This document shows, piece by piece, positions 1 through 64,000 of a stretch of DNA of 64,000 bases. Below the pieces are notes generated by a model. That model did not search any database and had not been told where the DNA came from. It saw only the letters and a list, made by a program, of their open reading frames with translations. Source of the DNA: Acidobacteriota bacterium (lineage in GTDB: Bacteria > Acidobacteriota > Terriglobia > Acidiferrales > UBA7541). A program made the position numbers and the translations under genes. Numbering within the stretch: position 1 is the stretch's first letter; each line of letters opens with the position of its first letter. Location of the stretch: NCBI GenBank assembly GCA_003223215.1, contig QHYH01000100.1, positions 1 to 64,000 of the forward strand, read 5' to 3'.

Positions 1-46
1 CCGTAGCGCCATGTACCGCCGGCTGCAAAAGCATCGACTGGAATGA
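1..46 (+). CDS. C-terminal tail of a sigma-54-dependent response regulator (partial)
   Basis: Only the last 14 codons are inside the window, read from base 2. They end in a stop at 44-46 that overlaps the ATG of the next gene as ATGA. The visible peptide reads RSAMYRRLQKHRLE, which matches the end of the Fis-type helix-turn-helix of NtrC/NtrX-family activators. The overlap with a histidine kinase gene supports a two-component operon with regulator first and kinase second. This is inferred from a very short stretch; the receiver and AAA+ domains are outside the window. Confidence 0.6.
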   Translation, partial: RSAMYRRLQKHRLE

Positions 47-1380
47 CCCGACTAACGTATGAGCGCCGGATCCAACTCCTAGCGCTGGGCGCTGGCCTTC
101 CGGGGTCGCTGGTTGCCCTGATTCTTCTGTGGACCGGAAATTCTTCCTCGGGCACCGCCTGGACGCTGACTTTCTTTATCGTCATTTTTTGGCTGGGTTT
201 CGCGCTTTCCGTAAAACACCGCGTGACCTTTTCTCTGCAAACCCTTTCCAATCTCCTGGCCGCCCTTCGCGAGGAGGATTTTTCCATGCGCGCTCGCGAC
301 GCCCGCAATGACGATGCCATGGGCGAGGTCATGGTGGAAGTCAACGCCCTCAGCGAGACGCTGCGCGAGCAGCGTTTGGGCGCGCTGGAAGCCACTGCGC
401 TCCTGCGGACAGTGATGGAGGAAATCGACCTCGCCATTTTCACTTTCGATCAGGATAAGAAACTCCGCCTCGTTAATCGCGCGGGCGTTCGCCTGCTGGG
501 CCGCCCGCTCGAGCGGTTACTCGGATTCACCGCCGAAGAGCTGGGGCTTGGCGCATGCCTCGAGGGCGAACCCGTTCGCATGATGGAGTTAGCCTTCCTT
601 GGCAGTTCCGGGCGCTGGGGACTTCGCCGCGGCTCGTTTCGCGAGGGAGGCTGGCCCCATCACCTGGTTGTCTTGAGCGACCTGAGCCGCACGCTTCGCG
701 ACGAGGAGCGCAAAGCGTGGCAACGGCTCATCCGCGTTCTCGGGCACGAACTGAATAACTCGCTTGCCCCCATTCAATCGGTCGCGCAAAGTCTCGAGAG
801 TGGCCTTCTTGCCGCAACAAAATCTTCCGGAGTGCACGGGGATTCGCTCGGCGCGATTCTGGATGACTTGCGGCAAGGACTGGGCATCATTCGTTCTCGC
901 ACCGAGGCCCTCGGCCGTTTCATGACTGCCTACTCGCAACTGGCGCGGTTGCCGCAGCCCAAGTTGTTGCCGGTAAGGGTCTCGGAATGGGTCGGCAGCA
1001 CGGTGAAACTCGAAACCCGCGTGAAAGTCAGCCTGGGAAAGGGGCCGGAGGCGGTGATCTCCGCGGATCGCGATCAATTGGAACAGTTATTGATCAATTT
1101 GATTCGCAATGCCGCGGATGCTGCCTTGGAAACGAAGGGAGGCGTTCAGGTTGGCTGGATGCGAAAGCGCGGTCAGGTGGAGTTGTGGGTTGTCGACGAC
1201 GGTCCGGGACTGCCAAACACGGCAAATCTGTTTGTGCCTTTCTTCACTACCAAGCCCGGGGGTTCCGGCATTGGCCTCGTTCTCAGCCGCCAGATCGCCG
1301 AAGCTCATGGCGGGGAATTGACCCTGAAGAACCGCTCGGATGCGCGAGGGTGCGAGGCTAGGCTGGTGCTGCCAATCTAG
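43..1380 (+). CDS. PAS-containing sensor histidine kinase (NtrY-like)
   Basis: A 445-residue membrane histidine kinase, probably the partner of the upstream sigma-54 regulator, with which it overlaps by an ATGA. Two N-terminal membrane segments (about residues 10-60) lead into a HAMP-like linker. A PAS domain follows at about 120-190. The H-box reads RVLGHELNNSLAPI with His235 as the phosphorylated residue, the form seen in NtrY-type kinases. The ATPase domain shows the N-box (LINLIRNAADAA), the G1 box VDDGPGLP, the F-box FVPFFTTKPGGSGIGL and the closing AEAHGGEL. No large periplasmic sensor loop is visible, so the signal is probably cytoplasmic or within the membrane. The length is normal and no key residue is missing. 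The signal itself cannot be deduced. Confidence 0.85.
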   Translation: MTRLTYERRIQLLALGAGLPGSLVALILLWTGNSSSGTAWTLTFFIVIFWLGFALSVKHRVTFSLQTLSNLLAALREEDFSMRARDARNDDAMGEVMVEVNALSETLREQRLGALEATALLRTVMEEIDLAIFTFDQDKKLRLVNRAGVRLLGRPLERLLGFTAEELGLGACLEGEPVRMMELAFLGSSGRWGLRRGSFREGGWPHHLVVLSDLSRTLRDEERKAWQRLIRVLGHELNNSLAPIQSVAQSLESGLLAATKSSGVHGDSLGAILDDLRQGLGIIRSRTEALGRFMTAYSQLARLPQPKLLPVRVSEWVGSTVKLETRVKVSLGKGPEAVISADRDQLEQLLINLIRNAADAALETKGGVQVGWMRKRGQVELWVVDDGPGLPNTANLFVPFFTTKPGGSGIGLVLSRQIAEAHGGELTLKNRSDARGCEARLVLPI

Positions 1381-1486
1381 TGGCGTTCAAGGGAATCAGC
1401 GCTGGGCGGAAGATCGGTGAAGCTTCTTCCGCTGTTGATCAGAACTTCTGGATGATCTCTCGAAGCGGCTGTAACGCGGTGCGAAC

Positions 1487-2182
1487 TCATACGCCGCCGC
1501 TCCGCTCGACAGCGCGGTCGAAAAACCAAAGAACAAGCGTGGCACCGGCGAGCATCTCGGCGACGCGATCCTGAAGCGTGATCGTGAAGCCCACCATCGT
1601 TAGGAAGAAACCCCACATGAAAGCTTCGCCGCGAAACGCCTGACCCCACTGTGGCTTCAGCCCAGCCGCTGGTATGCGCGGGCGAAACGAGAGAAATATC
1701 CTTGGCACCCGCCGGCAGAATTCGCGGAAACGTTCTCCCTGTTGTTTTTCGAGTTCCGCCTCTTCGCGCCCGATCAGTCGGAGAATGCGGATCGCCGCTC
1801 CTACGGCGAGTACCACCAAACCGGAGCGGCTAGCCAGAAAGCCTAATCCCACAGACATGAGAAAAGTACCCAGATAGAGAGGGTTGCGGACATGGCGGTA
1901 CGGCCCATCGGCCACGAGTGTTTCTGTGTGCAACGCCGTGTCGTGGACTACCTCCGAGCGAGGGTAGGCCGCCGCCCAAGTTCGGACCGTGGCTGCCAAG
2001 CCGAGCAGCAGCGCGGCGGAGCCAAAAGCGACTCGCGCGGTGAAATCGCCGCGGGGATTGTTCCAGTGAACGAAGGCCCACACAACGTTCATGTGGTCGA
2101 CGGAATGGAGCTGGAATGCAATCCAGAAATGAATAAGATTGAGAATCGAACGGTGGCGAAATTCGAATTCGGTTGCCTTCAC
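1487..2182 (-). CDS. Isoprenylcysteine carboxyl methyltransferase-like membrane protein
   Basis: A 231-residue integral membrane protein of the ICMT/PEMT-like methyltransferase superfamily. The hallmark is the C-terminal motif VADGPYRHVRNPLYLGTFLM, followed by two hydrophobic helices and a cluster of Glu, Arg and Lys residues (IGREEAELEKQQGERFREFCRRVPRI). Bacterial members are predicted SAM-dependent methyltransferases of unknown substrate. The longest frame starts with GTG at 2182 and has no good ribosome site; an internal ATG at residue 30 is possible, but it would remove the first helix. It lies 34 bases downstream of the LacI gene on the same strand and may be co-transcribed with it. A link to glycan metabolism is not evident. 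Confidence 0.7.
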   Translation of the reverse strand: MKATEFEFRHRSILNLIHFWIAFQLHSVDHMNVVWAFVHWNNPRGDFTARVAFGSAALLLGLAATVRTWAAAYPRSEVVHDTALHTETLVADGPYRHVRNPLYLGTFLMSVGLGFLASRSGLVVLAVGAAIRILRLIGREEAELEKQQGERFREFCRRVPRIFLSFRPRIPAAGLKPQWGQAFRGEAFMWGFFLTMVGFTITLQDRVAEMLAGATLVLWFFDRAVERSGGV

Positions 2183-2216
2183 GGCAGCGATTGTGCTTCC
2201 CGAAACGTCGCCCGAA

Positions 2217-3311
2217 CTAGGTTGGATTGCGAGCTGCGGCCGTGCTGGCGCGGCAGATCAACTCGGGTTGCACCACAATTTCCTTGGGGTAGGGGGCTTC
2301 CGGAGGCGCGGCAATGCGCCGCAACAGCGTCTCGGCGGCGAGCATGCCCATCTCTCGCAGCGGCTGCCTCACGGTCGTGAGCGCCGGGTTTTGAAACGCT
2401 GCGCTTTGAATGTCGTCGAAACCCACTACGGAAACATCCTGCGGGATCTGACGGCCCGCTTCGCGCAATGCCTGAATCGCGCCGATCGCGGAGATATCGT
2501 TGAACGCAAAAAGAGCTGTGAAAGGTTCCCCTGAGGCGATCAGCTTCTTTGTCACATGGTAGCCGAGTTCCGGTGACGACGACTCGCCTTCCAGTTGGCC
2601 CACCAAACCGTCCTTAATGGTCACGCCCAAGGCTTCGGCCGCCGCGCGCACCGACTCCCAGCGAATCGCCGTGTCCGAGCTGAACGCTTGTCCTTTGATG
2701 AACGAAATCTCGCGGTGCCCGAGCTTTGTCAAATGTTCCATCGCCAATGCGGCTGCGCGCGCGTGATCCAGCACAATGTTGGTGACTCCGGGCACCTCGC
2801 GATGGCCCGAGACGGCAACCAGCGGCACCTCCGCTGCGCCTGTGATTGCCGTGTCGACGGCAATTAGTCCCTCTACCGCGCGCTGCTGCAGGAGCAGCGG
2901 ATACTCTTCGATCAGCTCATCGCGATGCCGGTGGCTCACTACGAAATAGAAGTAGCCCTCTTGCAGCAGATGATCTTCAATCCCGGACATCACCAGCGCG
3001 GCGTACCCTTCGCTGATTTCCGGCACCACTACGCCGATCGTGTAGCTTCGTTGTTGCCTGAGAGACCGCGCCAGGTGATTGGGCCGGTAGTTCAGTTCCC
3101 GCGCCGCTTTCCGGATCAGCTCTTGCGTGCGCTGCGGAATCGATTTTGCGCCGGGCGCGCGGTTGATGACCAGCGAAACAGCTGCCTGTGAGAGTCCCAG
3201 GTGTTCGGCGAGAGATTTGAGACTCACGCTTTGCCCGGAAGGTGTTCGAGCGCGCAAAATTGTGCCTGATTTGGGCCGGGGCATCGAGATATCGTGTAAA
3301 GTTTCCCACAT
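2217..3311 (-). CDS. LacI-family transcriptional regulator
   Basis: A 364-residue LacI/GalR repressor. The N-terminal helix-turn-helix reads VSLKSLAEHLGLSQAAVSLVINR and is followed by the hinge (LNYRPNHLARSLRQQ). The rest is a periplasmic-binding-protein-like sugar-sensing domain beginning IGVVVPEISEGYAALVMSGIEDHL. The frame opens with ATG at 3311, but the start may be the ATG at 3284 (MPRPKSG), which gives a more usual N-terminus; neither has a clear ribosome site. It is divergent from a GH3 beta-glucosidase gene. The shared upstream region holds a LacI-type operator at 3402-3413, and a near copy lies in the TonB receptor promoter. I infer that it represses this glycan regulon and perhaps itself; the inducer is unknown. 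Confidence 0.9.
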   Translation of the reverse strand: MWETLHDISMPRPKSGTILRARTPSGQSVSLKSLAEHLGLSQAAVSLVINRAPGAKSIPQRTQELIRKAARELNYRPNHLARSLRQQRSYTIGVVVPEISEGYAALVMSGIEDHLLQEGYFYFVVSHRHRDELIEEYPLLLQQRAVEGLIAVDTAITGAAEVPLVAVSGHREVPGVTNIVLDHARAAALAMEHLTKLGHREISFIKGQAFSSDTAIRWESVRAAAEALGVTIKDGLVGQLEGESSSPELGYHVTKKLIASGEPFTALFAFNDISAIGAIQALREAGRQIPQDVSVVGFDDIQSAAFQNPALTTVRQPLREMGMLAAETLLRRIAAPPEAPYPKEIVVQPELICRASTAAARNPT

Positions 3312-3628
3312 TTACCGAACTAGCCACAAGTTCAAATCGTGCTCCTGCCGCGCAAGCGTAACTTATCCTGCCTTTCGCGCCACATCGCTTGTAACAGCCA
3401 ATAAATCGGTTTAGTATCCTACTGCTTTACCGGGAATGGGGGCTCGGTGCAGCCATTCCAGACCGTCCCGGTCGTGCCATTCATGGGGATTTTGAAGGAT
3501 CAAAAGAAAGCTGTTACGAACCGGCCTCGCGCTAGAAGTGTACAAGTCGATTCTGACCGGGGTCGAATCCAAAAGATAGCACGCAAAAGTTTCTGGGCCT
3601 CTTTTTCATGACAAGGAGCGTCTGAAAC
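3312..3628. promoter_or_regulatory. Divergent control region between lacI-type gene and GH3 gene
   Basis: This 317-base gap has no credible gene. It holds a LacI-type operator at 3402-3413 and a plausible sigma-70 promoter on the plus strand (-35 TTGTAA at 3389-3394, 17-base spacer, -10 TAGTAT at 3412-3417) that overlaps it. The expected leader of the GH3 transcript would be about 200 bases, and no riboswitch was recognised in it. An AAGGAG ribosome site at 3613-3618 serves the GTG start at 3629. Confidence 0.6.
3402..3413 (+). promoter_or_regulatory. LacI-type operator upstream of GH3 gene
   Basis: The sequence TAAATCGGTTTA is an imperfect palindrome centred on CG, the usual architecture of LacI-family operators. 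It overlaps a candidate -10 element and lies between the LacI gene and the GH3 gene. The wider string TAAATCGGTTTAGTATC recurs with one change at 11155-11171 in the promoter of the TonB-dependent receptor. Confidence 0.7.
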
Positions 3629-5983
3629 GTGACATCTCTCGTCTATCGCTCGGCGGCCGCAGCCTTCCTTCTGTTGGTTTTTCCGTTCACGCCCTTATCA
3701 ACCTCGTCTGCGGAAAAGACTTCTGGGGCCACCGCGGCTCGCGCAAGTCTTTCCGATACCGCAACCGAAAAGAAAATCGACGAACTCGTCGGAAAGATGA
3801 CGCTCGAGGAGAAAGTCGGCCAGTTGGTCCAATACTCCGCTGGCCAGCCCACCGGCCCCGGCACCGGCCGCACCGACTACGACGACATGATCCGCAAGGG
3901 GGAAGTCGGCGCACTGTTTAATATCACCACGGCTCATCAGGTCAACGTCTTTCAGCATATTGCCGTGGAACAGTCGCGCTTGCACATTCCTCTTCTCTTT
4001 GGTCTGGACGTGATTCATGGCTTCAGAACGGAATTTCCCATTCCTTTGGGGCTGGCTTCCACCTGGGATCCCGACTTAGTCGAACAAACCGCTCGTGTTG
4101 CCGCGCGTGAGGCTTCCTCTAGCGGCATCCGCTGGACTTTTTCTCCGATGGTCGATATCGCGCGCGACGCGCGCTGGGGCAGAATGGCGGAAGGCGCCGG
4201 CGAGGATCCCTATCTTGGCGAGGTAATGGCCCGCGCCTATGTGCGCGGTTACCAGGGAACCCGTCTCGATGCGCCCGACAGTGTCGCCGCTTGCCCAAAA
4301 CACTTCGCGGGTTACAGCGCAGCCGAAGGTGGCCGCGACTATAACACCACGGAAGTTTCCGAGCACACTTTGCGGCAATACTATCTGCCTCCGTTTCATG
4401 CGGCTATCGAGGAAGGCGCGGCCACGCTGATGAGCGCCTTCAATGCTCTCGATGGAGTGCCTTCCTCGACCAATCCATTTACCTTGACAGAAATCCTCAG
4501 AAAAGAATGGGGATTTCAAGGCATCGTCGACAGCGACTATACGGCGCTTGCGGAGCTCATCCCGCACGGCATCGCCAACGACGGTGCGACCGCGGCTCGC
4601 AAAGCTTTTCTCTCGGGCGTCGATATGGACATGGTCAGCAGCCTCTACCACGACCACTTGGCCAAATTGGTGCGCTCCGGAGACGTTCCGGAGGCCACAG
4701 TGGATGAAGCCGTCCGCCGCGTCTTACGTGTGAAAGTTGCGTTGGGGCTTTTTGAGAATCCCTACACCGATGAAACGAAGGAAGCCGGCGCCATGCTTCA
4801 CACCGATAGCGTGGCGCTCGCGCGAAGCGCGGCGGAAGAATCTTTTGTGCTGCTTAAGAATTCGAGCGTTGGGGCTGGCCCTCTTCTGCCGCTGCCCGGC
4901 AATGCGAAGACTTTCGCGTTAATTGGCCCCTTGGCCAACGACAGGGGAAACATGCTGGGCTCATGGGCTGGGCAGGGACGTGCCCAGGACGTAATCACTT
5001 TGCGCGCAGCCCTCAGTGAAAGAATTGGCGCGAAAAATCTTCGCTATGCCAAGGGAGCAGAGTTCATCGGCGGTACCGACGACCAATTGGAAGAGGCGGT
5101 CAAGGCGGCAGAACAGTCCGACATCGCCATCTTGGCGCTCGGCGAAAATGCCCCGGAGATGACCGGCGAAGCCGCTTCTCGGGCTTTTCTGGGTTTGCCG
5201 GGGCGCCAGGAAGAGCTCCTCGAGAAAGTCGTCGCTACCGGAAAGCCGGTTGTCCTCCTCATCTTCAGCGGCCGGCCGCTCACGCTGCCTTGGGCGTTCC
5301 AACACGTGCCCGCGGTAATGGCTGCCTGGTTTCCCGGCATCCAGGCCGGGCCGGCGCTTGTGCGGACGCTGTTTGGCGACGCAAACCCGAGTGGAAGACT
5401 TGTTGTCAGCTGGCCTCGCAGCGTCGGTCAGGAACCTTTGTATTACGACGCACTGAATACCGGGCGCCCCGCTGGAAAAATTGACCTTACACGCCCACCT
5501 CGTAATGGCCCTGAGAAATATGTTTCCCGCTACATCGACGAACAGAATAGCCCGCAATTTCCCTTTGGGTTTGGACTGTCCTACACAACCTTTCGCTACG
5601 GAAACCTACACGCCGACAAGACACAAATTAGCGCGAAGAGCTTGAACGAAGACCTCGAAGCTCGCGAGCCTAAACAAAGCGCGGCACTGAGCGCCAGCGC
5701 AGAGGTCACCAACACCGGGACGCTCGCGGGCGTGGAGACCGTCGAGTGCTATCTCCGCTTCCAGGGGACGAGCGTCGCTCAACCGGTTCGCGCCCTGACT
5801 AAGTTTCAACGCATCACCCTTGCTCCAGGTGAAACAAGGAAAGTAACTTTTCTGCTGGGGCCGAATGCATTTGCCATCTGGAATGACCAGCAAAAGTTCG
5901 CCGTCGAGCCGGCAAAAGTCACTTTGTGGATTGCGCCTGACTCGAGCCAAGGTGTGCCAGCTACGCTCGAAATCACGAAGTAA
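3629..5983 (+). CDS. bglX: Glycoside hydrolase family 3 beta-glucosidase, secreted
   Basis: A 784-residue exported beta-glucosidase that releases terminal glucose from beta-linked oligosaccharides. The GTG start at 3629 is set by AAGGAG at 3613-3618. A signal peptide occupies about residues 1-29. The GH3 N-domain includes SSGIRWTFSPMVDIARDARWGR and CPKHFAGYSAAEGGRDY. The nucleophile region reads GIVDSDY, with Asp303 as the likely nucleophile. The GH3 C-domain contains GENAPEMTGEAASRA. A fibronectin-III-like domain closes the protein (ASAEVTNTGTLAGVETVECY). It matches BglX in length and layout. The next gene, 32 bases downstream, encodes a GH144/Glycoamylase-type enzyme, so the two probably act in sequence, the second making oligosaccharides and this one cleaving them. 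Exact linkage specificity is inferred only. Confidence 0.92.
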   Translation: MTSLVYRSAAAAFLLLVFPFTPLSTSSAEKTSGATAARASLSDTATEKKIDELVGKMTLEEKVGQLVQYSAGQPTGPGTGRTDYDDMIRKGEVGALFNITTAHQVNVFQHIAVEQSRLHIPLLFGLDVIHGFRTEFPIPLGLASTWDPDLVEQTARVAAREASSSGIRWTFSPMVDIARDARWGRMAEGAGEDPYLGEVMARAYVRGYQGTRLDAPDSVAACPKHFAGYSAAEGGRDYNTTEVSEHTLRQYYLPPFHAAIEEGAATLMSAFNALDGVPSSTNPFTLTEILRKEWGFQGIVDSDYTALAELIPHGIANDGATAARKAFLSGVDMDMVSSLYHDHLAKLVRSGDVPEATVDEAVRRVLRVKVALGLFENPYTDETKEAGAMLHTDSVALARSAAEESFVLLKNSSVGAGPLLPLPGNAKTFALIGPLANDRGNMLGSWAGQGRAQDVITLRAALSERIGAKNLRYAKGAEFIGGTDDQLEEAVKAAEQSDIAILALGENAPEMTGEAASRAFLGLPGRQEELLEKVVATGKPVVLLIFSGRPLTLPWAFQHVPAVMAAWFPGIQAGPALVRTLFGDANPSGRLVVSWPRSVGQEPLYYDALNTGRPAGKIDLTRPPRNGPEKYVSRYIDEQNSPQFPFGFGLSYTTFRYGNLHADKTQISAKSLNEDLEAREPKQSAALSASAEVTNTGTLAGVETVECYLRFQGTSVAQPVRALTKFQRITLAPGETRKVTFLLGPNAFAIWNDQQKFAVEPAKVTLWIAPDSSQGVPATLEITK

Positions 5984-6015
5984 GCTGAGCCGCCAGCGAT
6001 AAGCAAAGAAAAGCC

Positions 6016-7368
6016 ATGACGCGCGTCGACCTTCGTAGCAATACGCATCTTCTCACCAGAAGGGAAGTGCTGCGCATCGGCGGAATGGGCTTGCTGGCTC
6101 CGCCACTCATCACTCTCGCCAGTTGTCAAAAGCACGCTTCTCCGTCCTTCGTACCGCCTAACGGAGCGCCGTTCGAAGGGACCGATGAGCAACTGTTGGA
6201 CGAAATCCAGCGCGCCATTTTTGATTTTTTTTGGAATGAAGCCAGCTCCAAAACAGGACAGGTCAAAGATCGTGCCCTCGCGAACGGCAACGATTCGCGG
6301 ACGATGTCAAGCATCGCCGCCACGGGATTTGGCCTGACCAGCCTTTGCATTGGCGACCATCGCGGTTACCGGAAATCCGCAGAGATTGCCGAGCGCGTTC
6401 GCAACACGCTGCGCTTCCTGGCCAACGACTTACACAACGAGCATGGTTTCTTCTTTCATTTCATCCACATGGAAACCGGCGATCGCTGGGCCAAATGCGA
6501 GCTCTCCTCTATCGACTCCTCGATTCTTTTGTGCGGCGTTCTCACTGCAAGGCAATATTTTGCCGACCAAGAAATCCAGGACCTCGCGACAAAAATCTAT
6601 CATCGTGTGGACTGGCCATGGATGCTGAATGGTGGCAAGACCTTTTCCATGGGCTGGCATCCCGAATCAGGTTTTCTAAATGCCCGCTGGGAGCATTACT
6701 GCGAATTGATGATGATCTACCTGCTGGCCCTCGGTTCGCCCACTCATCCTGTAGACGCCAGCTCCTGGGATGCCTGGACCCGCCCAAAAATCACGTATCA
6801 GGGAATCGAATATATTTCGGGAAACGATCCCATCTTCACGCATCAGTATTCTCACGCGTGGTTTGATTTCCGCAACAAGCGTGACGCCTACGCGAGTTAC
6901 TTTGATAATTCCGTGAAAGCCACGAAGGCGCACAAACTTTTCTGTCTCTCGCTGCGCGACCGCTTTCCCGATTACAGTGAAAATCTTTGGGGCATCAGCG
7001 CATCGGATTATGTGAAAGGCTACACGGCGTGGGGCGGCCCGAACGCGCAGGGTGGCCCGATTGGGCCGGTGGATGGCAGCATCGTTCCGTGCGCGACAGG
7101 CGGCTCGCTCGGGTTTCTCTTCGACGATTCGATCCGCGTGCTGCGCAATCTCCGCGGGCCTTACCGCGAAAAGGTTTGGACGAAGTACAGCTTCCGCGAC
7201 GCTTTCAATCCGCTGACGAATTGGTACGACGGCGACGTCCTCGGCATCGATCTCGGCATAACGATGTTGATGGCCGAAAATCATCGCACTGGTTTTGTGT
7301 GGGAGCAATTCATGAAGAATCCCGAAGCGCAAAAAGCCATGCGACTTGCTGGATTCCGCGCGGACTAA
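6016..7368 (+). CDS. Glucoamylase-like (PF10091/GH144-type) Tat lipoprotein
   Basis: A 450-residue secreted enzyme of the Glycoamylase family (PF10091). Characterised relatives in GH144 are endo-beta-1,2-glucanases releasing sophorose. The N-terminus has a twin-arginine motif (TRREVLRIGG), a hydrophobic stretch and a lipobox ending LASC at about residue 36, so it is probably a Tat-exported lipoprotein. Conserved segments are IFDFFWNEA, the core GWHPESGFLNARWEHYCELM, HAWFDFRN and WGISASDYVKGYTAWGG. It follows the GH3 gene by 32 bases and is almost certainly in the same operon. The GH144 and GH3 pair resembles beta-1,2-glucan utilisation loci. Some family members act on other beta-glucans, so the substrate remains a hypothesis. 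Confidence 0.8.
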   Translation: MTRVDLRSNTHLLTRREVLRIGGMGLLAPPLITLASCQKHASPSFVPPNGAPFEGTDEQLLDEIQRAIFDFFWNEASSKTGQVKDRALANGNDSRTMSSIAATGFGLTSLCIGDHRGYRKSAEIAERVRNTLRFLANDLHNEHGFFFHFIHMETGDRWAKCELSSIDSSILLCGVLTARQYFADQEIQDLATKIYHRVDWPWMLNGGKTFSMGWHPESGFLNARWEHYCELMMIYLLALGSPTHPVDASSWDAWTRPKITYQGIEYISGNDPIFTHQYSHAWFDFRNKRDAYASYFDNSVKATKAHKLFCLSLRDRFPDYSENLWGISASDYVKGYTAWGGPNAQGGPIGPVDGSIVPCATGGSLGFLFDDSIRVLRNLRGPYREKVWTKYSFRDAFNPLTNWYDGDVLGIDLGITMLMAENHRTGFVWEQFMKNPEAQKAMRLAGFRAD

Positions 7369-7522
7369 GGTCTGTCGCTCCTTCGTGGTAACGCCAGGCT
7401 GCGGCTGGCGGGCTGCCCGTGTGTTCGAGAAGCACTCCCTGTAGCTTTTTGTAACTGCGGATTGTAAAGGGCCTGGAGTGAGGATCTGGTCGAGCTGGGC
7501 GAGGCAAGCCGCCGTGAATAAC

Positions 7523-7553
7523 GGAGCGACGCTCCGCGGGGCTAGGTTTTTTT
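7523..7553 (+). terminator. Candidate terminator after the GH3-GH144 operon
   Basis: A GC-rich palindrome CGGAGCGACGCTCCG is followed within 11 bases by seven T residues (7547-7553). The loop is very small, so termination efficiency is uncertain. Confidence 0.4.
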
Positions 7554-7593
7554 GAAAAAAGGAAGAGGGGAGCACGTGTCAGTGCACCCCTCT
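7551..7593 (-). terminator. Rho-independent terminator of the TonB receptor gene
   Basis: AGAGGGG at 7564-7570 pairs with CCCCTCT at 7587-7593, and GCAC at 7572-7575 pairs with GTGC at 7582-7585, giving a 12-step stem with one A-A mismatch and a six-base loop. On the minus strand it is followed by a T-rich tract (TCCTTTTTTC, 7554-7563). It ends the receptor gene just before the convergent GH144 operon. Confidence 0.7.
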
Positions 7594-7612
7594 GTTTTGC
7601 AGCGATTCCTGA

Positions 7613-10600
7613 CTAGAAGCTGAAGTGAGCACCCAGAGTGATGACACGGGCGCCGAGAGCAGAGGTAGCCTGGCCAAAATTCGCGTTCGCAATGTTGTTC
7701 GAGATGCTGTCTGGTTTCAAGTTCAGATTATTGAACAAGTTGTAGGCATCCATCCGGAATTCAACCCTGGCGTTTTCGCCGAGTACGGGCGCCTTGGGCA
7801 GGCCAAAAGCCTTCGCCAAGGTCAGGTCCACGTCTCGGTATCCCGGGCCGTTGAGCGAGTTGCGGTGGACACCGGGTGACTGAGGTAGCGAGCTTCCGAA
7901 GTTGCTCCCGCTGTAGGCCGTATACGTTGGCGTTGAGAAATACGCTGCCCCACCCTTCGGATAGTTGGAACCGATCTTGAAGGCGTCGTTGCTGGTACTG
8001 GTGCCGGCGCCGCCCAGGTACGCAGCGGGGAACAACGCTCCGTACCCGCAGGTTCCGCAGTACAGGCTTCCGCCCTGAACGCTCACCACCGGAGACCATG
8101 GAAATCCGGAGTGCAGAGTGAAGATGCCGCTGAGGGACCAACCGCCGACGATCTTTTCCATCCAACTGTTGCTGCCGTGGAAGATGACCGGCTGCCACAT
8201 ACCATAGAGCTTGAAGGACTTGCCCACGTTGTAGTCAGAGCGGCCGTAATTCAGACTCAGGTTGTACGGGTAAGGCTGTTCGAAGTACGGTCCAGAACTG
8301 GTGTCCATACTCTTGGCCCAGGTGAATTGGGCATCGGCCATAAACTGGTGCGAGAATCGATGATTCAATTCGGCAAGCATAGCGTTGTAATTGCCGCGCC
8401 CTGAAACCCCCCAGTAGTCACTGCCACCGATCTGCGGGTTCAGGGCAAAGCCCGATGCCGCAGGGACCGCGTTGGGGTTCTCATGGAAGAAGATGTCGCG
8501 AGACAAGCTGCCTTGATATCCCAAAGTGGCCACGAAGTCGTGGCCCAGGTCGTATTGCGCGTCCAGAGAGTAGTGATGGACACGCATAGTAGGCAGGTTC
8601 GTGGGGAAGACTTGAACATTGACCGAGCCGGTGGTTGGCAGACCATTCGGGCCAAAACTCGAAATCGTATTGGGGTTGGCCGGATACCGGAAGAGCGAGT
8701 GCACGTCCGCTGAAGTCGCGTAGATAATACCCGGATTCGGAGAGGTAGGTGTGGACATGCTCAAGCTAGGAAACACCACCAACCCCGGGTTATTACTGAT
8801 GTTTGCCGAAATAGCGATTTCTTCCTGGTTGTAGTTCAGGCCGTAACCACCGCGGACGGCGAGTTTGTCCTTAAATCGATTCGGACTCCAGGCGAGTCCG
8901 ATCTGCGGACCGAAGTCATCTTTTTCGGCGTTCCAGGAATGTCCCTTCCGAACGACCAACCCAGTCACGTAATTTGCCCCTGCACCAGGAATGGCCACAA
9001 GCATGTTGCCCTGTTTGGCCGAGAGTGGGCCAAAGTAGGACCAGCGCAGTCCCAGGTTGAGGGTCAGATTCCGGCGAAGCTTGAAGTCGTCTTGAGCAAA
9101 GAAGCCCCAAAGAGCTGCGCGGTCGTCCTGGCGAATGGTCGTCGGGAAACCAGTAGTTGGATCGAACCCACCCCCTTCGTTATGCGGAGCATCGTTGAGG
9201 AAGTCCCACAAATTGAAGAAGTTGTAGTTTGGCACGCCGCAACCGGTACAGTTTTGCAGGTAAAACAGGCGCGTGAGCTCGCCGCCAAACTTAATCGTGT
9301 GGCGTCCGAGAATCTTTGTGGCCACATCTTTATAGCTGTAAGTCCATTGATTGAGGATACTGCCCACATTGGGTCCAAAAGAATTCAGAGTAATGCTCCC
9401 GATTTGGTCAATGTGGTCGGAAGGAAGCCCAACGGGCGACTGCGGGTTGGAATTGATCTCATTCCAGCGCCAACCCGCCGCATTCGTCCGAAATTCGTTT
9501 AGGAAGGTCGGCGAGATCGTGTGATCCCAGATCACCGAGAATGCTTGGTTAATTTGCGAGTGATGGAAGAGATTGTAGGCGCGGGCCGGGCCGTTAAGGA
9601 AGGTGGTTGACTGTGGGACCCAATAGATCGCAAAGGCGATGCGGTCCCTATCGGTGACGTTGGCATCGAGCCGGCCATTGTACTGGTTTTTCGAAAAGTT
9701 CGTCGTGCTGGAGGTTACGTAGTTCGCAATGTCGGCCACGGTCCCTAGGTTATTGCTTCCGCCGTTTCCGTCCCCACCAGTACCCGGGTTCGTGGAAGTC
9801 GTCCAGCCGGTATCCTGCGTACCCAAGCCTGCCGTCAAAGGAGTGCCGAGATTCAGCCCCTGGCCTGGAATGGTTCGGCAGTTCACGCCTTCCGTCAAAC
9901 CAGCGTTGGCGCAGGTGACGTTATTCGTGCCAATGCTGACCACGCCTGAACCAGGGAAGCTCAAATATTTCGCGGCGATGCTTCCCGAAGGCGCTAAGGC
10001 GGCAAACGCCGGGGTCTCGTACCAGCCGTTCGAAATGTTGGTCTGCGCTTTGGGGCTCCGAACGGTTTCCCAAGCGAAGAACGCAAATACCTTGTTTTTC
10101 CAGATCGGGCCGCCGCCGCTGGCGCCGAACTGAGAGAAAAAGCTGTTATCCCTCAGGACTGTATTGCCTTGGCCGTTGAATCGTTGGTAAGCGTCCAGTC
10201 CCGGACGGTGGGCCGTAAAGAAGCCGCTGCCATGATACTGGTTGGTACCGCTCTTGGAAATGACTTGAATCTGGGCGCCGCTAAAGCGTCCATTCTCGGC
10301 GTCATAGCCATTGGAGAGGACTTTTACGCTTTCCACCGAGTCTTCCGACGGTGTAATGATGGTAGTTCCACCCCAGACGGCGCTGGTGGTGCTGATACCG
10401 TCGATCGTAATGCTGTTATTCTCGTACTGCTGGCCGGCGGCCAGCGCCTGCGGACCGTTTTCCGTTTGGAAAATGCCCGCGTTGCCGCCGGTCGCGCCTG
10501 GCCCCTGTGTTCCGGGGAGGTTTGCGGCGCCACCGCCATTTCCTTGGGCACGATCGCCGAAGACGCCCGGCGCCAATTGGATCAATTGGAAGACATCGCG

Positions 10601-11059
10601 CCCGAACGAGGGCATATTCTGAATTTGGTTGTTGGAAATGGTACCGCTGAGGGATGCGGTCTCCGTGTCAATTAACGGGGTCGAGTCGCCGCTCACCGTG
10701 ATGCTCTGCGTGACATCCCCTACTTCCAACTGGATGTTCAAGGCGTTTGCTTGCTCGGCGATGACGCTGACGTTATCGAGGACTCTCTTCTTGAAACCCG
10801 CTTTCTCCACAGCTAACGAGTATTGGTTTGGAGGAAGAGCGTTGAAGTTGTAAATTCCGTTTTCGTCCGTTGTCGCAGTCAGAGTCTGGTTCGTTTGCAA
10901 ATTCTTCAGCGTTAGGGTCGCTCCGGAGACGACTGCTCCTTGTGGATCCGTCACCACACCTTGAATTGAGGCGCGGTATTGCGCGTGGGCCGCGACGCCC
11001 ATCGACAGGATGCAGACGGAAAACGCAATGGCTCGAACAAAGTTTTTAAGAAGTCTCAT
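7613..11059 (-). CDS. Oar/SusC-like TonB-dependent outer-membrane receptor
   Basis: A 1,148-residue outer-membrane transporter of the Oar-like type that is expanded in Acidobacteriota. The order is: signal peptide (residues 1-26, ending AHAQ); a carboxypeptidase-regulatory-like domain at about 28-110 (ASIQGVVTDPQGAVVSGATL); a plug domain at about 130-270 (SITIDGISTT); and a long beta-barrel ending in aromatic residues (GAHFSF), the signal for barrel insertion. The ribosome site GGAGG precedes the ATG by nine bases. The promoter is near consensus, with a LacI-type operator just inside the transcript, so import of the sugar is likely co-regulated with the GH3 and GH144 enzymes. No separate SusD-like protein is present, as is usual in this phylum. 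Substrate is inferred from context. Confidence 0.88.
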   Translation of the reverse strand: MRLLKNFVRAIAFSVCILSMGVAAHAQYRASIQGVVTDPQGAVVSGATLTLKNLQTNQTLTATTDENGIYNFNALPPNQYSLAVEKAGFKKRVLDNVSVIAEQANALNIQLEVGDVTQSITVSGDSTPLIDTETASLSGTISNNQIQNMPSFGRDVFQLIQLAPGVFGDRAQGNGGGAANLPGTQGPGATGGNAGIFQTENGPQALAAGQQYENNSITIDGISTTSAVWGGTTIITPSEDSVESVKVLSNGYDAENGRFSGAQIQVISKSGTNQYHGSGFFTAHRPGLDAYQRFNGQGNTVLRDNSFFSQFGASGGGPIWKNKVFAFFAWETVRSPKAQTNISNGWYETPAFAALAPSGSIAAKYLSFPGSGVVSIGTNNVTCANAGLTEGVNCRTIPGQGLNLGTPLTAGLGTQDTGWTTSTNPGTGGDGNGGSNNLGTVADIANYVTSSTTNFSKNQYNGRLDANVTDRDRIAFAIYWVPQSTTFLNGPARAYNLFHHSQINQAFSVIWDHTISPTFLNEFRTNAAGWRWNEINSNPQSPVGLPSDHIDQIGSITLNSFGPNVGSILNQWTYSYKDVATKILGRHTIKFGGELTRLFYLQNCTGCGVPNYNFFNLWDFLNDAPHNEGGGFDPTTGFPTTIRQDDRAALWGFFAQDDFKLRRNLTLNLGLRWSYFGPLSAKQGNMLVAIPGAGANYVTGLVVRKGHSWNAEKDDFGPQIGLAWSPNRFKDKLAVRGGYGLNYNQEEIAISANISNNPGLVVFPSLSMSTPTSPNPGIIYATSADVHSLFRYPANPNTISSFGPNGLPTTGSVNVQVFPTNLPTMRVHHYSLDAQYDLGHDFVATLGYQGSLSRDIFFHENPNAVPAASGFALNPQIGGSDYWGVSGRGNYNAMLAELNHRFSHQFMADAQFTWAKSMDTSSGPYFEQPYPYNLSLNYGRSDYNVGKSFKLYGMWQPVIFHGSNSWMEKIVGGWSLSGIFTLHSGFPWSPVVSVQGGSLYCGTCGYGALFPAAYLGGAGTSTSNDAFKIGSNYPKGGAAYFSTPTYTAYSGSNFGSSLPQSPGVHRNSLNGPGYRDVDLTLAKAFGLPKAPVLGENARVEFRMDAYNLFNNLNLKPDSISNNIANANFGQATSALGARVITLGAHFSF

Positions 11060-11086
11060 GAGATACTTCCTCCACCCCTAAGAAAA

Positions 11087-11132
11087 GAAATTCTCGAACC
11101 CAAAAGAATTCTCAACCAAAATAAGAATTCTC
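11087..11132 (-). repeat. Three short direct repeats in the receptor leader
   Basis: GAAATTCTC, GAATTCTC and GAATTCTC lie at 11087, 11106 and 11125, spaced 18-19 bases apart. On the coding strand each reads GAGAATT(T)C and is itself partly palindromic. They lie in the presumed 5' untranslated region of the TonB receptor gene, between the promoter and the start codon. They may bind a protein or act in the RNA; the function is unknown. Confidence 0.5.
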
Positions 11133-11154
11133 GAAATGGCCCCGCACCCTTAAG

Positions 11155-11166
11155 TAAATCGGTTAA
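11155..11166 (-). promoter_or_regulatory. LacI-type operator in the TonB receptor promoter
   Basis: TAAATCGGTTAA (plus-strand reading) differs by one base from the operator at 3402-3413, and the flank AGTATC is also shared. It lies about 11-22 bases downstream of the predicted transcription start, a normal place for a roadblock operator. Confidence 0.7.
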
Positions 11167-11183
11167 GTATCTATTTGCGAGGG

Positions 11184-11212
11184 AGTATAATCAGCGAAAT
11201 TTTTGCTGTCAA
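11184..11212 (-). promoter_or_regulatory. Strong sigma-70-type promoter for the TonB receptor
   Basis: Read on the minus strand: -35 TTGACA (11207-11212), a spacer of exactly 17 bases, and -10 TATACT (11184-11189). This is a perfect -35 box and a five-of-six -10 box. The start point would be near 11177, giving a leader of about 118 bases that contains the operator and the direct repeats. Confidence 0.8.
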
Positions 11213-11371
11213 GGTCTTAGCTATTCGATGCTAGCTAGGGGTCAGAAGTGAACGAAGTCATGCGCGGAGGCCTGAGAAAGAAGTGGCGAGACGGGGGAAG
11301 TAAGGAATCGACGGCTCAAGGCCTACCTGCCGCAGGCTGGCTCTGGGAATGACAGGCTGTTAACCCAGGCC
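11213..11371. other. Rest of the gap between TonB receptor and TIM-barrel gene
   Basis: The whole gap is 11060-11371. The half beside the receptor holds the promoter, operator and repeats listed separately. The remaining 159 bases show no gene, hairpin terminator or RNA that I can recognise. Confidence 0.4.
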
Positions 11372-12220
11372 TCAGCGAGGATGGATGGAGCGAAAAGCTT
11401 CGAGGCAGCGCTCGGCGGTTTCGAGTTCAGAGAAGCGGCTGCCTTCCTGCTCGATGAGGTAGTATTCGGCGCCGCCAACGGTTTCGGCGGCGACTAAAAT
11501 GGCTTTCCAGTCGGCTTTGCCTTCACCGAATAAAACCGAATAGCCCTTCGCGGGGTCAGGCGACCAATCCTTGCAATGCAGCGAGCGAATCCGGCCGGGG
11601 TTCCCACGAATCCAAGCCACGGGGTCCGAGCCGGCTTTGAGACACGTGCCGACGTCGAGTTGAAGCATGATGGAGGGCTTGGTGTTTTTCGCGAGAACTT
11701 CGATAGGCCGCCCGCCATCAGCCTGGGTGAACTCGGGCTCGTGATTGTGGTAGCCCGCGTGCAATCCTGATTTTTCCAACTGCTCGTCGGCGAAGTTCAG
11801 GGCGTCAGCGACGGTTTTCCAGCCGTCGAGACCGGGGCCGGGCTTGGACGACGCCATGACCACGTATTTGCAGCCGAGGATGAGGTTTTTGTCGCGGGCG
11901 CGCGCGATGTTTTCCGCGTTCATGGAAGAGCTGTCGTTGTGGGTGGAAAAGCAGCGGATGCCGAGGTCGTCGAGCAGTTTGCGCATCTGCTTGGTTTCGT
12001 CCTCGGACCATTGGAAATACGGCGCGTAGAATTCCACACACTGGTAGCCCATTTTGGCGACAGCACGCACCGTAGCTTGCGGGTCGCGCTGCAACTCTTT
12101 GCGGACGGAGTAAAGCTCCAGCCCAACCGGGATGGAGGAAGCCGCGCGAGCCCTCCATGCGAAAGGCAGCGTTGCGGAGAAGGCGAGAAAAGTTCGGCGC
12201 GAGATGGTGTGTGAGGTCAT
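11372..12220 (-). CDS. Sugar phosphate isomerase/epimerase-like TIM-barrel protein, Tat-exported
   Basis: A 282-residue protein of the xylose-isomerase-like TIM-barrel family (AP endonuclease 2 superfamily). The N-terminus carries a twin-arginine signal (SRRTFLAFSATLPFAWRARAA), so it is probably periplasmic. The mature part starts IPVGLELYSVRKELQRDP and shows the metal-site motifs of the family: CVEFYAPYF, AGYHNHEPEF, LQLDVGTCLKAG, SLHCKDW and the terminal EQEGS. Such exported relatives are common in Acidobacteriota and Planctomycetes and often sit beside glycoside hydrolases; their substrates are mostly unknown. It lies upstream of the receptor gene on the same strand, but a 312-base gap with its own promoter separates them. 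Confidence 0.75.
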   Translation of the reverse strand: MTSHTISRRTFLAFSATLPFAWRARAASSIPVGLELYSVRKELQRDPQATVRAVAKMGYQCVEFYAPYFQWSEDETKQMRKLLDDLGIRCFSTHNDSSSMNAENIARARDKNLILGCKYVVMASSKPGPGLDGWKTVADALNFADEQLEKSGLHAGYHNHEPEFTQADGGRPIEVLAKNTKPSIMLQLDVGTCLKAGSDPVAWIRGNPGRIRSLHCKDWSPDPAKGYSVLFGEGKADWKAILVAAETVGGAEYYLIEQEGSRFSELETAERCLEAFRSIHPR

Positions 12221-12295
12221 GGGTGAATCCTGCCGATGTGCATCCTAGGCCGAGAACCTACTTTTAAGCAACTACTTTGCGGGAGAAAGGAAATT

Positions 12296-15200
12296 TCACT
12301 CGCCTCGGCGAGCCGCAGGCGGGGCCTCCCGCCCCGGAACGACGCTGCGCACCATCACGTACAAAACAGGAATGAAGAGCAGATTCAGCGTGGTCGCGGC
12401 AATCATTCCGCCGAAAACAGTCGTGCCCACGGAAATGCGCCCGGCGCGCCCGGCGCCCTGGGCGAGCACCAGGGGAATGACGCCGAGGATGAACGCGAAC
12501 GAGGTCATCAGGATGGGGCGGAGGCGGATGCGCGCGGCTTCCACGGCAGCTTCGACAAGCGTCAGCCCCTGGGCGCGCAATTGCTCGGCAAATTCGACGA
12601 TCAAAATGGCGTTTTTGCTGGCGAGGCCGATGAGCATCACCAGCCCGATCTGGCAGTAGACATCGTTTTGCAATCCCCGTAATGCTTGCGCGCCCAGAGC
12701 TCCGAGCAACGCTACCGGCACGGCCAGCAGCACGATAAACGGCAGCACGTAGCTCTCATATTGCGCGGCGAGCGTCAGGTAAACGACGACAAGGCCCAGC
12801 GCGAAAAGAATCAGCGCCTTTCCGCCGGACTCGATTTCTTCCAGAGAGAGACCGCTCCATTCGAAGGTCATGCCGTTGGGGAGGACTTTCTTTGCCAGCG
12901 CTTCCATCGAGGCGATGCCTTCGCCGGAACTGCGGCCGGGCGCTGCCGAGCCGTTGATTTCCGCCGAGCGAAACAGATTGTAGTGGCGAATCACCTGGGG
13001 ACTCGCGGTTTGCTCCACGGTCACCAGATTGTCGAGCGAAATCATTTTGCCGGTGTCGGAACGCAGGTAATATTCGCGGATGTCCTTGGGCTGCGATCGG
13101 AACTTGCTGTCCGCCTGGACGTAGACGCGGTAGGAGCGGTTGTTGAAGTCGAAGTCGTTTACGTAAACCGAGCCCATGTAGACCTGAAGCGCGTCGGTAA
13201 TCTGGCTGAAGGGCACCAGCAAGCTCTTGGCTTTTTCGCGGTTGATCTGAACGATGTATTGCGGATCGTTAGCGGTGAAGCTGCTGAAGAGCCCTAGCAA
13301 ATCTTTGCCCGCGTTTCCTTGGGCCGCCAATTTGTTGGCGGTTTCGGCGATGGTCTCGAGCGAATTGCGCCCCAGATCCTCGAGTTCAAACGTGAATCCT
13401 CCGAACTGGCCCAGTCCGAAGACGGCCGGCGGATTGAACGGGACTACCACCGCGCCGGAGATGGCCGACAGGCTACTGCGCAGGCGCCTGATCACCGTGG
13501 CCGCCGAGTGAATGTCGCCCTTGCGTTCTTCGAACGGCTTGAGGCTCGCATACATGAGGGCCTGGTTTGGCGCACTACCGGCCGTGCCTTCTCCAACGAT
13601 CGTGAAGACTCCCTCCACCTCCGGGTCGCGCTCGATGATTTGGTCTGCTCGAGCGCAGATGTCGCGCGTATAGCTCAGCGAAGCGCCTTGCGGCGCCTGC
13701 ACGACGAAAATCACGTAACCCTGGTCGTCTTCAGGGAGGAATGCGCGGGGCACGCGTTGATACACAAAATAGGTGGCACCGAGGAGCGCGAGGAAAACCA
13801 CAAGCGCGACGACGCGCAGGCTCAGCAGGAGGCGCACTCCTCTGCGATAAAGGCCGGTGCTTCGAGCGACCATTTCGTTGAACCAGCGGAAGAAGCGGAA
13901 CTGCGCGCGTTCGCGGTGATGGCCAAGAAAAATCGCCGACAGGGATGGCGTCAGCGTCAGCGCGTTGAACGCGGAAATGGCCACGGAGAACGCGATGGTC
14001 AGCGCGAACTGGCGGAAGAGAATTCCGGTGGTCCCGGGAAAGAGCGCCACCGGCACAAATACCGAAACAAGAACGAGCGAAGTCGCAATCACGGCTCCCG
14101 CCACTTCTTTCATGGCGGCGGACGCGGCATTGTGCGGCTCGCTGATGCCTTCGGTGATGTGCCGCTCGACGTTTTCGATGACCACGATGGCGTCGTCGAC
14201 CACCAGGCCCGTGGCTAGCGTGATGCCGAACAAGGTGAGGGTGTTGATGGAGAAGCCAAGCAACTTGACGAAGATGAAGGTGCCAATCAAAGAGACGGGA
14301 ATGGCGATCGCCGGGATGAAAGTGCTCCGCCAATCCTGCAAGAAAATGTAGATCACCAGAATCACCAGCCCGATCGCTTCGAGGAGCGTAATGAGCACAT
14401 CGCGGATGGATTCGCCAATGACGGTGGTGGTGTCGAAGGCCACAGCAGCTTTCAGTCCTGGGGGAAAATTCTTGGATAGGCGGACCAACTCCGTTTTTGC
14501 GGCTTGGTCAACGTCGAGCGCATTCGCGCCGGGAAGCTGCGTAACCGCCAGGCCGACCGCGTCGTGGCCGTTGAAACCCAACAGCGTCCCGTAATTCTCC
14601 GCGCCCAGTTCCGCGTAGCCCACGTCCTTCAAGCGAACCAGCGTCCCGTCCGTACCCGTTTTCAAAATGATGTTGTCGAATTGCGCTGGCTCGCTGAGCC
14701 GCCCCACGGCCCTTACGCTGATCTGAAAGGAGTGTTCCTGCTGCGTGGGAGGAAGGCCAATCTGTCCCGCGGCCACTTGCACGTTTTGTTCCTGCAATGC
14801 GTTCAAAACATTTGTCGCCGTCAGGCCGTGCTCGGCCATTTTTGACGGGTCGAGCCACAATCGCATGGCGTATTTGCGCTCGCCAAACACAATGGCATCA
14901 CCCACGCCTTTGACGCGCTTCACCGAATCTTTTACGTAAACGTCCAGGTAGTTGCTCAGGAACAGGCTGTCGTACTGCCCTTCGCCGGCATAGACGCCCG
15001 CCCCGAAGACAAACCCGCCAATCTGCTTGGTGATGATGACCCCGGTATTTTTGACTTCGTTGGGGAGACGGCCGAGCGACTGGCTCACGCGGTTCTGTAC
15101 GTCCACCGCGGCCAGGTCGACATTGCGGGTCACGTCAAAAACTACGGTGATCTGGCTGGTCCCGTCGTTTCCGCTCGTCGAAGTGATGTACTTCATGCCT

Positions 15201-15421
15201 TGGACGCCGTTGATCGCCTGTTCCAGCGGAATGGTGACCGCGGATTCCACCGTTTGCGCGTTCGCACCGATATAGACGCTGCTGACAATGACTTGCGGCG
15301 GAGCGAGGTCGGGAAAGTACGCGACCGGCAACAACGGAATGGAAATGGCCCCGCCCAAAATGATGAAAAGGGAACAGACCGTGGCGAATACCGGGCGCTG
15401 GATGAAGAAATCAACGAACAA
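12296..15421 (-). CDS. RND multidrug efflux permease (HAE1/AcrB family)
   Basis: A 1,041-residue inner-membrane proton antiporter, the standard length for AcrB/MexB. It begins MFVDFFIQRPVFATVCSLFIIL, the usual first helix. The proton-relay motif in TM4 reads GLVVDDAIVVIENVERH with two adjacent Asp residues. The periplasmic porter and docking domains are complete, and the second half repeats the fold (GLASKNAILIVEFAEQLRAQG). The gene follows the adaptor gene by 57 bases on the same strand, so the two form an operon. No TolC-type outer-membrane channel gene is nearby, so the channel must be encoded elsewhere. HAE1 pumps export hydrophobic and amphiphilic drugs; the actual substrates are unknown. 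Confidence 0.95.
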   Translation of the reverse strand: MFVDFFIQRPVFATVCSLFIILGGAISIPLLPVAYFPDLAPPQVIVSSVYIGANAQTVESAVTIPLEQAINGVQGMKYITSTSGNDGTSQITVVFDVTRNVDLAAVDVQNRVSQSLGRLPNEVKNTGVIITKQIGGFVFGAGVYAGEGQYDSLFLSNYLDVYVKDSVKRVKGVGDAIVFGERKYAMRLWLDPSKMAEHGLTATNVLNALQEQNVQVAAGQIGLPPTQQEHSFQISVRAVGRLSEPAQFDNIILKTGTDGTLVRLKDVGYAELGAENYGTLLGFNGHDAVGLAVTQLPGANALDVDQAAKTELVRLSKNFPPGLKAAVAFDTTTVIGESIRDVLITLLEAIGLVILVIYIFLQDWRSTFIPAIAIPVSLIGTFIFVKLLGFSINTLTLFGITLATGLVVDDAIVVIENVERHITEGISEPHNAASAAMKEVAGAVIATSLVLVSVFVPVALFPGTTGILFRQFALTIAFSVAISAFNALTLTPSLSAIFLGHHRERAQFRFFRWFNEMVARSTGLYRRGVRLLLSLRVVALVVFLALLGATYFVYQRVPRAFLPEDDQGYVIFVVQAPQGASLSYTRDICARADQIIERDPEVEGVFTIVGEGTAGSAPNQALMYASLKPFEERKGDIHSAATVIRRLRSSLSAISGAVVVPFNPPAVFGLGQFGGFTFELEDLGRNSLETIAETANKLAAQGNAGKDLLGLFSSFTANDPQYIVQINREKAKSLLVPFSQITDALQVYMGSVYVNDFDFNNRSYRVYVQADSKFRSQPKDIREYYLRSDTGKMISLDNLVTVEQTASPQVIRHYNLFRSAEINGSAAPGRSSGEGIASMEALAKKVLPNGMTFEWSGLSLEEIESGGKALILFALGLVVVYLTLAAQYESYVLPFIVLLAVPVALLGALGAQALRGLQNDVYCQIGLVMLIGLASKNAILIVEFAEQLRAQGLTLVEAAVEAARIRLRPILMTSFAFILGVIPLVLAQGAGRAGRISVGTTVFGGMIAATTLNLLFIPVLYVMVRSVVPGREAPPAARRGE

Positions 15422-15478
15422 GGCCGGGTTCCGTCCTCGCTGGAGTTGGAGTGTTGCCGCTCATCTTGTCGGAAGAGA

Positions 15479-16621
15479 TTATTTGCCCGTGGAACTCTTG
15501 TCGTCGTTCTGCATCTGCTCGCTCACGGGCATCCCGTCTTGCAGGAATTGCGTGCCGGAAACGATGATGTGGTCCCCGGGCTTCAAACCGTCCAGCACGG
15601 CGAAATCGTTTCCCACCGTGTCACCGAGTTTTACCACCCGCTGGCGGGCGACCGCTCCTTTACCTTCGTTGACCGCGACAAACGCGAAGAACTCGCCGTT
15701 GATGCGCTGGACGGCAAGCACGGGAACGACCGGTCCTTCGTGGATTCCCCAGGTAATCTGCGCGCGCAGCTGCTCGGCGATCCGCACTTTCGACTTCGGA
15801 TTCTGGACCGCCGCCTTGGCCATGTCCACCTGGGGCGAGACGAAAGTGACTTCCGTATCGCTCACCCTACTTCCCGCACCGTCGAACAAACGCACGCGCA
15901 ATCCGATTTTGAGATTGCGCGCTTTTTCGGCGGGGACGTAAATATAAGCTTCGAGCGCACCCGGTTCGTCCACCGTGGTCAACAATGTCCCGACTGTCAC
16001 GCGATCCCCTACATGAACGGGAATGTCGCCGACACTGCCGTCCATCGGAGCACTGACGCTGTAGTAGTGCAGCTCCACTTTTTGCTGGTTTACCTGCTCG
16101 TCAAGCGCCTTGAGCTGCGCGACGGCTGCATCGTAGGCCGTCTGCGCGTTGTCCAGCTCTTGCTTGCTGATGACTCCGGCATCGTGCAATTTTTGTGAGC
16201 GCTCAAGGGAAATCCTGGTGTAGCGCACATTGGCTTCCTGCGCCATCCGCGAAGCTTCCTGGCTGCTGACCGTGGCTTCCTGTTTGAGCGGATCGATTTG
16301 CAACAGCGGCGTCCCCGCCGTTACGTGGTCGCCCGACTTCACAAGAATCTTGGTGATTTGCCCTTCCACCTGAGGATTAATGGCCGCCGAATGGCGCGAC
16401 TTCAGGATGGACAAGTACTCCGTGGTTTCCGGAATTTTTGCTGCCGTCGCAATGCGCACTTGAACCGGCATGGCGCCCGGACCAGCACCTGGCGCATTCG
16501 CAGAGCTCTTCCCGCAGCCAGCCAAAAACGAGCTCAGTGCGAGAACAAGCGTGCAGATTGCTATTCGCTGCTCGGTGCCCAAAGCACTCCTCCGGCTACG
16601 AGATTCGGCATGCAGATTCAT
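15479..16621 (-). CDS. RND efflux periplasmic adaptor (AcrA/MexA-like lipoprotein)
   Basis: A 380-residue membrane-fusion protein. The signal peptide ends in a lipobox (SSFLAGC), so it is probably anchored in the inner membrane by a lipid. A barrel-sandwich hybrid half-motif (INPQVEGQITKILVKSGDHVTAGTPLLQID) precedes a helical hairpin (about 120-190, with ISKQELDNAQTAYDAAVAQLKAL). The second lipoyl half is SAPMDGSVGDIPVHVGDRVTVGTLL, followed by beta-barrel and membrane-proximal domains. It is the first gene of the operon with the RND permease. Length and order match MexA. No TetR-type regulator is adjacent. Confidence 0.93.
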   Translation of the reverse strand: MNLHAESRSRRSALGTEQRIAICTLVLALSSFLAGCGKSSANAPGAGPGAMPVQVRIATAAKIPETTEYLSILKSRHSAAINPQVEGQITKILVKSGDHVTAGTPLLQIDPLKQEATVSSQEASRMAQEANVRYTRISLERSQKLHDAGVISKQELDNAQTAYDAAVAQLKALDEQVNQQKVELHYYSVSAPMDGSVGDIPVHVGDRVTVGTLLTTVDEPGALEAYIYVPAEKARNLKIGLRVRLFDGAGSRVSDTEVTFVSPQVDMAKAAVQNPKSKVRIAEQLRAQITWGIHEGPVVPVLAVQRINGEFFAFVAVNEGKGAVARQRVVKLGDTVGNDFAVLDGLKPGDHIIVSGTQFLQDGMPVSEQMQNDDKSSTGK

Positions 16622-16743
16622 ACCAGTTCACGTTACTTGGGATTCTACGACACTCGTGCGCCGGGATATAGTCCTGCAGGGTCCGGCGCTAAACTAGGAT
16701 GCCACGCCCGACGTTTGCTTAACAGGCTTGCGGATTTCGCCGC

Positions 16744-17853
16744 TCAGTAGAAATCGCGGGAGTCGATGCGCTTGCCGGAGAGTCCGAGTTGGAGGACCTC
16801 CATCTGACCCGGCCGGTCGAAAACTTTTCCGGGAAAGACGATCTTCAATAAGACCCGCACGCCCCCAAACGCCGCTCCCACGGCGACCGCCAGCCCCATG
16901 AACAGAAGCGTCGTGATGAGGATCCTGCCGAGGATCACCACCCAGGGCGGGTCGGAGAGCTGGTGGGTTGGCTCATTCCAGGTAACTTCCGTCTGATAGT
17001 GGACTCCGTTTCGCAGCACCTCACCGAAGGCGGCGGAAGACGGTCGTAATACCAGCGAAAGCAGCGAACCTTTCCGTTCAACCGTCGTTCCGGCCTGCTT
17101 TGCCGCAGAGGAAAGCGCTGCCTCCAAATGCCGCAAGTGCTGCTCGGCCAACTGCGGCGTGGGGTAGTCAATCAGCAGGAGCACTCCGCTTTCTTTTGCC
17201 TTTTGGTAGCTCGCAAACATTACTTCTGCGCCAAAATCAAACCCAACTTCCTTGGTGAGCGGCGCGAGTGCGGCCTCGCCCAGCCCGCTGAGGGCCGCCC
17301 GGAAAGCGGCCGGTCCCAGAGCGTACCGTTGCGTCCCGTTCGCAAACCCCTGGGGCAAATACGCACGAATCGGCGGCAGCGGCGTAGTATCGGCAGACTT
17401 TCGTAGAATGCCCGCAAGCTCCCGCAGGGCGGCCTTGGAAGCAAGCTGCGGCTGCTCCACCATCACCAGCAAATTTCCAATGAGCATGATGAGCCGGCCG
17501 TGACCGACCGCCGTTAACTGCCCAACCGTGGAAGGCTCTAGGTCTGTATCCAGGAGCGCCGTGTAAGCCTCATACGCCCCTGAGGGGTCGTGGAATCGCT
17601 CCAGGCTTACCTTCAAGATCTGAGACCCGTTGGAGTACCGCCTAATAAGCCATTCTTCCAATCCTGCCTCGGTTAGAAGTGCCGCGTCCTGCTCTGCCGG
17701 TTTCACCTTGTCTGGAGGAGCGGTGGAGATCCAGTCCGCAAAGCGATCGGGCAATATGCTTTGAGGGGTGTTTTGCGCGCGGCAATACGGAGCACTCGCA
17801 AGTGCAAGCGCTAAGACAAAGAAAAAAAGAGTGTGGCGTCGCATCCCTACCAC
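16744..17853 (-). CDS. Secreted protein of unknown function (DUF6599-like)
   Basis: A 369-residue protein with an N-terminal signal peptide (about residues 1-26, ending YCRAQ) and one hydrophobic segment near the C-terminus (VVILGRILITTLLFMGLAVAVGAAFGG, about 305-335). The body is periplasmic and includes LPDRFADWI, GSQILKVSLERFHDPSGAYEAYTAL and VGQLTAVGHGRLIMLIGNLLVMV. The pattern resembles the DUF6599 family found mainly in Acidobacteriota, but I cannot confirm it by search. No catalytic motif is evident. It lies just 18 bases downstream of the amidase gene on the same strand, so a role at the cell envelope is possible. Confidence 0.5.
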   Translation of the reverse strand: MVGMRRHTLFFFVLALALASAPYCRAQNTPQSILPDRFADWISTAPPDKVKPAEQDAALLTEAGLEEWLIRRYSNGSQILKVSLERFHDPSGAYEAYTALLDTDLEPSTVGQLTAVGHGRLIMLIGNLLVMVEQPQLASKAALRELAGILRKSADTTPLPPIRAYLPQGFANGTQRYALGPAAFRAALSGLGEAALAPLTKEVGFDFGAEVMFASYQKAKESGVLLLIDYPTPQLAEQHLRHLEAALSSAAKQAGTTVERKGSLLSLVLRPSSAAFGEVLRNGVHYQTEVTWNEPTHQLSDPPWVVILGRILITTLLFMGLAVAVGAAFGGVRVLLKIVFPGKVFDRPGQMEVLQLGLSGKRIDSRDFY

Positions 17854-17871
17854 TTATTGGACACCAACAGG

Positions 17872-20046
17872 CTACCTTTGGTTGCGCGATTGTTCAACCG
17901 TCGCGGTGGAGCGGCTGCGCTCGGAGCCCTTTCTTCCCGAAAGGTTCACGGTCACGCTGTTCATGTTCTGCAAGTAGCTGGAGATACCCTGATAAAGTCC
18001 CTCTGCTACTCTTTGCCGCTGCTCGGGCTGCTTTAAGAGCTTTTCGTCGGCAGGATTGCTGAGGAATGAAATCTCCGTGAGGATGGAAGGCATATCCGCG
18101 CCGATCAACACTACAAATGGCGCCTTGCGCACGCCCCGGTTTCTCACGCTTTTGCTGGTTTTTTGAATTCGATCGGAGAGCGATTCCTGGATGTCTTCGG
18201 CGAATTCCTTGGACTCGTCGATCTTTTCCGTCTGCGCGATTCTCTTCACCAGGCTTTCCAGCTCGTGCACGCCTTCCTGCGCTGTGGCGTTTTCGCGCGC
18301 AGCCACTTCCATGGCCTCCGACGTGCCTTTCAGGTTCAGGTAATACGTTTCGATTCCGCGTGCATCCGTATCGCGGCTCGAATTTGCGTGAATGGAAATG
18401 AACAAATCCGCCTTCGCCTGGTTGGCGATACTCGTTCGCTCTTCCAGCGGAACGAAGGTGTCGTCCGAGCGCGTGTAAACCACGTCTGCGCCAGGCAGCC
18501 GCTGTTCGATGATTTTTCCCAGCCGCAGCGCTACATCGAGGCACAGATCCTTTTCCATCAAGCCCGTCGGCCCGATCGTTCCCGTGTCGTGGCCGCCGTG
18601 GCCCGGATCAATGACGATACGGCCGATCTTTAGCCCGAGCGTGCGCGTCAAGGTGGACTGTCCGTCGCGCAGAGGTTGCGGCGCGCTCGCCGGGCGGATC
18701 AAATCCGGCTTGGCGTCCGGCGCTGACGTCTTAAAGGATGTCGACTTCCGGCTCTTCGCGCTCGGCAGCGTGTCCCGCGGGCTCGGCGTCGAGTTGGCGG
18801 CTGCGTTGGGCCGGCCTAAGGTGCCGATGCTGACGCTTTTCGAATTAGCGCCCGGCCATTGTTCGGAGGCCGGACCTGTTTCTCCACCGGGGGGCTTTGC
18901 CGCAACCGTTTGCGTGTCTCGCGTCGGGCTAGCTGCGGCTGCTTCGGTTGGGCGAGAATCCTCCGCCCCTGCCTTCTCTGCGCGCTTGGCGCTGGCCGTC
19001 CGCACCGATTCCGCGGCAAAGGAATTACCGTAGAGATCGATCACCAGTTGCGTCGGATCTTTTGTCAGCAGGGCGGTGTACTCTTTGACGCCGTTTACAT
19101 CGAGGGCCACGCGCACGACTCCCGCATGGTTTTGCGCCACGCGCACCGCTGTCAGCAGATCGCCCTCGACGTGGATGCTACTTCGCGCGACCTCCGGCGT
19201 CAGCCGCGCCGCGTGCAAATCAAAAAAGATCCGGTCCGGATTAGAAATCCGTGCGGAGGAGAATTGCACGGTGTTGTCGAGATCTATCGTTACGCGCGTA
19301 GCGTCCCCGTTCAATGAAGTGCGAACGCGCCGCACGCGCGGAGTCTCTCCGGAATTCGTAACCGCCTTTCCGCCGGAATGCACGGGTGGGCCGGGCCGCG
19401 GCTCATCCACGGCCAGGGTCCTTCCGAGCGCGGAGCTTTCTCGATTTTCACGCGAGTTGGACTGCGCCAAGGCGTCCTCGCTGTTTTGCAGCAGCGCCAA
19501 TTCCGCCAGCGCCTCTTCCACATCTCGCCTCCACGGCGAGCGCGGATAGCGTTTCAAAAATTCCTCGTAGGTTTTCTGTGCCTGCGCGGCTTGCGCAAGA
19601 TGATCGCGCTCGAGCTTCGCAATCCGCAGCAGTGCCTCCTGGCAATGTTTGTGCGCGGGATATTCGCGCACCAGGAATTCGTAGGCATCGGCAGCCAGTT
19701 GGTAATAGGCGCGCCCGAAGCGATCGCCCATTTCGGTGTAAAGTTCCGCAACCGCCAGCAGGGAATCCGGCACTTCCGGCGCGCGCGGCGTGATCATTTT
19801 CACGCGCCGGTAACTCATCACCACTTGTTTGTAATCGGCGAGCGATCGCTTATCGCTGGGTTTCGCGTTGAGAGCGGCGCGCTGCTCTTCCGCTCGCGCA
19901 AATTGTGCGGAGGCGGACTGGCGTTTTACCGAAGAGGTGGGTTCGGCGGCGTTCCATGGCGGCGCGGCGACAACTCCGGTTGTCAGGAAAAAGCCCAGCG
20001 AAAAGGGGGCGAAGATCCGAAACAAACGATTTTTCTCCGGAGACAT
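17872..20046 (-). CDS. amiC: N-acetylmuramoyl-L-alanine amidase with AMIN and TPR-like regions (AmiC type)
   Basis: A peptidoglycan amidase of about 724 residues that cleaves the bond between MurNAc and the stem peptide during cell separation. The frame is open from 20193, but I place the start at the ATG at 20046, which has GGGAG seven bases upstream and is followed by a signal peptide. Next come TPR-like helices (AELYTEMGDRFGRAYYQLAADAYEFL and following), then an AMIN domain (VTIDLDNTVQFSSARISNPDRIFFDL). A long low-complexity linker precedes the Amidase_3 catalytic domain with zinc ligands in DPGHGGHDTG, the following Glu, and SIHANSS, plus the catalytic Glu in LTEISFLSNP. The N-terminal repeats are unusual for AmiC and may dock a partner. 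Confidence 0.88.
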   Translation of the reverse strand: MSPEKNRLFRIFAPFSLGFFLTTGVVAAPPWNAAEPTSSVKRQSASAQFARAEEQRAALNAKPSDKRSLADYKQVVMSYRRVKMITPRAPEVPDSLLAVAELYTEMGDRFGRAYYQLAADAYEFLVREYPAHKHCQEALLRIAKLERDHLAQAAQAQKTYEEFLKRYPRSPWRRDVEEALAELALLQNSEDALAQSNSRENRESSALGRTLAVDEPRPGPPVHSGGKAVTNSGETPRVRRVRTSLNGDATRVTIDLDNTVQFSSARISNPDRIFFDLHAARLTPEVARSSIHVEGDLLTAVRVAQNHAGVVRVALDVNGVKEYTALLTKDPTQLVIDLYGNSFAAESVRTASAKRAEKAGAEDSRPTEAAAASPTRDTQTVAAKPPGGETGPASEQWPGANSKSVSIGTLGRPNAAANSTPSPRDTLPSAKSRKSTSFKTSAPDAKPDLIRPASAPQPLRDGQSTLTRTLGLKIGRIVIDPGHGGHDTGTIGPTGLMEKDLCLDVALRLGKIIEQRLPGADVVYTRSDDTFVPLEERTSIANQAKADLFISIHANSSRDTDARGIETYYLNLKGTSEAMEVAARENATAQEGVHELESLVKRIAQTEKIDESKEFAEDIQESLSDRIQKTSKSVRNRGVRKAPFVVLIGADMPSILTEISFLSNPADEKLLKQPEQRQRVAEGLYQGISSYLQNMNSVTVNLSGRKGSERSRSTATVEQSRNQR

Positions 20047-20309
20047 CCGGCTGCTCCCGCAAACCGATCGCTGTATCTCCTTAAACATTCTAGCCGCTTT
20101 TACGGCTCTCGCTGCCGTTTCTGGGAATAGTAATGCATTTCGTCTCTCTGTTACTCGGTCATTTTGCAGAGACTTAGTCCTAATATTAAACATACGGTAC
20201 TGTAACCAGGGCTCGCGATCCAGAAGCGGAGCGGCGACGCGCTTTGGGACCCCGCACCCTCCGGAGTCCGAAACTTGAAAACCGATGACTCCAGAACCGG
20301 TTACTGTTT

Positions 20310-21017
20310 TCAGTCGTTCCTAAATATGATGCGTCCTTCGGGTGTGACGTCCCGGTGGATCGCGTGCGTGTTGACAAACGCGTCAGGCAGGCGGCCGGAC
20401 CCCGGCCGGAAATAGGCGTTCTGAACCTTCTGCACGTAATCGCGTGTTTCGCGGAATGAAGGAACTCCGTGGGCGCGGTCCACCGCGCCTTCTCCGGCGT
20501 TATACGCCGCCAGCACCAGATCGAGGTTGCCATGATAGCGTTCCAGCAGTGTCCTCAGATATCTAACCCCGGCGTCGATGTTCTGTTGCGGGTCAAAAAC
20601 GTCATACGCGCCATAGCGCTGGGCGGTGGTGGGGATCAATTGCATTAATCCCCCGGCGCCCTTATGAGAATAGGCCTTAGGGTTCCAATTGGATTCCGTT
20701 TCGATCACCGCGCGGACCAGCGCGGGATCCAGGCGGTGACGGCCCGCCGCTTCGCGGACCAGCTTCTCGACGCCATCCCGGTCCATATCCACAGCCGGGT
20801 GCGCGAGTCCTGTAAACGAAATCTCTCCCGGCAGATAAATGTTGGTGTGCGCTTTCGACGCGGGGGCGAGCTTGACCGAAGCCGTGTTCGAGTTGACAAA
20901 AAAGCTACGGCCGCTATTGTCCACGATCTTAGCGATCTGAGCGTCGGCCGGCCGAGCCGACAACGCCAGCGAACCTAGAATCAGGCATGCCACCGCTGTC
21001 GCGCGTTCGATCTTCAT
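20310..21017 (-). CDS. Lytic transglycosylase (SLT family)
   Basis: A 235-residue exported lytic transglycosylase that cleaves the glycan strands of peptidoglycan. A signal peptide (1-27, ending ADAQ) leads to a short beta-rich domain (IAKIVDNSGRSFFVNSN). The catalytic domain starts near residue 85. The catalytic Glu is in ALVRAVIETESNWNP, followed by the family motifs KGAGGLMQLIPTTAQRYG and LVLAAYNAGEGAVDRAHG. It lies upstream of the amidase gene on the same strand, so two cell-wall hydrolases are grouped. The 263-base gap between them suggests separate promoters or a short read-through unit. Confidence 0.9.
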   Translation of the reverse strand: MKIERATAVACLILGSLALSARPADAQIAKIVDNSGRSFFVNSNTASVKLAPASKAHTNIYLPGEISFTGLAHPAVDMDRDGVEKLVREAAGRHRLDPALVRAVIETESNWNPKAYSHKGAGGLMQLIPTTAQRYGAYDVFDPQQNIDAGVRYLRTLLERYHGNLDLVLAAYNAGEGAVDRAHGVPSFRETRDYVQKVQNAYFRPGSGRLPDAFVNTHAIHRDVTPEGRIIFRND

Positions 21018-21043
21018 GCTTGGGGAAAGCTCATGTCCTTCTT

Positions 21044-21084
21044 GGATTTAACCCCTGTCCTATTGGGACTTAACCCCAGTCCCA
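21044..21084 (-). repeat. Paired 22-base-spaced repeats with hairpin potential
   Basis: GGATTTAACCCCTGTCC at 21044-21060 and GGACTTAACCCCAGTCC at 21066-21082 are near copies 22 bases apart (two helical turns). The second forms a perfect seven-base-pair hairpin, TGGGACT-loop-AGTCCCA at 21064-21084. They lie in the 5' region of the lytic transglycosylase gene. They could be regulator binding sites or a REP-like element; no T-run follows on either strand, so this is not a standard terminator. Confidence 0.45.
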
Positions 21085-21238
21085 TGCCCTCCTTCATTAT
21101 CGCTACGAAGGTTCAGGCGTCAATAAACCCCGAGTACTATGCGCCGCTGCCCAACGGTTTGCTTCGGCACAAAATGCCTGTTTCATTCAAGCGAGCCGCT
21201 GACACGCCGAGGGAGCAAAATCACCGTGCTACTGGGCA

Positions 21239-24052
<2,814 letters not shown>

Positions 24053-24432
24053 GAATTATGGCAGACCATCTAACGCTCAGCAATTCTAGGGGCGCAACCC
24101 GGCGGCCCTCGTCGGTTTTCAACGAGGCTGGCGTTGGGGTTCTCTCCCGATCCCCCTTCCTTTTCTTCGGATTCTCCGTCATAGACCCGGCTCGCATGGG
24201 AAAGCCCTGGCCTGACTCGCAACACGCGCTCGCCTCATTTGCTCGCCGCGCAACAATGGATTGGAAAGGGCGGATGATCGGGCCTCGGGAGCTAGGCATT
24301 ACCGCCAAGTCGTTTTTTGACCTCGTGTTCCGGACCGCAGCGGAAGAAGGCCAAAACGCGGCCAGCAGGCTTGCGGGCATGGCGTCGTCGCGCAAAGATA
24401 GGAATCGTACCCAGCTCGACGGGAGGAACCGC
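24053..24432. other. Intergenic region between alaS and the hydrolase gene
   Basis: These 380 bases are open in more than one frame, but the predicted peptides have no family resemblance and biased arginine/serine content. The divergent promoters of alaS and the hydrolase must lie here; I could not pick out convincing -35 and -10 boxes. Confidence 0.4.
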
Positions 24433-25104
24433 ATGGGTGAAATGATTCAGGTCAGGCGGCCGGACGGGAAGACCTGTCCTGCTTATCTCGTAGACCCCAA
24501 AACGGCAAACGCGCCTGGCTTTGTCTGCATTCAGGAATATTGGGGGCTCAACGACCAGATCAAGAAGACCGCCGACCGTTTCGCCGAAGCGGGGTATCGA
24601 GCACTTGTCCCGGACTTGTACCGCGGCAAGGTCGCCAAAGCTGCCGACGAGGCCGCGCACATGATGTCGAACCTGAATTTCCCTGATGCCGCGGAACAGG
24701 ACATCCGCGGCGCGTTGCAGCACCTGAAGCAACGTTCGAAAAAAAAGGTTGCCGTGGGCGGCTTCTGCATGGGCGGAGCGCTGACGCTTTTGGCCGCCCT
24801 GCGGGTGCCGGAGATGGATGCCGGCGCGTGTTTCTACGGTCTTCCGCCGGTCGATCCCGCGGAGTTCAAGAAGATCAAGATTCCCCTCATCTGCCACTTC
24901 GCGAACCAGGACGACTGGTGCACTCCCGCCAAGGTGAATGAGCTTGAGAACATGCTCAAGCAGGCGAAATCAAAATTCGAGATGTATCGCTACGATGCAA
25001 AGCACGCCTTCATGAATGAAGCGCGCCCGGAGGTCTACGATCCGGCATTCGCGAAACTGGCTTGGGACCGCACCCTCAGCTTCCTGAAGAAAGCGCTCGC
25101 CTGA
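24433..25104 (+). CDS. Dienelactone hydrolase family protein
   Basis: A 223-residue cytoplasmic alpha/beta-hydrolase. The open frame extends back to 24058, but the ATG at 24433 has GGGAGG six bases upstream and gives the normal family start (MGEMIQVRRPDGKTCPAYLV). The catalytic triad is visible: Cys112 in GGFCMGGA, an Asp at 160 or 161 in FANQDDWCTP, and His191 in YDAKHAFMNE. The oxyanion segment is QEYWGLNDQIK. The archetype hydrolyses dienelactone in chloroaromatic degradation. Most genomic relatives are general carboxymethylenebutenolidase-like esterases, and no aromatic pathway genes are nearby, so the physiological substrate is unknown. Confidence 0.88.
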   Translation: MGEMIQVRRPDGKTCPAYLVDPKTANAPGFVCIQEYWGLNDQIKKTADRFAEAGYRALVPDLYRGKVAKAADEAAHMMSNLNFPDAAEQDIRGALQHLKQRSKKKVAVGGFCMGGALTLLAALRVPEMDAGACFYGLPPVDPAEFKKIKIPLICHFANQDDWCTPAKVNELENMLKQAKSKFEMYRYDAKHAFMNEARPEVYDPAFAKLAWDRTLSFLKKALA

Positions 25105-25182
25105 GCGATCGTGGGGCAAGGCCAGCGGTAAGGAAGCAGGCAGCAAGCAAGTTGAAAGAACAGCATGAAAAATCAAGCCTGT

Positions 25183-25788
25183 TCATCCGGGGTCGGCGCC
25201 TGGTTCGGGAATGTCCTCCCGGGTGATGGATTTCAGTTCGCGGCGGACCAGGTCGGCGGGGAAGCCGGCGCGAAGAAGACTGCGATAGAGCGAGGCGAGC
25301 TTCTTATCAGCGATTTCGCCGCGAAAGGCGCGCAGCTTGCGCTTGATGCGCTGGCGGACGAGCTCAGCTTCATCGATTTGCTGCGCGGTTTCCCAGAGCG
25401 CGGCTTCGATGTGGCGGTCCGGGACACCACGCGCACGTAGATCGCGTGCGATGCGGAATTTGCCCTGCTTGCGGGACTCCGTGCGGTGCCGGACAAACAG
25501 GCTTGCGTAGCGTGCGTCGTCAATCAACCCAGCACTCTTGAGCCGCGTCATGACCTTCCTTACAAGCGACTGGTTTTCGCAGCGGCGCTCGAGCGCTTGT
25601 TTCATTTCATGGACGGAATGCGCGCGGCGCATGAGGATCTTGATGGCGGCGTCGTACAGCGCGGATTCGGAGTCAATCTGGCGGGGCTCGGAGAACACCA
25701 GAGAAGAATAGAGCAAGAAGTGGCGAGTGGCTAGTGGCGAGGGAAGAGGTTCAGCAGTCGAAAGAAAGGGAAAGATAAGACGCGACAC
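25183..25788 (-). CDS. recX: Regulatory protein RecX
   Basis: A 201-residue protein that modulates RecA filaments. The RecX core is clear: ALYDAAIKILMRRAHSVHEMKQALERR, then LKSAGLIDDARYASLFVRHRTESRKQGKFRIARDL, then RARGVPDRHIEAAL, the three-helix tandem repeats of the family. The first 35 residues are hydrophobic and poorly conserved, so translation probably starts later. recX is often next to recA or alaS; here alaS is about 1.1 kb away on the same strand, with one opposing gene between. Confidence 0.85.
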   Translation of the reverse strand: MSRLIFPFLSTAEPLPSPLATRHFLLYSSLVFSEPRQIDSESALYDAAIKILMRRAHSVHEMKQALERRCENQSLVRKVMTRLKSAGLIDDARYASLFVRHRTESRKQGKFRIARDLRARGVPDRHIEAALWETAQQIDEAELVRQRIKRKLRAFRGEIADKKLASLYRSLLRAGFPADLVRRELKSITREDIPEPGADPG

Positions 25789-25937
25789 AAAAGACGCGGA
25801 GTGCGCAAGGGGGAGGAAAGAACGTTTCCGGTGTTCAGGAAAAAAAGCGCGAGGGAATGGCGTCGAGCCTCCGGCGATGAATCGTGCGCGCCGCCTGCCC
25901 CGGCGGGCAACGCGGGGATGATCGCACCCATCGAGCC

Positions 25938-26432
25938 TCAGAAGTCGCCGCCGTACCAGGGATACCAGATCCGGCCAAGTGCCACTTTGTCCGGCAGGCG
26001 CATGCCGTTTTGTTTGAGGGCCAGGGCGATCTGGCCGCGGTGATGAGAATCATGCGCAATGAGATAGCACATCCAGCGAATTGGTTTGCCCTGAAAAAAC
26101 TTGATGCGCTCTCCCGACTGCATCCTTTCGCGGAGGAAGGTGTCGACGGCCGCGCCCGAGGCGCGGAAAGCGGCGGCCAGGCGCTTGCGGTCGAGCTTTG
26201 CATTACGGTGGAGTGGCCGAGCGTCGCGGGAGAGGCGTGCGCCATTGTATTTGAGCCAGCCGGAGTGAACCTTCTGCATGTGGGCAAGCTGTTTCGCGAC
26301 GGTGCGTCCGCGCGAAGCGAGCGGCACGGCATCGAAGCCCTTCTTGGGGATGGCGTTCACGAGATTGAGGTTGATGGCGTTGTTGACGCGCCAAGCTTCG
26401 AGGGCCTGTTCGAGCAAGGAGCGGTCATTCAT
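25938..26432 (-). CDS. DinB-family (DUF664-like) metal-binding protein
   Basis: A 164-residue four-helix-bundle protein of the DinB/YfiT-like superfamily. The metal-binding histidines appear in KQLAHMQKVHSGW and LIAHDSHHRGQI, the typical spacing. Members act as thiol-dependent S-transferases or are DNA-damage-inducible proteins of unknown function. It ends YPWYGGDF. It lies upstream of recX on the same strand with a 149-base gap that shows no terminator. A stress role is only suggested by the neighbour. Confidence 0.8.
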   Translation of the reverse strand: MNDRSLLEQALEAWRVNNAINLNLVNAIPKKGFDAVPLASRGRTVAKQLAHMQKVHSGWLKYNGARLSRDARPLHRNAKLDRKRLAAAFRASGAAVDTFLRERMQSGERIKFFQGKPIRWMCYLIAHDSHHRGQIALALKQNGMRLPDKVALGRIWYPWYGGDF

Positions 26433-26691
26433 GGCGACTCCTGTTGTCCATTGCCGCGAGCGGAGAGACAGAAGAAAAGAATTTAGCAGGAGGGGGTAGG
26501 AGAGGCCAGAGCCAGCGAGCTCACAGAGTAGAGACGAACGACTGCTGCTTCAGCTTGATGTCGGCGCGCTCACGTGGGCTCTGTTCGCGATGAAGGTTCG
26601 CTTTCGCTAATGCGCGCGGTGGCATCCAGCGGAACGGCAATCGCTGACTCTTGAGGAAACCGTTCTCATCCCTCATCCAGTTGACTGTGGG

Positions 26692-27837
26692 CTATCTGCG
26701 GGCGAAACGCTCGAAGTCAGCCATCTGGCGCTCCATTTCCTCGCGGGCGGCGTCGGAGGCGGAGCGGATGCCCTGGATGCGCAGTTTGAATTCGTCGGCG
26801 TTGGAAGCGCGCGCCAGAGCCTCGTCGATGGTGATCAGCTGCTTGGAGTACAGATCGAAGAGCGATTGGTCGAAGGTCTGCATGCCGTACTGGCTGGTGC
26901 CGGCGGCGATGGCGTCATGAATCAAGCGGGTCTTGTCGGGATTGATGATGCAATCGCGAATGTACGCGGTGGCAATCATGATTTCCACGGCCGGGACGCG
27001 GCCTTTGTCGTCGGCTCGGCGGACCAGGCGCTGAGAGACGACCGCTTTCAGCGTGGCGGCAAGCTGCAAACGAATCTGCTTCTGCTCGGGCGGCGGGAAG
27101 ACCGCGATAATACGCTGAATTGTTTCCGTGGCGTCGAGAGTGTGCAAAGTGGAAAGCACGAGGTGGCCGGTTTCGGCGGCGAGCAAAGCGGTCGAAATGG
27201 TTTCGAGGTCGCGCATTTCACCGACCAAAATCGCGTCGGGGTCCTGACGAAGGGCGGCGCGCAGCGCGGTGGAAAAGTTCGCGGTGTCCACTTCGACTTC
27301 GCGCTGGTTGATGAAGCTTTTTTTGTCGCGGTGCAGGAACTCGATGGGGTCTTCGATGGTGATAATGTGGTCGGCGCGGGTGGCGTTGACGCGGTCAATG
27401 ATGGCTGCGAGGGTGGTGGACTTACCGGAACCGGTGGTTCCGGTGACGAGCACCAAGCCGCGTTGCTCTTCGCAGATTTTGTTGATCACCGGCGGAAGAT
27501 TCAGCTCTTCGGAGGTGCGGATTTTTGTGGGAATGACGCGCAGGACCATGCCGACGTTCCCGCGTTGCTGGAAAACGTTCACGCGGAAACGTCCGAGGCC
27601 CGCCACGCCGTAAGCCATATCCAATTCCGCCGTTTCCTTGAACTTTTGCTTCTGGCGGTTGGTCATCATGCTGAAAGCCATCGAAAGCATTTCTTCCGGC
27701 GTAACGCGGGGTACGTCGGTGAGCGGGGTGAGCAGGCCATCGACGCGCAAATACGGGTGGTTTCCGACTTTTAGGTGCAAGTCGGAGGACTTGTTTTCGA
27801 CGGCTCGGCGGAGCAGATCGTCAACGCTAGTTGGCAT
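26692..27837 (-). CDS. pilT: Type IV pilus retraction ATPase PilT
   Basis: A hexameric ATPase that powers pilus retraction and twitching motility. The open frame reaches 27894, but the ATG at 27837 (MPTSVDDLLRRAVENKSSDLHL) fits the family, giving 381 residues. Walker A is TGTTGSGKSTT. The Asp box is TIEDPIEFLH, Walker B is DAILVGEMRDLET, and the His box is GHLVLSTLHTLDA. The C-terminal domain carries the PilT signature ALxRASNADEFKLRIQGI. No other pilus genes are adjacent, so it is a solitary pilT locus. Confidence 0.93.
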   Translation of the reverse strand: MPTSVDDLLRRAVENKSSDLHLKVGNHPYLRVDGLLTPLTDVPRVTPEEMLSMAFSMMTNRQKQKFKETAELDMAYGVAGLGRFRVNVFQQRGNVGMVLRVIPTKIRTSEELNLPPVINKICEEQRGLVLVTGTTGSGKSTTLAAIIDRVNATRADHIITIEDPIEFLHRDKKSFINQREVEVDTANFSTALRAALRQDPDAILVGEMRDLETISTALLAAETGHLVLSTLHTLDATETIQRIIAVFPPPEQKQIRLQLAATLKAVVSQRLVRRADDKGRVPAVEIMIATAYIRDCIINPDKTRLIHDAIAAGTSQYGMQTFDQSLFDLYSKQLITIDEALARASNADEFKLRIQGIRSASDAAREEMERQMADFERFARR

Positions 27838-28287
27838 AGTGTGTAAACCCCGCAAAAGTGCAGCTAGTGTGCAGCTATCGAGCGACGGTAGCATCCGCGG
27901 GAAGGACGGGCAAGGACGGCCGGACAGGCCGGTTGCGCGCTAGTTACCTGTCCGGAAGAGCACCGTTCGTTTTCTCCGCTAGGCTCTAGAGGTAGAAAGA
28001 GGAGGAATGAGAAAGGGAGACGTGACGGCAATATCCGTATTCCTTAGGCCGTTAGGCCGACGGCGGTCGATGGGTATAAGCGGGCGGAACTGTGGTGCTT
28101 TGGCCCCGTCACCGGGATGGAAATGGCAGAAGCTGCGTTCTTCCCGGGTGAACCGGCCCAAAATGGATGAGAGAGTACCGCCAAGCCCCTTCGGGCATGT
28201 CTGGCTGGTTGGTGACAATCTCCGCTAACGTCGTTTCCCTCGCCGCATCACTCGCGCTCCTGGAGTCTCTCCCGAACTCCCGAGCGA
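27838..28287. other. Intergenic region between pilT and aquaporin gene
   Basis: These 450 bases contain no credible gene. There are several GC-rich inverted repeats (for example GGCCGTTAGGCC near 28047), but I matched none to a known riboswitch or terminator. The pilT promoter must be in the part next to 27838. Confidence 0.35.
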
Positions 28288-28974
28288 TCACGCTTTTTTC
28301 AGGTACAGGCCATCGTAAAGCAGGCCGGCGATGAAGCCTCCGGCAAGCGGACCAATCCAGTAAACGCCGTGGTGAGCCCAGTGATTCGCAGCCAGCGCCG
28401 GCCCAAACGCGCGGGCGGGATTCAGCGCGGCGCCGGTGAGCGGGCCGGCTACCAGAATGCCGATCGTAATGGTGAGGCCGATGCCGAAGCCGGCGATGGC
28501 TTTGAAGGCGCCCTTTTCATCGATGGCCGTGGCAAAAACGACGAGCACGAGAAAGAAAGTGGTTAGGGCTTCGAGGGACATTCCTGCCCAGACGGGAAAG
28601 TCACGCGCCAGCTCCGGCGTCCCGAGAGCGACGGCGCGCCAGGTGTCATCGGGAATCAGGGCTTTCAGGATAAACGCGGCCACGACGCCGCCCAGGAGCT
28701 GCGCAGCCCAATACAGAAGGGCTTCAATCGTGTTGATGCGCTTGGTGACCCAGATGCCGATGGTAATTGCCGGATTGTAGTGGCCGCCGGAAACGTGGCC
28801 AAGCGCGGAGACCATGATGCCAATGGCCAGACCATGCGCGAGCGCGATGCCGAGAAGGCCAAGACCGCCAGAGCTGCGCAGGTATTGATCCGCGCAGATG
28901 GAGCCGGCGCCAAAGAAAATCAAGGCAAACGTGCCGAGAAATTCCGCGACAAGCTTTTGCGTGAGGCTGTACAT
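28288..28974 (-). CDS. Aquaporin / MIP-family channel
   Basis: A 228-residue six-helix channel with the two half-helix motifs HYNPAITIG and ALNPARAFGP. It starts MYSLTQKLVAEFLGTFALIFFGAGSI, a normal MIP N-terminus, with GGAGG seven bases before the ATG. The second motif region lacks the extra Asp typical of glycerol facilitators, so water transport (AqpZ-like) is more likely than glycerol. No glycerol genes are nearby. Confidence 0.92.
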   Translation of the reverse strand: MYSLTQKLVAEFLGTFALIFFGAGSICADQYLRSSGGLGLLGIALAHGLAIGIMVSALGHVSGGHYNPAITIGIWVTKRINTIEALLYWAAQLLGGVVAAFILKALIPDDTWRAVALGTPELARDFPVWAGMSLEALTTFFLVLVVFATAIDEKGAFKAIAGFGIGLTITIGILVAGPLTGAALNPARAFGPALAANHWAHHGVYWIGPLAGGFIAGLLYDGLYLKKA

Positions 28975-29346
28975 GGAAAATCCTCCGGAGGTGAAAAGGA
29001 AGATGCACCGGATTCGAACCGCTGCATTCTAGCCGCAAAGGTGCGCGGAACGCCAGTCCCTCGAGGAAGTCGAGGGTTGACAGTTCAAACAAGTAAGCGT
29101 CGCGCTGTTTAGGAAGCTGCGGGCCCAGTTCACGGACTCGCAACTGGTAGAGTTGACGGCTGCGCTGGCATGGGAAAACCTATCGCGCCCGATTTGACCA
29201 TGCCTTCGGAATCGAGGCGGAGGGATTCACGAGAGGAAGTTACTGCGCCATGCCGGTCGGCATGACTCGGAGGAGTCGGGCCGCTAATCCCTAGGGGTGC
29301 GACTGGATGTCCTTTTAAATTTAAAGACGATGAACCGAAAGGGCCC
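28975..29346. other. Intergenic region upstream of aquaporin
   Basis: No gene was seen in these 372 bases. Near 29008 there is a short tRNA-T-arm-like string (see rejected items). Small hairpins occur near 29250-29300 (TGCCGGTCGGCA, GACTCGGAGGAGTC). No convincing promoter was identified. Confidence 0.35.
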
Positions 29347-30153
29347 TTATACCTTGGTGGCTTTGGCGCGCGGCTTAGGGTGATCAGGGCGCGTGGTGCT
29401 CGGCTTCGATCGGGCCTTCTGGAATTTCATCGCGGCGCGCAAGAAGGCCAGCCAAAAGCGGTGCGGTGCTTCCGGCCGCGAGGAGAGCTGCGGCTGAAAC
29501 AAAGTGGCGATAAAGAAGCGATGGCCAGGCAGTTCGACGGCGCGAGTCTCGCCCTGGATGCCCCGCGCGCTTACGCGGAGTCCGGCCGCCTGGAATTGCT
29601 TTTCATATTCTTCGTTCACGCCGTAGTTGCAGTAGTACTGCTCGGAGTCATCTTCGCTTCCGCAAATAGCATGCAGGCGGGTCCCTGGCAGGATTTTCAA
29701 GCGTTCCTCACCCGAGGCTTTGGGACCTCCCTCGCGGCGATCGGGCAAGCTGCAGGAAAGCGGCGTGACCACGCAATGGGGCGAACCGGAATCGTTTTCT
29801 GCGCTGTCCGCGTCGGCAATCTTCAACACATTTCGCGCATACTCTAACAGAGTATATTGGAAGCCCCCTCAACTTCCCGTGAAGGGCCAGTCCTGGGTGC
29901 GGGCAAATTCGATGCCGCGGAGCATTCCCCTGAAGCTTTGGTAGGGGCTCCCAGGCGAGGCGATCAGCCCGTCCGAGAGGCCGAGGATTTTCCGAGCGCC
30001 GGGGCACGCGAGCGCAAGTGTCGGGATCCAGCGCACCAGGAGCGGCACATTCAGCTTTGCGGCCGCATCGTAGAGCGCGGCATTGGTTGCGAAGTGCGAA
30101 TGATAAGCCGGCTCGAAGTCTCCGATGACGCCGATGCGAACGGCATTGGGCAT
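29347..30153 (-). CDS. CTP synthase C-terminal region-related selenoprotein (class-I glutamine amidotransferase fold)
   Basis: One 268-residue gene read through an in-frame TGA at 29871-29869 (codon 95). The start ATG at 30153 has AGAGGT just upstream. Before the TGA the protein reads MPNAVRIGVIGDFEPAYHSH to QDWPFTGS; directly after it, in the same frame, GGFQYTLLEYARNVLKIADAD. The TGA therefore stands at the nucleophile Cys of the class-I amidotransferase motif G(S/T)CGGFQ. Twenty bases downstream is a hairpin with a six-base-pair stem and loop TGTTA, which fits bacterial SECIS rules. The second half is intact (FFIATLFQPQLSS, then HRFWLAFLRAA). NCBI recognises a family named CTP synthase C-terminal region-related (seleno)protein. 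The alternative is a nonsense mutation or sequencing error. Its reaction is unknown; it lacks the CTP synthase synthetase domain. Confidence 0.8.
29839..29871 (-). promoter_or_regulatory. Sec codon and SECIS-like hairpin
   Basis: TGA at 29871-29869 is followed on the minus strand, after 19 bases, by a loop TGTTA (29849-29845) closed by ATACTC (29855-29850) and GAGTAT (29844-29839); a further T-G pair can extend the stem. Bacterial SECIS elements need an apical loop about 16-37 bases after UGA with a G in the first two loop positions. Both conditions hold. Confidence 0.7.
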
Positions 30154-30261
30154 GATGGACCTCTTCCATCTCGGCAGTGGACCCAGGAGGAAACTCGCTG
30201 CTCGTATCAGAACATAGGCGAGCAAGAGAGCCCAGAGCCAAATTGGTGCGGAGGGGTTCGT

Positions 30262-31209
30262 CTAGCGTGAGGCGACGCCGACAGGCGCGCCGACCGGCGT
30301 GAGCCAGTTGTGGCGGTCGGGCTTGGTACCGCTGGTGATGGCGAAGAATTCTTCTTGCAGTTTGCGTGTGATCGGCCCCGCCACGCCTTTGCCGACTTGA
30401 ATGTGATCGACCGAGCGGATGGGCGTGACTTCCACGGCCGTGCCTACGAAGAAAACTTCGTCGGCAATGTAGAGCATCTCGCGCGGGATAACGGTTTCTT
30501 TGCAGGGAATGCGGAGATCTTCAGCAATCTTCATGACCCCGTCGCGGGTGATCCCGGGAAGAATGCTCGTGGCCAACGGCGGCGTGTACAGCGTGCCGTC
30601 GTGCGCCAGGAAAATGTTCATGCCCGAGCCCTCGCTGACGTGCCCGTTGGAATCGAGAGCGATGCCTTCCGCGAAGCCGTTGAAGGACGCTTCCATACGG
30701 ATGAGCTGGGAATTCATGTAGTTCGCGGCGGCTTTGGACATGGCGGGAAGGGTGTTCGGCGCGATGCGCGTCCAGGAGCTAACGCCGACATCGACGCCTT
30801 TCGACAGCGCGTCGGGGCCAAGATAGGCGCCCCAGCTCCAGCAGGCCATGTAGAGATCGATCGGAGAATTCAGCGGATTCACACCGACGTCGCCATAGCC
30901 GCGCAGGACAATCGGCTTCACATAGCAGGAGTTCATCTTGTTGATGCGCACGAGTTCGCACGCGATGTTCGAGAATTCGTCGACCGAGTGCGGAAGCTCC
31001 ATGCGATAGATGCGGGCGGAATTGATCAGCCGCTGCATGTGTTCGCGGAGGCGGAAAATGGCCGGGCCCTGCTTAGTTTGATAGCAACGAATGCCTTCGA
31101 AAACCGCAGAGCCGTAGCTCACCACATGAGAAAGAACGTGCAACGTGGCGTCGTCCCAATTGATCCATTTTCCGTTGTGCCAGATTTTCTCCGTCGGTTG
31201 AATGGCCAT
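30262..31209 (-). CDS. ilvE: Branched-chain amino acid aminotransferase
   Basis: A 315-residue class IV PLP enzyme that transfers amino groups between Leu, Ile or Val and 2-oxoglutarate. The start region KIWHNGKWINWDDATLHVLSHVVSYG and the segment AVFEGIRCYQT are typical. The PLP lysine is Lys159 in PAMSKAAANYMNS. The phosphate-binding loop and C-terminal EVFFVGTAVEVTPI match IlvE rather than D-alanine or ADC-lyase members. The length is normal. The neighbouring selenoprotein gene is on the same strand 108 bases downstream. Confidence 0.93.
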   Translation of the reverse strand: MAIQPTEKIWHNGKWINWDDATLHVLSHVVSYGSAVFEGIRCYQTKQGPAIFRLREHMQRLINSARIYRMELPHSVDEFSNIACELVRINKMNSCYVKPIVLRGYGDVGVNPLNSPIDLYMACWSWGAYLGPDALSKGVDVGVSSWTRIAPNTLPAMSKAAANYMNSQLIRMEASFNGFAEGIALDSNGHVSEGSGMNIFLAHDGTLYTPPLATSILPGITRDGVMKIAEDLRIPCKETVIPREMLYIADEVFFVGTAVEVTPIRSVDHIQVGKGVAGPITRKLQEEFFAITSGTKPDRHNWLTPVGAPVGVASR

Positions 31210-31346
31210 GTGCGTTCCCCTTGGATAATGCCGCGCACTGCAGTGCGGCTCAAAAATTCAGAATACGGTACAGGAGTGCGAGCGTCAATGCGCTTTAAAC
31301 CTGGCGAAGCGGAAGCGCGACATCCAAATTGGCGTGGCGAACGCCG

Positions 31347-32291
31347 CTATGGGGGGGACTTGCTGGCAGGATTGACGGCATTACCAGGTTGAATGGTCAT
31401 TCTCACGGCCGGACGCAGGGAGTCCAGCGCGCTCTCAAAAGCGGCAAAGGCCGTCTGGGATTCCCGGAGAATGCGGTCCGTGCGGTTTTCCCAGATACCC
31501 AGGAGCACGAAAGGAATGGCTGTGGCGAGTACGAGAAGTTTGGCGCGGCGGGGGATCTTGGTTTCCGGCTCCCAGCGGAACAGTTGCATGGAGAGGAAAA
31601 AAGTAAGGATCGCCCAGAACACGAGAGAGGCAATTTCCGTATAACGGCTCAGCACGCTGGCGGAATTGACGATGACCTGCTGAAAGGCGTTTACCAGGTA
31701 GGTGGCGGGCAGGAAGAGTCCCACGCGCTGCACGACGCGGGGAAGATACCCGAGCGGGAAAGTGGCCCCGGAGAGGAAAATCAGCGGCAGCCAAATGAGC
31801 TGGTTGAGGACCTGCGTCTCCTGCATGGTGTTGGTGACGCTGGCAATAACCAATCCAAGACAGGCGAAGGACATGGTGCCTATGGCGACAAGCACAAGAA
31901 TGCCGAAGAGATTGTCGAGGGTATGGACATGGAAAATCAGGCGAGCAAGAAGAAGCTCGAGCGTCACCGTGGGGAGAGTGAGGGCAATGTTAGCCACCAC
32001 GCTCGAGGCGAGCAAGTCGCTGGCGGTGACCGGAGAAACGTGAAAGCGCCGAAGGATGCCCTGTTCGCGAAACATCACAATCGTGGCGCTCAGTCCCCAG
32101 AAACTGCCCATCACGTTGAGCGCCAGAACCGGACCGAGAAAATAGGCGGCACCGGCCGGCACGCTTTTGCCGAAAAAGCCCAGGTAGCCAAAAAAGAAGA
32201 TAAACGGCATGACGATGCTGAAGAAGAAAAACATTTTGTTGCGCAAAGCGAGACGGATGCGCATGTGGGTCAGGCTGGCAAAGTTGCTCAA
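31347..32291 (-). CDS. ABC-2 type transporter permease
   Basis: A 314-residue membrane subunit of an ABC-2 exporter. Six hydrophobic segments are visible after the start MSNFASLTHMRIRLALRNKMFFFFSIVMPFIFF. The signature for the ABC-2 family lies in GNxx-like region LIWLPLIFLSGATFPLGYLP. It overlaps the ATPase gene by four bases (ATGA), so the two are translationally coupled. The type is close to drug or polysaccharide exporters such as DrrB or YadH; the substrate is unknown. Confidence 0.85.
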   Translation of the reverse strand: MSNFASLTHMRIRLALRNKMFFFFSIVMPFIFFFGYLGFFGKSVPAGAAYFLGPVLALNVMGSFWGLSATIVMFREQGILRRFHVSPVTASDLLASSVVANIALTLPTVTLELLLARLIFHVHTLDNLFGILVLVAIGTMSFACLGLVIASVTNTMQETQVLNQLIWLPLIFLSGATFPLGYLPRVVQRVGLFLPATYLVNAFQQVIVNSASVLSRYTEIASLVFWAILTFFLSMQLFRWEPETKIPRRAKLLVLATAIPFVLLGIWENRTDRILRESQTAFAAFESALDSLRPAVRMTIQPGNAVNPASKSPP

Positions 32292-33208
32292 TCGCGTAGC
32301 CTCCTTCCGGTCATTTCGATGAAAACGTCTTCGAGAGAAGGAGTGGCGATTTCGAGGCTGACCAGTTCGTTGCCTTCTGCTTCAAGATGTTTGACCAGCG
32401 AGACGATGGTTTGGGGCGGACGCGCTGAATGCAAAACGTACGTGCCATCGAGTTCCCGAGCATCCACGACGCCTTCGAGATTTCTCAGCGTCCCGTTGGG
32501 CTCGGGTTTGGAAAGCCGTACTTCGATGCGCGTTGTGCCTCCGGAGCGGGTTTTCAATTCGCGAGGGGTGCCGAGGGCGATCAGGTTTCCATGATCGATG
32601 ATGGCCACGCGGTCGCAGAGCCGTTCGGCCTCCTCGATGTAATGCGTGGTCATGAGGATCGTTTTTTGGTCGCGCTTTAATTCCTCGATGATGTCGTAGA
32701 TTTCTCTTCGGACTTGGGGATCAAGCCCGGCGGTCGGTTCGTCGAAAAAGAGAAGCTTCGGGTCGTTGACGAGGGCCATGGCCAGGGCCAGCCGCTGCTT
32801 TTGGCCGCCGGAGAGCTGGTTATAGAAAGCGTGGCGTTTTTCTTTGAGGCCGAAGCGCTCGAGCAATTCCTCCGGGTTGCGGCGCCTTCTGTAGAAGCTG
32901 GCAAACAAACGCAGTGCCTCCATGACGCGGAGCTTGTCCGGAAGCGCCGTGGACTGCAGCGCCGCGCCGATCTCGTGCTTAAGGGCTTGTGAATCGCGCT
33001 GCGGATCCAGCCCGCAGACCGACACGCGGCCGCTGTCGCGGGCGCGCAGGCCTTCGAGAACTTCGACCGTGCTGGTTTTCCCCGCGCCGTTGGGACCGAG
33101 CAGCCCGAAAACTTCGCCTTCCTCCACCGAGAAACTGACCCCGCGCACGGCTTCCACGTCGCCGTAGCGCTTGACGAGGTTTTCCACTTGAAGGATGGCG
33201 TTGCCCAT
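32288..33208 (-). CDS. ABC transporter ATP-binding protein (DrrA-like)
   Basis: A 306-residue ATPase that powers the permease encoded downstream. Walker A is GLLGPNGAGKTSTVEVL. The Q-loop and signature follow (YNQLSGGQKQRLALAMAL), with Walker B LLFFDEPTAGLD and the switch His in MTTHYIEEAERLCD. A C-terminal extension of about 80 residues (LSKPEPNGTLRNLEGV and following) is typical of DrrA/CcmA-like exporter ATPases. The upstream gene on the opposite strand encodes PadR; its operator lies about 130 bases away and may influence this unit too. Confidence 0.9.
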   Translation of the reverse strand: MGNAILQVENLVKRYGDVEAVRGVSFSVEEGEVFGLLGPNGAGKTSTVEVLEGLRARDSGRVSVCGLDPQRDSQALKHEIGAALQSTALPDKLRVMEALRLFASFYRRRRNPEELLERFGLKEKRHAFYNQLSGGQKQRLALAMALVNDPKLLFFDEPTAGLDPQVRREIYDIIEELKRDQKTILMTTHYIEEAERLCDRVAIIDHGNLIALGTPRELKTRSGGTTRIEVRLSKPEPNGTLRNLEGVVDARELDGTYVLHSARPPQTIVSLVKHLEAEGNELVSLEIATPSLEDVFIEMTGRRLRD

Positions 33209-33331
33209 ATCCGCTGCTTCTGATCGGAGCAGAGAGATTTATAGGATACCGCAGATGTGCGGTTTGTGCGGATTCCGCCGGGCCACGGCTTGCCGAAGGG
33301 CTTCGCCGCGTTGGCCACCTTGCTGCCTCCC

Positions 33332-33371
33332 TTGACATTCTACATATGGAGGTGTATATGTGTCGAATGTC
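33332..33371 (+). promoter_or_regulatory. PadR promoter with nested inverted repeat operator
   Basis: A sigma-70-like promoter, TTGACA (33332-33337), 17 bases, TATATG (33355-33360), is embedded in a nested inverted repeat. The inner arms ACATAT (33342-33347) and ATATGT (33356-33361) and the outer arms GACATTC (33334-33340) and GAATGTC (33365-33371) are all perfect. ATGT/ACAT arms are typical of PadR operators, so autoregulation is likely. Confidence 0.7.
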
Positions 33372-33382
33372 TAGGAGAGAGG

Positions 33383-33718
33383 ATGCCCATCGAAAAATCT
33401 GATCTCCTGCAGGGCACCCTGGATCTGCTGATCCTGAAGATTGTTGCCCTCGGTCCGGTTCATGGGTACGGGATCTCGCAGCGAATCCGGCAGATTTCGA
33501 AGGAAGTTTTGCAGGTGCAGCAGGGCTCACTGTATCCCGCGCTGCACCGTTTGGAGAAGCGCGGCTGGCTCGAAGCAGAGTGGGGCCAATCGAGCAACGG
33601 CCGAGAGGCAAAGTTCTACAGGTTATCGGCGAAGGGCCGCAGGCAGTTGGCGAGTGAGGAATCGAATTGGAATCGTTTGGCCGGCGCGGTGTCGCAGATC
33701 CTCGAAACCGCGAGTTAG
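33383..33718 (+). CDS. PadR-family transcriptional regulator
   Basis: A 111-residue winged-helix repressor. The open frame extends upstream, but the ATG at 33383 has GGAGAGAGG before it and gives the normal start MPIEKSDLLQGTLDLLILKI. The PadR signature is GPVHGYGISQRIRQISKEVLQVQQGSLYPALHRLEKRGW, followed by REAKFYRLSAKGRRQL. It lies nine bases before the large permease gene, a pairing seen many times in acidobacterial genomes. It probably senses a small molecule and releases the operator at 33334-33371; the ligand is unknown. Confidence 0.93.
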   Translation: MPIEKSDLLQGTLDLLILKIVALGPVHGYGISQRIRQISKEVLQVQQGSLYPALHRLEKRGWLEAEWGQSSNGREAKFYRLSAKGRRQLASEESNWNRLAGAVSQILETAS

Positions 33719-33727
33719 GAGCGTGCT

Positions 33728-36334
33728 ATGTCCTGGTGGAAGTTTTTCCTTCCCAAGCGTGCGTCAGGCGCGCAACTCGATTCCGAACTGCGCTTTCATA
33801 TTGACGAACTCATCGAAGCCAACATCGCCCGAAGGATGCCTCCGGAGGAAGCGCGTCGCCGGGCCATGCTCGAATTCGGCGGCCAGGAGCAGGTGAAGGA
33901 AGAAGTGCGCGATGTGTATCGCGTCCGGATCATGGACAGCGCCGTCGCCAATGTAAAATCCGCGATGCGCTTCCTACGCAAATCGCCTTCGTTTTCAGCC
34001 ACGATAATCCTGACCCTGGCGCTCGGAATTGGCGCAAACAGCGCGGTGTTCTCCGCCATCGATGCGATTCTGCTGCGGCCACTCCCGTTCCCCGAGGGCG
34101 ATCAACTGATGCGGCTCGAACAGTTTCGTCGCAAGGTCAAGAACCCCATGGGGCGCTTGGCGCCGGTGCGGCTCGAGGATTGGAATCGCATGAACTCCAC
34201 GTTCCAGGCGATCACCGGATATTACACCGAAGATGCCTCGGAGTCTTCCGGAATGCTGCCGGAAAAGGTGACGGCGGCGTTTGTGGCGCCTCGCTTTCTC
34301 CAGGTTTGGGGAGTCGCGCCCGAGCTGGGCCGTGATTTCAGGCCAGAGGAGGAGCATTGGGGAGGCCCAAGCGCCGTTCTCATTAGCGACCAGTTCTGGC
34401 GGCGTCGCTCTGGCGGTGATCCGAGCGCCCTCGGACAGAAGCTCAGACTCGGGGACCTGTCTCTCACGATTGTGGGCGTCATGCCTTCGTCTTTTTTGTT
34501 TCCGGACCGGGACGTAGATCTGTGGGTTCCGGTAATGCTCGGCGGGCCTTTCTCGGAGAACCGATACCTCACCTGGTATTTGACGATCGGCCGGCTGAAG
34601 CGCGGCGTTACCCTAGGGCAGGCACGAGCTAACTTGGCGACGGTTCAGGAGCAACTCGGGAAAGCCTATCCGAATACAGACGGGGACCTCGGTGTGTCAA
34701 TGGAACCGCTGAAGGAAACAACCGTTGGCGGGGCGCGTAAGTCGCTGTGGATGCTGTTTGGCTCCGTGTCGCTGCTTCTGCTGATCGCCTGCACGAACAT
34801 CGTAACGCTGCTTTTGGCCCGCGCGACACAGCGTGAACATGAGATCTCCGTGCGGTTTTCGCTTGGTGGCCCCCGCGCGGCGATCGTTGTGCAATTACTG
34901 ACCGAAACGTTCGTCTTGGCACTGGGTGGCGCAGGGCTCGGACTGATTGTGGCTGGCGCGGCGGCGCGCGTGTTTCGCACGCTCGCCCGAGACCTCCCGC
35001 GAGTCGGAGAGATTCGGCTTGATGCTCGAGTCGTTTGGTACTCGCTGCTGTGTTCTGTTGTTGTGACCATCCTCTGCGGTTTGTTTCCGGCGATTCGCGG
35101 GACGCGCAGGAACTTATCGAGCGCGTTGGCACAAACCAGCCGCAGCCAGGTTTCCGGCCGCCATCCGCTTCAGTGGCTGCTGGTGGGCGTGCAGGTGACG
35201 CTGGCCGTGACACTCCTTTCCGGAGCGGGATTACTGTTGCGGAGCTTTCAGGCGTTGGGTCGGGTGTCGCCTGGCTTTGACCCGAGCCACGTACTCACCT
35301 TTCACATCACGGGATCCTATGCCGAGACGGCCAGCCCCGAAAAACTGGCGCAAAGAATCGACGGGACGATTGACACAGTGCGTCACCTTCCTGGCGTGGA
35401 AGCCGCCGCAACCTCCTCCGAACTGCCGGGTTTGGCTCGCGAGTATGAGACCGAGCTCAAGTTTTCGGAAGGAGAAGTGAATCCGGAACGTAAAATCCTG
35501 GCGGAGAATCGTTTTATTTCGGAAGGATATTTCGCGGCAATGAAGATTCCGCTTCTCGAGGGTGAAGACTGCCGGAGGGGCTTTCGGACCCAGGAAGGGG
35601 GCGCTTTGGTCAACCGCAGTTTCGCGAACACGTATTTCGGCGGATCTCCGGGCATCGGGCGGCACGTTCAAGCGGTGATTGGCAGCCTGTTCATAGGCCC
35701 AGGGGAAATCCGAGGCATCGTGGGCGACGCGCGCGAGGAGGGTTTCGATCGCGAGCCAAGCCCCACGGTGTACTGGTGCGGCAACGGTTTTGATCCCGAC
35801 CCGGTTTACTTGGTGCGGACCCAGGCAAAGCCTATGGCGATGGCAGAAATCCTGCGCCGGAAGGTTCACGAAATTGAGCCGGGGAGGTCGCTATTCGCCG
35901 TCAAACCGCTCGAGGAGCACCTGGATGAAGCGTTCGGAGAGAACCGCCTGCGCACTTACTTGCTGAGCTTTTTTGCGGCCACGGCCCTATCCCTTGCCTG
36001 CGTTGGCCTGTACGGGACACTGAATTATTCAGTGATGGTGCGCCGGCGCGAGGTGGGTTTGCGTCTCGCTCTCGGAGCCTTGCGAGAACAAATCGTGAAA
36101 CAGTTTCTTCTTCAAGGGCTTCGCGTTACCTTGCTCGGCTGTCTCGCGGGCTGGGGCCTCGCCTCGGCCTTTGCCCGGGTCCTGTCCGGCATGCTGTTCG
36201 GCGTTTCTCCGACCGACGCCGCAACACTGTCCGCGGTCATTTTCCTGGTGCTGGCCGTTGCCGGGGCCGCATCTCTCGTGCCGGCCATTCGTGCCGCCCA
36301 TGTCGAACCCATGCAGGTTCTGCACGAGGAGTAA
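33728..36334 (+). CDS. MacB-like duplicated permease (ADOP type) without its own ATPase
   Basis: An 868-residue membrane protein of the acidobacterial duplicated orphan permease group. A short cytoplasmic prefix domain (about 1-75, with DSELRFHIDELIEANIARRM) precedes the first MacB/FtsX unit: TM1, a large periplasmic domain (about 110-330) and three helices (SLWMLFGSVSLLLLIACTNIVTLLLARA). A second unit repeats the layout (about 480-868) and ends ATLSAVIFLVLAVAGAASLVPAIRAAHVEPMQVLHEE. No MacB-type ATPase or adaptor is encoded next to it; the nearby ABC ATPase belongs to another unit on the opposite strand. The function of this group is not established; mechanotransmission or export has been proposed for MacB relatives. 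Confidence 0.88.
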   Translation: MSWWKFFLPKRASGAQLDSELRFHIDELIEANIARRMPPEEARRRAMLEFGGQEQVKEEVRDVYRVRIMDSAVANVKSAMRFLRKSPSFSATIILTLALGIGANSAVFSAIDAILLRPLPFPEGDQLMRLEQFRRKVKNPMGRLAPVRLEDWNRMNSTFQAITGYYTEDASESSGMLPEKVTAAFVAPRFLQVWGVAPELGRDFRPEEEHWGGPSAVLISDQFWRRRSGGDPSALGQKLRLGDLSLTIVGVMPSSFLFPDRDVDLWVPVMLGGPFSENRYLTWYLTIGRLKRGVTLGQARANLATVQEQLGKAYPNTDGDLGVSMEPLKETTVGGARKSLWMLFGSVSLLLLIACTNIVTLLLARATQREHEISVRFSLGGPRAAIVVQLLTETFVLALGGAGLGLIVAGAAARVFRTLARDLPRVGEIRLDARVVWYSLLCSVVVTILCGLFPAIRGTRRNLSSALAQTSRSQVSGRHPLQWLLVGVQVTLAVTLLSGAGLLLRSFQALGRVSPGFDPSHVLTFHITGSYAETASPEKLAQRIDGTIDTVRHLPGVEAAATSSELPGLAREYETELKFSEGEVNPERKILAENRFISEGYFAAMKIPLLEGEDCRRGFRTQEGGALVNRSFANTYFGGSPGIGRHVQAVIGSLFIGPGEIRGIVGDAREEGFDREPSPTVYWCGNGFDPDPVYLVRTQAKPMAMAEILRRKVHEIEPGRSLFAVKPLEEHLDEAFGENRLRTYLLSFFAATALSLACVGLYGTLNYSVMVRRREVGLRLALGALREQIVKQFLLQGLRVTLLGCLAGWGLASAFARVLSGMLFGVSPTDAATLSAVIFLVLAVAGAASLVPAIRAAHVEPMQVLHEE

Positions 36335-36443
36335 TCGGGAAGAGAGCACTCTTCCCTTCGATGGCTCGAGGCGGTTTGCTCTCCCGCAAGTTTGCCCGCG
36401 GCCTCAGGTGGGAAAATAATCCGGTTGCAAATTCTGCGTGAGC

Positions 36444-36788
36444 TTACTTTCGGCGCTTTGTTCGCGGCGCCTCGCCTTTCAAGCTGCGAATTTTCGACGG
36501 CTGCCAGAGGTGCCGTTTCAAGTCCACGCGAAATTCAACGACGGAGACACCTTCGGTTTCGAGAAGCTTTTTTTGGAGCAAAGCGTGTGGGCCACGAATG
36601 AGGATTTTTCCGCGGTCGCCGATCACGCGGTGCCACGGAATGCCTTTTCCCGAAGGAGTGCCAGCCATGGCGCGTCCGGCGGTGCGCGCGCCTCCGGGCA
36701 AACGCAGGGCTCTGGCGAGCCCTCCATAGGTTAGAACCTTTCCTCGAGGAATACGTTGCACGAGACGGTATACGTTATCCCAGGACAT
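36444..36788 (-). CDS. Alkyltransferase-like protein (ATL, MGMT fold without the active Cys)
   Basis: A 114-residue DNA-binding protein of the O6-alkylguanine alkyltransferase fold. The start MSWDNVYRLVQRIPRGKVLTYGGLAR matches the domain. The usual active site PCHRV is replaced by PWHRVIG (Trp52), which defines ATLs. ATLs bind O6-alkylguanine without repair and hand it to nucleotide excision repair. The C-terminus is basic (KRHLWQPSKIRSLKGEAPRTKRRK). It has no operon partner and is convergent with the permease gene. Confidence 0.88.
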   Translation of the reverse strand: MSWDNVYRLVQRIPRGKVLTYGGLARALRLPGGARTAGRAMAGTPSGKGIPWHRVIGDRGKILIRGPHALLQKKLLETEGVSVVEFRVDLKRHLWQPSKIRSLKGEAPRTKRRK

Positions 36789-37173
36789 ATGCGGAACTCC
36801 GGAGATCCGAGGGCTCGCAAGAGCGAATTGCGTATCGTAGGTGCGAGCACACCGAACAACAAGAGAAAAATGCCGCGACGGGGTTTAATAAAATGGCTAG
36901 AGTCTGCCGATGGCAGCAGGAAACGGGAATGGAGCCAGACCATGGAGCGCGGAAATATAAAACCAATGGTTATGGTTGATGATAATAAGGGAGCAGAAAA
37001 CCAATGGGAGCGCAGCAACAAAACTGATGAGGTGATAACCGCTGGCGTCTTTAGGGTGAAGCCGTTACTGATACGGTGCAACTTTTGACGAAATTCCGTG
37101 TCTAATATTGCAGAGCGTAGTGGAAGCTCGTTACACTACGGCAGCTGCAATCGAGCACGAGACGAGGTAAGCG
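36789..37173. other. AT-rich intergenic region
   Basis: These 385 bases are richer in A and T than the surroundings. The frames open here do not resemble protein families. The promoter for the 37174 gene is expected here; TTGACG at 37084-37089 is a possible -35, but no matching -10 was found at the right spacing. Confidence 0.35.
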
Positions 37174-37608
37174 ATGGCTTTTGTTCGCCGCAAAGGGAAT
37201 TCGTTCTACCTGGTGCACAATGTGCGCCGCGGCGAAAAAGTACTGCAACTTCATTTAGCGCGGCTCGGACAGCGCGCGCGTATTACCGATGAAGTCGTTA
37301 AGGAAGTATCGAAGAAGCATCCGTTCGTGGAGCTGAATTGGAGGGCTCTGCGAGAGCAGTGCAATCACTCCGCGGACCTGGGGGATCCCAATTCTCCGGC
37401 GGTGCAAAAACTGGTATCTTCTCTTCGTACCCTCAATCTTGAATTGGCGGATGTCCTTCCGCCGCTCGTCCGAATTTCAGAATCGCCCGTGGTGGCAAGG
37501 GAGTTGCTGGTACAATTGCGGCTCCTGCAGTCGACCATCCAGGTCAAATTGGAACAGTTTGATCGGGGACGCGAGCGGTACGGCAACCCGCACGGGCGGG
37601 TTCGCTAG
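37174..37608 (+). CDS. Small unknown protein coupled to a ClpB-like ATPase
   Basis: A 144-residue cytoplasmic protein that I do not recognise. It starts MAFVRRKGNSFYLVHNVRRGEKVLQLHL, an N-terminal beta-rich segment common in proteins with a transposase-like or DNA-binding prefix. The remainder is predicted to be helical (KLVSSLRTLNLELADVLPPLVR and ARELLVQLRLLQSTIQVKLEQFDRGRERYG). It ends nine bases before the AAA+ gene, whose AGGAGG ribosome site lies in that gap. The two are therefore almost surely co-transcribed. It may be an adaptor or substrate of the ATPase; that is inference from position only. Confidence 0.6.
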   Translation: MAFVRRKGNSFYLVHNVRRGEKVLQLHLARLGQRARITDEVVKEVSKKHPFVELNWRALREQCNHSADLGDPNSPAVQKLVSSLRTLNLELADVLPPLVRISESPVVARELLVQLRLLQSTIQVKLEQFDRGRERYGNPHGRVR

Positions 37609-37617
37609 GAGGCGGTC

Positions 37618-38838
37618 ATGGACGACTACACTCTTTCTCTCGATCCAAGCAAGCGCAGCACGGACACGATTGATTTTCAGTCGGCGCTGCGATCGAAGAT
37701 TGTGGGTCAAGAAGAGGCCGTACAGGCGCTGGTTGACTTGTACCAGGTGTTTCGCGCCGGCTTGAATTCTCCGGGGCGCCCGGTAGGGAACCTGCTGTTT
37801 CTGGGGCCCACTGGATCCGGAAAAACCCGCATCGTCGAAGCGGCGGCGGAGATCCTGTTTGGGGATGCCCGCGCGGTCATCAAGGTCGATTGCGCGGAGT
37901 TCCAACACTCCCACGAGATTGCCAAGCTCATTGGCTCCCCTCCAGGCTATTTGGGACACCGGGAAACGCATCCGCTGATCACGCAGGAGACGCTGGCGGC
38001 CTGCCACACCGAAAAGCTGAAACTAAGCTTCTTGCTCTTGGATGAAATTGAGAAGGCCAGCGACGCCCTGTGGCAGTTGCTGCTGGGCATCCTGGATAAG
38101 GCCACTTTGACCCTTGGTGACAATCGGAAAGTGGATCTGTCTAAAACGGTTATTTTTCTCACCTCCAACCTGGGCGGCGGAGAGATCAGCGAACTGATGG
38201 AAGGCGGCATGGGCTTCATCCAGCCGGGAGACAAACCGGCAGCCGGCCTGGACGAAAAGGTACAGCGCACCGCCGTCGAGGCGGCCCGGCGCAAGTTCTC
38301 CCCCGAATTCATGAACCGCCTGGATAAAGTCGTGGTCTTTCATCCCTTGCGCAAGGAGCAGTTGCAGGAAGTCCTGGACATCGAATTGGGCCAGGTCCAG
38401 CAGCGCGTGCTGGACACGGCCAAGGGCCAGTTTCTTTTCCGCGTGACACCTGCTGGCCGCGATTTTCTGCTGCAGGAAGGCACCGACCAGCGCTACGGAG
38501 CACGCCACCTGAAGCGGGCCATCGAGAGGCACGTTGTCTATCCGCTGGCGAACCTGCTCGCCACCGATCAGGTCAACTTGGGAGATTTGGTGTGCATTGA
38601 CTGGGATAAGACGCACAACCGGCTCACTTTTGTGCGCGAAGGCGAGGGAGCCTTGGTGGAAGCGGCAGCAAAGCGTGCGGGAGCCGCGGCAGCCGGGGCC
38701 GAGGCGACCGACGGCAAGTTCGCAAGCGCGCCCGAGGAGACGGTGACGGAGGAAAAGAAGACTCGTGCGGCTCAGCCTGGAGCGGCGCCTGCCGCAGCGC
38801 CACAAAGCCGGAAAAAGCAAGATCGCTCTAACTCTTAA
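37618..38838 (+). CDS. Single-module ClpB/ClpA-type AAA+ ATPase (first copy)
   Basis: A 406-residue AAA+ ATPase equivalent to the second ring (D2 plus D2-small) of ClpA/ClpB. It lacks the N-domain and the first ring. Walker A is GPTGSGKTR, the pore loop is GYLG in IGSPPGYLGHRE, and Walker B is LLLDEIEKA. Sensor 1 is FLTSNLGGG, the arginine finger lies in FSPEFMNRLDKVV, and sensor 2 is YGARHLKRAIERHV. A disordered Ala/Glu/Lys-rich tail of about 65 residues follows. No ClpP-binding IGL/F loop was found. It is coupled to the small gene upstream and ends before a terminator at 38889-38917. A close paralogue is encoded 331 bases downstream. Confidence 0.85.
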   Translation: MDDYTLSLDPSKRSTDTIDFQSALRSKIVGQEEAVQALVDLYQVFRAGLNSPGRPVGNLLFLGPTGSGKTRIVEAAAEILFGDARAVIKVDCAEFQHSHEIAKLIGSPPGYLGHRETHPLITQETLAACHTEKLKLSFLLLDEIEKASDALWQLLLGILDKATLTLGDNRKVDLSKTVIFLTSNLGGGEISELMEGGMGFIQPGDKPAAGLDEKVQRTAVEAARRKFSPEFMNRLDKVVVFHPLRKEQLQEVLDIELGQVQQRVLDTAKGQFLFRVTPAGRDFLLQEGTDQRYGARHLKRAIERHVVYPLANLLATDQVNLGDLVCIDWDKTHNRLTFVREGEGALVEAAAKRAGAAAAGAEATDGKFASAPEETVTEEKKTRAAQPGAAPAAAPQSRKKQDRSNS

Positions 38839-38888
38839 GGCCCTCCTAAGGCCAAAGGTCTCTTAAAGCAAAACTTTAACTCCTCTGC

Positions 38889-38917
38889 GGGGGCGCACCA
38901 AAACGGCGCCCCTTTTT
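38889..38917 (+). terminator. Rho-independent terminator after the first AAA+ gene
   Basis: GGGGCGC (38890-38896) pairs with GCGCCCC (38906-38912), followed by five T residues at 38913-38917. Confidence 0.8.
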
Positions 38918-39169
38918 GTCGTTTGTGGCGTGACACAAAGTGTTCTGCTCCCGGGTCTTGGTCTCTCATTTTTGACTAAAATGGAAAGCAATCTCAGTTT
39001 GTGAGACGCCTACAAAATTTGAAATCCTGTATCTGACTGAAATTAGTGCGTTTCCTTGCCAGCAACAAGGTGAAAAAGATTGGCATCCGCCATGCTCTAT
39101 CTGATTTTTCGCGCAGAGCCTGAGACGCGCGTCGCGTTTGGGGGATCAGACGCGGAGAAGGGGCAAACG
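38918..39169. other. Remainder of the gap between the two AAA+ genes
   Basis: The second AAA+ gene must have its own promoter here because a terminator precedes it. The segment is AT-richer in its middle. No clear -35/-10 pair was chosen. A TTG-initiated extension of the next gene (from 39080) has no ribosome site. Confidence 0.35.
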
Positions 39170-40333
39170 ATGAGAGCTGCTGTCCGCCACCAACTGGACC
39201 CAACCATACGCAGCAACGATACGCGGGATTTTCATGCTTCCTTGCGCGCCAAGATTGTTGGCCAGGAGGAAGGTATACAGTCCCTGGTCGACATGTACCA
39301 GGTCTTCTGTGCCGGATTGAACTCGCCTGGCCGCCCCGTAGGAAACCTCCTCTTTCTCGGGCCGACGGGCTCGGGAAAGACCCGCATCGTCGAAGCGGCG
39401 GCGGAGATCCTGTTTGGGGATGCCCGCGCGGTTATCAAGGTAGATTGCGCGGAATTTCAGCACTCCCACGAGATTGCCAAGCTCATTGGCTCCCCTCCGG
39501 GCTACCTCGGCCACCGCGAAACCCACCCCCTGATTACCCAGGAAGCCCTGGCGGCCTGCCACACCGACAAGCTGAAGCTCAGTTTTTTGCTTTTCGATGA
39601 AATTGAGAAGGCCAGCGACGCGCTCTGGCAGTTGCTGCTGGGCATGCTGGACAAGGCGACGCTTACCCTGGGCGACAACCGCCGCGTCGACCTTTCCCAG
39701 ACGGTCATTTTCCTGACCTCGAACCTCGGCGGCGGTGAGATTACCGAAATGATACAGGGCGGCATGGGCTTCATTCAGCCGGCGGACAAGCCGGCGGCCG
39801 GTTTCGATCAAAAAGTGGAGCGCACCGCGGTCGAGGCGGCGCGCCGTAAGTTTTCGCCCGAGTTTATGAACCGGCTCGACAAAGTGGTGGTTTTTCATCC
39901 CCTGCGCCGCAAACAGTTGGAGCAAGTTCTCGATATTGAACTGGCCCAAGTGCAGGAGCGCGTTCTGGAAACGGCCAAAGGGCAGTTTCTCTTCCGCGTG
40001 ACCGAGCCGGGCCGCGATTTTCTTCTGCAAGAAGGCACGGATCAGCGGTATGGGGCGCGCCACTTGAAAAGAGCCATCGAGCGCCATGTGGTCTATCCCA
40101 TGGCTAACTTGCTCGCCACCGAGCAAGTGCATCTCGGAGACCTCATTTGCATCGACTGGAACAAGGAGCAGGAGCGCTTGACCTTTGTTCGCGAAGGCGA
40201 AAACCTCGCCTTGCCGGCGCGCAAACCGGAACCGGCTCCGGCAGCCAAAGTCGTTAGTGCCCGAAATGGCAAGTCTGCCGATGCTCCGAACGCTGCGCCT
40301 TCTCCCGAGCCTTCGCCGCGCCTAGCTCGGTAA
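39170..40333 (+). CDS. Single-module ClpB/ClpA-type AAA+ ATPase (second copy)
   Basis: A paralogue of the previous ATPase, 387 residues from the ATG at 39170 (MRAAVRHQLDPTIRSNDTRDF), which has AAGGGG seven bases upstream. All AAA+ motifs are kept: GPTGSGKTR, pore loop GYLG, LLFDEIEKA, FLTSNLGGGE, FMNRLDKVV and GARHLKRAIERHV. The tail differs in sequence (Pro/Ala-rich) from that of the first copy. Two stretches of 53 and 38 bases are identical to the first copy, including silent sites, although flanking codons differ. This points to local gene conversion. The gene stands alone between two terminators. Confidence 0.85.
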   Translation: MRAAVRHQLDPTIRSNDTRDFHASLRAKIVGQEEGIQSLVDMYQVFCAGLNSPGRPVGNLLFLGPTGSGKTRIVEAAAEILFGDARAVIKVDCAEFQHSHEIAKLIGSPPGYLGHRETHPLITQEALAACHTDKLKLSFLLFDEIEKASDALWQLLLGMLDKATLTLGDNRRVDLSQTVIFLTSNLGGGEITEMIQGGMGFIQPADKPAAGFDQKVERTAVEAARRKFSPEFMNRLDKVVVFHPLRRKQLEQVLDIELAQVQERVLETAKGQFLFRVTEPGRDFLLQEGTDQRYGARHLKRAIERHVVYPMANLLATEQVHLGDLICIDWNKEQERLTFVREGENLALPARKPEPAPAAKVVSARNGKSADAPNAAPSPEPSPRLAR

Positions 40334-40364
40334 TCAAGTTCCTTCCAGCAAGCCCTCACCCCCC

Positions 40365-40393
40365 AGCCCGGGTGCCAGCCACCCGGGCTTTTT
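40365..40393 (+). terminator. Rho-independent terminator after the second AAA+ gene
   Basis: A perfect ten-base-pair stem, AGCCCGGGTG (40365-40374) with CACCCGGGCT (40380-40389), has a five-base loop and is followed by TTTT. Confidence 0.9.
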
Positions 40394-40468
40394 CTCTTTG
40401 TGTCCCCCAAATGCTAAAGTAACTCTGGAGCGAGAATCCCGATCGTAGGAGTCATAGCGGAGGTTACA

Positions 40469-41908
40469 GTGAGTGCGTGCGGTGGCCTAGGGAATTTGTG
40501 CCTAAGGGGCGAGAGCCAGGCGCGCCGGCGACTTGGTGCGCGCGCCGGCCTCCCGTCTATTGGCCCTTTGTGCCTGTTCGTTCTACTCGCGCCGACGGCC
40601 TCCGCGCAGCGCACCGTGCTTAGGCCGGGATGGAACATGTTCACGCCGCAGCAGGACATCGAGCTGGGCAAGCAAGCTGCCGCGGATGCAGAAAAACAAT
40701 TGCCTCTTTGCCATGCGCCCAGAGTCGATGCCTATCTGACGCAACTGGGAATGCGGCTGGTCGAAAAGCTCCCTACTGGCGGCGTGCAATACCCCTTCGA
40801 ATTTCATTGTGTGAATGACAAGGCCATCAATGCCTTTGCCTTGCCCGGCGGATACGTTTTTATCAATCGCGGAGCGATCGAGGTGGCCGACAATGAAGCG
40901 CAGCTTGCCGCTGTGATGGCGCACGAGCTTTCGCACGTGGCGTTGCGGCACGGGACGAATCAAGCGACGAAAGCTCAGGCGGCGGAAGGTGTTCTTGGGA
41001 TTGCCAGCGGCATTCTCGGCGGCTCGACCGGCGGGGCACTATTGAGCGAGTTGGGCGCGTTTGCCGCTGGAGGCGTGCTGCTGCGTTACTCGCGAGGCGC
41101 CGAATCGCAAGCGGATGTGATGGGCACGCAGGTGCTCTATGACAGCGGCTACGACCCGCGCGCCATGGGGCAGTTTTTCGAGAAGCTCGAAGCCGAGAGC
41201 AAGGGGAAGAATCCGCCTGAGTTTCTTTCCGACCATCCGAATCCCGAGCACCGAGTCGAACGTGTGGAAGAGGAAATCGACAAACTGCGCGGCGTCCCGC
41301 CGAATGCCAAGCGGGATTCCGCGGAATTTGAAGCGATCAAGCGCGAAGTGCTGGCTCTGGCGGTGGTGAAGAGGCTGGCGCCGGCGGCTGCGGGGGCGGC
41401 AAAAGCTCCTGCGCCTCCTTCGGGAAATTTCGCTGCTTATAAGGCCAATGCGTACGCGCTGAAATATCCGGACAACTGGAAGAAGTATGCCGACAATAAC
41501 GGCAACAACGCTTCGTTCGCGCCGGAAGGCGGCGTGGTGGACGACAGCACTGGTCATGCTGCGCTCGCCTACGGGCTCATCGTAACCGTGTCCCAGGCCA
41601 CCGGCGACCCCAACGATTGGGACGCCCTGAACAACGCCACCGAGCAGGCCATTCACGACCTGCAAAAGTCGAACCCGAACATGAAGATTACGCGCCAGCC
41701 GGAGCACGTCCGCTTGAATGGCCAGCCCGGCCTCGCGACGTATCTCAGCAACGATTCTCCGCTAGGCAGCCAGGAAACAGATTGGATGATTACTACATTG
41801 CGCCCGGAAGGGCTGGTCTCGTTCGTCTGTGTGGCTCCACAATCCGCCTATGAAAAATACGACAAGACCTTTAACGGCATCCTCGACAGCGTGCGGTTCA
41901 CGAAATAG
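40469..41908 (+). CDS. M48-family zinc metalloprotease, exported
   Basis: A 479-residue exported protease related to BepA/LoiP, which degrade or help fold outer-membrane proteins. The GTG start at 40469 gives an arginine-rich N-terminus and a hydrophobic core (SIGPLCLFVLLAPTASAQ), a signal peptide ending near residue 47. The zinc site HELSH is at 152-156 (AAVMAHELSHVALRHG). The third ligand region is RGAESQADVMGTQVLYDSGYDP. A C-terminal domain of about 150 residues (NFAAYKANAYALKYPDNWKKY onward) resembles PsbP/lipoprotein-type domains. The N-terminal QQDIELGKQAA motif is typical of the family. Confidence 0.9.
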   Translation: MSACGGLGNLCLRGESQARRRLGARAGLPSIGPLCLFVLLAPTASAQRTVLRPGWNMFTPQQDIELGKQAAADAEKQLPLCHAPRVDAYLTQLGMRLVEKLPTGGVQYPFEFHCVNDKAINAFALPGGYVFINRGAIEVADNEAQLAAVMAHELSHVALRHGTNQATKAQAAEGVLGIASGILGGSTGGALLSELGAFAAGGVLLRYSRGAESQADVMGTQVLYDSGYDPRAMGQFFEKLEAESKGKNPPEFLSDHPNPEHRVERVEEEIDKLRGVPPNAKRDSAEFEAIKREVLALAVVKRLAPAAAGAAKAPAPPSGNFAAYKANAYALKYPDNWKKYADNNGNNASFAPEGGVVDDSTGHAALAYGLIVTVSQATGDPNDWDALNNATEQAIHDLQKSNPNMKITRQPEHVRLNGQPGLATYLSNDSPLGSQETDWMITTLRPEGLVSFVCVAPQSAYEKYDKTFNGILDSVRFTK

Positions 41909-41954
41909 GCAAGAATCAGCAAAGCGAGCCGAACCGAATTTCCGTATGGAAAGC

Positions 41955-41987
41955 AAAGGGCGTCCCGAGCTTCGGAACGCCCTTTTT
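41955..41987. terminator. Bidirectional terminator between M48 and phosphodiesterase genes
   Basis: AAAGGGCGT (41955-41963) pairs with ACGCCCTTT (41977-41985), with inner CCG/CGG pairs. T-tracts lie on the plus strand (41983-41987) and A residues precede the stem for the minus strand. The two flanking genes are convergent. Confidence 0.85.
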
Positions 41988-42010
41988 GGTCTATTCCGTT
42001 GGGATCGAAG

Positions 42011-43768
42011 CTACTCGAAGAAAAGGAACGGCAGAACTGGCGTGCCTTCCTGCCTAACGGCATCGAGGGCGTCCGGATCCAGGCCCAGGATTTTCAGGAT
42101 CGTGGGAGCCACCTGAGCGGTTTCCACAAAGCTGTGGATGGTGCGGGCCTCAATACGAGGATTGGATACCAACAGCATCACGTTGGTATCATCCCATGCG
42201 TAGCCGCCATGTTCGGATTGCTTCTTTAGGTTTCCGGTATAGACCACGCCGATGTTTGGAATGACTACGATGTCGGGAGTACGCGGGTCGCCCCCTTCCC
42301 GAAGCTTGCAGCAGGGGCCGGGGTGCTCAGGCACGCCGGGTGGGTTAAAGAGCGTGTTCAGTGAGGCGCCATGGTAGATCTGGCCCGGTCCAATCGCTGT
42401 CGCGGCATTCTCCAGAGCCGTTACTGCGTCCCCGGTGCGGTTTGAATCTGCCAGCCAGATCTGGGAAATGTCGTCCTCGGCCAGTCCGAGGCCGTTATTG
42501 GGGTCATTGTAAACTGCCGGGAGAAGATTTCCGACGATCCCAGACGGCGGCGTGCCGTTGTTGCCGGAATTCCCCGGAATGGGGAAGAAGCGGTTCGGGT
42601 CGATCGGCGACTGGCCGTGTTTCGCGGTAACAATGACGGTGGTCGAATCCAGAAGACCCTGGTGCTTGAGGGCAGCGACCATCTGCCCGATCGCCGCATC
42701 CACGAACTGGATTTCGGCCAGCATTTTGGGTCTGGGGCTACCCTGGGCATCCTCATAACCGCCAGTGTTTGCGTCGGTTCTGATAGCGGATTTGGGTTCA
42801 ATCAGCTTCTGTCCAACGCTGACGGCCTGGAAGTTCATCCCAAAGATCGTTGGGACCGGAGCATTGCTTGTACCGAGGTGGGTCCTGCCGTGGATTTGGT
42901 TGAGTACGCCATTGACCTTCAGCTGGTCGTAGCATTTGATGGCATCGAAATCGGTGGTCCAGTCATCGCCATTGGGAACAAGCGCTCCGCAATCAAAACT
43001 CGCTTCCGGGCTGGGGGCTGCGGTCTTAATTCCGGGCAGCACAATCTGAAGAGAGTTGACCTCAGGGGAATAGTAATCATCCACGTTGCTGGGTTGATCG
43101 GTTCCCGTGGGGCCGGAAACTGAGGCGTAGGCAGCGTGCTTGTCGGACCAGGCTGTGTAGCCGCCCGCGGCGTGGATCACGCCAAAAATGGTGTTCGTGC
43201 GAACGAAGTTCCAGGAGTAAACGGGTTTGCAGTTGTTAAACGGATCGCGCACCAGCCTGTCGGGATTGATTGACTGAACGCCACCGTCGATAGTGGAGTA
43301 CCCGGGAAAGCCACCATTGAGCTTCGACTGGTCGAATTCGTTGCCTTCCTCATATTCGGTCTGGGTTCCGTTAATGACGTTCAAATTGCAGGTTCCGCCC
43401 GGTAGCCCGTTGCCCGTAGCAATCTTCGGCGGTGCCAGAACACGATCGTAAGCCACGTCGTAGAACGCGCCTACCGTTCGAGGACTCCCGCCGCTGACGA
43501 TCGCCATCAGGCCGGGAAACGAGTCGGACGGCCTCGATGTGGTCGTGCGTGTGTAGTGCACTCCGGTCCTGCCGAGAGCGGCCAGATTGGGACAAGTCTT
43601 CGATGCCACGCAGTTTTCATAATCAACCGCATGCATGCCATCGATGCTGATGAGCAGCACGTGCTGGATAGGGCTTGCTTGGCCGAGGTTGTTGGCGTGG
43701 ACTGGCGCGGGGACAGTTGTGCCAACGAGCCCCAGAGACAATGCGATTGCAAGAATTCTTTCTTTCAA
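42011..43768 (-). CDS. Secreted alkaline-phosphatase-superfamily phosphodiesterase (type I nucleotide pyrophosphatase-like)
   Basis: A protein of about 585 residues. The frame opens with ATG at 43807, but the only good ribosome site (AAAAGGAGA) directs a TTG at 43768, giving KERILAIALSLGLVGTTVPAPVHA, a clean signal peptide. The catalytic domain begins with the metal site HVLLISIDGMHAVDYE and the nucleophile region RTTTSRPSDSFPGLMAIVSGG. Other metal ligands lie in VIVTAKHGQSPID and SEHGGYAWDDTNVML. This layout is that of the NPP/type I phosphodiesterase branch, which hydrolyses phosphodiesters or pyrophosphates outside the cell. The substrate is unknown. It stands alone between convergent and divergent neighbours. 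Confidence 0.82.
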   Translation of the reverse strand: MKERILAIALSLGLVGTTVPAPVHANNLGQASPIQHVLLISIDGMHAVDYENCVASKTCPNLAALGRTGVHYTRTTTSRPSDSFPGLMAIVSGGSPRTVGAFYDVAYDRVLAPPKIATGNGLPGGTCNLNVINGTQTEYEEGNEFDQSKLNGGFPGYSTIDGGVQSINPDRLVRDPFNNCKPVYSWNFVRTNTIFGVIHAAGGYTAWSDKHAAYASVSGPTGTDQPSNVDDYYSPEVNSLQIVLPGIKTAAPSPEASFDCGALVPNGDDWTTDFDAIKCYDQLKVNGVLNQIHGRTHLGTSNAPVPTIFGMNFQAVSVGQKLIEPKSAIRTDANTGGYEDAQGSPRPKMLAEIQFVDAAIGQMVAALKHQGLLDSTTVIVTAKHGQSPIDPNRFFPIPGNSGNNGTPPSGIVGNLLPAVYNDPNNGLGLAEDDISQIWLADSNRTGDAVTALENAATAIGPGQIYHGASLNTLFNPPGVPEHPGPCCKLREGGDPRTPDIVVIPNIGVVYTGNLKKQSEHGGYAWDDTNVMLLVSNPRIEARTIHSFVETAQVAPTILKILGLDPDALDAVRQEGTPVLPFLFFE

Positions 43769-43943
43769 AGGCGATCTCCTTTTAATTGGGAAGACAAATG
43801 AACACAACCGATCCCGCGCAAGACACTAGGGGCGTTGTGTTACAGGAGATAGAACGGAGCGTGTCGGCTCCGTAAATCAGGAGGAGTGGAGACGTCGAGT
43901 ACTGGTTCTCCCAGTGCCGAGTGAAAAATGCCCGTGAATCCGT

Positions 43944-45650
43944 TTAAGAACGGGCCGGGATGGGTTCTTCCGCCGCTTTTCCAGCATATTGCGAACGATA
44001 AACTTCGGCCGCGCGTTCGAGAGCTTCAGCGATGCTTTCGCAAATATTCTCCGCGCCGACGTGGCGTTCGAATTCTGCCTGCTTCATCAGCTGCGAAGGT
44101 TGCTCTCTGGCGCCGCAAAGCAGCAGCGATCGGCCCGATTCGTGGACCGTATCGGCGAGGTCGCGAATCGCGCCGAGCCCGGTGGCGTCAATGGCGGTCA
44201 TGTTTCGCAGGCGCAGAATGAGGATGGGCGGCAGCTTGTCGAGCGAGTGCAAAATATCCGCAAACTTGTCCGTTGCGCCGAACAGAAAGGGCCCGTGAAT
44301 GCGGTACACAATCGCGTAGTCCGGGATGTCCTTGCCTTGCAGCACGTGCACGCGGCTGTCTTCCACATAATCCTTCGTGACCGGGCTAACCGTGGTTGTC
44401 CGGGAGACTTTGCGGATGAACATGAGCGCCGCGAGCACCATTCCGACTTCGACGGCGAAGGTAAGGTCGGTGACCACGGTCAGCACCATTGTCAGCAGCC
44501 AAACGGCAATGTCTGCCGCGCTCAGCTTGAGAATTTCCGGGATTTCCTCCCAATCGCCCATGTTGTACGCGACGATCATCAAAATGGATGCCAGCGCCGC
44601 GAGCGGAACGCTTTTTACCAGCGGCGCTGCAAAAAGGATGATCCCGAGCAAGGTAAGCGCATGAATCATTCCGGCGACCGGAGTCTTCGCTCCGGAACGC
44701 ACGTTGGTAGCCGTGCGCGCGATGGCGCCAGTGGCAGGCAAGCCGCCGAAGAGCGGTGAGAGGATGTTTGCCACGCCCTGCCCAATCAATTCCACGTTCG
44801 GATTGTGCTTGTCGTTGCTCATGCGGTCGGAAACCACGGCGGACATAAGCGACTCGATCGCTCCCAGCATTGCTACCGTGAAGGCGGAAGAGAGCAACTG
44901 GCGGAAAATATCGTAATGAAATTTCGGAACGGCAATCGTTGGGAGGCCTTTCGGGATGCCACCAAAACGCGTTCCGATGGTTTCCAGGTTCATGTGGAAG
45001 AGAATCACCGCGGCGGTCGCGCCGAAAGTGACCAGGATCGCGCCCGGTATTTTCTTGGCGTACTTCAGGCAGAAAATCATCACCGCGATCGAAAAGATGG
45101 AAACGGCGGTGGCTGGCATGGAGAACGTGTTCCCCGCCTGGGCAAACGCCTTCATGCGATGAAAGAAGTCGCCCGGGACGTGATCCATCTTCAAGCCGAA
45201 GAAGTCGCGGATCTGCGTGCTGGCGATGAGAATCGCGATTCCGTTGGTGAAGCCGACCACCACGGGCCGCGGAAAGTATTTCACCATCGCGCCCATGCCG
45301 GTGATGCCAAGGAGCACCAGCAGGACGCCCGCCATCATCGTGCACATGAAAAGGCCGTCAATGCCGTGCTTCGCGATGATGCCCGCGACGACCACCACGA
45401 AGGCTCCGGTGGGGCCACCGATCTGCGTTTTTGACCCGCCCAGGGCCGAAATCAAAAAGCCGGTTACAATCGCGCAATAAAGTCCCGCTTGCGGCGGCAC
45501 ACCCGAGGCGATCGCGAAGGCCATCGCCAGCGGCAGCGCCACCAGCCCAACGGTGACTCCGGCAATCAAATCCGAGGCAAATTTGTGCCGGTCGTAATGA
45601 CGCAGAAGGATTGCGGATTTGGGCAGCCAGTCTTCGATATCGAATTTCAT
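43944..45650 (-). CDS. SulP-family inorganic anion transporter with STAS domain
   Basis: A 568-residue SLC26/SulP transporter. The open frame reaches 45881, but the ATG at 45650 (MKFDIEDWLPKSAILLRHYDRHKFASD) is the usual family start, and the upstream 77 codons look non-coding. The membrane part carries FASDLIAGVTVGLVALPLAMAFAIASGVPPQAGLY, the sulfate transporter signature, and about 12 helices. A C-terminal STAS domain follows (KFADILHSLDKLPPILILRLRNMTAIDATGL). Substrates in this family include sulfate and bicarbonate. It lies downstream of gcvPB on the same strand; no functional link is obvious. Confidence 0.92.
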   Translation of the reverse strand: MKFDIEDWLPKSAILLRHYDRHKFASDLIAGVTVGLVALPLAMAFAIASGVPPQAGLYCAIVTGFLISALGGSKTQIGGPTGAFVVVVAGIIAKHGIDGLFMCTMMAGVLLVLLGITGMGAMVKYFPRPVVVGFTNGIAILIASTQIRDFFGLKMDHVPGDFFHRMKAFAQAGNTFSMPATAVSIFSIAVMIFCLKYAKKIPGAILVTFGATAAVILFHMNLETIGTRFGGIPKGLPTIAVPKFHYDIFRQLLSSAFTVAMLGAIESLMSAVVSDRMSNDKHNPNVELIGQGVANILSPLFGGLPATGAIARTATNVRSGAKTPVAGMIHALTLLGIILFAAPLVKSVPLAALASILMIVAYNMGDWEEIPEILKLSAADIAVWLLTMVLTVVTDLTFAVEVGMVLAALMFIRKVSRTTTVSPVTKDYVEDSRVHVLQGKDIPDYAIVYRIHGPFLFGATDKFADILHSLDKLPPILILRLRNMTAIDATGLGAIRDLADTVHESGRSLLLCGAREQPSQLMKQAEFERHVGAENICESIAEALERAAEVYRSQYAGKAAEEPIPARS

Positions 45651-45804
45651 GCTTGCTGCAATCTTCGAGGCAAAGGAGTCATCCAAGTCTAGCAGAAGCG
45701 GAGCAGACGCAATCTGTCGGACGCGGTTTGGTGTGCCTGGTCGCAAATAGCCGGAAAAACGAGGCCGGCGAATGCTTTGCGTTTGCGAGGCAAGGCACCT
45801 TGCT

Positions 45805-47316
45805 TTAATCTGCGGCTGTGCTTCGCGGCGCGGCGGGTTTCCAGCGCAGCACCGGCTTGCGCGCTGCTGCAACTTCATCAAGCCGCCGCACGCGCGTCGT
45901 ATGCGGCGCGGTTTTCACGATTTCCGGTTGTGTCGCGGCCTCTTCTGCGATCGACTTCATGGCGTCGATGAACAGGTCGCATTCTTCCCGCGACTCGGAT
46001 TCGGTCGGCTCGATCATTAAAGCACCGGGAACGATCAATGGAAAGGCGGTGGTGTAGGGATGGAAACCGTAGTCGATCAGCCGCTTGGCGATGTCCATGG
46101 TGTTTACGCCGTTCTTCTTTTGGATCGCGTCGCTGAAAACCACCTCATGCATCGAAGGCAGGGAATACGGCAGGTCATAAAAGCCCTCAAGCTGCTTTCG
46201 AATGTAATTCGCATTCAGCACCGCATCTTCCGTGGCCTGGCGCACGCCGGGACCGTACGCCAGAATGTACGCCAGCGCGCGAACCAGCACTCCGAAATTG
46301 CTGCTGAACGCCTTCACTTTGCCAATCGAGTCCGGCCGCACCGGCTCGAGCGCCAGCCGGCCGCCCTCTTTTTCCGCGAGGATCGGCACCGGGCGGAACG
46401 GCTCGAGAATCTTCTTCATTGCGACCGGACCGGCTCCCGGACCCCCGCCACCGTGCGGCGTCGAGAATGTCTTGTGCAGGTTCAAATGCATGACGTCCAC
46501 GCCGAGATCGCCCGGGCGGGTTATGCCCGCAAGCGCATTCATGTTCGCGCCGTCCATGTACAGCAACACGCCCTTCGCGTGCAAAATCTGCGCAATTTCC
46601 GGCAGGTTTTGCTCGTAAATCCCCAGTGTCGAAGGGTTGGTGATCATCAATGCCGCAACGTCTTCGTTCACCATCTTGCGCAGGCCTTCGATGTCGACCT
46701 GTCCCTGCGCTCCCGATTTGATGTTTGCGACCTCATAGCCCGCGATCACCGCCGTCGCAGGGTTCGTGCCGTGCGCGGAATCGGGAATCAGCACTCTCTT
46801 ACGCGGATTCCCCTGTTTTTGCAGATACGCGCGGATCAGCAGCAATCCGGTGAGCTCTCCCTGGGCCCCGGCGGCTGGCTGCAAGGTGATGGCATCCATG
46901 CCGGTAATTTCCAGGAGGCATTGCTCGAGCAGCCGCAGAATCCTCAGGCATCCTTGCGAAAGTTCTTGCGGCTGATAGGGGTGCTCCGTTGCGATTCCTT
47001 CGAGCCGCGCCACAAATTCATTGACGCGCGGATTGTACTTCATGGTGCAGGAACCCAGCGGGTACATTCCCAGGTCAATCGCGTGATTCCAGGTGGAAAG
47101 ACGCGTGAAGTGGCGGAGCACCTCGATCTCGCTGACTTCCGGAAAACCCTCGATGTCTTCGCGCAGATGGGGGGCGCCCAGCACTTTCGCTGGTTCCGCT
47201 TTAGGTACGTCCAGTGGCGGCAATTCGAACGCGCGCTTGCCGGGCGACGATTTCTCGAAGATCAGGCCCTCGTTCTGATTCGTGTGCCGTGATGCCTTTT
47301 TGATTTTCTCGTTCAT
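45805..47316 (-). CDS. gcvPB: Glycine dehydrogenase (decarboxylating) subunit 2
   Basis: The PLP-carrying half of the P-protein of the glycine cleavage system, about 503 residues from the ATG at 47316. The PLP lysine is in the conserved segment MHLNLHKTFSTPHGGGGPG. Other family motifs are AAGAQGELTGLLLIRAY, PDSAHGTNPATA and the start GLIFEKSSPGKRA. The upstream GTG frame (47340) lacks a ribosome site. It lies 55 bases after gcvPA and completes the gcvT-H-PA-PB order, the two-subunit arrangement typical of many non-proteobacterial bacteria. The lpd gene for the L-protein is outside the window. Confidence 0.96.
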   Translation of the reverse strand: MNEKIKKASRHTNQNEGLIFEKSSPGKRAFELPPLDVPKAEPAKVLGAPHLREDIEGFPEVSEIEVLRHFTRLSTWNHAIDLGMYPLGSCTMKYNPRVNEFVARLEGIATEHPYQPQELSQGCLRILRLLEQCLLEITGMDAITLQPAAGAQGELTGLLLIRAYLQKQGNPRKRVLIPDSAHGTNPATAVIAGYEVANIKSGAQGQVDIEGLRKMVNEDVAALMITNPSTLGIYEQNLPEIAQILHAKGVLLYMDGANMNALAGITRPGDLGVDVMHLNLHKTFSTPHGGGGPGAGPVAMKKILEPFRPVPILAEKEGGRLALEPVRPDSIGKVKAFSSNFGVLVRALAYILAYGPGVRQATEDAVLNANYIRKQLEGFYDLPYSLPSMHEVVFSDAIQKKNGVNTMDIAKRLIDYGFHPYTTAFPLIVPGALMIEPTESESREECDLFIDAMKSIAEEAATQPEIVKTAPHTTRVRRLDEVAAARKPVLRWKPAAPRSTAAD

Positions 47317-47371
47317 GTCTCCCACGTGCCTGCGTGGCACGGACGCCAGCCGCGCAGTTTTTGTCTTGCGT

Positions 47372-48718
47372 CTAGACCGGCTGTTCCAGCGCCCGCTTCA
47401 CCGCGCCCGCAAACCGTTCAATTTCCCCGCGCGGCATGGTTTCCGTGACGCACACGAGCGCATGCTTGGTAAGCTCCGGATACGGCGTGCCGAGAGCCAG
47501 TGGCCCGACAATTTTTTCGCGCAACAGGTGCGAATTCACAATTTTCACCGAGCGCGGCAGCGCGACGGTGAATTCATTGAAGAACGGAGCGTCAAACGTG
47601 CGCCGTACGCCGGGAATCTTGAGCAATTCCGCGAGCGCGAACTGCGCTTTCGAAAGATTCTGTTCCGCCATTTCGCGCAAGCCTTCCTTACCAAGCAGCG
47701 TCAAGTGCACCGTTGCTGCCAGCGCGCAAAGCGCCTGGTTTGTGCAAATATTGGAAGTGGCTTTCTCGCGGCGAATGTGCTGCTCGCGTGTCGCAAGCGT
47801 CAGCACAAATCCGCGATGTCCCGCAAAGTCCGTGGTTTGCCCCGCCAGCCTTCCCGGCATCTGACGAACGTATCTTTCACCCGCGGCAATCACGCCGGCA
47901 AACGGTCCGCCATAACTCGGCGGCAAGCCAAAGCTTTGCGCTTCAAGCGCCACGATGTCCGCCTCTACCGGCGGCCGGAGCAGCCCTAGCGAAACGCCCT
48001 CGGCAATCGCCACGACCAACATCGCGCCAACCGCGTGCGCCGCTTCGGCCAATGGCGCGTACGATTCGATCGCGCCAAAAAAGTTCGGCGATTGCGCAAC
48101 CACCGCGGCCACGTCGTCTTTCAACGCGCCCTGAAGCGCTTTCACATCGACTGTTCCGCTCGTGGCGAAAGGAATCTCCTCGATGCGCAATCCGGAATTC
48201 TTCGCGTAGGTTTTCAGCACGTCGCGGTATTCCGGATGCACCGAACGCGCCACGAGCACGCGCTGCCGCCCGGTCAGCCTCTCTGCCATCAACACCGCTT
48301 CCGTCGCTGCCGTCGAGCCGTCATACATCGACGCGTTCGCCACGTCCTGCCCGGTCAGCTGGCACATCAACGTCTGAAACTCGAAGATCGCCTGCAGGGT
48401 GCCTTGCGAAATTTCCGCCTGATACGGCGTGTACGAGGTAAGGAATTCACCGCGCTGGATGATCGTGTCGGTCACCACCGAACGCAGGTGGTTGTAAACG
48501 CCCGCGCCGAGAAAACTCGCATAGCCTGCTGCGTTTTCCGCCGCGCGCTGCTTGAAATACTGGATGACTTCGGCTTCCGAGTAAGGCCCAGGAATCTTCA
48601 GGGCCTCGCGCAGCCGGTACTTTTCCGGAATGGTCGAAAACAGCTCATCGATCGATTTTGCCCCGATGGCGGCCAACATTTCTTGCCGCTCGACGGGGCT
48701 CTTCGGGAGGTAGCGCAT
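47372..48718 (-). CDS. gcvPA: Glycine dehydrogenase (decarboxylating) subunit 1
   Basis: The non-PLP half of the P-protein, 448 residues from the ATG at 48718 ([19 protein letters not shown]). Family motifs include [52 protein letters not shown] and [18 protein letters not shown]. The longer frame (to 48826) is an artefact overlapping gcvH. The start ATG shares a base with the gcvH stop, so the genes are coupled. Confidence 0.97.
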
Positions 48719-49119
48719 TAGGCGGAGGTTTCCTTGCCCTTCTCCGCGATATAGGCTTCGTAGGCGGCCGCGTCCATCAAGTCGCTGATCCCTTTGGCGT
48801 TTGTCAGTCGCACCTTGATCAGCCACCCGGCTCCGTGCGGGGCGTTGTTGATCGTCTCAGGTTTATTTTGCAGCTCGCCGTTGGCCTCGATGACTTCCCC
48901 CGAGGCGGGGGCGTAAATCTCGCTGACGGCCTTCACCGACTCCACCGTGCCAAACGATTTTCCCGCTTCAATCTTGGCGCCTGGCTTGGGCAGTTCGACA
49001 AAAACCACGTCGCCCAGTTCGTGCTGCGCGTGGTCGGTGATGCCGATCGTGGCGAGGTCTCCTTTCATCTCAATCCACTCATGCTCTTTGGTGTAGCGGT
49101 ACGACTTCGGATACGCCAT
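48718..49119 (-). CDS. gcvH: Glycine cleavage system H protein
   Basis: A 133-residue lipoyl carrier. The ATG at 49119 has AAGGAG seven bases upstream and starts [18 protein letters not shown]. The lipoylated residue is Lys63 in [19 protein letters not shown]. The acidic C-terminus ([15 protein letters not shown]) is typical. It lies between gcvT and gcvPA in an operon. Confidence 0.97.
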
Positions 49120-49180
49120 CAAACCACTCCTTGCACTCGCAATACCTGCATTCGTCTCAATGGGACTGGTCCAAGTTAGA

Positions 49181-50398
49181 CTATCTTCCGCTTGCCTGCG
49201 GCGCGGCTGCTTTTTTCTGCCGCTTGTAGAACGGAGTTCGAACCACCTGGGCTTTGTAGTTTTGCCCGCGAATTTCCACATACAAAATCGTACCCGCCGC
49301 CGAATATGTTGGCGGCACGTAGGCCAGGGCAATGTTTTTGCCCAAAGTCGGGGAAGGCGAACCGCTCGTCACTACGCCGATGTGTTCTCCGGCTCCGTTC
49401 GAGCAGCAATACTCGTCGCGTGCGATTCCGCGATCGATCATCTCGAGGCCCACCAGCGTGCGCTTCAATCCCGCGGCCTTGGAGCGCTCTAGCGCCGCTC
49501 GGCCGATAAAATCGCCCTTCTCCATTTTGCAGTAGCGCTCGAGCCCCGCTTCCCATACATTGATCTTGTCGCTGATCTCGTGCCCGTACAGCGCCATCTT
49601 CGATTCCAGCCGCAGTGTGTTGCGCGCGCCCAGGCCGCAGGGAACGATTGCGAACTCACGCCCGGCCTCGATCACCTGGTTCCAGACTCTTTCGCTTGTC
49701 GCTGGGTCGGACGGCACGTAAATCTCAAATCCGTCTTCGCCCGTATATCCGGTGCGCGCAAGCAACCTATTCTTCAGGCCGCAGACCGTGGCGTGGGTGA
49801 ACCAATAAACCTTAAGGCCGCTCAATTCCGCGTCCGTCAGCTTTTGCACCACCTCCGCGGCTCGCGGCCCCTGAATCGCCAATTGGGAGTACGCGTCGCT
49901 CAGATCTTCGACCACGCAATCGATGCCCCGGGTATTTTCACGCACCCAGTTGATGTCTTTCTCCCGCGTGCCCGCGTTAATCACCAGCAGATAATCGTCT
50001 TCGCCCAGCCGATGCACGATCACGTCGTCGACAAACGTCCCTTCCGGATAAAGCATCGCCGAGTATTGCGCCTGCCCAATCGCCAGCCGTGACGCATCAT
50101 TCATGGTGATGTGCTGTACCGCCTCGAGCGCTCCCCCGGGCTTCTTCCCGCTGCGAATGCGAATGTCCCCCATGTGGCTGACATCAAAAACGCCGACATT
50201 TCCCCGCACCGCTTTGTGTTCGGCGATCAAGCCGCCGCTTGACGGGTATTCCACAGGCATGTCCCAGCCGCCGAAATTAACCATTTTCGCGCCAAGGCGG
50301 CGGTGCAATGCGTTCAGCGCCGTTTTGCGAAGCGAACTTGTCTCGGAAGTTGTTGCGGAATCCATTCCCATCGCTCGGGCAGAGACCGATACTAACAT
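49181..50398 (-). CDS. gcvT: Aminomethyltransferase (glycine cleavage T protein)
   Basis: A 405-residue tetrahydrofolate-dependent T-protein that releases ammonia and makes 5,10-methylene-THF. Motifs include KMVNFGGWDMPVEYPSSG, GVFDVSHMGDI and the folate-binding ARTGYTGEDGFEIYV. The frame opens with ATG at 50398 preceded by GGAGG only three bases away; internal ATGs at 50371 and 50365 are alternatives. It is the first gene of gcvT-H-PA-PB. I saw no glycine riboswitch in the short region upstream. Confidence 0.95.
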   Translation of the reverse strand: MLVSVSARAMGMDSATTSETSSLRKTALNALHRRLGAKMVNFGGWDMPVEYPSSGGLIAEHKAVRGNVGVFDVSHMGDIRIRSGKKPGGALEAVQHITMNDASRLAIGQAQYSAMLYPEGTFVDDVIVHRLGEDDYLLVINAGTREKDINWVRENTRGIDCVVEDLSDAYSQLAIQGPRAAEVVQKLTDAELSGLKVYWFTHATVCGLKNRLLARTGYTGEDGFEIYVPSDPATSERVWNQVIEAGREFAIVPCGLGARNTLRLESKMALYGHEISDKINVWEAGLERYCKMEKGDFIGRAALERSKAAGLKRTLVGLEMIDRGIARDEYCCSNGAGEHIGVVTSGSPSPTLGKNIALAYVPPTYSAAGTILYVEIRGQNYKAQVVRTPFYKRQKKAAAPQASGR

Positions 50399-50529
50399 GC
50401 GCCTCCAAGGCGGTCAAAGAAGCGGCGCGACCGACCGTACCGCGAACCGATGCACCACTCGCCATCCACGAGCCACCTTGGCCTTGCCGCGCGCGGCTTC
50501 GCTCAGGTACAGTTTTCTTGAGGGCGCTT

Positions 50530-50709
50530 ATGGAAGGTCCAACCGTTTGTGTGCAATGCGACATGCCGGAGGAACGCTGCAGTTGCGAGAAGTACTGCAC
50601 CATTTGCAAAGGGCAGCACAACATCCGGCTCTGTTCGGACGGCCTCTATTATTGCCCCGATTGCCGGGAAGCCTGCGATGTGGGGCTGGCTAGTAGCCGT
50701 GGCCGCTGA
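50530..50709 (+). CDS. Cysteine-rich mini-protein with zinc-ribbon pattern
   Basis: A 59-residue protein with eleven cysteines arranged mostly in pairs: VCVQCDM, RCSCEKYCTICKG and YYCPDCREAC. The CxxC pairs suggest one or two zinc sites, similar to B-box or zinc-ribbon modules. It starts with ATG at 50530 and overlaps the next gene by 32 bases. Function is unknown; it may regulate or bind the RsbW-like protein. Confidence 0.55.
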   Translation: MEGPTVCVQCDMPEERCSCEKYCTICKGQHNIRLCSDGLYYCPDCREACDVGLASSRGR

Positions 50710-51124
50710 ACTGAAAAGCTTGCACATGTGCCTTGACGGCGACGCCCGCCTGGCCGCGGCGGCGGGCGGTGTAGCCCGCTTCTTCGCGGATGCCGCTGGC
50801 CTTGAAACCGATGCCGTCGTTCGCTTGCAGTCCGCGGTCCTCGACGCCTGCAACGAAGCTTTCAAGCACCTCTCCGCCAAACACCCCCACTTGGAAGTCA
50901 CCTTCGCGCGTTTTTCCGACCGCATCGAAGTTTCTCTCTGCCATGAGGAGGAACCTAGCGCTTTTGACCTGCAAACGATTACAAGGTTTGCCGCAAAGAA
51001 AACAGCCAGCGCAGGGAGCTCGGAAACTCTAGCGGGCGTAGACCGTGTGCAACGCGAAACCCACGGCAGGGAAGTTGTGACCCGCCTCACCAAGTACCTC
51101 CGCCAAGTAGCGCCCAGCGTCTGA
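50678..51124 (+). CDS. RsbW-like ATP-binding (anti-sigma / serine kinase type) protein
   Basis: A 148-residue protein from the ATG at 50678; a GTG at 50699 is another possible start. The segment GLETDAVVRLQSAVLDACNEAFKHL resembles the N-box helix of RsbW-type GHKL ATPases, and LEVTFARFSDRIEVSLCHE matches the following strand pair. The C-terminal HGREVVTRLTKYL would be the closing helix. The G1 box (DxGxG) is not obvious, so ATP binding is doubtful. It overlaps the cysteine-rich gene, and a terminator follows. Regulatory function is inferred by resemblance only. Confidence 0.5.
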   Translation: MWGWLVAVAAELKSLHMCLDGDARLAAAAGGVARFFADAAGLETDAVVRLQSAVLDACNEAFKHLSAKHPHLEVTFARFSDRIEVSLCHEEEPSAFDLQTITRFAAKKTASAGSSETLAGVDRVQRETHGREVVTRLTKYLRQVAPSV

Positions 51125-51139
51125 CGGCCTTGAAAAAGA

Positions 51140-51174
51140 GAACAGGCCGGGCAAAGTTTTTGCCCGGCCCGTTC
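51140..51174. terminator. Bidirectional terminator
   Basis: GGCCGGGCAAA (51145-51155) pairs with TTTGCCCGGCC (51159-51169); flanking GAAC and GTTC extend the stem around an A-C mismatch. T-rich sequence follows on the plus strand (TTCTTTCC) and the complement (CTCTTTTTC) on the minus strand. It separates two convergent genes. Confidence 0.85.
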
Positions 51175-51198
51175 TTCTTTCCGTAACTTCCTGCACCC

Positions 51199-52224
51199 TT
51201 ACATCTTCAAAGCGAATGTATTTCTCCGGATCAGCGCCGTCATCTGTTCGTCGCTCAGCGACATGCTGAGCGCCACCCGGTCTCCGGCCGGCGTGATGCG
51301 CGCCTGATCCAGCAGATCGGCCAGCTCCGGATTCTCTTTTTGCGCCTGGTAGCGTTTATACAGGAATCCCGCCTGCAGCAGTTGGCCGAGCGTGTTCGCG
51401 TCTTCCGTGGATGCGCAAATGGCCTGGAACTTTCCATTGATGCCGCGGTCTGCTTCCACATTGATAATCAGGTTTTGCATCCGCGCCACGAGCTTGGCGG
51501 CCTCGGGAAACTGCTCCACTTCTGGCGCAAGTTGCTGCATCGCCAACCGCGTGTACGCTGGATTCAGAACCGCCCACACCACGCCGCTTCCGTTCGCTTC
51601 ATTGATCAGCGGGAAAAGCCTGTCGTTTTTAAGCAGGCCCTCCTCCTCGCCGAAGCGTACGCCAACCATTTTCTCGAGGATCGCGCGATTCCCGAACGCC
51701 GCGGTATTCGAATCGATGAAGAAGAAAAACAGGTCGCTCGCCCCGGAACCTGTGCCGAACGAGTACAGCGTGTAACCCCGCGTCTTGAACGTCGGCAGCT
51801 TCTGTTGCTTGAAATACGCCTCGGTCGAATTCGGATTGTAGGTGCCGAGCGCAACTCCCACGATCTGTTCACCGCTGGGAACCGCTGACGAGCCCGAGCC
51901 CTCGGTCTTGGTGTTCAGCCCTTCGGCCACCAGCCCCCAGGCCAGTTCGTCGACCTGCGAATTCGGATCCACGCCCGCCGACGCCAGGAACTTCTCGAAT
52001 TGCCGGAACCGCTCCGGAATCATCTGCTCCCGCAATTGCGCGAACCATTTTTCGGACCGCGCCTTCTTTAGGTCGCAATACGCAAATTCGCCTATATTCT
52101 TGGGGAACAGCGCAATAGTGTCTGTACCGAGGCGGCCTGCCCGCGCCGGCTTGGGCGCCGCCAGCAGGATAGCCGTCACAATTGCCGTGGCGCCGGCCTT
52201 GCCGATCGCCCTGATCACTCTCAT
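51199..52224 (-). CDS. Secreted protein of unknown function
   Basis: A 341-residue protein with a signal peptide (about 1-29, ending KPARAG). The mature part begins LGTDTIALFPKNIGEFAYCDLKKARSEKWF, which resembles periplasmic DUF3352-like proteins of Acidobacteriota, but I cannot name a family. Other segments are VGVALGTYNPNSTEAYFKQQKLPTFKTRGYTLYSF and KVEADRGINGKFQAICAST-like. No catalytic motif or membrane anchor is evident. It stands 40 bases downstream of ftcD on the same strand, so it may be read from the same transcript. Confidence 0.55.
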   Translation of the reverse strand: MRVIRAIGKAGATAIVTAILLAAPKPARAGRLGTDTIALFPKNIGEFAYCDLKKARSEKWFAQLREQMIPERFRQFEKFLASAGVDPNSQVDELAWGLVAEGLNTKTEGSGSSAVPSGEQIVGVALGTYNPNSTEAYFKQQKLPTFKTRGYTLYSFGTGSGASDLFFFFIDSNTAAFGNRAILEKMVGVRFGEEEGLLKNDRLFPLINEANGSGVVWAVLNPAYTRLAMQQLAPEVEQFPEAAKLVARMQNLIINVEADRGINGKFQAICASTEDANTLGQLLQAGFLYKRYQAQKENPELADLLDQARITPAGDRVALSMSLSDEQMTALIRRNTFALKM

Positions 52225-52263
52225 GAAATGCTCCTTTCGGAATGGGCCGAGGGAACCTCTATT

Positions 52264-53802
52264 CTACGCGCTTCTTGCTCGAGGCGCATTGCCCAACCGC
52301 TCCTTGAGCGCCGCCGTTTTCGCCCGCGTCGCCGCTACGTAAGCGGCATCCTTCAAACCATCCAGGTTGATTTCCACGTTGGCGAGGGCTCCGCGGGCGG
52401 CCGCCTCGGCTAGCAAACCTGCCACCTGCAAGTCTGAACGCATGGATGCCGCGACGATACCCTCCAGTTGTCCCAAGCGTTCGAAAAGGGCAACCGTCCG
52501 CTCGGCCACCTGCAGGGGAACTTCGGCAGCCCCCTTGGTCGCCTTCTCGACAGCCTCGGTACGCTCCCGCGTTGCCTTCTCGTTCCCTTGAGGAAGTTTC
52601 AAGGCTGCCATCACCGCGTCGTACGATTCGGCGTCGCGGTCAATCGCCTTGGCAAGCTCGTCCGCCGTTTTCCGCAGGTCGTCGAGCGCTCGGGAAAGTG
52701 GCTCGACGTGCGCCGCTTGCGATTTCTTTCTCCGCGAAAGCCCGGTGACCATCTGCCCAAGCGAAGCCGCCAGTGCCCCAGTGAACGCCGAAGCGCTTCC
52801 GCCGCCCGGCGTTGCCGCCGGCGTTGCCACTGCTTCCAGGAACGGCCGTGCCAATCCCGCAAGCTTTCCGTCCTTGGCCGTTGCGGGCGGGGCGCCTCCG
52901 AGCGCGTCGGCAAGCCTGTTCTCAAACACTTGCGCGGGCGAAAAATTCTCAAGCTGGAGAAAAAAGTCCGCCGCCATTTCCAGCGCCTTTTTCGGCACCA
53001 GTCCCACGATCTCGCTGCCCGCGGGCATTGCGCCATAGCGCTCCGCTTCGCGCTTCACGATTTCGTACACGCGATGCATGGGTGTCTGCTCGAAATCCGT
53101 CAGATTGATGGAAACCTGCGCCAAGTTGCGCGCTTTCAATTCCACGCCCATCGATTTCACGTAGCGCAATCCGCCCGACGAAAAACGGATGGCCTTGGCA
53201 ATCTTCTGCGCGATCCCCACGTCGGGCGTGTTCAGGTTCACGTTGTAGGCGATCAAGAACTTGCGCGCGCCCACGACGGTTACCCCGGCGGTGGGGTGCA
53301 CTTTCGGCTCACCTACGTCCGGCAGCCGGTCGTGATTCTTCTTCATTTCCTCGCGCAGCCCTTCGAATTGTCCTCGCCGCACGTTTTCCAGGTTCACGCG
53401 GTCGGGCCGGGTGGCCGCCGCTTCGTAAAAGAAAACGGGAATGCGATAGCGGTTCCAGATCTCTTCGCCCACGCGCCGAGCCAGCGCCACGCAATCTTCA
53501 ATCGTCACGCCATCGATCGGAATAAAGGGCACCACGTCGGTCGCTCCCACGCGCGGATGGGCGCCCGTATGCTTTGTCAAGTCGATCAATTCCATCGCTT
53601 TACCGACGCCCAGCAGCGCGGCTTCAGCCACCGCCTCCGGCTCTCCCGCCAGGGTAATCACTGAGCGGTGATGGTCGGCGTCCATCTCGTGGTCCAACAC
53701 ATACACGCCCGGCACGCTGCTCATGGCCGCGACGAGGGCCTGCACCTTTGCCGGATCCCGACCCTCGGAAAAATTCGGCACGCATTCAATCAGTCGTTTC
53801 AT
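52264..53802 (-). CDS. ftcD: Bifunctional glutamate formimidoyltransferase / formimidoyltetrahydrofolate cyclodeaminase
   Basis: A 512-residue fusion that takes the formimino group from formiminoglutamate to THF and then deaminates it. The N-terminal formiminotransferase domains (about 1-300) contain KRLIECVPNFSEGRDPAKV, TGAHPRVGATDVVPFIPI and VGARKFLIAYNVNLNT. The C-terminal cyclodeaminase (about 325-510) has VATPAATPGGGSASAFTGALAASLGQMV. It is the last step of histidine breakdown in this cluster. It overlaps the preceding membrane-protein gene by four bases. The fused form is the one seen in eukaryotes and several bacterial phyla. Confidence 0.96.
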   Translation of the reverse strand: MKRLIECVPNFSEGRDPAKVQALVAAMSSVPGVYVLDHEMDADHHRSVITLAGEPEAVAEAALLGVGKAMELIDLTKHTGAHPRVGATDVVPFIPIDGVTIEDCVALARRVGEEIWNRYRIPVFFYEAAATRPDRVNLENVRRGQFEGLREEMKKNHDRLPDVGEPKVHPTAGVTVVGARKFLIAYNVNLNTPDVGIAQKIAKAIRFSSGGLRYVKSMGVELKARNLAQVSINLTDFEQTPMHRVYEIVKREAERYGAMPAGSEIVGLVPKKALEMAADFFLQLENFSPAQVFENRLADALGGAPPATAKDGKLAGLARPFLEAVATPAATPGGGSASAFTGALAASLGQMVTGLSRRKKSQAAHVEPLSRALDDLRKTADELAKAIDRDAESYDAVMAALKLPQGNEKATRERTEAVEKATKGAAEVPLQVAERTVALFERLGQLEGIVAASMRSDLQVAGLLAEAAARGALANVEINLDGLKDAAYVAATRAKTAALKERLGNAPRARSA

Positions 53803-54404
53803 CGTTTTGGTTTCTTGTTTTTCGCTTTCTTGTCGTCGGGGTTCCCCCAGTTGTTCGGCAGCTTTGGAGCGCGGTCTGGCAGCGTCGGCCGCTCATAAAC
53901 GAAGCGCCGCTTTTTCTCCGCATTTGTCTCCGACGTCTGATTAAGCTGCACGGCGGGCGTTGGAGAGGGTGCCGCCGTTGTCGGCTGCTCCTTTGGCAAC
54001 TTAGGCCAGACCGCCCGTGAACCTGGTCTCATCGGCCACTGCGGTCCAATCATCGGTTTCATTCCCGGTGGAAGAGGCAAAGGCCCTTGTGGCGTTTCGG
54101 CGGGTGCCGAAGCTTGCGGCGGGACGTTCTTCTCATTCTCCGGTTTCGATTTCTCCGCAAGGTAGGCTCTCCACTGCTGCGCAAACCAAATCAATGCCGT
54201 TAGCCAGGCCGCTACGATCAGCGCGTTATAGGTGCTGAACCCTCCGGCCTTCCCCAGGATGGCCACGCTCAGGAAAACCAGCGCCAAAAGGAGATAAAAA
54301 TATTCCTCGACGAGGCTTTTCGTCCTCGTTCGCCCGATTTTCGGAAGTTTCAGTCTCCGAACGGGCTTGCCTGTATAGCTAGTTCCTGGACTCTTTGGCG
54401 GCAT
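53799..54404 (-). CDS. Small membrane protein of unknown function in the hut cluster
   Basis: A 201-residue protein with two hydrophobic segments (YFYLLLALVFLSVAILGKA at about 35-55 and ALIVAAWLTALIWFA at about 60-75) and a long Pro/Ala-rich disordered tail ending in a lysine-rich stretch (DDKKAKNKKPKR). It overlaps the end of hutI by 26 bases and the start of ftcD by four, so it is translated within the operon. No family was recognised. It may be unrelated to histidine use. Confidence 0.6.
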   Translation of the reverse strand: MPPKSPGTSYTGKPVRRLKLPKIGRTRTKSLVEEYFYLLLALVFLSVAILGKAGGFSTYNALIVAAWLTALIWFAQQWRAYLAEKSKPENEKNVPPQASAPAETPQGPLPLPPGMKPMIGPQWPMRPGSRAVWPKLPKEQPTTAAPSPTPAVQLNQTSETNAEKKRRFVYERPTLPDRAPKLPNNWGNPDDKKAKNKKPKR

Positions 54405-55656
54405 GGATCACGCGACCGCGCTTGATGGTCATCCAGCAGTGGTTCACTCCAAAATAATAAGGAATTTCGCGGTAGTCGGCTACCTCGAATACGGCAATGT
54501 CCGCCTGTTTGCCAACCTCCAGCGAGCCAACCTGCCCCTCGCGCCTGAGCGCGTAGGCGCCATTGATGGTCGCGGCGGCAATGGCCTCCGCCGGCGTCAT
54601 TCGCAACTGCGTGCACGCCAGCGACAAAATCATGGCCATGCTTAGTGTCGGGCTGGTCCCCGGGTTGTAGTCCGTGGCCAGCGCGACAATCGCCCCGGCG
54701 TCAATCAGCGCTCGCGCCGGAGCGTATTTCTTCCATCCCAGATGGAAATCGCATCCCGGCAGCAGCGTGGCCACCGTCTCGGATTTTCCCAGCGCGCGAA
54801 TGTCGCTCTTGTTCACATGTTCGAGATGATCGCAGCTCGCCGCACGCAAAAGAATTGCCAATCGCGTTGCGCCGCTTCGCGAAAGCTGCTCGGCATGGAT
54901 GCGCGGGGCCAGTCCCCATTGCCGCCCCGCCTGCAGCACGCGCTTGGACTCCGCCGCACTAAACGCGCCTCGGTCGCAAAAGACATCGCAAAATTCCGCC
55001 AGCCGGTGCTCGGCGATGGTTGGCAGGAGATTTTCCTCGAGCAATTGGATGTAACGCTTGGCTCCGTCCGCCTTCTTGCGAAACTCTTCCGGGACCACGT
55101 GTGCGCCGAGGAATGTCGAAACGATGTCCAGCGACTGTTCCGCCGCCAGTTCCTTGTGCTGCTTCAGGATCTTTAGTTCGCTCGCGACATCCAGCCCGTA
55201 GCCGCTCTTGGCCTCGATGGTCGTCGTGCCGTGAGCGGCAAATTGCTTTAAAGCCGCCAGCGCCCGCTTCTTTAGCTCATCCGCGGTAGCCGCGCGCAGC
55301 TTTTTCACCGAATTGAGAATCCCGCCGCCCTTGCGCGCAATCTCCTCGTAGCTCGCTCCCTGAATCTTCAGTTCGTATTCTTCGGCGCGGCTCGCCGCAT
55401 GAACCAGGTGCGTGTGCGAATCCACGAATCCCGGCAGCGCCACACGCCCACCCAAATCCAATTTCTCCGCTGCGCGCGCTCCAGGCAACGCTTCGACCTG
55501 CCCGCGCGTACCCGCGGCTGCGATCCGGCCGTCGCGCACCAGCAGCGCGCCATCTTCGATCAAGTCCGAGTTGGAAAGGGAACTGCCGCGCCGCGGACCG
55601 CGTCCGCCGAGCGTCAGCAACTGCGATGCACCGGTAATGAGCAGCGAATCGCCCAA
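54379..55656 (-). CDS. hutI: Imidazolonepropionase
   Basis: A metal-dependent amidohydrolase that opens imidazolone propionate to formiminoglutamate. The open frame reaches 55851, but its first 65 codons are not family-like and overlap decayed transposon sequence. A TTG at 55656 gives 425 residues and the usual start (GDSLLITGASQLLTL). Metal-binding motifs are GFVDSHTHLVHAA, IHAEQLSRSGATR and ATDYNPGTSPTLSMA. The start lacks a clear ribosome site. It follows hutU with a 413-base gap that holds the tnpB remnant. Confidence 0.93.
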   Translation of the reverse strand: MGDSLLITGASQLLTLGGRGPRRGSSLSNSDLIEDGALLVRDGRIAAAGTRGQVEALPGARAAEKLDLGGRVALPGFVDSHTHLVHAASRAEEYELKIQGASYEEIARKGGGILNSVKKLRAATADELKKRALAALKQFAAHGTTTIEAKSGYGLDVASELKILKQHKELAAEQSLDIVSTFLGAHVVPEEFRKKADGAKRYIQLLEENLLPTIAEHRLAEFCDVFCDRGAFSAAESKRVLQAGRQWGLAPRIHAEQLSRSGATRLAILLRAASCDHLEHVNKSDIRALGKSETVATLLPGCDFHLGWKKYAPARALIDAGAIVALATDYNPGTSPTLSMAMILSLACTQLRMTPAEAIAAATINGAYALRREGQVGSLEVGKQADIAVFEVADYREIPYYFGVNHCWMTIKRGRVIHAAKESRN

Positions 55657-55851
55657 GGCGCTGGTATTATGCCGGATTGCTCTTTGCGAGCACAGACGAA
55701 GACGCGTACTCTTCGACAGGTATGCGAAGCGTAGGAGCCAGTGTGGCCGCCTAGAGCGCAAATGGCTACCGCATTGGAGCCGTAGAGCTTCTGCCTTCAG
55801 GCATGGGGATATAGGGATGCTAAGGGATCCTATAAAACTATTGACGAACAA

Positions 55852-56019
55852 AAAGCGAATGTGTATGCTGTCGTCAATATCTTTGTCGAAGGTTTGACAA
55901 TCCTAGCCGAGGGACGCTCGGTATCCGCCTGTGGAGGCACAGTAAGACTTAGGTGCGAACTCAAGCGTGTGCCTGTGAAGCAGGAAACATCGTTGGAGAC
56001 GAGCAGCAACGCTGCTTAG
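55852..56019 (+). pseudogene. Truncated TnpB (IS200/IS605 OrfB) C-terminus
   Basis: Read in the frame ending with TAG at 56017-56019, the segment encodes AVVNIFVEGLTILAEGRSVS followed by ACGGTVRLRCELKRVPVKQE and TSLETSSNAA. This is the recognisable C-terminal tail of TnpB proteins, in which ...AEGxxVSACGGTVRP...KQE is typical. The RuvC and zinc-finger parts that should precede it are absent, so it is a fragment. No functional nuclease can be made from it. Confidence 0.75.
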
Positions 56020-56063
56020 TAACTCCGAAGAATCCCCCGCCTTTACGCGTTGGGAGTCTCAAT
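55921..56063 (+). mobile_element. Remnant right end of an IS200/IS605-family element (omega-RNA region)
   Basis: The end of the TnpB tail is followed by CTCCGAAGAATCCCCCGC and a degenerate hairpin (CCCCCGC / GCGTTGGG, 56034-56054), then GGGAGT. Intact elements end in a perfect version of this hairpin. The tnpB 3' part and right end normally encode the omega-RNA that guides TnpB. The border lies 10-20 bases from the hutU stop. The left end and tnpA were not seen. Confidence 0.6.
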
Positions 56064-56069
56064 GTGCGG

Positions 56070-57758
56070 TCAGAGCATCGGCACGTTGACGCCGGTCTTC
56101 TTAGCGAAGGCAATCGCTTCCGGATACCCGGCATCCACGTGCCGCGCCACGCCCATTCCCGGATCGTTCGTGAGCACGCGCTCGATGCGCTTGGCCATTT
56201 CCTCCGTTCCGTCCGCCACGGTCACTTGCCCTGCGTGCTGCGAGTAGCCAATCCCCACGCCGCCGCCATTGTGAATCGACACCCACGACGCCCCGCTCGC
56301 GGTATTGAGCAGTGCATTCAGTAGCGGCCAGTCCGCGACCGCGTCCGACCCATCGCGCATCGCTTCCGTTTCGCGGTACGGCGACGCCACCGAACCGCAA
56401 TCCAGATGATCGCGCCCCATCACGACGGGAGCCTTGATCTCTCCCCGAGCCACCAGATGGTTTAGCGCCAATCCAAACTTGTCGCGCTCGCCGTATCCCA
56501 GCCAGCAAATTCGCGACGGCAAGCCCTGAAACTTCACGCGCTTCTGCGCCAACTTGATCCAGCGGCCGAGGTGCTCGTCATGCGGAAACATCCCGAGCAC
56601 CAGCTGGTCGGTCCGCGCAATGTCCGACGCCTCTCCGGAAAGCGCCGCCCAACGGAACGGCCCTCTGCCCTCGCAAAACAATGGCCGAATGTACGCGGCC
56701 ACAAATCCCGGGAAGTCGTAGGCATTCTTCACGCCCTGCTCGAACGCGAACGTGCGAATGTTGTTCCCGTAGTCAAAAGTCACCGCTCCCAGCTTCTGCA
56801 AATCCAGCATGCCCTGGACGTGCACGGCAATCGCCGCAAGCGCGCGCTTCTGGTAGTCTTCGGGGCACTGCCGGCGCAGCTCGAGCGCCGCTTCGAGCGA
56901 CATGCCATTCGGCACATACCCGCCGAGCGGATCGTGTGCGCTCGTCTGGTCTGTCAGCAAATCCGGCACGACACCGCGCTTCGCCAGTTCCGGAATCACG
57001 TCCGCGCAATTTCCCACCAGCCCCACCGAAGTCGCTTCGCCCTTGCGCACCGCGTTCTTCAGGATTCGCAGCGCCTCATCGAGCGAAGTCACCAGCACAT
57101 CGCAATATCCGGTCTTCAGCCGCTTCTTGATGCGCTCGGGATCGACGTCAATCCCCAGAAACGCCGCGCCATTCATGGTGGCTGCCAGCGGCTGTGCTCC
57201 GCCCATGCCGCCCATGCCGCCGCTGACCACAAGCTTTCCCTTCAAGTCGCTGCGAAAATGTTTTTTCGCCGCCGCCGCCAACGTTTCGTACGTTCCCTGC
57301 AAAATCCCTTGCGTCCCGATGTAAATCCAGCTTCCCGCGGTCATCTGCCCGTACATCATCAAGCCCGCGCGGTCGAGTTCATGAAACTTGTCCCAGCTGT
57401 TCCAGTGGCCCACCAGGTTGGAATTGCACAGCAGCACACGCGGCGCGTACTCATGGGTACGAAACACCGCCACGGGCTTTCCCGACTGAACCAGCAGCGT
57501 TTCGTCCGCTTCCAGCGCCTTCAGCGAACGCACCATCGCGTGAAAGCACTCCCAGTTTCGCGCCGCCTTGCCCGTCCCGCCGTAAACCACCAAATCTTCG
57601 GGTTTCTCCGCCACCTCGGGATCGAGATTGTTGAGCAGCATGCGCATCGCCGCTTCCTGCTGCCAGCCTTTGCAGGAAATCTCTGGCCCCCGCGGCGCGC
57701 GATACGGCCCTTTCGACCATCCCGCTTCCGCGGTCGTTTCCGATGCCGTTGCTTTCAT
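56070..57758 (-). CDS. hutU: Urocanate hydratase
   Basis: An NAD-dependent enzyme of 562 residues from the ATG at 57758 ([24 protein letters not shown]) that converts urocanate to imidazolone propionate. Motifs include [68 protein letters not shown], the Cys in [14 protein letters not shown], and [19 protein letters not shown]. It starts the hut cluster on the minus strand. hutH is not in the window and may lie elsewhere. The longer frame to 57809 is probably not used. Confidence 0.97.
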
Positions 57759-57911
57759 AACATCTCTTTCTCCGTCGCCCATACTAACGCACAGCCATGC
57801 CGATTGCATCCCGCGACTCGGCTCATTTACTTGACCGCTATTTCCTTTTAGCTCGCAAAGCGGTCTCTGATTTGCCGCCGCTCGCGCTTCTTGCAGTAAA
57901 ATTCAGCATAT

Positions 57912-58928
57912 ATGAAGCGCCGCACGCGCAAGCGCGATCCCTCGCCGGCCAAGAAGCCCGGGCAGAACCCCGCCGGGCCCGCAGAGCACGTCGCGGAGCC
58001 GCCGGCCGCCGTGTACGGTGAGGCCGAGAGCCAGGCGGTTGGGGCGAATTCAGTTGCCGCGCACGCCGAGACCGAAAGCACCGAAATTTCCATCGAGCTG
58101 CAAAGGGAAATTGAGAATTTCACAAACTCCTTCCACGTGCAAAGGGCCTCTGGGACTCCCCCGGCTCCCGGGGAGTTTGCCGCTGCAGAGGAAGCGCCTG
58201 CCCGGTCTGGCGCGCCGGTCGCGCGTCCCACGCTTCAAACTGCGGCCGACCGCCGAGCGAATCCTCGCTATGCCTTCCGCGCGACCGCAGAAGTCATCTC
58301 CGCCGACCCCGCGGCAAAGTCTAAAGCCCGCGTGCGCGACTTGAGCCAGCAGGGCTGCTATCTCGACACCGACAATCCGCTCCCTTTGGGAACCGCCGCC
58401 GAGGTGCGCATGACCAAGGGCGCCCAGTCGCTCGAAGTCCAAGGTAGAGTCGTCTACAACCAGCCGGGCAAGGGCATGGGCCTGATGTTTACTGCGGTCA
58501 AGCCGGAACACGGCGGGACTCTTGATGCGTGGATCAACGAGTCCCGCGAAACTTCCTGGCTTGCCAACAATCGCCGCCGCAGCCAGCGCGTCTTCGTGAA
58601 GATCCCGGTGCGCGTCTCGGTGCTGGCTGGCGCCACGCCGCTCACCGAAGAAGAGGCGCACACGCTGTCGGTCAGCGCTCATGGCGCGCTGCTCGTTGTT
58701 TCCGCGCCGCTTTACCGCGGCCAGCGGCTCACGCTGTGGAATCCGCAGACCAAAGATTCGCTCGAGTGCGTGGTCGCCCACATCGACCGGTTTCCGAACG
58801 AGCCGGTGAAGGCAGGGGTTGAGTTTCTGCTCCCCAATCCGACCTTCTGGCACGTGGCGTTTCCACCCAAAGACTGGTCCCCACGCCACCCTGACGCCAA
58901 GCGAGGACCCCACGAAGGCGCGTCCTGA
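57912..58928 (+). CDS. Protein with two PilZ domains
   Basis: A 338-residue cytoplasmic protein. A basic, disordered N-terminal region of about 110 residues comes first. The first PilZ domain (about 115-205) has the c-di-GMP motifs RRANPRYAFR and RDLSQQGCYL. The second (about 215-320) has RRRSQRVFVKIPVRV and a degenerate LSVSAHGALL. The first is likely to bind c-di-GMP; the second less surely. It is divergent from hutU with a 153-base gap. It may control motility or the envelope, but no partner is adjacent. Confidence 0.85.
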   Translation: MKRRTRKRDPSPAKKPGQNPAGPAEHVAEPPAAVYGEAESQAVGANSVAAHAETESTEISIELQREIENFTNSFHVQRASGTPPAPGEFAAAEEAPARSGAPVARPTLQTAADRRANPRYAFRATAEVISADPAAKSKARVRDLSQQGCYLDTDNPLPLGTAAEVRMTKGAQSLEVQGRVVYNQPGKGMGLMFTAVKPEHGGTLDAWINESRETSWLANNRRRSQRVFVKIPVRVSVLAGATPLTEEEAHTLSVSAHGALLVVSAPLYRGQRLTLWNPQTKDSLECVVAHIDRFPNEPVKAGVEFLLPNPTFWHVAFPPKDWSPRHPDAKRGPHEGAS

Positions 58929-59230
58929 GCGAGAAAGCAGCGGGTTTATCCCGTGATCAACTTGATCTTGTTGGAGTGCGATACGTCGCGGCCATGAGGT
59001 CGTCCCGCTTGCCCCGAGCGCCGTCGAAGAGAAGGCAGTTCTGCTTGCGGCCTGGATCCGCTCGCAGAGGTCGACGCCGGCATGACGGCCTCCAGGGTGA
59101 TTGCTCACCACGAGGCCGATTCTTGCGTTCCTGCTTTTTTGCATCATCGCGGTACCCTACAATTAAGTCTTGACTATACCGGCGTCTGATTGCGCCTCCA
59201 TGGTCATTAAGATAGAGTTTCGGCTGAACC
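58929..59230. other. Intergenic region before the acyl-CoA ligase gene
   Basis: These 302 bases lack a gene; I saw no terminator or RNA structure of note. Confidence 0.35.
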
Positions 59231-61042
59231 ATGACCTACGGCACGCTTACCTCGCGCCTTCTGAATGCAGTTGACCACCTGCCGAATCCGCGCGCGCAAA
59301 GGGTGCGGCGCGCCGGCCAGTGGGAAGCCGTGTCGTCCGAAGAGTTTCTTCGTCGCGTTGCCGGATTGTCTTCCGCGTTAGTGGAATTGGGCGTAAAGCC
59401 CGGCGACCGCGTCGGGCTGTTTTCCACGAACCGCCCGGAATGGCACACCGCTGACTTTGCCATCAGCGGCGCAGGAGCCATCGCCGTTCCGATTTACTTC
59501 AACGAATCGCCCGACCGCATGACCTACATCCTGAAGCATTGCGGCGCCAAGGTGATCTTCGTGGCGGGCAAACCGCAGGTCGAGAAGCTGCTTTTTGTGC
59601 GCGGCGATCTGCCCGACCTTGAAAACATCATTGTGGCCGATGCCGCCGGGGACGGCCCCGGCGAATGCCTGCGGTACGAAACGCTCATCGCCAGCTCCGG
59701 CGAGAAAGAGGTTGCCTCCTACCGCGAGCGCGCTTCGCAAGTGCTGCCCGGGCAGCTTGCGTCCATCATCTACACTTCCGGCACCACGGGCGAACCCAAA
59801 GGCGTGATGCTCACGCACATGAACTTTTGCTCGAACGTAACCGACGTGGGCCAGGATTTTCATCTCAACCCCGCGGAGGACGTCGCGCTTTCCTTTCTGC
59901 CGCTCTCGCACATCTACGAGCGCACCGTCGCGTACATCTACCTTTTTCAGGGTTGCCCGCTCGCCTACGTCGAGTCCATCGACGCGGTTCCCCAGGCCCT
60001 TCTCGAGGTTCATCCCACCGTCCTCGCCGCGGTTCCGCGGTTCTTTGAAAAGATTTATGCTCGCCTGGTCGAACAGGGCTCGAAAACGGCGGGTGTGAAG
60101 CGCATGATTTTTGACTGGGCGATGAAGATTGCCAACCAGTCCGTCCATTGGCGCTCGAGCCGCGGGCATGCGAGCCTCGCGGTGAAGCTCAAATGGCTGG
60201 TGGCGAATCAGCTGGTCTACAAGAAGGTTCGCACAGGGCTCGGCGGGCGGCTGCGCCTGGTGAGCTCGGGCGGAGCGCCGCTGGCCAAAGAGCTGGCAGA
60301 GTTTTTCTGGGCGGTAGGCGTGCCCATCTATCAAGGCTACGGCTTGACGGAAACGTCGCCTATTGTTTCCACGAATTATCCGGTGAATCGCGTGGGCAGC
60401 TCGGGAAAACCCATTGCCAATGTGCACGTGCGCATCGCGGAAGACGGCGAAATCCTGGTCAAAGGCCCCTGCATCATGCAGGGTTATTACAAGAACCCGG
60501 AAGCGACGCGCGAAGCGCTGACGCCGGACGGCTGGCTCTCGACCGGCGACATCGGCCATCTCGACAAGGATGGCTACCTGTACATCACCGACCGGAAAAA
60601 AGATTTGATCAAGACGGCCGGCGGAAAATTTGTCGCGCCGCAGCCCATCGAAAATCTGCTCAAGACCAGCCCGTACATCCTCAACGCCATGGTCATCGGC
60701 GACAAGCGGAAATTTATTGCCGCGCTGATCGTGCCCACTCCTGCGACCGTGGGGGCGCGGCTGGCCGACGAAGGCCTGAAGTTTTCGTCCCCTGCCGGAA
60801 TGGCCTCCGATCCCCGCACGCACGCGCTCATCGAGGAGGAGATCAAGCGGCTCACCGGGCATCTGGCGCAATATGAAACGGTCAAGCGTTTCGCGCTGCT
60901 CTCCGAAGATTTTACTTTCGACGGCGGGACGCTTACCTTTACGCTGAAGCTCAAGCGGCGCGCGGTGGAGGAAAAATATCGCAAGGTCATCGAATCGCTT
61001 TACGCGGATGTCGCCGAGCCACGCCCCATTTTCCAGGAATGA
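59231..61042 (+). CDS. Long-chain fatty acid-CoA ligase (AMP-forming)
   Basis: A 603-residue ANL-superfamily enzyme that adenylates fatty acids and forms acyl-CoA. The P-loop is SIIYTSGTTGEPKGVMLTHMNF; other motifs are YQGYGLTETSPIVSTN, DGWLSTGDIGHLDKDGYLYITDRKKDLIKTAGGKFV and the hinge. The subtype with LPLSHIYERTVAYIYLFQGCPLAYVES is that of FadD15-like ligases. Length is standard. It appears to be a single-gene unit. Confidence 0.92.
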   Translation: MTYGTLTSRLLNAVDHLPNPRAQRVRRAGQWEAVSSEEFLRRVAGLSSALVELGVKPGDRVGLFSTNRPEWHTADFAISGAGAIAVPIYFNESPDRMTYILKHCGAKVIFVAGKPQVEKLLFVRGDLPDLENIIVADAAGDGPGECLRYETLIASSGEKEVASYRERASQVLPGQLASIIYTSGTTGEPKGVMLTHMNFCSNVTDVGQDFHLNPAEDVALSFLPLSHIYERTVAYIYLFQGCPLAYVESIDAVPQALLEVHPTVLAAVPRFFEKIYARLVEQGSKTAGVKRMIFDWAMKIANQSVHWRSSRGHASLAVKLKWLVANQLVYKKVRTGLGGRLRLVSSGGAPLAKELAEFFWAVGVPIYQGYGLTETSPIVSTNYPVNRVGSSGKPIANVHVRIAEDGEILVKGPCIMQGYYKNPEATREALTPDGWLSTGDIGHLDKDGYLYITDRKKDLIKTAGGKFVAPQPIENLLKTSPYILNAMVIGDKRKFIAALIVPTPATVGARLADEGLKFSSPAGMASDPRTHALIEEEIKRLTGHLAQYETVKRFALLSEDFTFDGGTLTFTLKLKRRAVEEKYRKVIESLYADVAEPRPIFQE

Positions 61043-61515
61043 AGAATGCCGTTCTTGGTTTTTAGAGTTGAGTTCTATCAGTGATTGGCTCCGGGATAAC
61101 GCCAAAGCATTCTGCGAACAAGCTGGTGCCTCACCGGCTGGCGCGGATCTGCTGCTGGCGCGCCCACTTCGAGGAAACTTGCCTGTCACAGCTGCCCTGC
61201 TGCTGACGCCCCTTTTTTTCATAGGCATACAGGGCAAGTCCTGAACTGTTCTCCCGTACAGTTTCTTTCTAAAACGTCCCGTCGTAGGCTCGAAGCACCC
61301 AGGCATCTTCGGTTCGTAAACTAGAATCACAAAAAACAACGCCCACCTCAATTCCCGCAAATCCTGCGTTCGTGAACGATTGGACTTGCTTTCGTTGCGG
61401 CAATTGAAAGTTGTAAGCAAGAGTTGCGATAGAAAGGGGTAGATCGAATAGCCCAGTCCGAGAAGTAAGTTGCAACCGGTCGAAAAAGCACGAAAACCCT
61501 GGTTGGGAGGCGACT
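61043..61515. other. Intergenic region before the barrel protein gene
   Basis: This 473-base gap shows no convincing gene. A minus-strand frame at 61269-61556 (95 codons) ends AWVLRAYDGTF, which is reminiscent of an exported repeat protein, but it overlaps the next gene and has no ribosome site. Confidence 0.35.
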
Positions 61516-62505
61516 ATGAACTTAATTCGCGGATCGTTCGGGGGAAGTCGGAGCACTCGTTCGAGAAGTCGCAGCTATCGCGTCGCGTGCGTGGTTGGCG
61601 CTTGGCTGCTGTGCGTAGCTGTTTGTCCCGCGGTGGTGGCGCAAACTCCTCTGCCGGCGGCCAAGAATCCGGCCAGCAAGGATTCCGAAGGATTTTCGGC
61701 AGGGTGGACGCTGGGCGAACGGTTCGAAGGTAGCTACAGCACCGCCGCAGGCGTGTATGACCTCGCCACGGTGCTGGGCTACAACTTTTCACGCCATCTT
61801 GCAATGGATGCAGGAGTTCCAGCCTACTTTGTCAACACACCCGCTTCGATTACGCGAAGTAACCCGGGAGCGGTGTCCGGGGTTGGCATCGGCAATCCTT
61901 TCCTGGACTTGCTGCTCAATTATCCGAGCCGGTCGTTCAATTACAGTTCCGAGATTCATTTGACGGCGCCAGTCGCAGACAAAAAAAAGGGATTTAGCAC
62001 CGGCCATGCGACCTGGAATTTCACCCACCATTTCGATCGTGCTTTCGGAGCTTGGTCGCCGTTCCTGGATGCGGGAGTAGGCAACACCATCCGGGACACG
62101 CGGTATTTCACGAGACCGTTCACGAGCTTTGGCTATAACGCGGCGTTTACCGGAGGCCTGGAATACGATCGTGGGCGGTACAGTTTCCAGGCGGGCGCGT
62201 ACGACGTGGCGCCCTGGGGGAACCAGACCATGTTCAGCCGCGTTTTTCGCTGCGGCGCCGCGGCGAGTTGCAGCGCAACTCGACGAATAAGCCACAACCG
62301 CCACGGCTTCGCCAGTTCGAGCGTAACAAAGGGAGGCTCGGACCTGGTGCGCGACAACGGCTACGAAGCGGGGATCGATTTCAGGCCTGTTCATTATCTC
62401 GACTTCGAATTCGCCTACAGCCGCAGCGTACCGCTGCATCTCAACAATTATTCGTTCGGGATGGGGGTCAATCTGAGTTCGCTCGTGCGGCAGCGGGCAC
62501 ACTAG
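61516..62505 (+). CDS. Probable outer-membrane beta-barrel protein
   Basis: A 329-residue protein with an arginine/serine-rich N-terminus and signal peptide (VACVVGAWLLCVAVCPAVVAQ). GGGAGG lies seven bases before the ATG. The mature part has alternating hydrophobic and polar strands with many aromatic residues (LGYNFSRHLAMDAGVPAYF, GYNAAFTGGLEYDRGRYSFQAGAY, YEAGIDFRPVHYLDFEFAYSRSVPLHLNNYSFGMGVNLSSL). This is typical of small outer-membrane barrels, though no Pfam family is recognised. Function unknown. Confidence 0.6.
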   Translation: MNLIRGSFGGSRSTRSRSRSYRVACVVGAWLLCVAVCPAVVAQTPLPAAKNPASKDSEGFSAGWTLGERFEGSYSTAAGVYDLATVLGYNFSRHLAMDAGVPAYFVNTPASITRSNPGAVSGVGIGNPFLDLLLNYPSRSFNYSSEIHLTAPVADKKKGFSTGHATWNFTHHFDRAFGAWSPFLDAGVGNTIRDTRYFTRPFTSFGYNAAFTGGLEYDRGRYSFQAGAYDVAPWGNQTMFSRVFRCGAAASCSATRRISHNRHGFASSSVTKGGSDLVRDNGYEAGIDFRPVHYLDFEFAYSRSVPLHLNNYSFGMGVNLSSLVRQRAH

Positions 62506-62634
62506 GCAAGCGCCCCGCACCGGAGCGTCGAGAGAGGTTGCCCGTTGCTAGAGACGTGCTAAAGGGCACCCCCAAAAGGAGCTCGCCGCGGCTTTGCCGA
62601 CCAGCCCTCAGAACGGCGGCGACCCCCGTTTGGA

Positions 62635-64000
62635 CTAAAGCGGTTTGCCGTCGGGGCTGAGAAGGTGGAGTTCGCCGAGATTCAATTCTTTGACGCCCGC
62701 TTCGATTTTCGAGCTGTCGCCGACAATCACCCAGGTCAAATGGTCCGGATGGATCACGGTTTTTGCGGCGTCCTCGAGGTCGCTCACCTTCAATGCCCGG
62801 ACTTTGCCGGCGTAGGTTTCATAGTAATCGTCGGGTAAGCCAAATCGGACCAGGTCGAGGATCGACTGACCCACTTCGGTTTGCGTTTCGCGCGAGCCGG
62901 GGAGGGTCAGCGTTTCGTTGGCTTGAACTTTTGCTAGCTCGTCAGGAGTGATGGGACGTGCGCCGAGGATGCCGTGGAATTCCTTGTTCGTTTCCTCGAG
63001 CGATTCCTTGGTTTTGTCGGTTTGCACGGGAGCAAGCGCGATAAATGGTCGTTGGCCTCGCGCGGGCCAGAGAATGCTTCTTGCGCCGTAGGACCAGTGC
63101 TTGTCCTCGCGCAAATTCAGATTGAGGCGCGAGCCAAACATCCCGCCAAAGGCGTCGTTCATGGCTTCCATGGCGATTTCCTTGGGGTTGACCTGCGGTG
63201 GTGCAACGATTCCGGCGATGATGACGGATTGCTGCGCGCCAGGCTTATCGATCAAATAGACGGCGGACTTCTGTGGAAGGGAAACGGTGCTGACATTCTT
63301 CTTGGGAACTTGTTCGGGTTTCCAGTTGGCGAAGAGTTTTTCAAGTTTGGGCCTGATTTCGGCGAGCGTGGTATCGCCCACAATGACCAGGGTGGCGTTG
63401 TTCGGGTGATACCAGGTGTCATGGAGCTTGACGAGGTCCTCCCGAGTCATTTTCGAAATGCTTTCGGTGGTGCCGGAGCCAGTGAGCGGATTTCCATAAG
63501 CGTGCCCTGCTCCGTAGAGCAGGCGCGGTAGAACGCGCAGCGCCATCTGAACGGGTGTGTTTTGCTCCCGTTCGATCGCCGCAAGCACTTGTTTCTGCTG
63601 ACGCCTGAAATCGCTCTCTGGAAAGGTCGGGTTCAGAATCACGTCGGCGAACAAATCGAGCGAAGGATCGAGTTTATCTTTAAGCGCGGACAACTCCACG
63701 AGGGACATATCGAGATTGGAGGAAGCGTGAAGTTCGGCTCCAAGAAGCGCCAGTTGGTCGCTGATCTGAAGGGCGCTTCTTGCGGTGGTGCCCCCATCGA
63801 GGAGGCCGGAGGTCATGCTGGCGGTTCCCGGAGCAACCGACTGGTCGGCGGCGTAACCGGAGTCAAAGGCCATCCAGAAATGCACCAGAGGCACTTCATG
63901 GCGCTCCGCGAGGATGATTTTCAATCCGTTCGAGAGAGTGCTGCGCTCGAACCTGGGCAACTTCAGTTCCGGCGGGGTGCCGGTTGCCGCAGGTTGCGAG
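62635..64000 (-). CDS. M16-family peptidase, non-catalytic (inactive) half, partial at its 5' end
   Basis: The frame runs off the right edge with no start; at the edge it reads SQPAATGTPPELKLPRFERS. The domain starts STLSNGLKIILAERHEVPLVHFWMAFDSGYAAD, the usual M16 opening, but the HxxEH zinc motif is replaced by TASMTSGLLDGGT, so this half lacks catalysis. The M16 C-lobe is present (LPRLLYGAGHAYGNPLTGS, then the RxxxY-type segment LREDKHWSYGARS). Bacterial M16 proteins often join an active and an inactive half, so the active half is probably just outside the window in the same or a linked gene. Confidence 0.85.
   Translation of the reverse strand, partial: SQPAATGTPPELKLPRFERSTLSNGLKIILAERHEVPLVHFWMAFDSGYAADQSVAPGTASMTSGLLDGGTTARSALQISDQLALLGAELHASSNLDMSLVELSALKDKLDPSLDLFADVILNPTFPESDFRRQQKQVLAAIEREQNTPVQMALRVLPRLLYGAGHAYGNPLTGSGTTESISKMTREDLVKLHDTWYHPNNATLVIVGDTTLAEIRPKLEKLFANWKPEQVPKKNVSTVSLPQKSAVYLIDKPGAQQSVIIAGIVAPPQVNPKEIAMEAMNDAFGGMFGSRLNLNLREDKHWSYGARSILWPARGQRPFIALAPVQTDKTKESLEETNKEFHGILGARPITPDELAKVQANETLTLPGSRETQTEVGQSILDLVRFGLPDDYYETYAGKVRALKVSDLEDAAKTVIHPDHLTWVIVGDSSKIEAGVKELNLGELHLLSPDGKPL

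Follow-up and report, generated by a model that had tools for sequence, protein, structure and literature searches.

The closest described system to the locus reported here is the family NF004836 (PRK06186), named CTP synthase C-terminal region-related (seleno)protein. In the main text of the 2025 deep-Sep study (PMC12013277), the family is given as selenocysteine (Sec)-containing, with a protein from Desulfosediminicola ganghwensis and TGA-containing homologues in other bacteria, and a table in a 2026 review (PMC13188914) includes NF004836 as Sec-containing with the motif GxUxG. The Sec form of the family is already in print. The words triad and histidine are absent from the main texts of both articles, and a literature search on the family, by name or by chemistry, returned no other discussion. 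For the CTP synthase (PyrG) of E. coli, the text of PMC9138612 names Cys379, His515 and Glu517 as the catalytic residues, and places Arg470 in the lining of the cleft between the glutaminase domain and GTP.

Here we describe a gene within a window of 64,000 nucleotides, the whole stretch of DNA that was analysed, from a soil acidobacterium that encodes a predicted selenoprotein of this already catalogued kind. The protein matches NF004836 end to end and has GxUxG with Sec predicted at the same place as in the review table; compared with the Desulfosediminicola member in the main text of PMC12013277, it is an acidobacterial one, and the window gene is one more member of the family. The part not found in print is the residue pattern, consisting of the loss of the triad His and the presence of two invariant cysteines, Cys134 and Cys175.

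Reading frame and family assignment

The gene occupies positions 29347–30153 of the minus strand (268 codons and a stop), as an ATG-started frame that is read through exactly one in-frame TGA, in the context FTGS-U-GGFQ. This TGA is codon 95 (29869–29871, minus strand) and is predicted to encode Sec at the nucleophile elbow. The original prediction, made from the DNA letters, had put a single in-frame TGA at 29871–29869 in the place of the nucleophile, and was borne out by the read-through translation and the family alignment. It had also taken the two flanks for one protein, and a profile search with NF004836 indeed matched the joined protein over both halves (227/228 positions, E 1.6e-76, 256.4 bits). 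This score falls 3.6 bits short of the model's curated cut-off (260), below which the nearest TGA and Cys relatives also score, and PyrG models score the joined protein far lower (130.6 and 122.4 bits). The family precedent cited with that prediction, under the name given above, agrees with both the match and the printed record. A whole-genome search with NF004836 of the assembly (8.8 Mb, 97.65% complete) recovered the same locus at 248.9 bits, with one TGA inside.

Two close relatives, L026 (same genus, 86% identical) and L043 (a Terriglobia record, 82% identical), have TGA at the same codon as the window gene, which makes a base-calling error very unlikely. Pairings among these three genes gave dN/dS values of 0.051, 0.042 and 0.048 on the 3' side of the TGA and 0.305, 0.122 and 0.136 on the 5' side; both L043 pairings give rough values, as their silent sites approach saturation (dS 1.1 to 2.0). 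In the same three genes, the remaining two frames 3' of the TGA contain 2 to 6 stops. The low dN/dS and the stops in the other frames indicate that the post-TGA half is selected as protein in this frame, where it is under strong purifying selection.

Distribution of Sec and Cys in the family

A set of 96 members was assembled from 16 found by profile search and the best 80 of 566 relatives found by contig scan. In this set TGA occurs in 20 members, at position 95 only, and the other 76 have Cys there. The contig-scan patterns were biased towards Q, L or V in the place of the triad His and could miss His at 220. Because of this bias and the restriction to the best 80 of 566, samples from three more phyla were drawn with the profile alone (398, 398 and 396 genomes, centred on records of Acetivibrio, Pseudomonas and Nonomuraea, respectively); score and open-frame length separated family members from CTP synthases. 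These profile-only samples added 40 members, three of them with TGA. With the duplicates L078, L124, L138 and L162 left out, 132 distinct members remained, including the best 80 of 566 contig-scan relatives. A comparison of the TGA with Cys homologues had been proposed as a check on the prediction; in these 132 members the nucleophile column contains Cys in 109, TGA in 23, and no other residue.

The gene is sparse, being present in 4 of 89 genomes of its own taxonomic family and in 13 of 396 genomes of a phylum sample, from which two long-frame CTP synthases were set aside. A tree of 93 members and three CTP synthases (L078, L084 and L085 dropped) needs eight changes between Sec and Cys, of which at least three are forced by well-supported branches. 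The window gene joins L026 and L043 in one clade (100/99), which is nested in a 39-row group where 36 rows have Cys. Cys forms are present in named Bacillota, Pseudomonadota and Actinomycetota records, so the function is testable without selenium. One relative, L152 (G946), carries an in-frame TAG close to residue 33 of its match and may be a decayed copy or contain an error.

A SECIS-like hairpin follows the TGA

Bases +13 to +31 after the TGA (29838–29856, minus strand) form a SECIS-like hairpin with an 8-bp stem and the loop GTT, which starts at base +21. An alternative pairing has 6 bp and the loop TGTTA from +20 with G second, and corresponds to the hairpin of the original prediction. According to the rules set out in the review (PMC13188914, in the portion dealing with bacterial SECIS elements), the loop has 3–9 nt with G in one of its first two places, the stem has 4–16 bp, the spacing is 16–37 nt after the UGA, and the energy is -7.5 kcal/mol or lower. 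The window hairpin falls within these bounds as given there, the 47 bases after the TGA folding at -9.2 kcal/mol; the value is -7.9 kcal/mol in L026 and -7.4 kcal/mol in L043, the latter just missing the limit of -7.5. Folding of 86 bases is only mildly unusual, with a z of -2.2 that was matched by 4 of 200 shuffles. A search with Rfam gave no match in the window at gathering scores.

The hairpin was then compared between TGA and Cys members of the 96-member set, which includes the best 80 of 566 contig-scan relatives. Mean folding energy separates the two groups poorly (-12.65 for TGA members vs -10.89 for Cys members), and the signal above chance lies in the stem and its fixed place: at least seven of the eight stem pairs are present there in 13/20 TGA members vs 2/76 Cys members. 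A second stem type, from Rokubacteria, is complete in 5/20 vs 1/76, and one or the other type was found in 18/20 TGA vs 3/76 Cys members (Fisher p 1.7e-14, with kin treated as independent). The leucine codon within the stem is TTA in 9/20 TGA vs 1/75 Cys members and, where the stem residue is Leu, in 9/10 vs 1/17; in five other genes of the window, TTA makes up 4 of 231 Leu codons. Among the window gene, L026 and L043, at most one of the 19 hairpin bases differs, while the 407 bases beyond the hairpin differ at 60, 100 and 93 places.

Covariation in the first stem was little: across all 20 TGA rows a double change was seen in one of eight pairs, no better than in shuffles, which is partly due to the existence of the second stem type. 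One stem pair is A-U in nine, G-U in three and G-C in three of the 15 first-type rows (13 of the first 20 TGA members and two from the wider tally). The Rokubacteria TGA members L092, L095, L102, L107 and L115 have a stem with a 2-base bulge and the loop GTC at the same place.

Selenocysteine machinery

A search for selA, selB, selC and selD had been suggested together with the prediction, and all four were found over their cut-offs in the same genome: selA at 568 bits, selB at 354 bits, selC at 65.4 bits, identified by ARAGORN as tRNA-Sec with anticodon TCA, and selD at 351 bits. The selD gene (L022, G000:C89:13265-14227, minus strand) has an in-frame TGA of its own, and its product is thus probably a selenoprotein itself.

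The selB search took in 66 of 74 chosen genomes (20 with a TGA member and 46 with a Cys member), and detected selB over cut-off in 18/20 TGA genomes vs 26/46 Cys genomes, or 25/45 without one duplicate (Fisher p 0.0096). As to the two other TGA genomes, that of L066 contains only a selB fragment covering 182 positions, and that of L090, a genome bin of 2.5 Mb which may be incomplete, yielded nothing for selB at E 1e-50. The L090 gene itself has both the TGA and a perfect hairpin.

The Cys/TGA column, the purifying selection, the TGA-biased hairpin and the sel genes together support selenocysteine at codon 95. In the proposed process, SelB and tRNA-Sec would put Sec in at this UGA, and the hairpin at +13 to +31 would direct the insertion; from the combined evidence we regard this as very likely.

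Predicted fold and relation to CTP synthase

A model of the window protein was built with AlphaFold, using Cys in place of Sec and 55 sequences, with a mean pLDDT of 91.9. Residue 95 lies in the model between a strand (91–94) and a helix (96–108). Foldseek matched the model to the glutaminase domain of a CTP synthase (3nva, 5.3e-24), and a comparison with E. coli CTP synthase (8i9o) gave a Z of 34.3 and an rmsd of 1.9 over 237 residues. The window protein is therefore predicted to have the glutaminase-domain fold. PuuD (6vtv) and SpuA (7d4r), which are class-I amidotransferase-like, have the fold in common with it at a Z of about 22 and 17–21% identity. The Pfam GATase model scores 20.2 bits, below its cut-off of 22.8, and a PDB sequence search matched 25 sequences, every one named CTP synthase.

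The N-terminal synthase domain is absent from the window protein, whose 268 residues align only to positions 288–532 of the 534 of the PyrG model, and the genome's ordinary CTP synthase is at another locus, with an open frame of 580 residues. CTP synthase and the window protein have in common the fold, the position of the nucleophile, and the residues Gln99 and Glu119, at places which we take to contact glutamine in CTP synthase. They differ in that the window protein is without the synthase domain, has lost the triad His and Glu, and has gained Cys134, Cys175, His20 and Arg204.

Active-site and family-specific residues

In the family alignment, the His-x-Glu of the CTP synthase triad is replaced with Gln220-Pro221-Gln222 (29488–29496, minus strand) in the window protein, with Gln220 at the place of His515 and Gln222 at the place of Glu517; the Cys-His-Glu triad of class-I amidotransferases is thus absent. 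Among the 130 members covering the place of the His, Gln is found in 92, Val in 24, Leu in 13, Met in one and His in none, and the place of the Glu has Gln in 87 and Glu in 43 of 130. These and the following residue tallies, over 130–132 members, include the best 80 of 566 contig-scan relatives; members obtained by profile alone agree on the absence of the His (0/16 and 0/39). All 12 CTP synthases from the same searches (open frames of 496–902 residues) keep both the triad His and Glu. The original prediction had placed Sec at the nucleophile of a triad-type amidotransferase: Sec and its position stand, and the triad does not. It had also hedged that the chemistry may be redox or another transfer reaction, which is the better half of its interpretation.

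Four residues set the family apart from the 12 CTP synthases. Cys134 (codon at 29752–29754, minus strand) and Cys175 (29629–29631, minus strand) are invariant in 132/132 members, and are replaced in 12/12 CTP synthases with Glu and His, respectively. His20 (30094–30096, minus strand) is conserved in 126 of 130 covering members and is Tyr in 12/12 CTP synthases, while Arg204 (29542–29544, minus strand) is found in 130 of 131 covering members and is Glu in 12/12. Cys175 directly precedes the place of Arg470, and is separated from the place of the triad His by 45 residues, the same distance as in CTP synthase.

Proposed function and alternatives

We lean, by a modest degree, towards a stand-alone enzyme with the glutaminase fold of CTP synthase, whose selenol or thiol would take part in redox or transfer reactions. 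In the proposed mechanism, the selenol at the nucleophile elbow would act in redox or transfer on a small substrate. Cys134 and Cys175 are candidates for the resolving thiols, and Arg204 and His20 may serve in binding or activation. The substrate may still occupy part of the old glutamine pocket, as suggested by the retention of Gln99 and Glu119. The triad His is lost in Cys and Sec members alike, which argues against ordinary glutaminase chemistry, and the two new invariant cysteines, along with the repeated switching between Sec and Cys, argue for chemistry of the selenol or thiol itself, of which redox is probably the likelier form. Since the triad His is missing across the family, the protein is likely no longer an ordinary triad glutaminase; the loss of the His is observed, and the loss of activity would follow from it.

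The absence of the triad His combined with invariant Cys134 and Cys175, the reverse of what is found in CTP synthases, suggests from sequence that 'glutamine amidotransferase' is probably wrong as a function for this protein. Two points count the other way: the retained Gln99, Glu119 and fold would also be compatible with a ligand that still resembles glutamine, and the triad Glu is retained in a third of the covering members (43/130). We consider it about evenly balanced that an amidotransferase fold was converted here, by loss of the His, gain of Cys134 and Cys175 and interchange of Sec and Cys, into a three-chalcogen redox or transfer site spread over many phyla; if that is true, the label would misdescribe every member of the family. 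The domain, which is widespread and carries a glutaminase annotation, seems unable to use the usual triad and has three invariant S/Se residues, a pattern that is a warning against propagating the amidotransferase annotation. It also gives a selenoprotein that had no assigned function a hypothesis (redox, transfer or metal site) that can be tested at named residues.

An alternative is a selenol glutaminase, in which hydrolysis of glutamine or a related gamma-amide would pass through a selenoester, with a selenol whose low pKa would make the His base unnecessary. The retained nucleophile, Gln99, Glu119 and glutaminase-domain fold are consistent with such an enzyme, but 109 of the 132 members have Cys rather than Sec and are also without the His, and the gain of two invariant cysteines is left unexplained, so that we consider it unlikely. 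Just as unlikely, in our view, is a metal or metalloid site with residue 95, Cys134, Cys175 and perhaps His20 binding the metal and Sec as an occasional ligand; three invariant S/Se residues and a near-invariant His would suit this role, but residue 95 stays at the nucleophile-elbow place in the model. More doubtful still is a binding-only pseudo-enzyme, a sensor or regulator that would bind glutamine or a compound like it and use the selenol as a redox switch, which would fit a lost triad and a partly retained pocket, whereas three invariant S/Se residues and the repeated use of costly Sec suggest catalysis. Finally, it is highly improbable that there is no selenoprotein and that the locus is a pseudogene, an assembly error or two proteins meeting near the TGA: separate open reading frames do lie before the TGA (30225–29869) and after it (29829–29347, GTG start), but the TGA is common to L026, L043 and 20 more distinct members, the post-TGA dN/dS of 0.04–0.05, the hairpin and the Sec machinery all speak for one selenoprotein, and the GTG-started frame begins 13 codons past the TGA and would be without the nucleophile.

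Gene neighbourhood

The 94 nearest ORFs from 48 loci were listed and 81 were scanned with Pfam, revealing no conserved partner gene, with no Pfam family having more than four matches among these 81. The class IV aminotransferase gene ilvE lies upstream of the gene in the window and in L026, and neither of the two scanned neighbours of L043 is ilvE. An aquaporin-family gene lies downstream in the window on the same strand. A role in defence was considered and set aside, as PADLOC gave no match.

Among the Cys-type loci, an ORF of about 400 residues recurs about 1–2 kb upstream of the gene in 24 (including L044 and L045), all from records near the window gene's own group; the L044 copy matches Pfam GIDE. 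A divergent LysR-type gene was found just upstream of the Cys-type gene in L129, L134, L135, L139, L146 and L160, six of ten neighbours scanned, which gives no rate since the ten were picked from 73 partly for a length of about 300 residues. The divergent LysR-type regulator provides a lead to the inducer of the Cys-type gene.
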